Shown here: piece by piece, positions 1-64,000 of the stretch
How positions within the stretch are numbered: position 1 is the first letter of the stretch
Layout of the letters: every line of letters starts with the position of its first letter
Source: Romanomermis culicivorax
Taxonomy: Eukaryota > Nematoda > Enoplea > Mermithida > Mermithidae
Assembly: GCA_963922205.1 (NCBI GenBank)
Contig: CAWUHX010000010.1
Span: 1,674,001 to 1,738,000 of the forward strand
DNA: 64,000 nucleotides
Reading direction: 5' to 3'
Program-made: the position numbers and the translations under genes
Notes under the pieces: model-generated
What the model was told of the DNA's origin: nothing
Databases searched by the model: none
The model's input: only the letters and a program-made list of their open reading frames with translations

Positions 1-1090
1 AGCCTGTTTGACGTCAAACGTGTCATTCACAAGGATCTCAAGCTAGGTAACATAATTCATTCAGGTTTTTTTACTAATGTGAAAATTAGCAGCGTGATAG
101 CGAAGCAACAACAACAACAACAAAATGGCGTAAATTGCTTCAAAAACGCTGTTTTTCTAGCAATTTTTGTTCACCGGCGAAGAAATGAAGCTTACGCTCT
201 CTTGCTCATAAGTTATGTTAATTTTTTCAGTGCGGAAATTACTGCATCTTCATTTAGATCCTGTTCTAAACAGTAGGTTTCTCGATATATAAACCTATAA
301 TTAATTATAATTGGTAGTGACGTCAATAGAAATGAAAATGGTACGGACGAAGAAAGAGTGCAAGAAAAAAATAATGAAATAAATATGCATTCATGTTGAA
401 ATTTAGACTAAGATATAGTGAAGATAGAGAACCCTATCTCATTTGCATAAAGTAGCCTGGATGTCTTAAGCGCCTTGCTCGAAGTATAAATTTTTTACGA
501 CAATGACGTAAATTTCTTTCTTAGGATATCTCCACGATATGGTACACTAACGAAGCTTAACAAATGAGTAAAAAATTAATCAACTTCTATCACAATTTGC
601 TGATTTAATTTAAAAATGTAGAGTGAAGGAAACCAGATGAACACAAAAAGTTGAAAAAGCGAATGAAAACTATGAAAGCACTTGGGCATTGGTGCATGAA
701 GTTCTCGCATCGTGTACCACTCTATGAAGGCCTGCTTCAGAAATACTTATGACTCTGTAAGTCTTCCATCAGCCTAAATTGGAGGAAATCATCTCTCTTT
801 AATACGCATGTTCGAATGTCTCACAAATCTTTCACGCGACACATTTTCATGGGACTTATGAAACACACAAGACTTTATATTCGACAACGCATGAGTCAAC
901 AGAAGTTAAAAAAAGGACACAAATTTTCTTCGGCATAAACGCTAAGTTCGAAAAGCTATACTGATTTCCAAAATTTTGAAGTGCGTTTGCTTACTGTTTT
1001 CCGTTCACTAAAATCAAAGGATCATTATGCTCTATAACAAAAGTGCATATTGGTTCGTGAAAATCTGAAACTTTTTAAAATAGTACGTAC
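1..1090. other. Left-edge stretch without a supported gene
   Basis: AT-rich non-coding sequence with a short CAA microsatellite near 107-122. It lies 3' of the last exon I can place for the minus-strand gene ending at 1091, so it probably holds the next intron and possibly later exons. I could not identify a convincing exon. Confidence 0.4.
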
Positions 1091-3361
1091 CTCTGCCTCT
1101 GAGGCATTTTCGAATTTCGTAAACAGCCGTTGATTTTTTGAGGCGATTCTTGATCAGGTTTTTGCCTTTGTACTTCATTGTCGAACGGCAAATCGTCTTC
1201 GCAAACGGTTTCCATGGTCGATTTCGTCGACCTTCGTCTCGATAATCGATGGTCATCGTCCAAATCGCTGGTCATCGTTCGCCCATTACTCATAATACTC
1301 AAATTGTCGATTTTTTTACTATCGTTGTTATTATTGTTCGTTCTTTGTTTTAGTTCTTGTGTTTCCTTGTGTTGATGTTGTTGCTGTTCATTAACGTCGG
1401 ACAAGTACAGATTAGTTTGGCTGCTATTTTGTCTACGAATGTATTTGACATTATTTATAGAGACCACATTTTCATGTACTATGTCCTAAAAAGAAGAAAC
1501 ACGTGTGAAAATTTTTTCGGCAGACTGAAACTATAGTTTTTTAAATTCCAAGTGAGCATCATTTGAAATTAGAAAGATGTTCATGCAAATAATAAATATT
1601 CTACGTATACGGGCACTTTTTTGTCTCGATTCGACTGATGCAGTTGGGCGAACAAATTGAGAAAAAAATCCCGACCTGCAATGCAGGTTTATTGCCTGTT
1701 CACAAATTTATACGGATTATTTTACTTTCCGAGGCTCATTTGAAGATGAATAAACTATCCTGTGACGGCATATTTTTCCGAACAATGATGGCGTAGAAAT
1801 ATCATCTCATGGAAGACATCACTAAGGCAGGACAATGCAACAAACGGTTAGTGTACAACAAAATTCTAAATAGAATTTCTTGGGCAAACCTCACATTTGC
1901 CTTTTCAATTCAAAAATCAATAAGTAGATAATTTATTTACTTGTGACAATCACGTTGAAATACTCAATTCAGTTTCGACAAAAAATTTTGTAGGGCGGCG
2001 AAAAGAAGATCTGACGTCAGCACAGATCTGCTTCAAATTTCAAAACCTGACAAAAATTATTGCTCAAGCAAGAAAATTCAACTTTCTATTTTTCAGGTAT
2101 TACACCGACTAACACTTTTTGAGTTAAAGTTTTATAATTTTGAGATAAGTAGAGGTTTTTGCTATCAAATAAAAGAATCATATTGAAATTCAACCAGTTT
2201 CACGCACAGTTTTCATTCCCAAACTGCTGAAAGAAGCGTGAATTATGAACAATAAAATAGACTTTCTTCTTGAGAGTTACATACAATCCATCTGAAAAGT
2301 TCAATATTTCTGAACTGAAGATCTTGAACTTTCATTCGAAAATTTCCACCGAGTTAAACCAAAGGATCGAATCACTTTAGAAATAATCGAAGATTGATAT
2401 CCTCATTTGATCTCTTATTAGGATTTTTTTAATTTCACATGTCTTATGCGGAGCGAATATTCAAAAGATTACTTTGAAATACAGTCCATGTGCACATAGT
2501 TGAGTCAAAGTATAAATATGGCATAACAAATAGATGTGAAATCGATTAAGAATTGAAAGCTTTCATCTTCCTTTGTTACTATACTTCTGATAAGCTGTCT
2601 TTCACCAAATCCTTAGCATGCATCCTGCAGACGTCACAGAACTACGTAGTCAGAATTTATAATCAATGGCATAGGGTACTGTGATCTCTTTCGTGAACTA
2701 TGAAAAAACGATTTTTTACACACTAATTCTCCAATTACAATAACTATGTATACCAATGTCACTAAAAATGATCGATTTCACTATCAGACTAGGAAGTCAA
2801 TTTTTATGCTTAGAAATTTATAATTTCGACCCATGATCAGATCATTATGGTCAGCAAGTCGATGGTTTTCTCAGGCTTTTTCTCTCCTAACCACTTACCG
2901 AACCCTGTTCTATATCCCGGAGCTGACTTGGCGCCAATTTTTGATAAATTTGATGATTATAGAATACCCAGTTGGGCGATCTTTTTTCTCGACGACGTTT
3001 TTTGAACGCCTCCAAACAAGAAAAGGTCGAAAAAGGCGAATGTGAACCCGAAGTTGACGAAGATGACGAATTTTTGGAAAATTTTCGTTCGACGGAAATC
3101 GGGTGGTTATGGTGATCGACTAAACTCGCCAAATGGTGATTCCGTTTTTTAGAACTTTTGTCGGCGAATTTCGACCTCAATCGACCACTTTTGATTAATC
3201 GACGGGCGGTTTTGGCTCTTTCTTGATTCTTTTCTTCTTCGGTGTCTGAAATTTGAAAGACGGACAACAATAAGAAAGTAATTTCGACTGAGAAAATTTT
3301 TGTAATGTATACAGGGTTTCTTCAAGATGGATTTCAAGGGCGCCTGTTGTCGGAGGCTCAT
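1091..3361 (-). CDS. Low-complexity protein with N-terminal SILK-type PP1-docking sequence, 3' incomplete
   Basis: Three phase-matched exons are visible: 3361-3313 (ATG at 3361, 16 codons plus one base), 3245-2968 and 1485-1091. Intron 1 is 67 nt and ends ATTTCAG. Intron 2 is about 1.5 kb with a GTATTC donor and a TTTTTAG acceptor. The last exon ends at AG/GTACGT, so the gene continues to the left and its C-terminus is not seen. The N-terminus contains APLKSILKKP. SILK is a known protein phosphatase 1 docking motif, which suggests a PP1-binding or inhibitor-2-like regulator; this is inference. The remainder is charged and Ser/Asn/Gln-rich, with a basic KKRRREKR stretch that could be a nuclear localisation signal. 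No globular domain is recognisable. Exon structure is well supported; function is not. Confidence 0.6.
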
Positions 3362-3373
3362 ATTTCTGTATTA

Positions 3374-3390
3374 CTGTAAAAAGCCCAGTT
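3374..3390 (-). promoter_or_regulatory. Candidate trans-splice acceptor
   Basis: Reading the minus strand, CTTTTTACAG ends at 3374 and is followed 12 nt later by the ATG at 3361. A pyrimidine-rich acceptor this close to a start codon, with no upstream coding exon, is what a spliced-leader acceptor looks like in nematodes. Confidence 0.45.
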
Positions 3391-6300
3391 TTTACACGCG
3401 GATTGAAGAGAAAACTAGATTTTTAATAAAAAGTCGTGTAAGAACTGGAAAAATGCGAAGTTGTTCATTTTTGAAGATCAATGCAAACAAAAAAAAGTTT
3501 GTCTGAAAAAACTACGTGGAAACCACTTCTGGAACCAAAAATGTAAATTACAATGGATATGCAACAGGCAATGCGCATAACTACGGAATAATATCTCATA
3601 CACAGAAATAAGTGCAATCGTACGTTTTTTATAAAATGCTTGTGAATTAAAAAATGGCGGAAAATATGCCTCATTTAAAGTCCCTTAAACCACGAATTTA
3701 CTGTAGAATTTTTTACTCCAAAAATAGTGTGGGTTAGTCTAGTAAACTCACAAATTTCCAGTCTTATGTGACATGGGTTAATAGTTGAAATATGAAACGG
3801 TAATTGGTTTCCACTCTTGATATTCATAAGGATTTCAAGAAACACAAACTACAGTTTTTATTTGTTATGATGACGAGATCTGTCTAAAATCAGCAATGAA
3901 ACCAATTTTTCAATGGAAATGACAACAAATTTTCGTTTATTTTTAGTTTTGGTTGGTTGTCTTGTTAATCAACCTAGATCTTCTGTTGGCTGTATGAACT
4001 TGGTTGAGAAAAAATCTGTTTCTGCTTGCATATTATAGAAGCATTTGATAAGGCATTCTTAAGTGAATTCTTTCTCATGGGGAGGCATTAGGAGCTGGAG
4101 CAGAAACACTCGGAAATAGTGTCAACATCAAAAATCAAACGATAGATTTAACTTCAGTTGAACTTTATCTAAAATTTTATATCCAATCTTAAATCTTTCG
4201 AGTTCAGAGAGTGACCTAGAATGAAAGTCAATTTCATGGACTAAAAAACCGTCTGGCTGCATGGGCTTTATAGTTTACAATAGGCCTCAAGATGAAAGAA
4301 AATCTGCCCTTTTTGAACTGATACTTCTGGACAGCCTTTACAAGAACATTAGCGATGGAAAATTTTGACACTGAGTCAAAAGTAGTGACTCAACGTGTGC
4401 AATGAGATGCTTAGTCGTCACGGTGCTTTCTCATGGGGAGCTCTTCAGCAGTTACGTGACCCAAAGAATACAGAAAGCTTTTTTAACATATTGGAAATCG
4501 GATAGTCTCGGGAAAAGCACATAAAAATAGCGAAAAACACTAAAGCAGAGATTTTTGGCTACGTGCAGCATCATGTGGAGTCAGATTCTACTCCTTTCAT
4601 GACACAGGCTGTGAGTCACATTTCTTAACACGGTCTCAAAGCTTTTGTGTGCATTTTCTGATTTTTTTGAACAGATTCAAAATTTTCATGTCATCTTGGA
4701 TTAATGTTACGACAGAACGATGATGTAGTTTAGTATATTAGATGGACTATGCAAGACTCAAAAATATGATAATTATCATTTTTGGAACAGTTGTTCTTGC
4801 AAACTTTTGAAAAAGTCACTCATTGAAGATTTTGATCCTGATTTGAAAATATTGGCATGAAAATGGCGAATATATATGTAGAATGCTCACGTACAAATAT
4901 ACCGTCTGTGTTTTAATGGTAATAATAATATCCAGTAAAAACATAAATAAACTGCTGTACATTTTTTTCCAAAATTGATAAAGCGGCACACCGGAAAAAA
5001 GTCTGATTTCAGCAGAAACAGATGTTTTTCATATCTCCTGGTTTTTAATGAACCTGCTGACCCTAGGCTGTGCTTTTCATAACGAGTCACATTTCTGAAC
5101 ACAAATCTCTCGCACGTAAATTTTTTGACCCTGGATTTCAAGGTTTCATTGCAGGTTTCTTAATCAGAGATCTGAGTTTTTAATAATTGAAATGTATCAC
5201 TGTAGACACGTATCCTCAGCTAAAAAAAGCAGCCGATTTTGTAGTCCAATAGGACTAAAAGGTCTATTTTCGTCCGGATAATGTCGTATCTTAGGCCGTA
5301 TTCACTTACATTTCAGTAATCCTAGAATAGAAGCCAACTGATCAAGAAAATTTTTTCGATCTGATAAACAGGAAAAGCATGCTAAAACATTTATGACTAG
5401 TCTACTAACGTCAGACACTTGGCTTTGAAAATGCATGTTGGTTATGTAACCGTGACGAAGAAAACGCGTAACTAAAAATATACGCGTCAAAAGTATCCTT
5501 CTGAAGTGATGAAAACGAAGCAGATCATCTTGACGTCTCTTTTATGGGATTTAAACGACTCAAGAAAGTCTAAAAATAGATTACAAAATCCAAAGGCTTG
5601 CAGTAAAATTTGAAAAATGGAGTCACGTTGGTAATTAGCGCGACTTGAAAATATTTTTGAGTCACTCATGACGTTTTGGAATCATATACGTGTCAAGTGA
5701 CCCAAATACGTGAGCGAAACAGGCCAATGATGCACAAACTTCAATGAAGAATATCAATCATCACGAAGATATTTTTTAGTAGTTATTATTTTGTAAGTTT
5801 CCATCATTCATTGACGATGCCATTCAAGAATTATTTAGTTTGCTATTCACACTGCAAAATGTTTGCGCAATGTTTCTTGTGAAAGGGTTTGTTTTCGAAA
5901 CTACAGTCACCACATAGTCCAAGTTCATGGAGTGTATAGGAAGTTTCCACATTTTGAAGACTCCGTGCACAAAAATCTTATACGATACGATAAGTAAAGT
6001 GGTAAAAACTTGTCACAAATCTGTATTTGTCACTAAGTTTCAAAAATTCTGTTCCAATCTCGCTTTCATGATGCTGATTTTTTATTTTCGTTCAAGCACT
6101 GAAGATAGAAAATAAACTATTTCTCACCTTGCAAAAAGACGCTACTTCTTCGGCGATGGAATTTCCCATAAAACCGCAACATTTTCCAATTTTTATCATT
6201 TATGAATCGACATTTATGCTACTGTTTGAACTGAAATTATTTTCCTGTAAAAAAAATAAAAATTTCACTCTAGAGAAAAAATGACAGGGTGTCCGGTTTC

Positions 6301-9300
6301 CTATCAATGATAATTAAAAAAAGGCGACGTCCATTCATAGTAACCAATGTGTTAAAGGAGATACTAGAAAAGCGGTAGAGCTTATCCAAGGGCGACGACG
6401 TTGATGAACGAAAAAAGAAAAATATTCATTCAAAGCAAACCGTGCTAATTTAATTGGATGTTGTTCTCTAAAATTAATCTTCCCAGATGTTTTTGTTGAC
6501 TTCTTTATTTGTCGTATATTTTTGGAACAGATTTGTAGAGAAAACTGATGAATATAGTAACACAACGGCGTAATCTAAAATGTGGCAAGCAAATTCACTG
6601 ACAAGTCATATGATCTACAAAGAGGTGCGAAAATCAAGAGATTTCAACGCATCAATAGGAAGAGCCTGCGCCTGTAGATACAGCAAGATTAAATAATTTT
6701 CATCCTGTCTCCTGCTTGGATCTAAAAGGTCAATTTGTCGGCACTATGTTGTCCACTACTGTGAATCTGTTATCATATAAAAAGTCTTAGCATAGCTATG
6801 AAATAGTTCATCTTGTCGTAAAAAATGAATAATCAACAGTAGAACCATCAGCGCGTTGCTTTTTGCTATGTTCACTGTTGAATGAATTTCCCACTAGCAA
6901 AGTATGAAACAAAACTTGAAAATTTCACCTGCTTACTGAACTACAAATCAACCGAAATGAAGTTTTTGAAGGCTAAAATATTCAATGATTTTTACTCTAC
7001 GCAATTTTTGATCGTAGGCAGAAGCAGATGTTTTATTACATGCACTTTAGAAGAATAAAAATTTAATGTCAGCAAGATCGGAAAATATTATATTGAAGTC
7101 GAAATATTTTGTCAACACTGCCACAATGAATTTTCATTAGCCCACATCACATCTACTTTGCTTCCAATTCAGATAACTCAAAATAAAAGTTCCAACAAAA
7201 ATGCAATGATTGGCTGAAGTTCTTGCCGAATCGTATAACTCCACGTTAAACGTGTCTAATTAACAATAGCTATCGAAACGGATGCTCAATAAGAAACATT
7301 TTTTAATGAGACGATTTTTAGCCGGACGAGAATAATAGACATCGAGATAATTATAAATCACGAATAAACATGAAGCAAAAATGCAAAGAAGTAAAAGATG
7401 ATGATCAAAAATTCAGTGTTGAAAAAGCAGTGAACCAGGTAATGGAAAAATTGCATTTGCATCTACTACAACACATTATAATAAGAACGTTTGCATCTAC
7501 AATAAGTAAACATGGAAACGGTTGAAAAAATGAGCTTACAAAAAATAAATAAGCTGAAGCGTACGAGTAATAACAAGCAAGGAAGAATAATGATACATAA
7601 AATGGAAAATAAGCAATGCTTAGAATAGTGTGAAAGAATCCACTCTGTGGGAACCATAAAAAGTGACCAATATCTGTCAAGAAAAAAAACATAATGAAAA
7701 AATTATTCTATAGTCTTGAAATAGTTGAAAAAAATAAAACCGAAAAGCAAGTACCACTACACGTCAGTAATTTTTGTTGAACCACACATCATGTTGGAGC
7801 TGGAAAATTTGTTAGAAAATTCCACTAGTCCTTGATAATTTTTTTACGCAAAATTATTCTGTGAACAGAACAGAATGACATTTACGATGCATTGTAGAGT
7901 GGATTCAGCGTAAAATTTTTCGTTGGTTCATGCAATGATAACACTGAATTTGCATTAATTTTGGCCTATGTTTCTGTACATTTGGCAGTCAATTATTCCA
8001 GATAGGAAAGTCAGGTTTGCCCAGAAAATTGAAATTAGAAACTCATGGTTTGTTTGTCATCAGATAACTCGGTCTGTATTTATTATGAAATTGCTGGTTC
8101 TCCTACATCTTGAAAAAAGACAAAAACAGTTCTGTCGTCAAAATCTTTTACACAAAGTCTTTACTGAAGAATTTTTTTATCCAAAAATTTATGAGCTTCA
8201 ATTTGGCATGCAAAGTTCAAAATTTTTTTTGCAAAAAATGTAAAAATATGCAATGATAATTGATTTCCACTTTTTTATTCAGGAGCATTTCATGAAAACC
8301 CCACCGTACGGTTTGCAGCTTCTGTGTTAAAGTTGTTTACAAGTAGCTACAGTGCATTTTTCGTAACGGCTTATTACTTTTTTGAGTCAACTTTTGTAAC
8401 ACAAAATAAAACGATTTATCCATAACCAAAATTTTTTATGCTTAAGTTCATTTCTTAAACGTTATGTTTATTACAAAATTTGAGGGTTTTTAAAATGATC
8501 AAGATTCTGCTATTTGATATTTAAATCAAATTACTCAAAGCTCAACATTCAGATTTCCTTGAATTTTCTGATTTTTCTACAATTTCTGGCGATGTTATAT
8601 GAAAATGAAAATCAGTGTTTCCATGAAATGACCCTGTTGTACAATATATGTTTAATAATAAGCGGCCAGCAAAAGTTTCATCTCTCACAATAACAATATA
8701 AATTTTGCGGACAGATGTTCTTTTCGTACCTAACAGTACGTTAACAACTTCCTCGCCGGAAAATTGTTTTCCCACTGGATCTTTTAAGCAACGGACGATT
8801 AAATCAGTCTGTGATTGCCGGACAATGATCTGTTTTTATAAAATATGTAAGTTGAAAAATGACGAAAATAAATAGTATCGAAATCGATTACACAACACTA
8901 GCAGTAGAAATTTTTGTAGAATTTTTCGAAAAATTCCAAAAAGTAATTGAGAGAGACAGGCAAGTTTTCTATGTTATAGGACATAGTTTACTGGAAAATA
9001 ACAAAAATACGAAATAATAGTTTCTTGGCTAGTTTCATCATCCAGAAGCTTTTCATACAGTTATCAAAAATTCGCTCATCTGTATGGCTAGAGTGTTTTT
9101 TTGGTCGTGAATTCAAAGAATAAAATTTTCTAATTTTACGTTGCAATTTTCACTGTTGCATGATTTGCAACACACCACCAGTAATTTTTGGTGAAAAGAT
9201 TCAACAGAGAAATCGCACAACTTTTGAATTTTTCAATAGTGTTCTTTTGGTAGAAAATTTATTTTTCTGAACAAAACTTTGGCTGAAGTCAGCAGCTTCT

Positions 9301-9800
9301 GAAGTCCTTTCGATATCCACAAACAGGAGTTGCTTGTTCACTATTTTGAATCACTGCATCGAAAATTTCCGAAGAATTCAAAATTAGCCGACGTCTCTCA
9401 GGGAAAAATAATTTCTGTAAACAATGAAAGTTCTTTGACACTAAGAAAATGACGATTCCTTGAGATAGACACTTTCAGCTAAGCATTCATGCATCGGAGA
9501 TACAAAGAAAGAAGATTGATCAACCTGGCTTGATAACATTGACTGCCGGCAGCCCAAGCTGAAACATTTTCGCTTCTTCGGATACAGTACAAGTACACTA
9601 TAAGAATGATTTTATAAGCGCGAAGAAAAGAAGGCTTTTGGCCATTTTTGTGCTAGAATATTTCACAAAAGAAAAATTATCCTCAAAAAAGTTCTCTTTT
9701 TACAGTATAGAGGTGCTGCGTTCCTATTGTACCGACTGCTGCTACTCTACTTCCGCGGGATAAAAAACTTTTCTTTTTATTGTGAGAGGTAGGAAGTGTT
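3391..9800. other. Gene-poor AT-rich stretch with repeat relics
   Basis: No convincing exon on either strand. Diverged pieces of the dispersed TATAGTCTGTTTT miniature element occur near 3605-3855 (end, phrase CTCACAAATTTCCAGTC, opposite end) and near 8060-8250. Open frames here are short and AT-driven. Confidence 0.4.
3605..3855. repeat. Diverged copy of the TATAGTCTGTTTT miniature element
   Basis: Contains TTTTTTATAAAATGCTTGTG at about 3625, the family phrase CTCACAAATTTCCAGTC at about 3747, and a degraded opposite end TTTCAAGAAACACAAACTACAGT near 3835 (shown split here as two parts, TTTCAAGAAACAC and AAACTACAGT). The ends are mutated. Confidence 0.4.
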
Positions 9801-9826
9801 TTGAGTGAGGAAAAAAATAATCTTCA

Positions 9827-10045
9827 TTGGGAAGTGGAAAACGCTTGTTCAATAAATCTTGGAGAATTATTCGTGTATGTAGCAAAGCAAGCAAACCGAA
9901 AAACAAATTATACGTGGCAATTGAAAGAAAAAATTACGGAATATATGAGAAAGACCCTGAAGAAAGGATTCCTAAAACTTTGACACTCGAGGACCTTATA
10001 TTTTCCGCCGGCTCTGGAAACGGTGACGCTTTAAGGTTGAGATAA
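9827..10045 (+). CDS. Orphan protein-like open frame
   Basis: A 72-codon open stretch whose first codon is not ATG in a good context, so it would be an exon if real. It has balanced composition, unlike the surrounding AT-driven frames, and includes KNKLYVAIERKNYGIYEKDP, loosely like the strand pattern of a PH-type domain. I see no clear splice acceptor or continuation. It may be a lone exon, a gene fragment or chance. Confidence 0.2.
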   Translation: MGSGKRLFNKSWRIIRVCSKASKPKNKLYVAIERKNYGIYEKDPEERIPKTLTLEDLIFSAGSGNGDALRLR

Positions 10046-11459
10046 ATTTTCAAGGGATTCCAAGTCTTGTCATGGTACTACATCATCTTCTGTTACAGTA
10101 ACAGCTACAGTAAAACTGTGTGCATTTAAGTCAGACACTGAAACGGAACAAGACGCGCAACAAGGTAATAAATGGTGCATAAGCTTGATCTATAAGTGCA
10201 GAAATTGTACGTAATTGCGTCAGATTTTTATCTCGATTAAGTTTACCGATTTCTTTAGCTCGTCTGGTTTTGCTGATTAGAGTATGATTTTGGCCTCCTT
10301 CACGATTCTTTTAAACTTCTGCAATAAGCTAAAAATAAATATGAAAGCCCCTACTAGCGCCATATTTTGGCGGAAGTCATTTGGCAAGTAATGCACTGAA
10401 AATGAAAATGAAAATACCTTCATTTTACGGATTGCTGTAACCAAAGATTCGATATAACACGGGATAATTAAGTCAATTCAGAATTCCATTGGCTCCTGTA
10501 TATGGTACGTGTCTAATTTTTCATTTTAATGTCTTGGAAACCGTGCATGCAAAATTGGCAGATTCATCTGACTTTCAATACATATCCGTAACCTTAAATT
10601 TTTGATTTTTCAAACATTAACCATGAATTATTGAATTGAGATATCATAACAAAAGATATTGAAATATTTTTTCACTATAATATGTATTGCCTATTCAGTT
10701 GAGATCAATGCACATCTTCTTCACTGCTAGCTCATAAAAAAACAGTTTCTGTTTTTCTTAGAATGACTGCAAGTTATAAAATCAGAAAGCAAGTGATATT
10801 TCATATTTCTGCTATTTTCTGTTGAAACCAACATGAGACTATTTAACGCACGAATCTTCCATTTTTGGTCAGCCTTCAGTGGATCTATGTGAGAGTGGTC
10901 AGTGAATGCATTGTGTGATGTTAGAACCATACTGCGTAGGCGGGATAAATTAGATTGAAACTCCTAAGAACCGTAGGCTGATTGCCAGGGTGTATGAGCC
11001 ACGTAATTCGAAAGTTTATTGCTAATCATTATCATCATCAAATGACCACGCACAATCAGAGCCTAGAGCTTCATATTCACTGATGATTCTCATCAAAAAC
11101 TGAAAGCTGCGTGGATTCAAGGTACATAGGCAGAAAACGTACATAAATGAGCTGAGCACACTAATTACGATAGGAGGGATCAAAAAATGACGTAAATGAA
11201 AAAAGTTGAAAAAAGTTGGAGCGCGAGAGAGCAGAATTCAGAGATACCACCATCGTCGTACACTACTTACTACAACACTGATTGTCATGTTAGATAATGA
11301 ACTGTACTGTACGCACACTTATACATGTCGTACGTGGTAAACTGGTAAACGTGGTTAATGGAGTTAATTTCAGGTGGATAACCGCGGCGTCGTGCGGATT
11401 CCGAGCAAAAATCGATCCTCATCCGTGGAGTCCTTCCTTCCTTTCCTTCTCTCCCCTGC
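10046..11459. other. Non-coding stretch
   Basis: AT-rich, no supported gene. An acceptor-like TTTCAG occurs on the plus strand near 11375, but the sequence after it does not form a recognisable exon. Confidence 0.3.
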
Positions 11460-11705
11460 CTAGAGTTCTTTTGAATGAAAAATATGGTTAAGTGTCGCTG
11501 CAGAAGTAATCCGTCTTTTTGAAACTTTTTCTCCCATAAAGTACAAAAAAGCAAGAAAGCTTAACATAACAGGGCGACGATGGTCTCCAAGATTACGAAA
11601 TGGATTTTTAAGATCGGCTCCCAAGTTTGTATGATCCTGTAGTGTTTCATCCACCGGGTTTTTATATGGAGTGTCGATCCAGCCACGAGAATTTTCAGTT
11701 TTCAT
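11460..11705 (-). CDS. Possible small membrane protein, 81 residues
   Basis: A complete ATG-to-TAG frame with non-AT-driven composition. The first half is hydrophilic (includes GWIDTPYKNPVDE). A hydrophobic helix follows around residues 46-58 (VMLSFLAFLYFMG), then a basic KVSKRR stretch and a short tail. This one-pass layout with flanking charges is typical of small mitochondrial or ER membrane proteins. I do not recognise the family. There is no obvious trans-splice acceptor within 50 nt upstream, and an unrecognised intron could change either end. Confidence 0.35.
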   Translation of the reverse strand: MKTENSRGWIDTPYKNPVDETLQDHTNLGADLKNPFRNLGDHRRPVMLSFLAFLYFMGEKVSKRRITSAATLNHIFHSKEL

Positions 11706-12887
11706 ATCCAGTCACTTTTCTTTTTCTTCATGGAAAATTTATTTTTTCATTTTTATAGCTACCCAATATTGCTGGGATATTGATGATTTCCGCCTTATGT
11801 CTTCACAAAATTTATGACACACAAATGTTGCCTCATCAGGCTTTTGAGGATGTTTCGTTTTTTCTACTACAAGCGACGGACTTCGAATGAGGATGTTAAT
11901 CCTGATTTTCCTGGATTTTCAAAGAAAGTTATTCAAACTCTCGAAAACTTTTTTGGAATCAAAAAAGCGACGTTTTTCAACAAATAAAAAACGAACAGTT
12001 TCAATGGATTTCACTTATCCTTCTCACGAGCTAGTCAACAGACCTCCCCACAGATAAATTCTTGACGTTTTACCTGAGCTTATTCATTATTAATTTTGAT
12101 CCCATTCCAGTGTATACGTATTCACATTTATTATGACATGTATATTTGAGTTACTGAAATAAGACAGCTGGCCGAAACAAAACGATGGCTGAATCGATCA
12201 AGTGGCTAAAACAATACGCAGTCGTTTGTGTTACCGATTTCGTTTTCTTCAGTGTGATGATAAAATTTACTACGGAAAGCGAAAAATTAACAAAAACTCG
12301 AAGTTATAAATCAGCTGGAAACAAAACTGAAACTAAAAGGAGTATTAATTAAGTTCGTTAGAATATTGTTTATCAAGATGAATGAGCGAAAGAGGTGAAA
12401 AAAATTACTTGGTTGCCATTTGAACGAGGAACTAGAAACACGGAACAGAAGTTAAGAAAGAAAGAGGGAACTATATCAATTCACGAGAAATGAATGAATG
12501 CGGCAAGCTTCGGTGTTTTCTTACTACAAATATTCAAGTTTGAAAACTTAACCATATCAAGTATATATTTTTATGGGGCTATGAATTTCTGATGATTATT
12601 TCTCTACATAATAATCCGTCTGTCAAAATTACTAATTATTGAAAAAATGAAGCAATGACTGGAATCGAAAAAGAATTCGATGTCCATGGGCCCGGTGCCG
12701 AAAAGTTAGCAGCCATCAATTAATGACCTAAGAGTATATTGCATAATCAACTATCGAAACTACTCAATTCCATGGTAATTTTTCAGTTGAGTAATACTTA
12801 CATTTTTGGGCAAGGTAGTTTGTTGTCATTCTCTACCCAAATAGCGTGAACAAAGTTCAGCAGCGTGGATTTAGCCACTTCTTCCAC
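11706..12887. other. Non-coding stretch
   Basis: AT-rich sequence; I see no gene, RNA or clear repeat in it. Confidence 0.35.
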
Positions 12888-13137
12888 TATAGTCTGTTTT
12901 TTTTATAAAATGCTTCCAAATAATGAATCTGGAAAGCAAGTACTATTTTACCTTTTCAGCATTTTCTACCAAGCCGTACGTCATATGGACCTTAAATTTG
13001 GTGACGATACTCAACTAACACTTAAAAATTTTTGAGTTAAAAAATGTACAGTAAAAGCTTCATGTGCAGGATTTTCAAGTCACCTAATATTTGTGCCATT
13101 TTTCATTTTAGTAGCATTTTATAAAAAACAGACTATA
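12888..13137 (+). mobile_element. Miniature inverted-repeat element, complete copy
   Basis: About 250 bp bounded by inverted ends: TATAGTCTGTTTTTTTTATA on the left and TATAAAAAACAGACTATA on the right. The TATA at each edge is compatible with a TA target duplication, as for Tc1/mariner-type elements. There is no coding capacity. This is the best-preserved copy and serves as the family reference; the interior begins with a TGGAAAGCAAGTACTATTT phrase found in other copies. Confidence 0.7.
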
Positions 13138-14228
13138 TACTCGCTTTGATTTTAAACGAACACAGATTTCGCAATCTAACTCGGAATTTTTGCTTCTGAC
13201 CTTTACTGAATTATGCACAACTTACTACTTATTGTTGAGTTTTCCCATTGGTACTGAATTCAGTGATATTTACTACCATACATGCTTAGCATAGAAATTC
13301 CGCTGTGGCTCAGCAAGCGCAGAATGTAGATTGGAATTTTTTTTATGAAAAAAGAAAGGACTTTTATCTCCCAAGCAACATATTATTCAACGTTCATTAG
13401 TGAAGTGAAGCTATTACGCTAGATTAGAACTTTTAAGAGTTCTAATATAACTTCTTCGGGATCAAGTATGCTTTGTTTAGAAAAATCGCGCGAAACTACT
13501 TATTCATTTTTATTCTTATGACGACTTTTTTCTTTTTATTTCTTGCAATTTTCTTTTCATCATCCTTACAATCTACGATCATTGCTGAAAATGGGGAAAT
13601 GTGTTGAAATCTGTTGATGATCAGTTAGAATCCTCTGAGGGTCACATATCCAGCCCTGCACGTGCATGTATCTTTACTATTGAAAAAAGTTTTATGCAAC
13701 GGAGACTGGGATCTGAAAACTGTACTACAACCAGGCATTTTGAAAATTTTCCTCGTGTCGCAGGAATTTGAAGTATATGAAAAATATCTCGCTATGCCAT
13801 GTTATAGCTTACTTGTTTTGAAATGGCAGATGCAGCAAACCTACGAAAATGAGTTCAATCGCAAAAATACTAAGCTTATTGCTGTAATTAATGAAAAAAT
13901 ATTTCTCGTCCATCAGCAACAATCAGGCCGATTGAAAACTTCCTCCAATAATCCCTGAAATGCTTCTGAAATATAAAAGTGGAAAGCAGGTACTACTTCA
14001 TTTTTTACGATTTTCTCCATAGTCGTATAGGACTGAAGATAGTGAGCATACTCAACAAACCTTTAACAATTTTTGAAATTAAGAATCTTACTGTAAATGC
14101 TGTATGTAGAACATTTTGGTGGTTGGAATAATTTTGGTAATTGTCTCATTTTGGAAGCAAATTATACGTATTGATATAGTCCTATAAAAATCAAAAATGA
14201 AAAATTTGATTTTGGCTTCCTTTTTGTC

Positions 14229-14680
14229 ATTAAGAAATTTATATTTTTTTCTACAGTATACGGCTTTCCACTCGGTAAAAATGTATACCAAATTGTACCT
14301 ACGTTTTTTGTTGTCTCTAAATCTGCCATTTCAATTTTTGATTCTGCTCCTGCGGCGGTGTTCAACAGAAAATCAAAGAAATTTCATGGTATACATTAAA
14401 ATAATTATCATGTTTGTAGTTACACGAATCCTAAGACATTACGAAATTTTTCATTGAGAAATTCATACTTTTCTGCAGTATAAGGTTTTATGCTCGGTAA
14501 AAATTGTGTGTCAAATTGAACTTATCTGTTTTATTGTAGTTACATCAGCCATTTAAATTTTTGATACTGCTCTTGTGACGGTGTTCAACAGAAAATCAAA
14601 GAGATATCATTGTTTGCATTACAATAACTATCATGTTTGTAGTTACACGAATCTTTGGATACTATAAAATTTTGACTTTA
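14229..14680. repeat. Diverged tandem duplication, period about 223 bp
   Basis: The phrase GTGTTCAACAGAAAATCAAA occurs at about 14359 and again at about 14581; CATGTTTGTAGTTACACGAATC also recurs at the same spacing. Flanking words (CAGTATA, CTCGGTAAAAAT) repeat in order, giving two copies with many point differences. Confidence 0.7.
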
Positions 14681-17609
14681 AAAAATTTTATTAGTTCTTT
14701 ATGACTTTGGAAAAATTGTTCCAGAATTCAGTGACCATATTTCAACATTCTACTGATCGTCTTACTCTAACAGCTTAACATGTTTCTCACGGAGAACCAC
14801 TCCCATTTGTGGTTCAATAGAGCTGATGTCCATTCAATGTTTGTTATAATATTTTTGTTCGTCCAAAAATCACATAACAATGATACCAGCAAAGATTCAG
14901 AGATCCGAAAAAAGTGCGGAACATTACTTCCTCGTTGTAAGCTTCAGAAAGCTCCATAAAAATTGTTATCTTCAAAATTGAGTTATTTGTATAAGGTACC
15001 AATAGAAGGAGATTGATAATGAGAACGAAATGCCAGAAAACCGTCAGAAGAGCCGATATAGCCTTGCAAAAAGGAAGAATGAAGACCTGGAAACGATTCT
15101 ATTTACCACATCTCCTTTTTAGCCTTGTTGTTCCGTTGTTGCTTTGGCGTTTTTTGTTTCTATTATCAGAAAAAAACCTGTCAGTAAATTGGATGCATTA
15201 GATGCATGAATGTTGTATCAAACGTTTTCCGCTATTTCGGAAGACAATGCTCAAGAAAATCAGATTCCTATACGATATGTAACAAGATTAATTAAGGTCC
15301 TTATTGTAAATATTTCAAGGACATACAAAAATACTGATTTTGATTACGGAATACGAAAAAATCAGCAACTATAGTAGTTACAACCTTTTATACTTACAGT
15401 AGCCAAATTTATAAAGACAATTTGAACATGAGAACAATATGAAGATGCGTAGGATTTGCATTTCGTTACCTTTTTGATTCACTATTTTGATTAGTCGATG
15501 GAAATCTGAAGATTTGCGTTCCCATCAAAACATGAGTGTGATGTTCTTTTGGAAGGAAGGTACTGAAAAAATTAAGAATAAACAAATTTTGTATCTGTGT
15601 ATTCTTCACTCCCTCACTACACTTCAACGACGATAGGCTCTTGGTTGGCCATGTGGTCGTCCTGAAATTATGTACATATGGTATTCTGGAATATTCTTGT
15701 ATAAGCAGTCCTCCTTCCTTAAGGTGGTTAAAAAATTAAACATGGCTTATTCTAAAGACTGATAACAAACAATAGAATTTGGACCACAAGCATTCAGATT
15801 ACATTACAAGAGGAACTGTTCCGTTGAAAACCTCTTAAAATAGAAGACTGATCGACAACCAGACAAATAATGAGTCCTTGATATCAAAAGGATTATTTTA
15901 AGCGGATATCTTCATTCTGTGACAAAGCATAAACTCATCATCATAAGGCAAATGCCTTAAATAAATCTTCTTAATCTTCTATATCTATAAATCTTTTTCC
16001 CATGTTTGCCGTGATGACCGGCAGTAGGATTTGGAGTTAATTTTGGCTAAAAATGATTAATGACACCTAAAAGATCAGCATTCAAGAAAAAATGTGCATT
16101 AAATTTTTCAATTTTTCGGTATTTGATTAAATTTGATAAAAGTTTCGTGTGCAGAACCTACTCCTGCCTTCATTTTGAATCAGACCTGCTACGAGCTCTT
16201 CTGGATATGACTGCTAAACGTAGCTTGTACAGATTGATGCCTATAGTTTATCTGCGAATACATTACGAAAAGTATAAAATTTGAGAATTGATCTGCTGTA
16301 TATAAACTTGGGAAGCGCCTTATGAAAAAAAGTGTGATTGAATACGCTCTAGCATTTTCAAGAAAATCAACTATGAATGTGGAGACCAACTTCTGAGTAA
16401 AAAGAAAACGGCAACAACTCATACAGTCTCATTATGATTAGCTTTATGCAGTGGTTGCTGAAACCATTGAAAGTTGAAAGGACATATCTCATTTTGTTGG
16501 AAACAACACAAGGAAGTGTGTCTATAGCAATTGTAGATTCAGAAATCTCGTAGAAATTCATTTTGAGGTCGTTTCAATGAGTCGCTAAATAAACGCAAGA
16601 AACAAAACAAAAAGATCAGGGAAAAGTGAAGGATAGAGAAATGTATTCCTTCAGATTAAACGGACCTGAAATGTTGATAAAATTCTATCTTACTATGCAA
16701 GGATAAAATCCCTTCATCCATAACATTGAAAATCGATCATGTTCGAGCTCATTAATGAAAATTTCACAAAAAGGTCATGTAAAAGGCAAGTCGGAGAGCA
16801 TGTACAAAAATGACAATACAGTGCCTACGGAATTACGTAATGCTTTATTTTTTGATTCCAAGAAAGAACAACCGTGAACAATGGAGAAAAACCCGAATCT
16901 AAATATTTAATTGATGCTGAATAACGTCACATCTCAAAATTAATCTAAAAAATCTAATTCGCTGAGGTAAGAAAAATGAATGAGAAAATTTTTTCGGGTC
17001 AGTGCGAGGTGTAAGTTGATATTTTCATTCCAAGGTGTGCCATGCGGCGATGGGCTAGTCAGAGTGGAGTAGAACGAGGAAAAAGGTATATCCTTCCATT
17101 CTAAAATCGGTATGACGCAATTAATATACGAGGCAATAGTATATATGTAGCTCGAAAGAAGAATAGGCTAGAATCTGATAGAACAGGTTATCATATTTCT
17201 TTTTGCGCGCGTTTTTAGCTGCAAGTCCCATTTTTCTAGATGCTGTGGTCACTTGATATTCCTCTAAAATTACTTTATGGTCATTGGTCATTTCTTTTCG
17301 TAGTTATCGAGCAGCTGACACATTAGCGGCTCAGTTTTATATTTCATAAACTTTTTGCAACAGGAAGTGATGAATGGCCTGGTCGTTGAAAAGTTTAACG
17401 ATTATTGTGCTGCGAAAAAGCATTAAAAGGCAAGCTCCGAAAAAGTTTTATCAAAATTCTGTTTTTTGCTACACATGGTGCAGAATCACGGCTTGATTTT
17501 ATATCGTCAAAGTCCAAAGGCTGCAAAATATCCACACATGAGAGGTTGAGTAACGCTAAGTGGACGATTAAGAACTGTAGCTTTTTGTTTAGAATCATAT
17601 GACCCACAG

Positions 17610-18010
17610 GTGATTACGATATGGTATGCGAATGAGCTCAGTTACAAGTTCACTTAGCAGTCCACAACAGTCCACCAACCGAGTTCGAGCAATCAGTATG
17701 CGTGTAGTTTTGGGAGGGTCCGTTAGAGGCTGAGCCCGGTTGTACAAACATCCCTTCGGGAATGGGATCCCCTACGACTAAATAAACTCCGTGAGTTTTT
17801 CGGATTCAAATATCGGTGCCCTTCATTGAATGCAAGAACCTGTTCGACTGTCCGAAGAAAGCTAATGTCTGGCTTTCGGTTCACGAATTATTCAGGTCTG
17901 AAGTGGGCTGAATTTGTCCCCTTCGCAAAGGGGATTTTTGTCTAAGTGGGTCCTGAGTCGCTGTAGTCTACATCCAAAGCAGAATCGTATCGGATCCAAG
18001 CAGAATTCAA
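17610..18010. other. GC-richer island, possible LTR or element fragment
   Basis: Base composition changes sharply from the surrounding AT-rich DNA. It contains a CCCTTCGGGAATGGG hairpin-like word and an AATAAA within CTAAATAAACTCC, as in many LTRs, but I find no partner copy, no clear TG...CA ends and no reading frame. Confidence 0.25.
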
Positions 18011-18114
18011 TTTCTTTAAATCGTTGGTAATGGAATCTGCACACATTTGAAAACGTTGGAAACGTGTTTCTCGGTTGGCGGCCTCATTTTTTACCAAAAA
18101 TGAGAAATTATGGC

Positions 18115-18286
18115 CTATAGTCTGTTAAAAATAAAAATTAGGATTGCTAGAGTTTAATTGAGTATAGTCACAAATTTTCGGTTGTATGTGACATATTGTT
18201 TAGCCGAAAATCGTAAAAATATGAAATATAGTCCTTGCTTTCTACCATTATTATTTACAAACATTTCGAGAAAAACAGACTATAGT
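18115..18286 (-). mobile_element. TATAGTCTGTTTT miniature element, shortened copy
   Basis: Left end CTATAGTCTGTTAAAAATA and right end AAAAACAGACTATAG. The interior includes ATGAAATATAGTCCTTGCTT, so it runs opposite to the copy at 12888. It is about 80 bp shorter than the reference copy. Confidence 0.6.
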
Positions 18287-20215
18287 GCAACCATAATGAA
18301 CATGGAAAACGTGAGGTGTCCGGCGAAAGTTTTCCAGGTGAAAAGATGTAGAAGGGAAAGTTTGGGAAAAAATTTAGGGAAATAATGAAAATCTCTTTCA
18401 AAAAGACCTTTCGCAAAATACCCGATTTTCGTCAATCTGTAAAAGTTCAGGTATAGGTGAATGATCCTCACGAGAATACTGGCTTCAAATTAGTCGAAAT
18501 GACCGCCAATCAAAAGTTAATTTAACTGATGCTCCACTCCAAAAAATTTTTCCATCGATGAACCTAATTAACAGAAGATAAGAAAAGTGAACACTGGGAA
18601 TAGCGAGCCTAATTACGTCAATTCGCGCATGCAGTCCTTGCATCTTATCAGAGTAGAATTTTTTCTTGGAACTTCCGCATTATATTTCTCAATTTCTAAT
18701 TTATCAGCAAAAAATTCTAGAGTGAATTCATTAGTGTCATTAATTAAGATTTCTAATTATGTGGGACAAGCAAATTTGCAGAAAAAAATAGCAAACGAAA
18801 CCGCGCCTGATAAAGTAGTCGGATCAATGTCCTAAGAATCGTTGTATTTTGTAAGATATAAAATCGGAAACGTGAAAAACGCTACGCTTTGAACGGCAAG
18901 AGAAAATGGAAAACAGAACAATAACATAAATTTATGTATTGCTGATCCGTCTGGAGTATTGAATTACATCTTGCATATGCAAGCTCTGTTGGAATCAGAC
19001 GCTGAAAAACCCGCCTTTTCTTGTCAATTTAGTTTGTGCGATTCTAAATTGATACGTACGTATATACACAAAGTAAGAAAATTTATTTCCGTATACAACA
19101 AAACGAAAATATAAATTGAATGACAAATTTTATTTGAGTCTCGTGTATTTCTCTTTTTTCCTTTTTGCGCCTATTTTTAGTTAAATTGTGCTACTTGTAC
19201 GATTTTGCTCTTTGTTGTCAAATCTTATGCCTACACTAAAGTACATTACAATTGATAAGTCCGTTCGTCCGTTTTCAAACGAGCCTCGGAATTCAAAATA
19301 ATCTGCAAGTCCGCGAGTAGATGACTAAACCTGCGTAGCGGGCTAAAATTTTTTTCCCGAAGATTCTCTCCGAACTGCTACTGTCTACTAGAAAAAAGGT
19401 GTTCGTGTATATATTTCTTGCATCAACATCTTTGGGACTTCGAAATTAATTGTAAAGATTACTTTTGTACAGTCTATTTTCTATAAAATTATTGTAAATT
19501 AAAAATAACAAAAAATAAGCACCGCCTCAAAGTTGTCTACAGAATTTTTTTGCAATATGGATTTTTGTTCAAAAAGATGGTAACCGTGAGTGAGCTCAGA
19601 GATTTCCAGCCTTATGCGACATATGCCTCGTCTAGGAAAAATTATAAAAATGTACCATACTTACCGAATTTCTCGAAGCTGTTATTGTGTTTACTAAACG
19701 AAAGACGGAAAAAGTCCTCTGTAATACTTCATCAGTATTGTTTAATCCTTTATGGTGAACAATGAGTAATACGGTAATAATCACGAGATGAAGTATAAGG
19801 TACAATGCATTTCTGATGATTTTCATCTCATTCTTTCATTATCAGTTTTAAGAACACATCTAGTTTTGCTTGGAACGATTTTGTAGTCGAGTAGTAAATT
19901 ATGTAATTGCTGTAATGAAAATGAATACTGAGTTAGGGGTGAAATAATTCCGCCGATGTACATTCATGTCATAGGTGGCGTGGTAGCGACAACCTATAAT
20001 ATACTTGGACCCCCAAGTTCGCGTCCCTCCTCTAGAGCCAAAACGGTAAGAGCTAGAAACCTAGGTTTTTTTCATAATTTCGAACTTAGGGACAGACTAC
20101 GGGGTGCATGTGGTTATTTGACCTCTATCGGCAAAGCCAATGTGGAACATACTGGAACTAAAAGCCCCAAAAAAGACAGTTTTTTTGCATGTTTTTCTAC
20201 GACAATTGATAAAAA
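18287..20215. other. Non-coding stretch with a degraded miniature element
   Basis: No supported gene. Near 19468 a degraded left end (ACAGTCTATTTTCTATAAAA) followed by family interior words to about 19670 marks another copy of the TATAGTCTGTTTT element without a clear right end. Confidence 0.35.
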
Positions 20216-22200
20216 GACATTTGGTGGGACGACAATTGGTAGGGCGAAAATTGGTAGGACGTCAATTGGTAGGTACCATATTTCGTAGGACGGACAATTG
20301 GTCGGGTGATAAATTCCAAGTATAGACTATGAATTGAATAAGCATACTACCTAAAGACTATACAGTACACCTATGGATAGAAAAGTACAGTAGGAACAAT
20401 GATCTTTTTTTCTAGTGAGAGGAATTTTATAAAACGTATTAATGGCAATTAATCTCTGTTGTTTATTAACAAACAGTTACATAAAGAAAATCAAAATTCT
20501 GATAAAAAAATTAAAGTTATTTAGGATAATTTATATGCAATGCCACGCAGAAAATGAATGGGCTGTTCATCTGTGAATTTATCTATAATGAATTTAATGC
20601 GCCCATCAAGGTCCACATTCTTCTTTTTCTTGATTCCTGCTGACCCGCTAATAATTGTTCAATTCAATGTCCAAAAAATGCATGTTCACTTTTGAGAGCA
20701 TTAATCAAGCGCAGAATAGTTGGATGATCACAAAAAACTACAGATTGGAAATAGTGGTGCCAAGCTTCAACTGAATTATTTGATCTTAGCAGGTTGTTGC
20801 GAACTCTTTCATAGTTGTTCAAAACTGGTAATGTGAAAAGTCCTTCTCATGGACCTGCCAATTCTACCATATATGTCCTCAAAATAATTTGATATTTCTT
20901 CAGCTTCGGGTGGGAAAATCAACCATCAGCAAATTGAAGTATTCTTAAACTTGGTCAATAGGAACCAAAGACAAAGATGGAAGCAATGCAAAAAAAATTC
21001 AATGCAAATTGCGCATCATTAGCATATCGCTGTTGAAGACCAGCTGCTCGAACTATCCGAAAAACTTTCTGTGACAGAAGAAATATGCGCCCATGCGTAT
21101 TGGTATTTGGAAAAGCAGATTCAAAAGCATTTAGTGCTGCTTTCTCGAAATCGGTTGTAAATTTGGACAAAGACGATTTATTTCATTGAAAAATCGAATA
21201 TAATGTTGCCTCCTGCTTGTTGGGCAAAAGTCCATAAATCAGAGGCACACACTGACCCTCGATGAAAGCAATTAACGTGTAAAGTTTAAAAAAAATTTGG
21301 GAGATACTTTGAATGTTCCATCAGCATATAAATTAGAGGATTGTTGCAATAATCGTAACTTTGATGCGTCGAAAATATAAGTATGCGATCATTTCCAGCT
21401 CCTGAATCAAAAAGTAAAAAATTCTCGCCACTTTCAGTTTGCTTAAATTCAATTCATTGGGGATGTCTAAATCACTCAAGTCTTTTGGTTGAGGTGGTGC
21501 AGCTCCTTGACATTTTTGCTGAATCATTTGCTTTACACAATGAATACATGCTAAATTGACAGATGCTGCTAATGAAAATTGAATGAATTATTTATGATAA
21601 TTTGTGTTAATTCTTGAGTACCTTCAGCTTGTTCTTGAATATTGCTGACAACCGTTAAAATTTATGTACGAGTGGCATCCAGAGGATGAGAATGTTCGAC
21701 TTTGACGATAACAGCCGAACCATTGATTGGATTAATATCCATGTGAGCTCTAGCCGTACAAATTTTTCATTTTTCGCACATCTAATATCACAATATTCGT
21801 AGAATCAGCTTCCCGATTGTAGGCATGACCATCAAAAAATAACTGCCTTTTTATGCTCCATTTCGAACAATTCGGCTATGATGTGGGTGGTCATACATAG
21901 ACAACAAATGACCGACCAAAAAGGAAGCACTAGCCTACTAAACTCTGTGTCTCAGTAAGTAATATAACTTTATGCTACTGTTCATTATAAACGAAAGAGA
22001 TGTGGAACAAGGGCGAGCTCTTTGTGTTTTGATCACTTTGGGCATTACTATTTATCTTATGATATGCCATATTGTGCAGAAATCCTACAAATGTCGTATC
22101 TACCAAATGTTGTACCCTACCGATTGTCGCCCTACCAATTGTCATTACTAAATGTCGCGATCCTCTCGATATTTCGCCCCATGCATCTACCCGACGTTCC
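20216..22200 (-). mobile_element. Decayed Mutator-like element (MULE) no. 2
   Basis: Left and right borders are arrays of a roughly 16-bp unit in opposite orientation: ACAATTGGTAGGGCGA-type units at 20216-20300 and CCTACCAATTGTC-type units at 22095-22185. Between them, on the minus strand, are transposase remnants. A FLYWCH-like zinc-finger trace is around 21690-21890, a stretch starting DSG and containing RILIFST near 21340-21400 is typical of the start of a MULE catalytic domain, and YADGTFKVSP follows near 21310. A DFEKAALNAF segment is at about 21165. Stops and frameshifts separate all of these, so the element is dead. Exact ends and target duplication could not be fixed. Confidence 0.55.
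20955..21170 (-). pseudogene. MULE transposase fragment
   Basis: An open piece of 71 codons reading FTTDFEKAALNAFESAFPN and later AGLQQRYANDAQFALN. DFE...A..AF..VFP followed by a QKVFR/AGLQ..Y segment is the conserved core of Mutator-like transposases that carry FLYWCH domains. The CxxH residues expected after the first block are changed (GRIFLLSQ where GCFFHLSQ is usual), and the frame ends soon after, consistent with decay. Confidence 0.6.
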
Positions 22201-22539
22201 TCAGATTACACTTTTTCTTTTTTGGAAATATGGCCTCAATCGTATTATACCATGGCCGAACGTCCCGAAGACCACCAAAATTCCACAATTTTGTTATATA
22301 AAATTTATGGCTTCAAAAAAATTAGCATAAAATTTCTTGTTGTATGTTTTTTAAGCATGATGCATTCATGCTAGCACGTCTGCATGCATAAAGTCGTACA
22401 AAGTTATATACGGCGCATGTGATCATTTGACCACACTAGCCAGCCATGGTTAAGGATAGGTGGAAAAGGTTATCCTCAACTACGTGGTCACATGACCACG
22501 AGTGGTTCCGGTTCACCTCCACTATCAAGTCATTTTCTC

Positions 22540-22670
22540 GACTGGGTCATTTCCACCACCGGGTTGCCTCTTCCATCAGGTCGTTTCCGCCACTGGGTCA
22601 CCTCTGCCACTGGGTCATTTCCGCCCACCACTGAGGAATTTCCACCACCGGGTCATTTCGGTCACTGGTC
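22540..22670. repeat. Minisatellite, unit about 17 bp
   Basis: Six or seven imperfect copies of a unit like GGGTCATTTCCACCACC in tandem. There is no gene here; the long open frames in all three plus-strand phases are a by-product of the repeat. Confidence 0.75.
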
Positions 22671-22734
22671 TAGTTGGTTTATCAGAGCTCCAACTAGATA
22701 AACTATCAGAGAGCTCTTTCTAATTGAACTTCGA

Positions 22735-23020
22735 AACTAGCCGTGCACATGCGAGACGCAGCCACCTGCGGGTGAGATGCAGATATCCGCGTCAGCTGTT
22801 TGTGAGTGAGACACGGCCATCCGCAAGCAACACGCTGCGACCGCGAGTGATACGCAGTTCTGCACAAGTGAGACACAGCGAGACGCAGCCATCCACAGGT
22901 AAGGTGCTACAGTCCGCGAGTGAAACGCTGCCTTCCACAAGTGAGACACACACAGCCATTCACAACTAAGACGCAGCAGGACGCAGCCATTCACAAGTGA
23001 GATGCAGCTGTCTGCAAATG
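22735..23020. repeat. Minisatellite, unit about 22-24 bp
   Basis: About eleven imperfect copies of a unit like GTGAGACGCAGCCATCCACA. It is open in several frames on both strands only because the repeat lacks stops. It directly follows the 17-bp array after a spacer of about 60 bp. Confidence 0.75.
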
Positions 23021-24519
23021 AAACAGTCGTCTGCTGAAATCATGAATATCTATCAGAACTTGGTCATATTATCGAGTTCCAACCAGTCGGAGCAAAATGA
23101 ATAAAAGAAAAATATAATAGGTAGTGAAATAAAAACTGACAAAAGTAGTTTTCGACCATATTTGACTTTGTTTACAACGTGTTTTAAGTAGTATGCAGTT
23201 TACACACGTTTGTTACTTTTACCAAAAGTAGGGATTCGAAGCTTTTAGATTTTTAAAAATTGTTTCTCCGGCGTGAGAATGACCAAGTTTAAAACTCCAA
23301 TGTGCTTCATCAATGATGTTTTTCATGTATGGTCAAGGTCCACTAAAAAAGGGTGGACTATAGTCTGTTTTTTGTGAAAAGCTTCTAAATAATGAAAGTG
23401 GAAAGCAAGTATTATTTCAGTTTTCCACGATTTTCTGGTAAACAATATATCATGTAGAACTGGAGATTTGTGGGCATACTTATCAAACCTTTAACAATTT
23501 TTAGAGTGAAAAATTAGAGCCTTAACTAGAAAAAGGGATGGACTGGATTTTCGAGAACTTGGATGAGAGTTTGATCCAATTTTGTAACGTTGGATTTTCA
23601 TTCTTTCACATTAAAAAATTTTCCAAGTCTGTGAAAAAGTATATTCTGTAGTTAAGTGCATCAACACAGCTTCCAACTATACATGTGCAGCTCCAAAACT
23701 TTGAGGAGGATACTAGTGGCGAGTGAATCCTGGTTTTTTGGCGTTTTTCGATGCGTAATTCCAACAAAGTAGGCCAAAAATTTTTTTACACAAAAGAGTT
23801 TGCATTTTCAAAACTATGAGAATATGTAACCCCCATATCGCCCTCGCACTTGTGTGCTTCCAACTGCATAGATCTTCTGTACTAAATTTAGTGTCCATAA
23901 AACAGGAATCAACTGTGGGAAGTTGACACATAAAATCCATCTCGGTTTTTTAGAGTGAAAGATACAGCACAAAGTTTTCTTAGAATTGAATCAATTGTAT
24001 GGACCAATGCTGAGCATTGAAATTGTGCAGATGAGGAAAAATCTGCAATTGTGTTAAAGTAATCTAGGCTTGGGGTGTGCGCGGGATTAATAACCTAGCT
24101 GCTTTCCCCACCCTGCATTGCCAATCCAGCTCCCCTCCTGCTGCTGACCTGGTCTTGTTGTATTTAACTGGTGCATATACCCTGGCAACCTAGCTGCGGT
24201 TCTTGGGAGTTCCTAACTGGTCCTAACCCTAATGCTTACCTGGTGAGATATAACAGAGAGAGGGAGTGAATACCTTGAAGGGGGTTATTATTATTGAGGA
24301 ACAAAACACAAATACAGATTAAAGGAATATAAAAGTGTCACGAAATGCTGAATACCAAGGTCTGCACTAAGACAAAACTCCATGCAAGTCCTACACCACC
24401 TTTCGAGAGATAAGAGAGAATTGTAACAAGGACAAGAAATACTGATGGGCAGAACAGGCTGTCCTAAAAGTTGCACACTCATTTCCCAAAACAAACGTTG
24501 ACGAGATAACCAAAGGGTT
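23021..24519. other. Non-coding stretch with partial repeats
   Basis: No supported gene. A half copy of the TATAGTCTGTTTT element (left end and interior only) lies at 23357-23530. A GC-richer, CT-rich patch at 24080-24250 has no recognisable feature. Confidence 0.35.
23357..23530 (+). mobile_element. TATAGTCTGTTTT miniature element, left half
   Basis: Starts GACTATAGTCTGTTTTTTGT and continues with GTGGAAAGCAAGTATTATTT and ACCTTTAACAATTTTT interior words in the same order as the reference copy. The right inverted end is missing. Confidence 0.55.
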
Positions 24520-25127
24520 GTATCTCCATTTCCCGACCACCCCATTCCCCGACCATCCCCTTTCCCCGACCATCCTTTTTCCCCGACCATCCCTTTTCCC
24601 CGACCAGTGCTTTAAATTCCCGATTCCCCGAGCAATGCAAAGTTTCTCGGACGACTCTATTTTTATAATAATCCCGATTCCCCGAGTATTGATATTTATG
24701 GCATATGTTTTTCGTTTAAAATTTCTTAATCAAGAAAGCAACTACATACAGGGTGTTTCATGAAGAAAGATGCGCATTGTTATTTCGTTGCAGAGTAAAT
24801 CAGAATAAGAATACAATTTTGATAGCTTCAACAGGTAACGTATTACAATCTCCAAATTTGCATATTACGCAGTACGCAGAATGCCCCGAAAAATGGCATA
24901 ATTCATAACATTTTACAAAACTTTAAAGCTACATAGTAATTTGGTCAAAGCTTTGCATAAAATTTCTTTTGTAACTGTATTTTCTGTATTTGTGCAAAAT
25001 GTCTGTACTTTCTATAGCAGTGCACATACCTAAACTCGTTCCAAAATGAGTTCTTCAAACATTGGTTTATTGTTCATTAAATCTTACAAAATATGCAAAA
25101 ATCAGTATTATTTCAGTAATATAGTGT

Positions 25128-27483
25128 TTATCCTAACAAGTAGGATACACGTCGCAAAAATAATTGAATATTGGGCAAAATTTGATACAAATCACCACAA
25201 ATCACTAAAGCTCTTTGTCGAACAAAATTTGCTTTGGCCATGGAAAGCTGTTGATCCACATGAACGTACCTGGGGTTTCGACATCTGGGTTCCGCCCCTA
25301 AAAGAAATTTAAGCATTATATTTGTCGCAATATTTTACATGTGAAAAATTACCAGCTAACAATTGATGCGTCCGGATATTGTTGACATTGGATGTTTGCT
25401 GAAGCCAATGTAAAAAAGAATTCAGTGATGGGTGCAGGTGGCCAAAATCGTGATTTAATCGATTATGCCATCCTTCAGCATGATTTGTCGTCCTTGGGCC
25501 CAAATTACCATCCAGCCACTGATTGTCAAAGTGATTCCAAACGTCAATGCGCCAAATTCCATTTACCCACGTGGTCTAAAAATGATGATTTTTTTAAGAT
25601 TGAAAAACAAAGTCGTACACAAAAAATGCTAAATTTGACAAAAAAACAAACTTAAAATGTGAAAAAGTTGATTTTTTTGAAAGCATCTAATTTAAACAAT
25701 ATACCTCAACAAATCTCCTGCTCGTATTTGATTTTGCTGATCAAGGTTGGCAGGTGGATCTTGAAGCCAATTTTGCCATGTTTCAAGAACAAGATCTGGT
25801 GGAAGGAAGGCCAATGATTTGATCAAATGAATCCATTTTTTTAAATCAGAATTTTCGGCTTTGTACGGGGGCATTAAGCCCTGGCCTTGAATATTTCTGA
25901 TCAAACTTTGGCCGAAATGGAATAAGCATCCTTTGGTGGTAACATTTTGAAAAACGTTTCGGACTGCCAAATGGACAGCCATTTCAAAATCCAAAATAAA
26001 CTGATGAATTCTTCCTTGATCTCCTTAAATTCGAATAATGGAATTCTGAACAATTGTGAAAAAATTTTCATATGTTTGCCAGCTTTTATTCGGCAGCAAG
26101 CCATAATAGCAGATGATGGCTATAAGCAAAAAATATATATGTACATAATTTTACTAAATTAATACTGTGATTAGAAATTGTCCAACTTGTTGCTGTTTGA
26201 AAACAATGACCTCAAAAGCTAGGTCAAAAATTAACATATGTATGATTGTGCAGGGCCATGCTTGGGGTTTTAGTGGCGGCCCTGTGCAAAAAAATTGATT
26301 TTAGCGGCCCAAAAGTTTTCAACATGTGAAATACTGTACCACCTTCACAGAAAAAAATTGGTACACATAATCATTGCACTATGGCAGGCCACATTGTTCT
26401 TTTTGATGCAAATAAAAACAAATCGACAATGAAGCGACCGATTTTTTACCTTTTTGAACAGTAAATCGATGTAATAATTTTGAAAAATTCAATTTTTCAT
26501 ACTTTAAAGGTTTCAAAAATAAATTTTTGGTCACTTTACCTCAACTTTCTGGCGACCCTGTGCACCCGCACAGCTTTAACACCCCTAAGCATGGCCCTGT
26601 GTATGTGTATGAACTTGATCAAAGCTCAACAATTCATATGACAAATCTTCAAACTGATCCAATTAGCAGAATATTATTACCTACCTTTGTTTTGAATAAA
26701 GGCATGGATAGTGTAAATTTAGGCGAATATTGTTGGCCTCATTTTGAATGTTCCATCTGCTATTCAATATTCGGAATCGTGCAAAATTTGCAAGTCCAAA
26801 TTTGACGCAAAAATTAGTAAGCCATCTTCATTAGCCAACATTAAACGTTCATTTGCATTTAAATCGTTTGGATCTCGAGCTCGGGCTTCCCTTCCGATCA
26901 CTGTCAGCTGATATTCAATTGGCAGATTGTTTGGATCACGGATTGGAATCAAATTAATAGCACTGGACCTAAAAACAGGCATGCTAAGCAAATTTGCATA
27001 CTATACTACATGATCAAAAATATTTTACCTGTACAAGGATGAGGGAATCGACTGGAATGCAGGCACAGCTAATTGCACTTGATTGAGAAAATTTGGATCA
27101 GCACAATGATTTGGTATTTCAGCCAATCCTTCCCTGTAAACAGGAATTGGTTTTGTTCCATTTTCTGCCAATTTTATCATGTCTCTAGACAGTGATAAAG
27201 TTTCGAGGGCTACGGCATCAATTGGAGCACAAAGTTGATTGTGGCCAGCTTCTGGATTGCTGATAAGCCTACCATTTTTGACCCTTGTTCTTCCTTTTTG
27301 ACCACCAAGCTTGACACAATTTCGGCATTGGAAGCAATCTGTGATAGAGTCATCTGCTAATCTAAGAGATTTATTCTTTTGAAAAAGATAAAAATGACTT
27401 GGATTAGCCAAACTCTCCCATTTTAAAAAATTCGATTTTCGATGTTTGATAAGAATGAATGTTGCAGGACTAAAATCTTCCAT
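25128..27483 (-). pseudogene. MULE transposase with FLYWCH-type zinc finger, broken
   Basis: First exon (27483-27029, start ATG) has a FLYWCH-like finger: hydrophobic/aromatic start, C-x2-C (CFQCRNCVK), and a late H (AGHNQLC). Splicing to 26968 across a 60-nt intron (CAG/GTAAAA ... TTTTTAG) keeps the frame and leads to the catalytic domain start (LIFASNLDLQILHDSEY). There a TGA replaces the expected Trp codon and a TAA follows before IYTIHAF. The frame is then interrupted by the element at 26251-26599. It resumes at 25994 with DFEMAVHLAVRNVF and GCLFHFGQS (CxxH), then after an intron TWVNGIW and TTNHAEGWHNR near 25490, and a last exon 25312-25128 joined by a 55-nt intron. Family DNA transposase; inactive here. 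Confidence 0.8.
26251..26599. mobile_element. hAT-like miniature element inside the MULE
   Basis: 349 bp with inverted ends CAGGGCCATGCTTGGGG and CCCCTAAGCATGGCCCTG. Flanking 8-mers are TGATTGTG (left) and TGTATGTG (right), matching at 6 of 8 positions, as an aged 8-bp hAT target duplication would. The ends CAGGG...CCCTG are typical of hAT elements. No coding capacity. It splits the MULE transposase between its start and its DFE segment. Confidence 0.65.
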
Positions 27484-27835
27484 TTTTTGATGAGAAAAGA
27501 ATTAATAAGATTAAACAGACACTTCGCTTTATATACCTGCTGTGGGCTTGAAGTTTTGTAAAGCACCGTGGGAAAACATCCCTGGGAAAATAATCTGTAG
27601 CTTAGTTTAAATTCTCTTGCAGGCAAGTTTAAATTTTTTTTACTTAATTTATAACATTAGTCGGGAAAAGGGATGGTCGGGGAATAAGGATGGTCAGGGA
27701 AAAGGGATGCTCAGGAAAAGGAGATTTTTTGTATTTATTTTTAGCATTAGTCGGGAAAAAGGGATGCTCAGGGAAAAGGGATGGTCGGGGAAACGGGATG
27801 GTTGGGGAAAAGGGATGGTCGGGGAAAGGGCACAC

Positions 27836-29588
27836 AATCAACCAATGATGGCATAGGACGCCTACAATATGTGCACAACCGAAGAAAATTTCAAGGCGCT
27901 CTAGACTATTCTAGCGTACACCAACAAAAGTAAACATTACCAATGAAAAAAACATGAACTACACCAAATGCCAACTAGAAACATCTATGCAAAACATTCT
28001 AGTTTCGGTTGAACTAAAAAACTAAAACTAAAATTTCTAGTTTCTAGTACTAATTCTAGTTCCGGTTGAACTAAAAACATGTTTGTTTTTAAACTACAAT
28101 TTAAACGGAAATTTTCAGAACAAATGTCACAGGGGAAGCAATTTCACCCATCCTGCCTTCTCCCATTCTAGTTTCGAAAAAGTCGTTTACCTGCATTCCC
28201 GTGACATTTGGAACGGGATCCCATGCACGCCTCATTATAGGCATACATTTTTGTATGCTTTACCCTGGTGTCCCATTTGCAGATGCCCAATGACTGTAAC
28301 CAGGGCCCAGTTGCACTGAAAGGTCAAAGCTCGAGCCGAATAGATAATCCTAACAAAACAGAGACCACATTGGTATCAGTGGTTGCATCATGTCGATGAT
28401 CTCAGGCTTGGTATAAAACGAACATCGTCAGGATTATCCCGCACTCGATGTCAATATTATCCCCAGCTCGAACTGTCGGGTTGCATTAACATTTTCTCGT
28501 AATTTATGTCTAAAGCAAATAAATATAAAAGTGTCTGCAATACCGGAACTCAAGCTTAAATCTCATTATTACTTAATCCTGAAGTGTGGATTGTCAGTTC
28601 AACTGCAAGAAACTAATCTCAACATTGCCACTGGAACTGAAGATCAGATATTTAAGCCTGGCGTTGAGGTTATCCTCGGATTGGGTTTGTACAACCAACC
28701 ACAGGTTTTTTATTGTGCTAAAGGATGCCCTTTTAATCACAACCATAGGCTGTAAAAAACAAAATAACTGCAATATGCCCATCCTTCACTATTTTTCAGC
28801 TAGAGACAGAGGCACAGTTTCGAATCAGTCAAGAGTTAGAATGCTATTGGTTTACCATTTCTATACATTTGAGAGAAGTCAGTCATTGCATATAATATTC
28901 ATTCAGAAAAATTTTACTGTAAGGGATACAATGCTCGGGAAAAGACAAAAAGTACGATGCTGCAAAATATACTTTTTCACAGACATAGAAATTTTTTAAT
29001 GAAAAAATAAAAATCCAATATTACAAAATTGGATTTTTTAAATTCTCACCCAAGTTCTCAAAAATCTAGCTTGGTAACTATCCAATCAAGTATATTCTGC
29101 TTTTTCTGTCCCGTTGGGGCATTTTCCAATAAACTAGTGCTTAACTAATCGAGGATTTCCAGTTTACTATCATAAATATTAGAATTGTACCAAACATTTA
29201 TATTATATTGTTCGAGATGATTTTCATCTTTTCTCATTCTGCAAGCTTTGTTAAACAAATATGTTACGTAGACTGAAGGAACCCGTATGTTTAAACTTGA
29301 ACCATGTATTTGCATCATGGAAAGACGTATTTCTGTTATGCCATAAATCGGTCATCGTGTCATCCAATAGTTATAAAAGTTACGAAAATATTCTCAAGGA
29401 ATGATCTTTATATGATCATAAAAGACGTGCTCTCATTAGATAGTTCAAATTTTGATCGACTCATTGAATCGGCATTATGGTCTTTTTTCCTCGAAATACT
29501 TCAAAAGATAGTATAACTGGAAAGCATGTATTGTTTCATATTCTGCTAAACCATATGCCACGTTAGAATTTTGTGAGTACAGTCGCTC
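27836..29588. other. Non-coding stretch
   Basis: No supported gene. It holds a small inverted-repeat element (28300-28492), local repeats of a CTAGTTTCGGTTGAACTAAA word near 28000-28075, and family words of the TATAGTCTGTTTT element near 29470-29580 just before the retrotransposon. The 137-codon plus-strand frame at 28586 does not look like a protein I know. Confidence 0.35.
28300..28492. mobile_element. Small imperfect inverted-repeat element
   Basis: The left side has AGTTGCACTG, AGCTCGAGC and ATAATCCTAAC in that order. The right side, read in reverse, has ATGCAACCC, GTTCGAGCTG and later ATAATCCTGAC, so both flanks fold back on each other imperfectly. Size and lack of coding fit a miniature transposon; target duplication not found. 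Confidence 0.35.
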
Positions 29589-29592
29589 AATT
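29589..29592. other. Target-site duplication AATT (left)
   Basis: AATT immediately precedes the TGTTG start of the left LTR and is repeated immediately after the CAACA end of the right LTR at 44214-44217. Four bp fits Ty3/gypsy integration. Confidence 0.85.
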
Positions 29593-30205
29593 TGTTGTGC
29601 AGGTCTTTCCTTAAGAGGCGTAAGAAAAGATCGGGTCTGAACTGACCTGTTAGAACTGATCCCTTGGCTAAGCCTCGGTGATAGTGCAACAGTCCGGTTA
29701 TCCCCAGACCTACAACAACAAAGATAAACTTTGTCTTAAATACGGGGGCCTTACCAAGGACCTCCGCAGTCTCCTAGATGAGACAAGGAATCCCCTCAGG
29801 GATAAACTTACTTGGGTATAACCCGTAAGGGGTTTCCCAAAGCTCACCTGAAGTAAGCCGGCGCCTGGGCCTCTGGCCCTCCGCCTTCGTCGATGCGAAT
29901 AATCTAAATAAATAAACGAATATATTAAGCAATATGTCCGACGAAATATGTAAAAAGAATGTGGGTATACCACAGTAAATAACTCATAAACAAAACAAGT
30001 TGCTGGGAAAATTGTATTTGGGGACGCCAGCAATATAGTCAAAATATAATAAAAAACGAGATAAAGCGAAGAATGATTTTCACTATCTTTTTCGGTCTTT
30101 CTGTGGCGCTCCATTCTATGCAAATGTCTGCGCCGCTGGTCGTCCCTTTCGTCGATTTGCATGGCGATTTTCCCACACGAATTGGCATCAACAGGGTGCC
30201 CAACA
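29593..30205 (-). repeat. 3' LTR of the retrotransposon (613 bp)
   Basis: Begins TGTTGTGCAGG and ends GTGCCCAACA on the plus strand. It aligns throughout with 43599-44213, with scattered substitutions and a small deletion near position 40. It carries the two octamer motifs also seen in the other LTRs (30118-30125 and 30155-30162). Confidence 0.95.
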
Positions 30206-30953
30206 TCCCTCGCGCGTCGAAACCGACCTATGGGAGGTAGAAAAAAAAAACTTTTGGCCGGGTTACCCCGGCATTAAAAAGAATTAATCAAAAAAGAAAA
30301 AATCTACAATTCCGGCTGACTCCTGATAAACAGTTTGTCTCACTCGGACTCCCGTTTCACAGTCTGTCCTAATAGGACTCCTGTGCTGGTCGTTGGACAC
30401 ATAGAATACCAAGGGCTTCGCCGCAATGGCTGGCAAGTGACGCCCATTTTGACCTCGGCGTTGATGGAATAACCTCCTGCCCTAAGGAGTACGACGTAGA
30501 CGTCGGTGCCGAATGTGGCCGGTTTCGGGCTCGGCCGCTCGGTCTGCATGCTGTGTCAATTCATTGGCTGTGGGACTAACCGCATGCAAATCGATTTCCC
30601 GCGTCTCTATCTTTTCTAAATTAAACTAAAATACGAGATTATATTACGATACAAAAAGATGACGCGGGAATGTACGAGTATCACAAAAATTTAAAATGCG
30701 CTAAAAATTTGAGCAAAAAATGTGGCCAAAAATTAAAAATATTTTTGCGGTTGCGTTTTGCACTGGTTTGTCAAAAAAGAAAATTTTTGATGGCCAGCAG
30801 CACCGAAATTTAAATAATATTTTTGGATTTTTTGTTTTTTGATTTTTTTTGGATTTTTGTGATTTTATTAGTGTTTTTGGATTTTGTATTTTATGAAATT
30901 AATAAAAATATATGCAAAAAGATAAATTTTTGAGCCAAAATTTGTGCGGCTTA
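30206..30953 (-). other. 3' non-coding region of the retrotransposon
   Basis: A T-rich part (30640-30950) precedes, in element order, a GC-richer block at about 30300-30560. The whole region, including the block, is also present in the deleted relative at 57412-58099 although neither is coding. This suggests it is needed in cis (3' processing, export, packaging or the plus-strand primer), which is inference. Confidence 0.7.
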
Positions 30954-33900
30954 TTACTGCTGCTGCCCGCCGCCTCGGTAACCTCCTCGAGGTCTACCTC
31001 GATAGTATCCCCTCTGACCTCTTTGGCCTCGGGTCTGACCTCCATCGTGGCCTTGATTTTGGCCTTGCTGACTTCCGCCGCGTCTACCAAGCGGCATGAA
31101 GTTCGGATTGTGGAACTGCACATCCGGGTCTTGACCTTGGTGTTGCCAGATTCCTCGGCCTCTGTAAGGTCGCTGAGGGCGCCCTCTGAAGCCTCCCCTG
31201 GGTTGACCTTGGTCATACCCCGGTCTAGCCCTGTACGGGGCCGGGTTTGAGAACATATCGTCTCTCCCCTGCTGCCTTTGACCACTGCTAGTGGAGCTGC
31301 TGCGTTGTGGTTTTTGAGTCCGGAAAGTTGAGTTGAGAGATTTTGATGAAATTGATTTTGACCGAGAAAGCTGACTTTTGTAGGAAGTGCTAGCAGCTTC
31401 ACTATATGACCTCTGGCTGGTCATAGCCGATGATTGTTGTATCGTCAGCGGTTGTTTCTTAGCCGGAGGGAGTCTAGGCACTTTAAACTTACTTGGGCTC
31501 TTGGCAGCCGTTCGCTAATATTTATCAGCTTGCGACCTGTCATCGCCTGGTGCTTTCCTCTTAACGCCCATCTGGTTTAACCTTTGCGAGCCCATAAAAA
31601 TATATTGATTAAAGGCTGCAATGTAGACATCGTCTACGCGGTTTCCCTGGGCCTCAACGACTAGTTGTCTGTTCGCAAACGAACACGCCTGGGCATACCA
31701 CCTACCAATTGCCGTTGGCGTGATCGGAGCGAAATCCAACTGTAGAAAGATCATTAGGGTCACATACCTAATGGCCGTAAAGACGTCTGAGGCATCGTAG
31801 TCCTGAAGCCATCTGGGGATGAGAATTAAAATGATCCATTCCCAGATTTCCTCAGGGATGTGCTCTCCGTCAAACATAAATCCGCCCTGCATTTCAAATT
31901 GCTGGCGGTAATTTTCATGAATTTCGGCCATAGCGTCATTGACCATTCTGTAAATGATCGGCCGTTCTTGGCCATCAAAGGCGAAATAATTGGCGACCTC
32001 TGGATTTTCAAATGAGATCGGCCCAATTAAACGCCTTTGTTCCCGTTGCCACTCCCAATAATCAATCAGAGTTTCGGCTAATTGACCAGGAGTGACAAAC
32101 TGCTGTGGTTCCCTTTCGGGTCTATTAGCTACCACATTCAGTTTGACCTTCTTGATCAATTTTTCCTCCGATTCAAGATCGGGCTTCACCAATACGCTTC
32201 CCGCAGGTTTGCTACTTCTTGCGGTATAGCTGGAGGGCACGGATTGGCTTTTGCCAGATGAAGTACTAACCTCTCCGCCGGTTTTCGATACCGTTCGCGT
32301 CTGAGTGTACGAAATTGTTGCAGTGGACCCTGTTGTCCTATCCGATTTTGTCTGGCCTTTGGAGGTCTCCGTTCGCGTCTGACTTTTTGCAGTCTCCGTC
32401 CTCGTCTGACTTTTTGAAGTCTCCGTTCTCGACTTTTGACTCGTCGAATATTCTGGGGTCGTGGTTTCCTCGGCCGTATCGTAGGCGTCGTTTTCAGATC
32501 CGGCGGCCGCTCCTTGTTGCTGCTGATCATGAGCTGCAAGTCTGCGTCATCTGGCCTTACCTATCCTCTTTCTGCGCCTTACCTTTTCCTTGGCCAAGTG
32601 TCGGATAAATTTTTCCGACATACCTTCAGCTAACATCTGCTGAACCTTGTCTGGGGAATAAATTCCAGGAATACCTTCCTCGGCAATTCTTCCCCTCCTC
32701 ATCAGCTCTGTCGCTGCAATAGCTGAATCTGAGCTGTCATCGGCTAGTGCCTGCTCCTTCAGCTTCCTTTGGATTGCCCTCTGATGCAGGAATTCCTGCT
32801 GCGTCAGCCTTTTCTGTTCTTGAATTTTGGTCTGTAGGGCCTCTTGCTTCGCTTGTCGGTCGTGATCCTTAGGATCTTTGGCCTTCACAGGTATCTCCTG
32901 GGATGCTTCCTGCATCTTCTCCAGTCTGACATCGATCCCCGACATTTTAGTAACTGCTTCATCAATTTGAGTCTGGATTTTCTCCTCCTCAATAGCCTGT
33001 TTCTGAGTCTTGGCCTCCATCGCATCCTTATTCTCTGATGTCTGGCCCTCAGATTCCAGAATTTCACCCTCTTCTTCTTCTTCAACATCCTCCTCTGAAC
33101 TGGACTCAGAGTCTGAATTTCGTATCTTCGGCAAGAGCTGTTTTACTTTAGCTGGTAACACAGCTGGTGCCGGAGGTACAGATTGCATAATGGTAACAAC
33201 TTCTGGCTCAGGCTCGGCCGGTTGAGGTATCTGAGCTATTTGAGTCGGCTGTGCCACCGCTGGTTGCCTTGGCAGCAGCACCACGACTACTACTGCAGCT
33301 GCTTGCGTAGCAGCAGTGTCCAAAGCTGGTGTAGCTTTGACCACTGGCGCTGGCACTTGCGGCTGCGTTTTAACCTGTCCCGTCCCTCCGGCTTGCGCCG
33401 TTTGGGAAGTAGAGGGACGATTTACCGGTACCTTAGATATTAACTCACCGGCTGGGGTATATGTTAGTGTATACCCGGGCATCTCCGAAGCAATTGTTCT
33501 CTCCCGGAAGCTTTTGCTAACAAACTCCGGTCTGAGCTCGAGCGGATTTCTCGGTGCGTACGTAATTGGGTAATCGGTCGGCGATGCGTCTTCCGTCATC
33601 GGATACCGCAGTCCCGGCGTCAAAGTCTCGAAGCCTACGTAGTAAAAAGTTACATAAAAGTAAGGGTTTACCTTGTAGGCTCCGTCCTTCAATAACGATT
33701 TGTCGTCGCCGATTTGCAAAATTTCCTCGGCTTCTCGAAATCGTAATGGGACAAATCCGAACTGATTTTGCCATGCCTATACCCCTTTTTTAGATGGAAA
33801 GCGGGGTTCCGATGGCGATAGCGTTGCTGCTAGCTCTAAATAATAAGCCAGGTGGTCGCCTGACTTCCAGGACATTCGCTTTATCATCTCCTGGCCTTCT

Positions 33901-36280
33901 CTAGTATAACTGTTTAAAAAGTTATAGTTGAGCGGAGCGCTAGTTTCGTAATCCCACTCCGCTCTCGAGTGAGGCCATGCCAAATGATAGGCCAATGGCA
34001 TAAATTTACAGATGACCTCTAACTCCGCAAAGTTTCGCTCATCTTACATACCTGAAATTTTTGCTATGTTTGGCGTATAAAAATTGGTCTTGTAGTCCTG
34101 TCTATGACCTTCGATACCCACTGGGTAGTGGTTGTTTGCGGAAAACACCTCTTCAGGAATTTGATCTGGCTTCCCGGCCTGTTGCCAGTATAGCTTGGCG
34201 TGTTCATATAAAGTCAAGGAAATCTTACCGTCTAAATCCCAATAGGTTCCACCTGACCTGAGATTTTCCAAGATATCCTTTGAAATGTTAACCCAGTCTG
34301 GTATCTGGACGTCCTGGATTTCGTCGGGATCACTATCTGTAGTGTACCCATCGTCCTTCATCAGTTTGTTATCTCTTGGGAGCAGTGGATAAAAACCACT
34401 TGGTAGTTGAACTCCCTGATGACGCACGGGGTTACACTCCGTGGATGCGGTATAATAACCGGTGTTATTTCCCTGCATCTGTACAGCCCAACGGTTATAC
34501 ATTTCACATTTCATCATGTGATAGACCATATTCGGCTGTACCTGATCGGTTTCCATGACTGGGGTACCTAGCCCCATTTCTCTATTCACGTTGCCCGGAA
34601 TCATTAAGTATTGTTGGTAAAAATGTAGGGCAATGGTATTGATCTGTTTGGGATCAACCTTGTCATGGTCGAAAATCTGCATTTGCATGAGCAGCTGATT
34701 GGCCATGCCATAGTGAATCGCGGCAAACATGACCAATAAGGAGTAGTATGCGTCTAGAGCGGCGTACCTAAGCTCTTCCGGCAATATACCTCTTTTGGCA
34801 AACTGATCACGGTTCGCCTTTAATGAAAAGTCATACTGATAGGGGCCCACATCTATCAGATAGAATTCCGTGAATAGTCCCTTTAACCGAAAGGTTTCGG
34901 GACAGATACCTGTCTGAAAACATTTTTTCTCCAGGTTTACCCCTACCATGGTTAGAGCGAAACGGTCTAAATCAAAGTATCGACCCTTGGTCTTTCTAAG
35001 AAATTCCTGTAAGGGCACAGTTTTATCTCTGTCCTTATTATCTCGCCCTGCACCACATACGTTATAGATACTTACCAAGTCCTCCAACACCGAATATCCG
35101 GCGAACAACATGTCGGAATTCAAAAAATCGTGGAGGCTGGTCCATTCTTTGAGCATCATCGATGTCGTATCAATAACGTAGGTTTGACCGTTTGTTAACG
35201 CGAAGCTCACGTATCGGGCAAATTGCTTTCCCATTGGATTGTCGACCTCTCTCGTTTTAAACAAGGCGGCGACTTTATCCTGGTTGACTTTTTCGACATC
35301 GAATCCACAAACTGGCTGTCCTCTGAAGATTGATACTTCTCGGATAAAGTGGAGTGTCTGGCTGACTTTCCCGATGTCTACCAATTTTGGTTCCTTGGGA
35401 TTAGCCGGCCAGTACCCAAATGTGGCTTTGAACCACTGATCCAGTTCATGGATTCGCACGGCCCTTTTGACGTTATAATCTAAACATAAGATACTATTAA
35501 TTTTAGTGTTTATTCCCCTTTTCTCAGTGCATTTTCGGGTCTATACTACACCAGCACCACAACACCAAGCGGGTTAAGTTTCGCAGAAATTAAATTTAGT
35601 GCAGGTTGTTAGGTGAGCCACTGATATACAAACATTGAGCTGGTAGGCAACTAACACCTTACCAAATCTTACCCTTGCTACCTCTATATGTTGGGGAGGG
35701 TAGACCTGATCCGATTGTCCACCACTTGATCGGACACCAATCTCTGACCAGCTGCTTGAGCGACCAACTACGCTCCATTTATGGCGCTGTATTTAGAATT
35801 TTTATAGTGCTCGAGATTGATAATTTTTAATGAATTTGATATCGAAAAAGTGATATGATTTGGTTTGATTTGAAAATAAATAATTTTTGATAAATTTTTG
35901 AATGATAAAACTTGAATGGGCTGAACCCAAGGTTCTAGGTTTCCCTTGAATCGTATAGCTCTCGGTGGTATCAGGTATATTTCCAAGTTTGGAAATTCCC
36001 TGCTTGGCTTCGAGCTTCCGCTTCTCAGTACTCCCATTTTTCGTTTCCTCTAAGTTCCAACCTCGTCTGCCCTTTGGGGCGCCGAGCTGGTCTTCCAGTG
36101 ACTTCTGGGCATTACCTGCGGTTTCCAAGAATATTTGATAAAATAAGTTCGAAACTTACCGTCAATGAAGAAAAAACGATTATCTTGGCGGTGCTGGGCC
36201 CTGCCATATTCGACGTGGCGCTCTGTGTACGACCACTCGCGCGTCGGAGCTTGTTGGCGGTTCCGCGCGCCTTTTCCCAT
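30954..36280 (-). CDS. Third gene of the retrotransposon: DEDDy 3'-5' exonuclease with RGG tail
   Basis: Exon 36280-36160 (ATG, 40 codons plus one base, donor G/GTAAGT) splices in phase to 35479 (TATGTTTAG acceptor). The frame then runs to 30954, about 1500 codons. Counting from 35459, residues 50-240 form an RNase D/WRN/Mut-7-type exonuclease: ExoI GFDVE (D54, E56), Exo[12 protein letters not shown] (D127) and Exo[15 protein letters not shown] (Y232, D236), so all DEDDy residues are present. Uncharacterised segments follow, then a low-complexity acidic/Gln region, [13 protein letters not shown] repeats near 32350-32450, a predicted globular part (32240-31515), and an RGG/Gly-Arg-rich end at 31190-30960. 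Four in-frame stops interrupt it (34044 TAA, 33777 TAG, 32547 TGA, 31515 TAG) with no frameshift. It occupies the env position, but I see no signal peptide or membrane anchor. Confidence 0.8.
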
Positions 36281-36344
36281 TTCTTTTTGCTTCGAAATGT
36301 TTTTCTTTTTCGAATAAATTTATAAATTTTAAAAATTTTTGAAT

Positions 36345-36360
36345 GCTGAAAAAGTTTAAT
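36345..36360 (-). promoter_or_regulatory. Splice acceptor before the third gene
   Basis: On the minus strand TTAAACTTTTTCAG ends at 36346, with the exon starting at 36345, 65 nt upstream of the ATG at 36280. It is a near-ideal nematode 3' splice site and would accept the donor in the 5' LTR at 43855. Confidence 0.6.
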
Positions 36361-36701
36361 CTAGCAATTTTGCTAATTTCCTTTTTATCGTGATTCGGGG
36401 AATATTTTACTTCTTCCTTTGGATGGAAGTTTAGAATTCAGATAAGCGGGGCAGCTATACTTTGATTTTAGAAAAAATGAAAAATTTGAAAATTAATTTT
36501 TTGGAAAAAATCGGAAATATTTTGGGTTGTCACTTTGGTCTAAAATTCCGAAGAATTTTTCCCAAAGTCTGATATAAATATGAAAAATTTACAAAATTAA
36601 TACGAATAATACACAAACGCGATAAATATTACAAAATAATACATTCTTAATTAAAATTAGTACCTACGCGCGCGAGATATGTACATAATTTTAAAAAAAA
36701 T

Positions 36702-39700
36702 TCAGCGCGAGATCGCGCATAGATTCGCCTTGAGCGAATTTCCAAATGATTTCATTTGGTTTGGCGCTCCAGTCGTAACTGTTTGTGCCATATTGGAAAA
36801 TGACATATTTTCGTCACGTGGCGCGTCCTGATTGGCTCGCGCTATTCGCGGCAAGACCCTAGTGGTCTCGTAACGAAAATGTTTCAACCTGCTGACTGAA
36901 ACTGTTTGGCGATTTAGCGGGTTGTCCCAATGTACAATGGTGACAACGTTCTCCACTTCTCGTGAAATGTCCGTAACTTTGAACGGACCGGACCATGGTA
37001 GTCCTAATTTTTTCTGCTTGTCTACTTTGAGCAGAACCCAGTCCTTTTCTTTAAACCCATTTTGCTTGGACTTTTTATCGAAGTATTTCTTCGATTTTTC
37101 GGCAGCACTCTGGATATTTTTAGCAATATCCTCGTATAAGTTGACTAAATGATTGGTCAACACAAATTTGTATGCCTCTGCATTGCTGTCCGGCATTACA
37201 ATATCATATGCTTTCGATAAGTTTAACCCGAAGGTTGCCTCGTGACCTCTAAGCAATGAAAATGGGGATTGCCCCGTGGCTGCATGTGGTGTGGCATTAT
37301 ATGCAAACACCATGGCTCTCAAGTATCTCGGCCAATTATCTTTTTCCTCTATGGCCACCTTTCTGAGCTGTATGATGAGTGTCTGATTAAACCTTTCTAC
37401 CATACCATTACCTTGTGGGTGGTAGGCTGTTGTATAAATTTTTTGACACTCTAGTAACTTGCAGATCTCCTTCATCAGATCTGAGGTAAAACAACCTCCT
37501 CTATCGCTGAGTAGTCTCCGTGGAGTCCCATGCCTAAATACAATAGATTGTAGAAAAGTATCTACAACGGTGCTAGCTGACTGATCCGGGATCAGTTCAG
37601 CTTCAACCCACTTTGTAAAATAGTCTTGAAAGACTATGACATACGGTCTCTTCTCACTGAGTGGAGAAATACCCACGATGTCCACTGATACAATGTCAAA
37701 AGGACCTTGTGGAATAATTGATATCAGTGGAGGAATTTCCGTGTTTCCCTGATTAGCCATTTGACAAACTGGACAAAACTTGATCCAGTGCCTGACATCC
37801 TTTTCAATTCCAGGCCACCAGAACCGTTTTTTAATCATAGCAAGGGTCCTTTTGAACCCCTGATGAGTCATCATTACGGCACCGTGGTACTGGTGCAAAG
37901 TATTGTCCCTAAGGCAGGATGGGACGACCACCTGATCGTCCGATCCCTGTCCGGCTTCGCGGTATAACACTTCATTCCGGATATAAAATCCACTGTGATA
38001 CTTGGTTGTCCCATTTGGACCCAATCTATCAAAGTATGGTCGTAGTACCTCATCTTTTCTCTGCAAGAGGGCCATGAGATCATCTCTAATTAGCCCTTTT
38101 GGCAACTCATTTTCTTTGGGGTCTGCCAAAGTAAACTCCTGTTCTTTCTCTGGGTATAACCAGGTAACTCTTTTTTCCTTACTTTTTTCCTGGTTTCCCT
38201 TACTTACCTTTTCGTTACCCTGATTGCCATCAGGCTGGATCTGAGCCTGATCACTCTTCTCCGCTTCTTTCGCCATGCTCCTTGTAGTTACGGCATTTAC
38301 CAAGTCTGCAGGCGAGTTTGATTCTGGATCACCCTCAGAATGTTCTGGATAAATTTGGCTGAATCTCGGACTTATTTCAGTCCTCTGATTTTTCTTACCT
38401 GTTGGCTCTGGATATAACAGAGTACCGTCTTCAGGATTCCGATCTGTCAGAATTCTGAATCTCTTTACCAAATTGAGATGCTTTTTCTCAATTAGCTGTG
38501 CCTCAAGATCTTTCAGATTTTCAGACTCTCGTTTATCCTTTGAGAACATATGTTCCCATTTTGGCGGTATCTTTTCCGCTTGATCGTCTGGTTCATCCAT
38601 CCTGGACAAAAAGTCTGCCATGGCATTTTGTTTTCCAGGCACATACTCTAGCTTATGGTTGAACTGAGAGATGAATGAGTACCATCTCTTCAACTTACCA
38701 TTGGTCATGGCGTTGACCTTAATTGACAACAAAGGTTTGTGATCAGTTCTTATGATCACTCTATGACCTACTAGGTAGTGCTTGTATAACTTTAAACCAT
38801 ACACTATTGCCAAGCACTCCCTTTCCGTGGCTGACCACTTTTTCTCGTCCGCTTTTAAAATTCTGCTATTATAAGCAATTACCCAGTGGTCGGACTTGGT
38901 CTCCTGGTAAAGGACTGCTCCTAGTGCTGTTCCGCTGGCATCTGTCTGAAGGACAAAGTCTGCAGACCCGTCCAAAACCGGATACCTAAGGAATGGCACA
39001 GACAATAATGCTTCTTTCAGGCTCCTAAAAGCCTGATGGTGAACCTCCGTGACTTCCCAAACACAGTTCTTCCCAGTTAGTTTATACAACGGTTCGGCAT
39101 GTTTAGCTAACCTTGGTATGAACTTCTTACACCACTGCAACATACCTAAAAACCTTTGCAGTTTACGTTTAGACTCTGGGAATGGGAAATCATTAATAGC
39201 TTTGACCTTTTTCGGATCTGGGGAAACTCCATCCGAGTTTAAGATATGTCCTAAAAAATGAACTCTCTCAGGCAGGAATTCACACTTCTCCGGCTTCAAG
39301 GTCAAATGAGCCTTTCTTAGAGCTTGCAGGACTAGCTCTAGATTAACTAGGTGTTCCTCAAACGTATTTGAGAACACGATAATATCGTCTATATAAACTA
39401 GACAGATCTTCCACACATATGGATGCAAAACTCTTTCCATCATACGCTGAAATTTGGCTGGCACATTCTTTAGGCCAAAGGGCATGACTTTAAATTGATA
39501 AAGCCCTTCTTGGCATATGAAAGCAGTTTTTTCTTTGCTTTCCTCATCCATTGGCACTTGCCAATACCCTGATTTGAGATCTAAGGTGGTATAAAACTTC
39601 GCTTTACCTAAACAGTCTAGATAGTCATCCATTCTAGGAATGGGATACTTATCGTCCTTGGTAACGTCATTTATACCCCTAAAGTCCACTACTGGTCGCT

Positions 39701-42077
39701 TGGTACCATCCTTTTTACCTACAAGGAATAACGGAGCTGCCCAAGGCGACTTTGATGGCTCAATTACACCCTTTCTGAGCATATCTTGCACATGCTCACG
39801 AACATGTGGCCGTAAATTTATAGCAGTCCTGTGGTACCTTTTTGCCACAGGGGCTGCATCGCCTGTATTGATTTTACAGGTCAAGTAGGGTGTAGTAGTT
39901 GGAGGATCATTGGGCAAGCTGAACATGTCTCTATATTTTGCGAGACATCCTAGAGCTCGTTCCAATTGCTCTGATGGTATGTTGGATTTAGCCAGCATAT
40001 TGTTCAAAGCTTCCTTGAATGCTTTCTCATCTGATTGAGGAGCTTCAGGTCTAGCTTGAACTGCACAAGTTTGCAGCTTCTCCAAATCCTCAACTATCTT
40101 CCCCTTAAGTTGATGTTGGTTATCAGTATCGCACAACACTGAATTAGTATGGCCAATTATTTGATTTCTTTTCAAATAGCATCCTGATCCTGTGTTGTTG
40201 GATACCATAACAACAAAATCATCTTTTGTGCCATCTACTATGGTACTATCAATGTGGAACCTTTCTTCATTCTCTTCAGACTCTATTATGATTCCATTAA
40301 GGCGATTTTCGCCTACCTTATCCCAAAGTTTTGCCCTCAGAAGTATATCAGTACCACTAGGTAAGTAGATGGGGTTCACACTCACCACTGGCACCAAAAC
40401 CTTTAGCAGGCAAATCTTTGGCTGACATTGGTCGGCAGCGCTCATTGTGGATTCCGTGGCGCTCGTAGTCATGACCTCTCCGCAATTTGATTGGGGCTGG
40501 TCCGGTGTCACGTATATCCGTTGTTGACGGTTGTTGAGCATCATCGTCTTATTCCTGAAATCTATTATGGCTCCTACCTGAGGATGAGCCAAAAAGTCTG
40601 TACCCACAATTACATTTTCACCTGCTTCAGGAATTACAATTGCTTTAACGGGGAACTGTCCACATAATGTATCCATCCTAAATTGGATATACCCATGGGC
40701 TTGGACTGTCTTACCGTTGGCTACAGTAACATTTAAAATCCTTGGATATTCAGTGTAATCCGGGCCCAAAGTTTCTTTCAGAAACTTAGCGGACATGACA
40801 GTACACTGAGCTCCTGTGTCAATTAAAGCCAGTGTCTTACGACCTCCTATAACAACCTCAATGTGGAATGGGGCTGTCCTGGGGTACGTATCCAGCAAAT
40901 GTTGTTCCTGAGGACTAGCTGGTGTGCCTCTCCTTACTATTTGTACTGATGGTACTACAGGTTGTGGTGCAATTGCATTCATTTGCACAATACTACCTAA
41001 TACAACATTTGGGCAACTCACTCTCTGATTTACTTCACCTAAAGGACTCATTTGAGATTGCCTTGCAACCATAACACTCGAATAATCCTTCTGAGGTGGC
41101 TGATTTGTGAATTGACCCTGTTGAAGAGTCTGAGTCGGACCCGTAATAGCCTGAGGTGGCTGAGGATGCTGTAATGCAGCTTGCTGTTGGTATTGCTGCA
41201 TCTGTTGGAACTGCTTCTGCAGCTCCTTCTGCTTTTTAAACTCCAGGAATTCATTATAATCTGAATTCTGTTGGTAACTCTCGTGGCTATCCTGATAACC
41301 TGAATAGCCTATATTATAAGCACCTCTGCCTCTACTGTTGAAATTGGCATTAGGGTAACCTCCTCTTCCTCTATAGTTACCTCTAGCAAAAGTGTTGAAG
41401 CCTCCCCTGTTGAAGGTAGGGAAGCTGGCTCTGCCTCTGCTCCTGCGTTCGGACAATACTCTCAATGTCCTGCAGTCTGCAGTATTATGTGTTATGTTCT
41501 TATGGAACTCACACCATGGCTTTGTCGGATCTCGGGAACCTTGACCTCCCTGACTGGTACTAGGTATGGCCACATCAGACCGATTTTCCGCTTGCCTGTT
41601 ATCAACCTTTTGCTGGAGGTGGGCGAACCTTTCGACCAGTTGTACCATCTCTTTAGAAATTTTCAATAGAAGAGATTCTTTCTTACCTTTTTCGGTCTGA
41701 GCCCTAGGGGCTTCCCGAACTGGAATCTCCTCTATCTCAGGAGAATCACTCCTTGACCTTTGGGTTTGGGCCTGTACCTGATTACCTACAGTTTGATATG
41801 GTTGCCGAAACCTTTGTCTCTGGCCTTGTTGATATCCTTCTGACTGGTTCCTAGCAACTACGGCAATTTCAGGATCATGCCCACTAGGCATACCTACTTC
41901 ATTAATTACAATAGGATCCTGTTGTGTACCCTTAGGTCCATATCTCTGAAAGGCATTCCTATATCTACGTTCAATGTCATGAACTTCAACTGCTAGGTCA
42001 TACCAGGTTCTAAAGGTATGTTTAATTCTTAAGTTCAGACTGGAACGTGGGGTCACTCTTATATATGAAGGTGTCAA
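36702..42077 (-). CDS. pol: Retrotransposon pol (late gag part, protease, RT, RNase H, integrase)
   Basis: 1791 codons without a stop. From the N-terminus: the end of the gag region, including a C-x2-H-x4-H-x4-C finger (C189, H192, H197, C202); an Arg/Gly- and Gln-rich linker; an aspartic protease (DTG at 420-422); reverse transcriptase about 745-920, with catalytic LDLKSGYWQ and YIDD at 895-898; RNase H about 1040-1160 (D1046, E1087, D1112); and integrase with an HHCC finger (C1435, C1438) and a DDE core D1466, D1525, E1561 with the classical D-35-E spacing. A GPY/F-like LPWSGPF segment follows and there is no chromodomain. The first codon of the open stretch is not ATG. The frame overlaps gag by 56 nt in +1 phase, so it is presumably made as a Gag-Pol fusion. 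Order RT-RNaseH-IN is that of Ty3/gypsy. Confidence 0.95.
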   Translation of the reverse strand: MTPSYIRVTPRSSLNLRIKHTFRTWYDLAVEVHDIERRYRNAFQRYGPKGTQQDPIVINEVGMPSGHDPEIAVVARNQSEGYQQGQRQRFRQPYQTVGNQVQAQTQRSRSDSPEIEEIPVREAPRAQTEKGKKESLLLKISKEMVQLVERFAHLQQKVDNRQAENRSDVAIPSTSQGGQGSRDPTKPWCEFHKNITHNTADCRTLRVLSERRSRGRASFPTFNRGGFNTFARGNYRGRGGYPNANFNSRGRGAYNIGYSGYQDSHESYQQNSDYNEFLEFKKQKELQKQFQQMQQYQQQAALQHPQPPQAITGPTQTLQQGQFTNQPPQKDYSSVMVARQSQMSPLGEVNQRVSCPNVVLGSIVQMNAIAPQPVVPSVQIVRRGTPASPQEQHLLDTYPRTAPFHIEVVIGGRKTLALIDTGAQCTVMSAKFLKETLGPDYTEYPRILNVTVANGKTVQAHGYIQFRMDTLCGQFPVKAIVIPEAGENVIVGTDFLAHPQVGAIIDFRNKTMMLNNRQQRIYVTPDQPQSNCGEVMTTSATESTMSAADQCQPKICLLKVLVPVVSVNPIYLPSGTDILLRAKLWDKVGENRLNGIIIESEENEERFHIDSTIVDGTKDDFVVMVSNNTGSGCYLKRNQIIGHTNSVLCDTDNQHQLKGKIVEDLEKLQTCAVQARPEAPQSDEKAFKEALNNMLAKSNIPSEQLERALGCLAKYRDMFSLPNDPPTTTPYLTCKINTGDAAPVAKRYHRTAINLRPHVREHVQDMLRKGVIEPSKSPWAAPLFLVGKKDGTKRPVVDFRGINDVTKDDKYPIPRMDDYLDCLGKAKFYTTLDLKSGYWQVPMDEESKEKTAFICQEGLYQFKVMPFGLKNVPAKFQRMMERVLHPYVWKICLVYIDDIIVFSNTFEEHLVNLELVLQALRKAHLTLKPEKCEFLPERVHFLGHILNSDGVSPDPKKVKAINDFPFPESKRKLQRFLGMLQWCKKFIPRLAKHAEPLYKLTGKNCVWEVTEVHHQAFRSLKEALLSVPFLRYPVLDGSADFVLQTDASGTALGAVLYQETKSDHWVIAYNSRILKADEKKWSATERECLAIVYGLKLYKHYLVGHRVIIRTDHKPLLSIKVNAMTNGKLKRWYSFISQFNHKLEYVPGKQNAMADFLSRMDEPDDQAEKIPPKWEHMFSKDKRESENLKDLEAQLIEKKHLNLVKRFRILTDRNPEDGTLLYPEPTGKKNQRTEISPRFSQIYPEHSEGDPESNSPADLVNAVTTRSMAKEAEKSDQAQIQPDGNQGNEKVSKGNQEKSKEKRVTWLYPEKEQEFTLADPKENELPKGLIRDDLMALLQRKDEVLRPYFDRLGPNGTTKYHSGFYIRNEVLYREAGQGSDDQVVVPSCLRDNTLHQYHGAVMMTHQGFKRTLAMIKKRFWWPGIEKDVRHWIKFCPVCQMANQGNTEIPPLISIIPQGPFDIVSVDIVGISPLSEKRPYVIVFQDYFTKWVEAELIPDQSASTVVDTFLQSIVFRHGTPRRLLSDRGGCFTSDLMKEICKLLECQKIYTTAYHPQGNGMVERFNQTLIIQLRKVAIEEKDNWPRYLRAMVFAYNATPHAATGQSPFSLLRGHEATFGLNLSKAYDIVMPDSNAEAYKFVLTNHLVNLYEDIAKNIQSAAEKSKKYFDKKSKQNGFKEKDWVLLKVDKQKKLGLPWSGPFKVTDISREVENVVTIVHWDNPLNRQTVSVSRLKHFRYETTRVLPRIARANQDAPRDENMSFSNMAQTVTTGAPNQMKSFGNSLKANLCAISR

Positions 42078-43502
42078 TGATCAGTCTCTGTTTAGACTGA
42101 TAGTCTAAATCACCTTTGACCAGTTCCACTAATATACTGACCCTTTTCAAAAACTCTACGGCCTGTTCGTTGGGTCTTTGTTGGATCTCAAATAATTCCC
42201 TGGTTAACATTTCCAGGTTACATTCAGGTGCAAAGATATTTATGATGGCTCTCCTGGCCTCCCTATAGGTCATGTTGTCTCCTGCAACAGCCTTCGGTCT
42301 ACCTTTAGAAAGCCTCAGCAGTGCTTCATACTTAGCTGATTCGGGTGTATCCCTATGGAATTCCCCTTCAAGTGCTGTTAAGAAGCTAAGCACCTGCTGA
42401 TTTACCATACCCTCATCTAAAAGTTTGGGTAACACACCTTTAACGATATTCCTGACTACAATCTCTTGTGCCAAATTATTTGATGGCACTTCCCTCTGAT
42501 CATAAGCTGCTGTTAATACTGGATCAAGATCAGAGTTCAGGGATTGCAGCATAACTCTATTTGGATCTCGTTGAGGTGGTACACCTCCTTGATATGATGG
42601 CATATTGTCTTTGTCAAACCTGTAATCCCTATATGGGAAACATGCCAATTGATCTGGTCTAAGGGTATTTGGATCAACTATATTTCCTCTACCATCATAG
42701 ACCACTCTAGTTAAAGTTGGATGCTGCGAAGCTATCTGATTTTGATTCCTGAAGTCTGCTGATTGCTCAGCTCTTTCGAATCAAAGATCTCTAGCTGGAC
42801 CTCTCCAACTTTTGGGCTCAAAGTTAAGCCTTTGCCCTTCATCATATTCAGGCCTATTACTAGGCCCTGCGCCTGCATTCATTTCAGCAGCGAGACGGTT
42901 GTCTCTTTCTGCACCCCTATTACATGGTCTAACCTGTCTATCCAGCTCCTGTCGGCGCCTGTCGGCTTCCCTTTTATTGTCCTCAGTGGCGGCATTCGCG
43001 ATGATGTCGAATAAGGCTTCAACAGTCCCTTTCAATTCGCGTAGCTGTGTCGCCAACTCTTGATTGGACATCTCAGAAGCTCTTTCCTGCGGTTGGAATC
43101 GCTCTTGCTCCTGGGGAATCCTCTCTAATCGTTGATCGATTTCGGGGTCCCTTTCTTCCAAATTTGGTCGAATTTCGGGCGTAATGACATCCCTTTTCAG
43201 TCCTGCTAATTGGACCTTTGGCGGCGGTGACCTTTTAAAATTTCGCTGCGGCGGTCCATCGGCGGATCGATGGCAATCGCTGGTGGGCGGTCAATTGGTA
43301 CGCCTGCATCTTGCGGCGTAAAATGCATTGCATTCTGCTGCAATGGTTGAACCCTCGCGGGAGTTTGATCTGGGATCACTGGGTCCGGAGCAGCATGCCG
43401 TTGCTGATCTCCGTCTCCCAAATTGACTAGATTCCCAGCACTCGCCACTCTGGGTGGTGATCTATGTAAAGTATTACCTCTCGGTATCCTTTCATTAGGC
43501 AT
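42022..43502 (-). CDS. gag: Retrotransposon gag, in three consecutive open pieces
   Basis: ATG at 43502 opens a 98-codon piece ending at 43206. A second piece in the -1 frame is open from about 43295 to a TGA at 42781. A third continues in that same frame after the TGA to 42022 (includes a capsid-like helical region, [16 protein letters not shown] and [11 protein letters not shown]). The frame change could occur at the heptamer T TTA AAA (43239-43233), a classical -1 slippery sequence. The pol overlap (42077-42022) requires a +1 shift, for which CTT AAG A (42033-42027) is a candidate. Each break could instead be a plain mutation. The coiled, charged second piece and the capsid-like third piece match a gag precursor; the nucleocapsid finger is in the pol frame. 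Confidence 0.8.
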
Positions 43503-43579
43503 TTTGAAACCTGCTAACTTTCGATAGTAGCCTGGAGGATTTTCTTTTCTCCTAGTCTGACTACGAAGTTCCGTGGTAA

Positions 43580-43596
43580 GGAGTTAAAAGCCACCA
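43580..43596 (-). other. Primer-binding site candidate
   Basis: TGGTGGCTTTTAACTCC starts two bases inside the 5' LTR, the position and leading TGG expected for pairing to a tRNA 3' end. I could not identify the tRNA. Confidence 0.55.
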
Positions 43597-43598
43597 CT

Positions 43599-44213
43599 TG
43601 TTGTGCAGGTCTTTCCTTAAGAGGCGTAAGAAAAGATGTATCTGGTCTGAACTGACCTGTTAGAACTGATCCCTTGGCTAAGCCTCGGTGATAGTGCAAC
43701 AGTCTGGTTCCCCAGACCTACAACAACAAAGAGAACCCTAACTCTAAATGCGGGGGCCTTACCAAGGACCTCCGCAGTCTCCTAGCTGAGACAAGGAATC
43801 CCCTCAGGGATAAACTTACGTGGGTATAACCCGAAAGGGGTTTCCCAACGCTTACCTGGTGTAAGCCGGCGCCTGGGCCTCTGGCACTCCGCCTTCGTCG
43901 ATGCGAATAGTCTAAATGAATAAACAAATATATTAAACAATAAGTCCGACGAAATATGTAAAAGAATGTGGGTATACCACAGTATATAATAAGTAAACAA
44001 GACGAGTTTGCTGGGAAAATTATATTTGGGGACGCCAGCAATATAACCAAAATATAATAAAAACGAGATAAAGTGAAGAATGATTTTCACTCTCATTTTT
44101 GGTCTTTCTTTGGCGCTCCACTTCTATGCAAATGTCTGCGCCGCTGATCGTCCCTTTCGTCGATTTGCATGTCGATTTCCCCACACGAATTGGCATCAAC
44201 AGGGTGCCCAACA
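43599..44213 (-). repeat. 5' LTR of the retrotransposon (615 bp)
   Basis: Same ends as the 3' LTR. On the minus strand it contains inverted octamers (44163-44170 and 44126-44133) in U3, AT-rich TTATTATATTTT-like core promoter sequence about 180 nt in, and a strong splice donor CAG/GTAAGC at 43856/43855 downstream of the presumed start. A short frame from the LTR to 43514 precedes the gag ATG and may act as an upstream ORF. Confidence 0.95.
43850..43858 (-). promoter_or_regulatory. Splice donor within the 5' LTR
   Basis: CAG/GTAAGC on the minus strand. With the acceptor at 36345 it would create a spliced subgenomic RNA that skips gag and pol and brings the 5' leader to the third gene. Confidence 0.55.
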
Positions 44214-44217
44214 AATT
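44214..44217. other. Target-site duplication AATT (right)
   Basis: Matches 29589-29592 exactly, directly abutting the CAACA end. Confidence 0.85.
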
Positions 44218-45038
44218 AACCTTAAAAATTTTTCGGGCAGAAGTTTATAGAAGCCTAATTTGAACGACTGTACTGAGTTATTTTTCAATTTATGTAGTTG
44301 CAAAATGTTCTGTGAAACATTTCCCTTTGATCGACCTGATATTCAACAATGTAGTCGTCGTGACATTGAGCGACAGAATTCTAAGTAAAATATAAGCTAT
44401 CAATTGTACATTCAAAAGCTTTGAGATCGTCTCTGTAAAACCACATTATTCATATTCACCGATATGGTATGGGGCCAGTTCGGATTCACTTGTCCTTCAT
44501 AGATTTGACACTCAAGCAGATTTGAAACCCCCCTTCTCACCAATAATTCAAAAGATCGTGAAAGAAAAATAATCAAGAGATAAGAGCAAACTGTAAGAAT
44601 GAAAATGAAGCTACGGTTTCACACGATTTTTCTTAACAAAATGTTTGATTCCGCATAAGTAACATTAGAGCTTTAAAAGGTGCTAGCCTAATATAATATT
44701 GAACTAATTTAGGTTGAAGATGTTACAATCGCATTTACCACTAAAGTGGAATCAGAAAGTGTGCCGGGGAATTTTGACGATTATGTTGTCACATGTTGAA
44801 CAATGCGAAACAGTCATCCACTTAAATATACGTGCAAAGCATAGGAATTCTGCTGGGGGTCAGCCAGGACATGGATTCTCTCGACTTAGCTGGGGGTCGA
44901 ATCTGTTGGGTTTATCAAAATCTGCGAGGGATCAGTACTCAATACTCCAACCCCCACGTACTTGCATGCAATCGAGTCAAAATGATTCGCGGAGAAAGTC
45001 CCCGACGATTATTTTATTGAAACACAATATAGCACATT
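44218..45038. other. Non-coding stretch
   Basis: No supported gene. A GCTGGGGGTC word occurs twice (about 44851 and 44889) in a GC-richer patch; a related reverse-complement repeat is at 61340-61395. Confidence 0.35.
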
Positions 45039-45686
45039 TCAATCCAATGATTTGATACGAAAACATGATGATTTCAGTGTTAGAAATTTAAGTGTCGGAA
45101 ACAAAGTCAGCAAATATCTGATATCCTCTATAACTCTATTATTATCGAATATGATTTCGTTCAAACCTGGATAAATATTTTCTATCCGTTTCATTAGAAA
45201 ATCCGGCGTATCATCCTTTAATTGATAAATCAAAGGATACGGTTCTTCGACGATCAAAATTTGCAAGTTCGAGAAAATTTTTGACAAAGCGTCGAACAAA
45301 TTTTTATCCGTTATAAAACATTTCCCGAAACTCAGTTCCTCAATATTGTTCAATTTTGTACATTCGAAAATGCTGAAAAGTTGAATTTGCGGGAAAATTT
45401 GCAACCGTCGGAAAGTTTTGAAATGAATTTTCTTCAAATTTTCTTTTTTACAGTGTTTCAGTAAAATTTCCATTTCGGAACCGAAATCGACCCAATAAGA
45501 CGATAGAGTATACCCCGGATTCAAAGCCAACAAATCATCCGGTAAAGAAATCGAACGTTTTTGTGACCAAATCGATGAAATCAATTTACGAAATCGTCTA
45601 TCGACCGATTCGATTTTTAGACGATCGTTCAACGATAAATGGGAAAAAATTGAAATCAAAATGTGATCTGGGAGATAAGCCAACAT
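45039..45686 (-). CDS. F-box protein, 215 residues
   Basis: ATG at 45686 followed at once by an F-box (residues 1-42: LPDHILISIFSHLSLNDRLK and RRFRKLISS), the Skp1-binding motif of SCF ubiquitin-ligase substrate receptors. The remainder has spaced leucine-rich strands (NIEELSFGKCFITD, LQILIVEEP, LKFLTLKSS) like degenerate LRRs, suited to substrate binding. Nematode genomes carry large F-box families, and a single-exon LRR type is usual among them. It is somewhat short, so an additional 3' exon cannot be excluded. An open frame of the ORF extends 8 codons further upstream without an ATG. Confidence 0.75.
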   Translation of the reverse strand: MLAYLPDHILISIFSHLSLNDRLKIESVDRRFRKLISSIWSQKRSISLPDDLLALNPGYTLSSYWVDFGSEMEILLKHCKKENLKKIHFKTFRRLQIFPQIQLFSIFECTKLNNIEELSFGKCFITDKNLFDALSKIFSNLQILIVEEPYPLIYQLKDDTPDFLMKRIENIYPGLNEIIFDNNRVIEDIRYLLTLFPTLKFLTLKSSCFRIKSLD

Positions 45687-46167
45687 TTTTTGAACGAAAA
45701 ATATTTTCAAACACGACTAGAGTGTGTTTTAGCCCAATTGGAAACTGTTCCAGACGAAATTTAGAATGTTGTTTCTGCGGTGGGCAAGATTCTTGATGGA
45801 AGCTGAAAATCTCTGGCTCGCATGGAGCTTGTTTATGGCTAAATACAGACAGCTGACATTCCGAGAAATTTTTCTCGTTGAATGAATTATATTCCAAAGA
45901 ACATTCTGAAGCCATTTCGCAGAGACGAAAAGTAGGAGAAGAGTTTGCACGGATTTGGAACCAAGCGTGTTACTTGACGATTTCAGGCTGCAGGTTGATG
46001 ATTCCTCAAGCATCAGAAATTAGCGAATTTTGTGTTGAGAGGAGGAGTTTGAAAAATCTCGCTCACTGAACATTAATGAAGAAAAATGGTTAGAATGGAA
46101 GAAAAATGCGTAGTAACCCTGATGAATGCCTCTTTTCTAACTTAGTTTTTGGACCATAATGGTTTGA

Positions 46168-46382
46168 TCTTAAGCTCTAGCTGAGCAGCAGTATTTGCCG
46201 TTGAGGTGCAGCTCAGCTGCAGCTTGTTTTACATGCGCAAAACATATCGGAAATGTTACAACATGCTCAGTTGAGCTGCTGATATGTTTTGTGTGTATGA
46301 GCTAAACTGAAGCTTAACGGCACTAGTACAAAATATAGAGTTAAGCTACTGCTTAAGCTGCTGCTAAGCTGGAGCCTAAGCC
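46168..46382. mobile_element. Miniature inverted-repeat element rich in AGCTNAGC words
   Basis: Left end CTCTAGCTGAGCAGCAG and right end (reverse complement) CTCCAGCTTAGCAGCAG form imperfect 17-bp inverted repeats. The interior also has many AGCTG/AGCTT words. About 215 bp, no coding capacity. Confidence 0.5.
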
Positions 46383-46589
46383 TCTTTGGTAAAACCGGCT
46401 CCAGATTTTCAACAATTTAAAAATCATAAGCACGTACTAGAAATACTGTTTTTGACATATGCGACGTGTATGTCTATACAGTTTTTTTCTATTGCTTCTA
46501 GCAATTTCACATCCGACGACGTTATCACGTGCGATACATTTTTGTCAGAAACTTGGATAAGCTCCAAATTTCGATAAGCTACAACAAAT

Positions 46590-46780
46590 GGGTAAACGAG
46601 GAATGCACACCACAGAATCAAAACAGACAACCGACAGTCCAACCCGGTCCAGATCCCATCAACAGGGTTCCTTCAGGAACAGCTATCAAACTCAGTCCTC
46701 AACACTCCGAGGGAACAACTACTCAACCCTGTTCTTCGAACGAGGGGCCAACTGCTCACGTCAGACCCGACACGTAATAG
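46590..46780 (+). other. Unexplained GC-richer patch
   Basis: Composition differs clearly from the flanks and two plus-strand frames are open across it, one rich in Ser, Arg and Gln. It may be a fragment of an exon or retroelement; I cannot identify it. Confidence 0.2.
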
Positions 46781-47406
46781 AAAGCCGTATTATATTATAC
46801 CCTTGACACTTTTCTGTTGGTTTCAATTCAGTGCTTTTTTACCACATAAATTTTGCAGTTCTAAACACTTTGCAACACATTTGCTAAACAACACAGTAAT
46901 AAAAAATCTGTGAAAAATTTTTTAACGCTTAGTCAATCAGTCGGCGTTTGATTTTTCGGAAAAAATGATTCTAAAGTTGAGGCAAACAAATGCATCGAAG
47001 TTTATAGACCATCTACTCGTAGTAGGATTCTCTTTTATTTAACATAAAAATGTGAGAAAATTATTGGACTAGCATTTTTAGGCGCGGAGGGATCGGACAA
47101 AAAAGAATTCCTAACGACAAATTCTCGAAAATTTATAAGGCTATACGACCGACTACATAGAATATTGCAGGACGTGTTGGACATAAATTTGAATCGTTTG
47201 CTCATAAAATTATTGCCGCGAAAGGAGAAAAAATAACAAAATTATGAGAAATAGAAACTTAAAATCACGAAATATAATGAAAAGGCGCAAATAAAACACA
47301 TAGAAGAAAGAAAAAATCAACTTTTTTTCAAAGAAAATATTTAGTTCACTGCGCCCATCAAAAATTATTATAAATCATCAAACGAAATTGAGACATTGTA
47401 ATTTAC

Positions 47407-50400
47407 TTAGGCTTCGACAGGATCGTCACCGCCTTCATCAGGAGGGCCTGAAAAATATAAAAAATAGAATTTCACGTTGTGATGAATCTAGGAATCGTCA
47501 AAAAAATTAGCCCTGCAGAATTGAACGAAATGTAAGTAAGAAATATTAGTCTGGCGTCAGCAATAACTATCTGAACATCCAACTATAGTCTGTTTTTTAT
47601 AAAATGCTTCCAAATAGAAAAGTGACACAAATCAGTACTGTCGTCAAAATCGTTTACATAAAGTTCCTACTGTAAAATTCTTCACTCGAAAAATTGGTGA
47701 AGGTTAGGTCAGTAAGCTCACAAATTTCCAGTCCTTCATGATATACTGTTTATCAGGAAATCGCAAAAATGTGAAATACTACTTGCTTTCCACTTTCATC
47801 ATTTGGAAGCATTTCAAGAAAAACAGACTGTAGATGAACGAATGAGTATTTGACAACGATAAAATTTATGAAGTCTGAGTCGAGATTAGACCTTTTTTCT
47901 AGTTTTATAACACCATTTTTCGGTCATCATCGTCAACATAAAAAGCAACGATTTGAGGAAGTAAGTCGTTAATCTCTTCAGTAAAATGCATCCCGTGGGA
48001 TAATTATTTGTAGACTGGACATGAAGAAAGTGAGCAGAATTCGGTTGCTACTTTGCGTATAAATTGTAAAACCTATAGTCAGACAAAAATAAGAGTGGGA
48101 AGCAAGTACTATTCCATATTTTTATAATTTCCTGCCAAACCATATGTCACACAGGATGGAAAATTTTCAAGCTTATCCAACTAACATACTTTTTTGATTG
48201 AATAGCCTACAATAAAAGCCCTGTGTGAACGACTTCAAGGGCGGTACTTATTTTTGGTCCTTTTTCAATTTACAAACATTAGGAACATTATATAAAAAGC
48301 GACTATAATTACAGCAAAAGAAAATCACGACAACGTAAGGAAATATTTCGGAATTATAGATACTGATTTGAAAAGTTTTGGTGCGGAACCTTAAAGTTTT
48401 CGCAGCTTTCTGTATTCTTTGAACACAATCGTCTGTTTCTTTTATAAAATGCTTCTTTTGAAAAATGACAAACATTTGGGTGCGACCTCAGAACCATTTC
48501 AATTAGTCGATCATCGCAGCAAGTCAGCTATTCCATTAGGTCGACCAATGATATACATCATTGTTTTAAACATATAAATTCCTAGTAGGTCCACTGTCCC
48601 ACGAAGTGGACTATACTAATAAAATCGATTAGAACCGGACTGACCCAAAGTCCGTGACAACTCAATGATCGAAGTTAGCGAAATGTAATAACTTTTAGAG
48701 TTTAGGCTTAGGCTTAGAAGGCTTCGACGGCTTCGACTTAGGCTTAGGCTTATGTAAATTGCGGTGCAGTCGATTACATGGAACACTCGACACTGAGATG
48801 GTCGACTTACTGGGATAGTTGCCCTAGAGGCACAAATCAAAATTTGTACTGTCGTCAAAATCATTTACAAAATGAACGTTGTTATAGAATACTTTGTTCG
48901 GCCAATTGTTGGAGGTTAGTTGAGGTGATTCACAAGGTCCCAGTTCTGCACTACATATAGTTTAACACAAAATCGTATAAATAGGATATAATTACTCGTT
49001 TGCAAGTTTTATTATTCAGAAACATTACAGTACAAGACATTGGAGGGAAACGTCACTTTTTTACCGATTTCTACAGCTTCAAAAATCGTGAAATTTTTCT
49101 ATCTAGGACTAACCTTCAATGTTCAGGGTCAATTCGACGTTGGCTTCTCCGGCTTCATTCTTTATGTTACAGATGTACGTTCCACTGTCTTTGGCTTTGT
49201 AATTCTATAAAAATTTCACTTTTTACTGTACAGCGTATTGATTAAATAGAAATAATTCACCTTTAGCTCTAATTGAGCAACGTATGTATTTGGCGATTGT
49301 TCTTGATTTAAAATAAATTTGATGCGACTGCTTTCTTTCATCTTTTTGCCTTTCGGGTTGAGCCAAATGATCGTCGGTTGGAAATCGGCCTGAAAACCGA
49401 TATCGAAAACGATAGCCGCGTCGCCGTTTTCGACCGTTTTTTGCAAAATCTGCGGCTTGCGGGTGAAAGTGGGGGCGCCGGGTGGCACTATAAAAAATGA
49501 GGAATTTTCAAACCGAAAAACGACACAATAAAAATTATAAATTTCGCACCCTCAAATTTGACCGTAAAAGTCGCGGTTAATTTACCGGATTCATTCTTAA
49601 CAGTGCAAACGAATTGACCAGCGTCTTTTTCTTTGGTTGGCTCCTTAAAAATAAAGCCCACCTATATTGTTAACAACAATGAAAATTGAGAAGGATTACA
49701 GAATGTGAAGAGTTAAATAAAAAAAAAATTATAGAATTATATAATAAAAATCAATGTCCGATTTCAGCAAGAGACACCACAGATTGCAAAATTCAAATTA
49801 ATGATTCCGCTTCTAACCATATTACAGTCTATTTTTTATAAAATGCTTGTAAACGGAAAAATGAAAAAAATAAGTGCCACCCTCAAACTTGTTTACACAA
49901 ACTGTAGGATCTTTTTACAACAAACTGTAGGATCTCTTATTGAGGTCAGTTGTGCAGGCTCACAACTTTTCAGTCATAGGCAACATGTGGATTAGCAGGA
50001 AATGCCAAAAGTGTGGAATAATACTTGTTTTCCACTCTTTAATTTACAAGCATTTCAAGGAAACATACGCCAGTTAATTTCTTATTGACTTCATAATTAC
50101 TTTTGTTATTTCAGGCAACAATGTCCGATGTGAGGAAAGTTAGTTTCTTGTAGAAAAATTTAGTACACATACAGTGTATTTTAAGCTGCATCAGCTCAAA
50201 ATAATTTGTTTTTTGGTGCCATAATAGTACTCGACTGTGCCTGAGCACAGAAAATGAAACAGATTAGTTAGCTTACTTTACTTTGATCATTAGGATGAAA
50301 ATTAATAATTTTAATGAACGTTAGCGTCTGGAAAATTTTGAAAACTTTTACCATTAGGGGGCTGCAGATGGATCAGATATCTGTCTCAAAATAACTATGG

Positions 50401-53400
50401 AATTTTTGTAAACGACGGTCCTACTAACTACCAAAAAAGCTCAATAAGAATCTATAATTCAGTGGTTTCACATTTAAGTTATTCCAATCAATTTTTGGAT
50501 TTGGAAGACACATGAAATCCCGACGTATTGTAATAGATAATTATGCTATTTAATTAATACTTTGGAGCAACAAGGTGCTATGTGACACTGCACTTATGGC
50601 TACATAACATCTTGTTGCCCCAAGGTATTCAAATGCAAAAAAGCTGGAACTTCAAATATTTTCTGATTACTGTAATACCTAAAGGTGAGGCAGTATTAAA
50701 CGATGTTTGTAATAAATGTGACTGGAGCCTCGGTAGCAGATGCGGTAGACGTATACACAACGAATGCTAAACTCACTCTGATTTCCATGGACACGTGATA
50801 CAACATATTGCCTTCTTCTTGATAGGCCAGTTTGATTCGATCGGTTTCGGACACCAACTCATCGCCTTTGTTCCACACAATGGTGGGTTTCGTTTTCGAT
50901 TTGCACCTGAATTCCATGACCAAAATTTGACCATCGTCCCGCGACGATATTTTCGGCTTTTCGACGAAGGTCGGGGCGCTGAAACCTTGAAAGAGAAAAA
51001 AACTGCAGAATATATATTTTAGCGCGCTTTTCCCTACTCGTAGACGAATGCCCAAAATTTGAATATTTTCTTGTATGCTAACCATTTGTATTTAAGACAC
51101 TAAGTTTCAGTGTCATGAAAAATGTAAATAAAATGACATAATAGTCGCATGATAAACTTTATTACATAATATATTCGTTCTATTTTTCTGCAGAAGATGC
51201 GAAAAATGCCCAGAATTTGCAAATGTTCAACCGGATTACTACATTTCACCAGTGCTGGACAAAGGCAGAAACCTTCGCAATACTTCATTTTTTCCAAATC
51301 AGTCTTGTAAAAAAAAGGATGGGCATACAAATAATGAACAACTTGCTGTCTGCCGATTTTTTTCTCTCAGATTGACTGTAGCAATTAGGACGATTGCTGA
51401 TTTTTGGATTTTGATTGCATTTTTTCGGCTCTAAATTGTATACCTGTTTGAGGCCCAACCAGTTGAGGGGAGAGTAAACCCAACATTTTGGGGTTGGGGT
51501 TCCAACATTTCCAAAATTTCGGGGAGGGGGGTCGAAAACCCCTAAAAAAATTCGAAAAAATTTCGAAAATTTTCCCAAAAAAGGTCAAAAAAGTCACTTT
51601 TTTCCTGATTTTTCCCCATTTTTCCAAGTTTGGGGGGGGGGTTGGGTATAGGGTTGACCAAGTTGGGGGTGGAGGCTCCAACATTTGGGTATAGGGTTCG
51701 ACCAAGCTGGGCATGAGGGTCCCCCCCAATTACAGGTATGCAAATTGATATTTTTTATGTTGTATTGCCTAACGAACACATGGAAGCTGATAAATTTCTA
51801 GCGGATTTTTTTCTTTTCTGCCTAAATTTCATTCATTTATTTTCAAGCGAGCCTGCAATGAAAAAATGCAAACAATTCCATCGACAGGTGATGACCATGC
51901 ACTGCAAGGCAACATTTTTCCAAGTTGTAGATCTGACTGCTACACTCAACCTGATAAGCTTTGTACGCAAGTTTTTAAGACACGATTTCCAAGAGGCTCA
52001 ACCTTCTCTATGATAAGTTGAAAATTAATCATATCTCAAAATGAGATATTTTGGATAGTTCGTGCGCTGAGTTTCATGGTATCTTCGGTTTTGCTTAAAA
52101 ATGAAAATTCATGCGGCTACAGTATGCCAAAGTTTGGAAATTGATAATTTTTTGAAATTTTTCAGTAGTCTTGCAGGTCAAACAATATTGAATATTCCTT
52201 TTACATAGGAGAAAATAGCTATCTTTTAGTGTAACATTTACTGTAAATAATTACATATTACGCCTTTGAAGAGAGTTCAAAGTGTCAAAAATGAAACGTC
52301 AGAATAGAAAATTTTGGTTTATGGGCATTAACGAGCACCTTCGCTTTGGATGCCGCAGAATTTTATATTCTTATTTTATAGATGATGCATTCTTACTGAA
52401 TTGGTAAAATTTTCGTCAAAATTTTTTTACCGTATGGGAAGCAGCACATCTCTGAAGGAGGCATACTTATGGAATACACTCAGACGTCACTGCATTTTTC
52501 AGGTGACTTTTGTCTAACATATGTGATAAGTTTATTATCTGTACTATAGAATGATCAAATAACTAACAGACTATAGTTTGATGTACAAATTGTTCCATAA
52601 ACAAACATTTTACACACTGCAAAAAGGTTCAAACTGTCGAAAATGAGAAGCAAAAAAAGAAAAACCTTGTTTATGGGCATTCCGTAGCGTCTTCAATCGT
52701 GACGCCCATATTTTTATTCTCTAATTCATAAATTTCTACAGTAGCTGCGAAAGTAACATCTCATCATCAAGCATTGTTGTGGCGGCTGTAGACATTTGCA
52801 TACACTGCACTGTCATTCAAATTTGTTTTTGAATCTGGATAAATGTCCAATCAATAAAGTTCTAAGAATACAGGATGCATCTTTACCCCACACATTATTA
52901 GAAAAAAATGTGGCTCAAAGTCGTGATAAATTTCCATTGAACAGGGTTTGATGGTTTCTGAACCAAGTGCTACAAATGAAAAATTGAAAACTTCGAAAAT
53001 ATTTATCCAATTTCAGAAATCGAGTAATTGTTTTGAGTCCATTTACAGAAAAACGGCAAGAGGTATTCGGATACTCTCTGGTTTATTGGAAAGGCACTGC
53101 AATCTACTACCACATGCTCTATTTCCGCATGGCTAATATCACGTGGTGTGAAACAGGGTGCCTTTAACTGTAGAGGACTTTCGCAAAGGTTATATAACAT
53201 AGGCCGGAGTAAGACAGCCGACATTTATTTTTTAACTTTAAGCGTATAGCTTCCATTTTTTTCAATCAAATTCCTAAACAGAGGAATTTCTTTTTTAAAG
53301 CATTCTGTTGCGCTACCTTTGTAAATTGGTCCATGAAATTTTACCAATGATTCGACTCGCATCTGTTTTTTATTGGCCTAATCTGAACGTTTTCAATGTT

Positions 53401-55222
53401 TTCTATATCCCGTTATTGGCATATTTAGTGACATTAAACAGCATTTTTGTATCAACTTTCAGAATACAGCTCTCAAAACGGTACATAAATTTGATTGAAA
53501 TTTTAACACAATATGTCAAACGTTAGTGGCTACAGAAATCAAGAAAAAATTCTGCAGCATCCTATGGTAGATGCCCAAAAAAGACAGCAAAAGATTTTTC
53601 GGCCTATTTTTACATCCGTTTTGACACTTTAAAACGGAATAAAAAGTGTAAGGTAAGGAATTGGAAAATGTTTTTCATACACTGTAGATAGCTGGAGCAT
53701 GGTCTTCTGCATGCAATGAACATTTGGCTTCAGAGTTACGTCTTTCCTGAGTAGTAATATTTCGATACACGTGTACAGACTGAAAAAAGCCAAAAAATGT
53801 AAAAATTCCAAACTTTGGAGTACTGTAACTATGCGAACTTTGATTTTTATGCGGAACGAATGCTATCATGATACTCAGCATGTAAAACTACTTTAAAAAT
53901 GTCTCTTTTTCAGACATTGTTAATTTTTCCACTCATCATAGGTCAACAGAGCAGAAGGTAAAATCTCTCAGAAATCATGTCTTAACTATTTGCATGAAAA
54001 TTTTTTTTCTTTCGAAGGCTCATTTGGAAAAAATTAACTGTAATTGACGGCGTAGTCCAGCTGAGTGAAAATATTGGCACATCTCATATTACACAGATCT
54101 TTTTTCACTCGAATCTTCGGATTATTTTGCTTTCTGAGGCTCATTTAAAAATGAATAGACTAATCTAATGTGCAGAAATCTACAGGAACTAAAATTAGGG
54201 AATTAAGCTCTATATTTTAAACGACATGAACTTATATAAAATACGTAGTCAAATTCTACACTTTCATATCTGTCAAATGTACACATTTTCTAGTTGCACT
54301 GTGGAAAATATCTATCCTTACCTGTTAGCTTCAAGTTGAAATTTGCATTTCCTCGTCCGTGAGGGTTCGTAATGGCACATCGATATGCTCCAGCGTCGGA
54401 ATCGTCTAAATCCTGAAAGAAATTCGCTCTATCTGCCAAAAATTATTATCACCTTATCCGCTAATCCAATTATTGGGTCATCGGGGTCAGTTTTCGAATT
54501 TTGCAAAAAAACGTAGAAAGCAAAATCTCTCTCTTCCAAAGATTCTGGAACAGTCTTAAATTTTTAATTTTAGATGAACCTCTTTCACTGTATCGACTGA
54601 AAGATGAGTGAGCAATTAGAAGTAAGCAAAGTTCTGATAGCAAAGGAAATCAGCTAAAGCTTCTAATCATGGAATCAAAAGTGTTATTTCAAATCTATTT
54701 TGACCTGGGCCAAAATCGTGATTTTCTCGATTACATTTTTTACTCCAAAATATTAAGTTTACAATATGAGTTTGCCCAATCATGGATGTGCTCAAACGCA
54801 AATTTCTAAGGTTAAAATTTTGATTGGTGCAAATAAAAGATGAAAAATAAAAAATTTACTGTTGATATTTACACTGAGTTGTCTTTTGAATTGAAAAGTA
54901 AATAGTTATAAAATCAAAAAATGTTTTTTAAAGTTCAAATACAACTATTATTTTGGTGACTTTTCAGACCGAAAAACACTGAATCTGCATCATTAAAATT
55001 TTCACTCACTCTTATCTGAAGTATGGCGCTGTAGGCGTCTTGACCGGTGCCGTTCAATTTGAAAGCGAAACGATCCGAATTCGGGACTTCATTTTGTTCG
55101 TAGAACCATTTGATGTCCGGGGCCGGGGACGCTTCCAAAAAACATTCCAGTTCGATCGACCCGTCGTCGTTTTGCCTGGCCACCGGTTGTTGTGGGAAAT
55201 GCGGCGGTTTATCTTCGGGCAT
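47407..55222 (-). CDS. dim-1: Three-Ig-domain muscle protein, DIM-1-like, complete
   Basis: Seven phase-consistent exons: 55222-55010, 54412-54322, 50985-50777, 49643-49550, 49487-49261, 49204-49114 and 47447-47407, giving 321 residues. Each I-set Ig domain is split into two exons: first half with the Cys and Trp (ELECFLEAS...[12 protein letters not shown]...IVWN, FDIGFQA...IIWL), second half with the DAGxYxC-type motif ([33 protein letters not shown]). The third domain lacks the first-half Cys (Phe/Gly instead). Each domain opens with a PxF segment (PPHF, APTF, APTF). The protein ends in an acidic tail [12 protein letters not shown]. Size, number of Ig domains and the lack of other domains match the short isoform of C. 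elegans DIM-1, which acts at muscle attachment sites; this assignment is from memory of the family. Introns range from 56 nt to 3.3 kb. Confidence 0.75.
47584..47833 (-). mobile_element. TATAGTCTGTTTT miniature element, complete copy in the last dim-1-like intron
   Basis: Ends CTATAGTCTGTTTTTTATAA and AAGAAAAACAGACTGTAG. The interior includes GAAATACTACTTGCTTTCCA, so it is opposite in orientation to the copy at 12888. About 249 bp. Confidence 0.7.
48075..48215. repeat. Fragment of the TATAGTCTGTTTT miniature element
   Basis: Family interior words GTGGGAAGCAAGTACTATTC and CAAACCATATGTCACA occur in order, but no inverted end is left beyond CAGACAAAAATAAG. Confidence 0.4.
48702..48752. repeat. 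Short TTAGGC telomere-type tract
   Basis: Two runs of the unit TTAGGC, two units each plus a partial, separated by a GGCTTCGAC GGCTTCGAC duplication. TTAGGC is the nematode telomere unit; the tract is too short to prove telomeric origin. Confidence 0.4.
49823..50070 (-). mobile_element. TATAGTCTGTTTT miniature element, diverged copy in a dim-1-like intron
   Basis: Left end TTACAGTCTATTTTTTATAA, right end ACAAGCATTTCAAGGAAACA, with interior words GGCTCACAACTTTTCAGTC and ATACTTGTTTTCCACT in the orientation of the copy at 47584. Confidence 0.55.
51470..51735. repeat. G-run-rich intronic repeat block
   Basis: Contains tandem copies of CCAACATTTGGGGTT- and GGTATAGGGTTCGACCAAG-type words, a run of ten G at about 51631, and AAAATTTC words. 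Several G-runs on one strand could form a quadruplex. It lies in the 3.3-kb third-to-second exon intron of the dim-1-like gene. Confidence 0.5.
52262..53645. repeat. Intronic repeat family: two direct copies and one inverted
   Basis: Copies start near 52266 and 52618 (each has a TTCAAA-TGTC-AAAATGA block followed by TTATGGGCATT and later a GATG/GACGC and AATTTTATATTCT/ATATTTTTATTCT block). A reversed version lies near 53545-53645 (CTGCAGCATCC then GATGCCCAAAAA and TTTGACACTTT). All are in the large dim-1-like intron and non-coding. Confidence 0.45.
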
Positions 55223-57390
55223 TGTTCAGTTTTGTTATTGGGCCCGACAAGGGATGAGGCGATCAAAACAGATCTAAATAAGAAAAAAATTTCGACAGTT
55301 GACGTATAGTATGTATATTACTAGCACAAGTGTGAATACAGAAGTGTAAATGGTTGAACTGTGAATCAGAAGTGCCAAAAGTTAGCATACTTCACCAGAG
55401 GGGCTGGTATAGGTCACATGTGGACGTTGAGCTAGGGAACAGAACCCATGTCGATGACGAAAAAATGGTTTTCCATTGATGGTTTCACTAGACCAGTCTC
55501 AAAATTTTCTATTTTGTTGAAAAATTATTTTGTTCAGAAGAATGCATTTTTTTCTTTTTCCGTGAAAATTTTTGCTCTTCGTGTCACTAAATAACTTTTA
55601 CCTTGTTTTCCTTGAAAATTTCCCACAAATGTCATAAGTGCAGCTGCACTCTGTGAGGTGACCAGAATTTTTTTACGTTCGAGTGAAATATTCACCTATA
55701 AGGCTTAAAAATATATCACTTTCTCCTGGTTTGAAATGTCCAACTTTGATTTATTTGAAAAATTACAGTTATTTTTCCTGAATAATCATTCTGTCGAACG
55801 ATATGCTTGGCAAAAAATCGTTGAAACATGAAATACTACTAGGTTTTCAAGAACACTTCAAGAAAAAAGGACTAAGTCAAAGGGCTGTACAAGGATTCTC
55901 TTGTCATTGATTCAAGAATTCTGCAGGATTATGCTTTCTGGAGCGCAAATTTTTATAATTTTTCGCAGGGAGCGCTACTTTGGGTTCAGGCAATCAAAAC
56001 TTAGTAAATCAAAACTTATTATGTAGTACGATAGTTCACACTAACAGACGTTCGCTCAGTTGTCTTAATTGCATTTTCAATAGATAACATGACTAGTGGA
56101 TCATTTTCTGCACAGCCATCTCATTAACAATTGACGTCAGATCAACTATGAAATTCATTTTGAAAAATCTAAAGAACAAAAAATATTCAAATTTTCCGGG
56201 CTCCGACAACGGGCAGGCGCTCCACCACGCAAATATATTTCAACAATTTAAAAAATTTTCCGAGACGACCAGTCACGTAAAAAATGAAGCTAGAAATTGT
56301 GACACACACAGACATAAACACAAAATAGAGAAGCTGTGAGGCGAATTTTACTGACACACAACTTTGTAACCAAGAATGGCGTTGCAAAAAGAATATTCTG
56401 CTATTGGTTGGTTAAAGAACCTTCTGGGAAACGAAAGAATTTTAGGTTTTGGATATGTAGAACTTCTTTCACTCTCTTTTGCTAATGTCCAAGTGAAAAA
56501 TTTTTAAGCGTACATTGTACGTTATAGCCAAGAAGACCAACAACACCCCTACGAAAATCTTTCGTTCGTGTGCTATTTTGAGTGTTTCAAGGAAAGAAGT
56601 CCTATTCTATAGTAGCCAAGACAGAGAAAGAAAATTCGTTGCAGCTCAAAAATTTTAATGACTAACAACGAGTTTAGTAACTTTTCGATGAAAATTTCCT
56701 ATACACTGGTCGCTTTCGGAAGAAAGCTTATAGCAAATGCTGACTGCAGAGGCGTAAAATATTGGTGCTCTAGATTTTTTGAGTTTATCGAAATTTCGGC
56801 TAGTCATAGAAGCCACGAGATTTGAGAAGCTGAACCAGGCATAAATTTCTGGAGTGGCTCATGGAAGATGCGTTATAGCGTGACGTCACCAAGTCCTGAA
56901 ATTTACCAAGATGATCAAAGAACAAATTTGAGAAAAACTATTTTTTGTGAAGATAAGACATATAAACGCATGACTCATTTTAAAAAGTATTCTTACTATG
57001 CGTGTGTTATCATTTGACCAAAAATAAAAATATAATTCCTTCGCCCATTCTCACGGATCTATAAATGACCACAGAATTTATTAACCAAAGTTTACATGAA
57101 ATTTCCGCCAACATCGGACTACGTTTACCACTGGAAGTCGAAAATGATGAAAATCAATAACTATTCTTGCTGTTCATCACTAAACTCAAGGCGGTTGAAA
57201 TCCAAAATAAGACGTGTGGTCACTCTCCGGCATGTCAATCACAGAAAAAATTTCTGACAATCGCATTTTCTCCAAAATTTGATAGTCGCAACAGTTTTTA
57301 TACTACAAGGCTCCTCAAGACAGTTCAATTGGGCTTCAACAGGAGAAAAAATTCGGGATTTCACAGCAGAAGCAACACAGATGTGTACTA
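55223..57390. other. Intergenic stretch
   Basis: On the minus strand a TTTTCTTATTTAG acceptor ends near 55274, about 50-60 nt before the dim-1-like ATG, and may be its trans-splice site. Beyond that I see no gene; a degraded miniature-element interior lies near 55800-55880. Confidence 0.35.
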
Positions 57391-57394
57391 TATC
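57391..57394. other. Target-site duplication TATC (left)
   Basis: TATC directly before TGTTGGGCACCC; the same four bases follow the LTR end at 58713-58716. Confidence 0.75.
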
Positions 57395-58712
57395 TGTTGG
57401 GCACCCTGTGTACTACATCTGTTGGGCATTTATATTTTTACTAATTTCATAAAATACAAAACCCAAAAACACTAATAAAATTACTAAAATCCAAAAAAAA
57501 TCAAAAAACCACAAAATCCAAAAACATTATTTAAAATTTTCGGTGCTGCTGGCCAACCAAAATTTTCTTCTTGACAAAACCGGTGCAGAAGGCAACCACA
57601 AAAATATTTTTAAATTTTTGGCCACAATTTTTTGCTCAATTTTTAGCCCATTTTTAATTTTGTGATACTCGTACATTCCCGCATCGTCTTTATTTTATCG
57701 TGAATATCATATCCTATTTTGATTTAATTTAGAAAAATAGAGACACCGGAAAGATTTTCATGCAATTAGACCAATGACCAACGACTTGCCACAACATGCA
57801 GACCAAGCAACTGAACCCGAAATCGACCCAATTCGGCACTGACATCATCATCAAACTCCTTAGGACAGGAGGTATTTGATCAAAGCTGAGGTCAAAATGG
57901 GCGTCACTTGCCAGCCATCGCCGCGAAGTCCTTGGTATTCGTTGTGTCCAACAACCATTACGGGAGTCTGAGTGAGACAGACTGTGAAAACGGGAGTCAA
58001 CCGGATTGGTAGATTTTTTGGTTAATTCTTTTAATGCCGGGGTAACCCGGCCAAAAGTTTTTTTCTACCTCCCGTAGGTCGGTTTCGATGCGAGAGGGAT
58101 GTTGGGCACCCTGTTGATGGCAAGCCGCATTGGGAAATCGCCATGCAAATCAAAGAAATGGACGACCAGTGGCGCAAACATTTGCATAGAAATGGAGCCC
58201 CACAGAAAGACGAAAAAGTGATAGTGAAATAATTCTTTCACATATTACGGTTTTTATTATATTTTGATATATTTTTGCTGGCGTCCATTAAAAATATTCC
58301 CAGCAACATCTTATTTTGCATAAAAATAATAGTGGTCATTCCACCTTTTTTCTATAATTCGTCAGATCTATTGCTTCATATATTTATTTATTCTTTAGAT
58401 TCGACTATTCGAGGACAGCAGAGGGCCAAGGGCCCAGGCGCCAGCTTGCAGTCAGCAAGCTCTGGAAAACCTGTTAGGGGATCCAATCAAGTAAGTCTAT
58501 CCCTGAGGGGATTCCTTGTCTCAGCTAAGAGACTGTGGAGCTCTCTGGTGAGGCCCCGCATTTAAAGTTAAATTATCTTTGTTGTTGTAGGTCTGGGTAA
58601 CCGGACTGTTGCACTATCACCGAGGCTTAGCCAAGGGAGTAGTTCTAACAGGTCAGTTCAGACCAGAAGCCTCCATCTTTTCTTAAACTCCTAAAAAAAG
58701 ACCTGCACAACA
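57395..58712 (+). mobile_element. Internally deleted relative of the 14.6-kb retrotransposon
   Basis: On the plus strand it begins with only the first 15 bp of the LTR (TGTTGGGCACCCTGT). It then jumps into the 3' non-coding part of the internal region (57427-58099, matching the reverse of 30910-30206) and ends with a full LTR at 58100-58712. A 25-bp duplication of flank plus LTR start lies at the left junction. All gag, pol and third-gene sequence is missing. The TATC duplication on both sides shows that it inserted as a unit or was deleted after insertion. Confidence 0.85.
58100..58712 (+). repeat. 3' LTR of the deleted element (613 bp)
   Basis: Starts TGTTGGGCACCCTGTTGATG and ends CCTGCACAACA. 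Aligns along its length with the two other LTRs but is more diverged, and keeps both octamers (58143-58150 and 58180-58187). Confidence 0.9.
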
Positions 58713-58716
58713 TATC

Positions 58717-60522
58717 ATAAAAATTTGGTATCATAAATATCTGTTAAGTCCTGAATCAACTTTTTGTCAACACGATTTAAACTATATGGCTTACTGGTCA
58801 AGAACGTGAATATTACAAAGTTCATTATGATATAAACTTTATCACATCTAAACTGTACGTTGTAGATTTTATCTTCATTACTGTCATCTTATGATAGTTG
58901 ATCTGAGTCTCAAAAAGAAGGAATGAATCAAGAGCTACGATTACAGTTAATTTCATCAGTGGCTTATGGGTGCTTGTTCTTGATTTCGTCTTAGATTGTT
59001 TTTTTTTTGAAAATAATATTTGCTTCCAAATTTGAAAAACGATAAAAATAAATTACTTCCTAAATGGCTTGCACGAATCTTTCGCTGTAAAAAGTTTTTT
59101 ATCAGAAATATTTTCAATATGGTTAGTTGGATTAGCTCACAAATTTTCTGCTCCATGACTATAGCCCATTTACTTTGAAACGATAGACACAGCGATAATT
59201 AACGTTAGAAAAACGCTAATTTCTCCACAAAAATGAGAACGCCCAAATCAAAGGAAGACCATGATGCTTATTCACATTTTGATATGGATAGAACTGATTT
59301 TGACACTTGAATATTATCGAATAAATTCTGACCATTTGACAAAGTTTTGAATGAAAATTGTCAGATGTTTTTTTACCGCTCATGGACGAGAAATTTTCGT
59401 CATTTATTACAGTAATAGGCTTTGGTCGTTTTTCCCTGTTGAACTTGACATCACAGTATCGATCATTCATGGAGGTTTAGCAGAAAATTAAAAAATATGA
59501 AATAGAACTCGCCTCCCAGTACTATTGTTTGGATTTTACGGAAGATGTGTAATGGTTCTCGCACACTGGGTGGTAGCTTCTCTACCAGGGACTGCACAGC
59601 CCTGCATCGCCTGCTGCAACTGCAGCAGTGCCCGTCACAAAAATCAAGGTCCTGGGCCCGTGACTTGGATGGATGAGTAGGGGTTCCGAGGAAAATTTCG
59701 GAGAAAAAAAATCTACGGGTTCGGAGGAAAATGCACGATGGCACCCTTTGTGCATCGTCACATTCTCCTATGAGGGAAGTGTGACGCCCTCGTCACAATA
59801 GATGGACTATAGTGACGTTATAGGGGCTGAAAATGCAAAAAATTTTCGGCGCTTCGCGCCGAGTCATTGTCACAATAGATGGACTATTGAATCATTCATT
59901 GTTGGGATCAGCTTGACTTCAATTTACCTCTCATAAAGAACAAATAAATATACAGATCTCAGCTGGATTTTGAGAAAATATTTATATTTTAATTGTTTGA
60001 AAAATTGGCACCTGAGAAAATAAAGGTAACAAACAGAAAATGCTAAACGATGATCGTGTAGAAGATATGGGCCAGGGGACATTGTTGTCTGACTTCTTTG
60101 GCAAAACCGACCGGGGCAGGTGGCCATATTTTTGATACTACAAAACTTAACCTTAAAGACTGAAAAACTTCACGCTGATCAAAAGGATCTTTGATTAAAA
60201 TCGAGTAAGTCAATCGGAGATTTATTTGGCGATCAGCTAAATCGCGAACACAGAATGTTGATGGACTGGCCGCAATACTTTATGTCAGAGGGTCAATTCC
60301 TCTGACCTTTGGTCCTCTATTTATTATCATTTTCATTTCCTAGAGTTCTTTGTTGCTAAAGTAAGTTCACTTTTTATTAGGTAAACAAAACTTTCAAAAC
60401 GGTTTGTGTCACATTATTTTGGTACAAAAATAAAAATGGATGATGTTGTTTTGCATAGACGATCGCTGTGGATATTTGGCAACGCACACCACGATTGATT
60501 ATTTTTCCTAAATTATTTTTGT
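58717..60522. other. Non-coding stretch with repeats
   Basis: A TATAGTCTGTTTT-family interior lies near 59010-59180. A GC-richer patch at 59530-59890 is listed separately. No gene is supported. Confidence 0.35.
59530..59890. repeat. GC-richer patch with a repeated GTCACAATAGATGGACTAT word
   Basis: The 19-bp word occurs at about 59793 and 59867, with a GGCGCTTCGCGCC hairpin between. On the minus strand 59640-59520 is an open, Cys-rich frame (DFCDGHCCSCSRRC) of non-AT composition that could be an exon fragment; I do not recognise it. Confidence 0.3.
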
Positions 60523-61092
60523 TAAGCCGTAGGCATACTTGACCAGTTTTTTTGCGGCCGGCAATTGCAGGTCGGTTGCGGCTCTCACAATGGCATACTT
60601 TTGTGCGGTTACGCAAAAATGCAAACTGGAAAACTGCAATGGTTAGCATAGTTAACTGCAATTTCGAACCGGAAATTACTTAAGAGATGCAAGGTTGTTC
60701 ATTTAAGTTAAAACACGGAGAATGAAACATTCACTGTACATATTGAAAATCTATAATTATTCGATTTTTTAATTTGCTAAATGAATTTTAATTTTTTAAT
60801 CATGCGTGCTTATGAAAAAAAAATGGTGGACAGAGCAAATTCTGGAAAGAATTGAGTTTTCTAGTTGATAAAGATCAGGTATTCATTGTTATTCAGCGCA
60901 AAATGGCATATACTGTATCAAGTGTGGCTACCAGAACCGCAAAAAGTACTCCACTCGAGAACTCTTTGCGGGTCCATAAACCGCACTAAACCGGTTGCGG
61001 GTGACTTGCGGGCTGCAATTTTTGAAAACCGCAAAAAAGTGTGCTGGCAACACACTTTTTCGCCCATTGCGGCTAAGTATGCCTACGGCTTT
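60523..61092. mobile_element. Terminal-inverted-repeat element, about 570 bp
   Basis: AAGCCGTAGGCATACTT at 60524-60540 is exactly inverted at 61076-61092 (17 of 17). Sub-terminal words rich in GCGG and GCCGCAA on both sides are also partly inverted. There is no coding frame of note, so it is non-autonomous. The outermost bases are TT/AG, and target duplication is uncertain (TA or TTAA). Confidence 0.65.
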
Positions 61093-61319
61093 AGAAAGGT
61101 GACACCGCGTCAGGCCATAAAACATATTACTTTTTCGTATTTTTGTGATATTCATGTATCAACGTTGTGGCGTCCTATGCGGGCAGAGAAGATCATTCCG
61201 TCGGCACATTTGAGGATAGTGAGTGTTTGTTGAAGAGGCAGGTTGCTCTGTCTCTACTTTTCTGATAGTATTTAGTGTTGTGCTTCCCTTAGGGAAGGGA
61301 CGGAGTAGGACCATACATG

Positions 61320-61400
61320 CACGTGGGGGGGGGGGTTTGGGGAGGGGGTTTGACTCCCAGCAGACTTTGATTGACCCCCAGTAGATTTGACCACCCCAGC
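61320..61400. repeat. Short tandem repeat with a poly-G run
   Basis: After a run of nine or ten G, three imperfect copies of GACCCCCAGTAGATTTGAC follow each other. The related reverse word occurs at 44850-44905. Confidence 0.5.
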
Positions 61401-61474
61401 AATGATCCAGAAGATGACAAAGGAAAATGAGCAAGTGAGAAGAGAAAGTCATCATAAAAATAGGAATGATGCTG
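61401..61474. other. Short spacer
   Basis: Nothing recognisable. Confidence 0.3.
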
Positions 61475-62435
61475 TTAGGCGCTTATTTGGCATGTTCATA
61501 ATTCTCTTCTAATTTTATTTGGTGTTTTGTTATTTACAAATAATAATCTCGTTTTTAATCAAACGTCTTTGGCTAAGTACCTGGTGTAACATACATGCTG
61601 AAGCACTAATGTAAATACAGATTGCACAGTATGTGATATTCATTTATTAAATATAATTTGATTAATTAATCTATCGTCTCAAGGGTGTCTGGAATTCACA
61701 CCCAAATATTCCCATAAATTTATATGAAGCACTTTGTTTTGATCATCCTACACCCCATTGACCCAATTGAAGACGGACATAATTATTTCCACATTGGCAC
61801 CTGGCCCTCATAATGCACATGAGAATATGCATTCCATAGGTACAATAATCCCCTCCAAATGGGTAAACACACCTGCCCATGTAGAAAGTACAGAAATCCC
61901 GACCCAGACAGAAGATTTAGGAGGAATGCATGGAAACCGAAAAACACATGAAAAACTAAAAAACATAGAGGCGGCAAAGCATACTGTAGATTAAAAGGCA
62001 TGTGAGCATGGAAATTAAGAATAAATTAAAGCAAGAGGCGTGGCGAAAGAAGCATACAGTAGGCGGAAACAGGTAAGCGAAGCAGCGATTGGTTAGGCGA
62101 GCCGACAGAAGCACCACCTTCCGCGACGCCCAGGGAGTGGCCAAAAACATCGTATTTAAAGAGAAGCAAAGTGTGATTTTGATTATTATTATTGTAATTC
62201 TCCGTTTTTCGACCCCCGCCCATTTCATTTGCAAGCATTTTGTATCGCGAGTGAGCGTCCTTTTATCAGGAAGCAGTTAAGCTGTTGTTATACTCGCCGC
62301 GTTCCCCCCTTTGTTGTGTCGACATCTTAAAGCAGCCATCGATTAGTATTACCCGTATCGCCCCGTATTACACGCCCCGCGCCCCTTTTTGTCCGCCGTA
62401 ACGTCCAATTGGATAAAGTAAAGTGCTTCACAAAA
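61475..62435 (+). repeat. Possible solo LTR or LTR-like promoter island
   Basis: Begins TGTTAGGCGCTTATTTGG, as BEL/gypsy LTRs often do. It has a GTATTTAAAG TATA-like box at about 62152 and a change to GC-rich sequence with CGCCCC words, and it is followed a few bases after GCTTCACA by TGGTCGTTACAGG, which would be in primer-binding-site position. I find no second copy and no polyprotein in the window, so this is tentative. Confidence 0.25.
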
Positions 62436-63310
62436 TCTGGTCGTTACAGGGGTCTCTCCCCCTCTGTTTCCTCTCGCCGGGTTAGCATCAGGGTAAATAC
62501 ACGTTAGGATCTCCCAAGAATCGCATCCAGGTAGCCAGGATATACGCAGGCCTAAATAACAACATTTTCATGTAGTGCCCATCGTACATATTCTGTCAAG
62601 AAGATTCATGCACGAAAGAATCATGAAATGACGTGAGCAAAGTGGCAGAAAATAGAAAACAGATATTGTAGTGAAAGATGACCAACTGAGGATTAAAAGA
62701 GTTGTTTTTTAATCAGATTTTTTTGTCGATTTTCTGTCAATCTGTCTTCTGTGATACCAACAATAATCGGAGATTAGTCTTAATCGGCCTAGGGCCTGTC
62801 ATTCGACCCCAAAGCAAAAAATAATGTGACGGCAATAGCAAAGAGTTAGGTGGAGAAAATGATAACAAATATTCAGAATATGCAACTTATAGTTTGTTTT
62901 TTTTGAAATGCTTGTAACCAAAAAAAGATGAAATAAAGTATGCATTGCTTGCTGAATTACCGCGCGTGCGCACAATATACTGTATACAATAAAAAATGCG
63001 GTAATTGAAGTCATTGACGAAATTGAAGGCTCTTTGTTAGGAAAAAAGTTGGAAATTAGAGTAAATTTTCCCACATGGTTCTCATTTAATGAAAAAAATT
63101 CGGGAATCAAGATCGTGATACAATTGGTGTGCTTTGGAAACTTGAAATCTCAAAATCCGGCGCATCGCGCCACAGCACTGGTCTATAGAATGCGACAGGG
63201 GCCATTTCATTTTTCAAGAAATTTTGAGAAACCCGATATAATTTTCCGGAAATCAAATGAGTTTCCAAAATCTTATTGACTTTTTCAAAAACTTACCAAG
63301 TTTCTCAAAA
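62436..63310. other. Non-coding stretch
   Basis: Contains the left end of a TATAGTCTGTTTT element at about 62887-62960 (TTATAGTTTGTTTTTTTTGA) without a clear right end. No gene supported. Confidence 0.35.
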
Positions 63311-63420
63311 AATATATCGGTTTTTTCAAATACTGTCGGAAAAACCTATCGGTTTTTTCAAATACTGTAAGAAAAATTTATCGGTTTTTTCAAAGTGAAA
63401 ACGTATCGGTTTTTTCAATT
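63311..63420. repeat. Tandem repeat, unit about 34 bp
   Basis: Four copies of TATCGGTTTTTTCAAATACT with spacers such as GTAAGAAAAAT. The last copies are shorter. Confidence 0.7.
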
Positions 63421-63844
63421 TGCTAATTTGATTGACTGAAAATCCTAGTCACGTGATGATTGTTGATTGGTCGATAGGCGGCTCTTGTTGTCTTCTGATT
63501 GGCTGGGCAATTATCTGAACGCCTCCGTACCCTAATTTCCATTGTTATTGGATTCTAGTGACGCGCTGCGCGAAAATTCTCTACAACTTCATTGCAAATG
63601 TTGTTTTTTCCTACACAAATTCTGATATCCATAGTGTCACGTGCCGCTCAATTCTCCAACGTCACGTGATCCCGATCATGCCGACATTTTGTTATTTTTT
63701 CATGTTTTGTTTATTACTCGATCATGCTTTCGTTTATTTCATTTTTACACATGCATTTTACGTTCGTTTTTATATTTTTCATGCATTTCTATGTTCCGTT
63801 TTGTTGTAGTTTTATTTCTTTACAAACGCGGGCTACAGTAGGCC
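63421..63844. other. Right-end non-coding stretch
   Basis: AT-rich with CACGTGA words (63452, 63639, 63662). Plus-strand open frames are Phe/Tyr/His-rich products of T-rich DNA, not proteins I recognise. Confidence 0.3.
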
Positions 63845-63980
63845 CTTTAGCTAAAAACTTCCGCCAGTCGTGCTCCACGAGCACATGGCTATTTTTGGTG
63901 CGCTTCATGCACCTCTTATCATCAAAATTAGTGTCGTTTTTGTTACGCAAAAACGACTAGCTAAGAAGTTTTAGCTAAAG
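63845..63980. mobile_element. Small inverted-repeat element or hairpin
   Basis: CTTTAGCTAAAAACTT (63845-63860) is inverted at 63966-63980 (AAGTTTTAGCTAAAG). Inside is a perfect 10-bp stem GTCGTTTTTG/CAAAAACGAC at 63933-63957. It is about 136 bp, consistent with a miniature element. Confidence 0.5.
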
Positions 63981-64000
63981 ACGTTTATATGCTTAGCATA

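What the first reader, a model, noticed from the sequence alone, without database searches (positions are those of the whole stretch)
34044..36280. LTR retrotransposon that carries a DEDDy 3'-5' exonuclease in the env position
Seen: inside the LTR boundaries, downstream of integrase and on the same strand, is a frame with ExoI GFDVE, ExoII with D127 and ExoIII YAALD, the full DEDDy set (numbering from 35459). Known: these motifs define RNase D, WRN and Mut-7 type exonucleases; Ty3/gypsy elements normally have no third gene or an envelope-like one here. Inferred: a captured exonuclease could trim cDNA or tRNA primer ends, proofread, or destroy host small RNAs. I know of no described element with this layout, but could not search.
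Basis: partly seen in the sequence, partly recalled or inferred. Interest (0 to 1): 0.92.

Follow-up and report, generated by a model that had tools for sequence, protein, structure and literature searches.

The report
Nematode retrotransposon carrying an exonuclease domain
A jumping gene in a mosquito-parasitic nematode carries, where retroviruses keep their envelope gene, a protein that begins with a probable nucleic-acid-trimming enzyme; the same kind of cargo was described in rotifers in 2017, so this extends a known oddity to another animal group.

Summary
On the minus strand lies a 14.6-kb Ty3/gypsy-type LTR element (LTRs 29593-30205 and 43599-44213, 92.7% identical, AATT on both flanks) from Romanomermis culicivorax or a near relative. 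Downstream of integrase is a frame with a DEDDy-like motif set. Pfam, NCBIfam and PDB sequence searches give no significant match and both AlphaFold models are poor. Profile-profile comparison with known DEDDy exonucleases is clear at ExoIII (score 36.7; 0 of 200 decoys; nine element controls 9-17), and a relaxed alignment puts all five catalytic positions in register; the ExoI-ExoII half alone is not significant. The domain is not a free 471-aa gene but the head of a ~1,500-codon frame (4 in-frame stops; 70 and 91 in the other frames) ending in an RG-rich tail, with an apparent spliced leader exon. It is no one-off: 69 proteins match, 68 labelled R. culicivorax (one name cut off); 17 also match upstream element parts, 31 downstream ORF3. 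The claimed novelty fails: bdelloid LTR elements with DEDDy ORF3 were published in 2017 (PMC5408684). New here: nematode host, long RG-tailed ORF3, leader exon. Activity and substrate unknown.

The parts
43599..44213 (-). 5' LTR (AATT at 44214-44217 outside it)
42022..43502 (-). gag-like region; split over two frames, in-frame stop at 42783 in this copy
   Evidence: no Pfam gag family for the two pieces scanned
36702..42077 (-). pol, open: protease, RT, RNase H, H2C2, integrase core
36160..36280 (-). proposed ORF3 leader exon (ATG 36280, donor GTAAGT at 36159)
   Evidence: paralogue gene models; 7 of 69 domain-bearing proteins match this stretch
35480..36159 (-). proposed intron (GT..AG, 680 nt)
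34044..35479 (-). ORF3 part 1 with the DEDDy-like domain: D54 35298-35300, E56 35292-35294, D127 35079-35081, Y232 34764-34766, D236 34752-34754
   Evidence: profile comparison
32550..34043 (-). ORF3 part 2: linker and Pro/Gln/Ala/Glu/Lys-rich stretch
   Evidence: frame analysis; paralogue matches; composition of 32550-33776
31518..32549 (-). ORF3 part 3: middle domain; 23 proteins found with 31518-32240, all labelled R. culicivorax
30954..31517 (-). ORF3 part 4: RG-rich tail (11 RG, 4 RGG in 186 codons) to TAA TAA
29593..30205 (-). 3' LTR (AATT at 29589-29592 outside it)

Best explanation
This is an old, partly decayed copy of a multi-copy Ty3/gypsy-type LTR retrotransposon family of the nematode R. 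culicivorax (or a near relative) whose third gene, in the env position, encodes a long protein with an N-terminal DEDDy (RNase D/WRN/Mut-7-like) exonuclease domain and an RG-rich tail. Shown: element anatomy, open exonuclease frame, profile similarity to DEDDy exonucleases centred on ExoIII, association with element parts in other copies. Inferred from DNA and gene models: a leader exon spliced to the main ORF3 exon, so that ORF3 would come from a spliced RNA as env does; and one long ORF3 before decay. Inferred mechanism: D54, E56, D127 and D236 hold two metal ions and Y232 helps to position the water, so that the domain removes nucleotides from 3' ends of nucleic acid held by the RG-rich tail, most likely RNA (the element's RNA, the primer tRNA end, or host small RNAs). 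My odds: fold 0.85, catalysis in an intact copy 0.65, RNA as main substrate 0.55, counter-silencing role about 0.1-0.15.
For: LTRs, flanking AATT and pol domains. Profile comparison of the 8-row alignment A6 with 10 DEDDy rows (8 sequences plus a Mut-7 homologue in two pieces): score 36.7, P 5.1e-5, 0 of 200 column-shuffled decoys reach it, highest 19.3; eight pol pieces 9.2-16.7, ORF3 middle domain 11.7, the window domain alone 35.8. With the threshold relaxed the same alignment puts D54/E56, D127, Y232, D236 on RNase D D28/E30, D85, Y151, D155 (read by eye). Copies: D54 kept in 20 of 28, E56 23 of 30, D127 13 of 13, Y232 7 of 8. Element association: of 69 domain-bearing proteins 17 match gag, pol or leader regions, 31 downstream ORF3, 8 both. 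One frame open over 4.5 kb but for four stops. Precedent in rotifers: PMC5408684.
Confidence: 0.78

Rival explanations
1. The domain is a DEDD-fold protein that no longer cuts and serves as an RNA-binding or structural part of the element's particle, in the way that PMC5408684 says of Maelstrom and EXD1.
For: Catalytic positions vary among copies: D54 20 of 28, E56 23 of 30, D236 3 of 7; RG-rich tail.
Against: All five residues are present in this window's otherwise decayed copy; D127 is kept in 13 of 13; the D54 and E56 codons begin inside CpG, and 4 of 8 and 5 of 7 changes are the Asn and Lys that CpG decay gives, so the losses can be decay of dead copies in a species with strong DNA methylation (PMC8821070, passages).
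Confidence: 0.25
2. ORF3 is not one long polyprotein but several exons or separate short genes, so that the exonuclease protein ends near 34046.
For: Gene models of paralogues skip parts of the region; GT donor-like sites lie near some stops (sequence); one paralogue model ends just before the position of the first stop (P0044).
Against: The frame stays open but for four stops over 4.5 kb while the other two have 70 and 91; relatives carry residues opposite two of the four stops; gene prediction tends to invent introns in decayed copies (my judgement).
Confidence: 0.3
3. ORF3 is a separate mobile or viral unit nested in the LTR element.
For: One 18-nt, 89% inverted repeat (30284-30301 and 36300-36317) happens to bracket ORF3. 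CpG observed/expected differs between pol (0.53) and the exonuclease exon (0.87).
Against: That repeat is AT-rich low-complexity sequence; no other repeat brackets ORF3. Paralogue models join gag, pol or leader sequence to the exonuclease (17 of 69), so the arrangement is shared between copies.
Confidence: 0.06
4. The motifs are coincidence and the domain is not DEDDy.
For: No detection by Pfam, NCBIfam, PHROGs or PDB sequence search and no support from AlphaFold.
Against: 0 of 200 decoys and nine element controls reach the profile score; the five positions fall in register.
Confidence: 0.12

Closest known systems
Bdelloid rotifer LTR retrotransposons of the Juno (Juno1, Juno2) and Vesta (Vesta2, Vesta5) clades with DEDDy ORF3 (PMC5408684)
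   Same: LTR element with gag, pol (PR-RT-RH-IN) and an ORF3 downstream of integrase that encodes an RNase D-like DEDDy exonuclease.
   Different: Nematode host; no dUTPase family found in pol by Pfam, whereas the paper gives one for all Juno and Vesta members; ORF3 much longer by inference, with RG-rich tail and leader exon; the paper says the rotifer motif is DEED, while here the ExoII Asp is kept in 13 of 13. Direct sequence comparison with the rotifer proteins was not made.
Terminons (Athena Penelope-like giant retroelements of bdelloids)
   Same: Retroelement with a DEDDy exonuclease as accessory gene (PMC6431247, passages).
   Different: Not LTR elements; telomere-associated; carry other ORFs.
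Dada DNA transposons of Laccaria and Ectocarpus
   Same: Mobile element with a DEDDy exonuclease domain (PMC3706591, passages).
   Different: Domain lies inside a DDE transposase; DNA transposon.
Cellular DEDDy exonucleases (RNase D, WRN, EXD2, Mut-7 homologue)
   Same: Order and residues of ExoI, ExoII, ExoIII in the relaxed profile alignment; sequences taken.
   Different: Too distant for Pfam or PDB sequence search; extra residues between ExoI and ExoII and between ExoII and ExoIII (71 and 105 residues from D54 to... D127 gap 73 and D127 to Y232 gap 105, against 57 and 66 in RNase D).

Membership tests
DEDDy 3'-5' exonuclease | Acidic residues of ExoI, ExoII, ExoIII and the ExoIII tyrosine | tested here: met
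   D54, E56, D127, Y232, D236 present and in register with RNase D in the relaxed profile alignment
DEDDy 3'-5' exonuclease | Sequence homology to the family | tested here: met
   Profile score 36.7, 0 of 200 decoys, carried by ExoIII; curated Pfam and NCBIfam models do not detect it
DEDDy 3'-5' exonuclease | DnaQ-like (RNase H-like) fold | tested here: inconclusive
   AlphaFold mean pLDDT 31.5 and 53.1; weak unrelated fold matches
DEDDy 3'-5' exonuclease | Metal-dependent 3'-5' nuclease activity | not testable with these tools
   Needs a nuclease assay
Ty3/gypsy LTR retrotransposon (Metaviridae) | LTR pair, short target-site duplication, pol order PR-RT-RH-IN | tested here: met
Ty3/gypsy LTR retrotransposon (Metaviridae) | RT phylogeny within Ty3/gypsy | not tested
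   No RT tree was built
Juno/Vesta lineages of bdelloid rotifers | DEDDy exonuclease ORF3 downstream of pol | tested here: met
   definition from PMC5408684
Juno/Vesta lineages of bdelloid rotifers | dUTPase between protease and RT | tested here: not met
   No dUTPase family among Pfam matches of 39003-42077 at E up to 1; definition from PMC5408684. Not filed as a member
Env-bearing (errantivirus-like) element | Envelope glycoprotein in ORF3 | tested here: inconclusive
   The three downstream ORF3 stretches given to Pfam gave no envelope family; transmembrane segments were not predicted and 33720-34043 was not scanned

The most novel reading that the evidence does not exclude
An LTR element in a nematode without Piwi independently acquired an RNA-directed exonuclease, fused it to an RNA-binding tail and expresses it from a spliced RNA as a counter-silencing factor that trims the host's small RNAs.
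Probability: 0.1. Interest if true: 0.75.

Novelty: new variant of a known kind. Interest (0 to 1): 0.42.

Why it matters
It indicates that exonuclease ORF3s in LTR elements are not a peculiarity of bdelloid rotifers, which makes a general role in the retroelement cycle or against silencing more likely and testable in a second phylum. R. culicivorax is reported to lack PRG-1/Piwi and detectable 5'-triphosphate small RNAs (PMC4323106, passages) and to have the highest DNA methylation among the nematodes surveyed (PMC8821070, passages), so it offers a distinct silencing background.

Tried and rejected

Literature: eight answered full-text searches. In their listings I saw no paper describing this nematode element; the library holds only open-licence PMC papers, so this is weak evidence of absence.

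Full report
What is there. The window holds a 14.6-kb LTR retrotransposon on the minus strand. Its LTRs are 29593-30205 and 43599-44213, 92.7% identical over 613 aligned sites (K2P 0.077), with AATT on both outer flanks. Pol (42077-36702) is open and carries aspartyl protease, RT, RNase H, H2C2 and integrase core in that order, the Ty3/gypsy order. The gag region (43502-42022) is split over two frames and has an in-frame stop, so this copy is old. Of the 19 proteins found with the exonuclease ORF 18 are labelled Romanomermis culicivorax and one name is cut off before the species; the same holds for 68 of 69 found with the exonuclease alignment, and all 23 found with 31518-32240 are so labelled. 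That points to R. culicivorax (Mermithida) or a near relative as host. The window's own genome could not be searched.

ORF3. In the same frame the sequence from 35480 down to TAA TAA at 30956/30953 has four stops (34046, 33779, 32549, 31517), against 70 and 91 in the other two frames. Among 41 paralogue proteins compared, 5 carry a residue opposite the stop at 32549 and 7 opposite that at 31517; the other two stops have no such support. Upstream, a 121-nt stretch with ATG at 36280 ends in a GTAAGT donor at 36159, and TTTAG ending at 35480 is a matching acceptor; the junction peptide agrees with a paralogue model (P0005) and several models join these stretches. I infer an ORF3 of about 1,500 codons: leader, exonuclease domain, a Pro/Gln/Ala/Glu/Lys-rich stretch, a middle domain for which only R. 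culicivorax proteins were found (no PDB match), and an RG-rich tail (11 RG, 4 RGG in 186 codons). Whether the stops are decay or ends of spliced products is not settled; no transcripts were available.

Is it part of the element? Of 69 proteins with the domain, 17 also match gag, pol or leader regions, 31 match downstream ORF3, 8 do both and 29 match neither. In the repeat search of 30206-36702 one 18-nt AT-rich inverted repeat happens to bracket ORF3 (30284-30301 and 36300-36317); the other repeats do not. I take the domain as a standing part of a multi-copy family.

Catalytic residues across copies: D54 20 of 28, E56 23 of 30, D127 13 of 13, Y232 7 of 8, D236 3 of 7, with Glu in 3 and Asn in 1 (rows are fragments of gene models, some with splice artefacts). 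The D54 and E56 codons begin inside CpG, and 4 of 8 and 5 of 7 of the changes are the Asn and Lys that CpG decay would give; the species has the highest DNA methylation among nematodes surveyed (PMC8821070, passages). I read the variation mainly as decay of dead copies, but an inactive RNA-binding DEDD fold remains a serious rival.

How it may work (inference). A spliced RNA would give ORF3 apart from gag-pol. The domain would remove 3'-terminal nucleotides from nucleic acid held by the RG-rich tail. Candidates are the element's RNA 3' end, the primer tRNA end, cDNA ends and host small RNAs. PMC5408684 offers 3'-end processing for the rotifer version and mentions silencing and env-like roles without evidence (passages). 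I favour RNA because of the tail, with no direct evidence.

What is known. PMC5408684 (2017) reports DEDDy exonuclease ORF3s in bdelloid LTR elements, acquired at least twice (Juno and Vesta), and in Penelope-like Athena elements. Terminons (PMC6431247, passages) and some Dada DNA transposons (PMC3706591, passages) also carry such domains, and PMC6338049 names the DnaQ-like exonuclease as a well-known accessory domain of LTR elements (passages). The layout is therefore described. This element differs in host phylum, in the lack of a Pfam-detected dUTPase (the paper gives one for all Juno and Vesta members), and, by inference, in the long RG-tailed ORF3 and the leader exon. [quoted passage not shown] here the ExoII Asp is kept in 13 of 13 while the ExoIII Asp varies. 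Eight literature searches listed no description of this nematode family. No tree or direct comparison with the rotifer domains was made, so common descent with them is open.

Noticed in passing
57431-58712: Fragment of a related element in opposite orientation: 80.2% identical over 1,348 columns to 29593-30912 (3' LTR and 3' region).
   Followed up: partly
45039-45716 (-): Open frame of 225 codons next to the element that looks like an F-box protein by recall; no search was made.
   Followed up: no
36702-42080 and 34047-35479: CpG observed/expected is 0.53 in pol but 0.87 in the exonuclease exon; unexplained.
   Followed up: no
35958-36143: Three paralogue gene models (P0003, P0011, P0035) match a stretch between leader and exonuclease, perhaps an alternative exon.
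   Followed up: partly
42025-42080: Gag and pol open frames overlap here in different frames, a possible frameshift site.
   Followed up: no
31518-32549: ORF3 middle domain with no relatives found outside R. culicivorax and no PDB match.
   Followed up: partly
43580-43598 (-): A TGG-starting stretch two bases inside the 5' LTR end, candidate primer-binding site; no tRNA gene in the window to compare.
   Followed up: no
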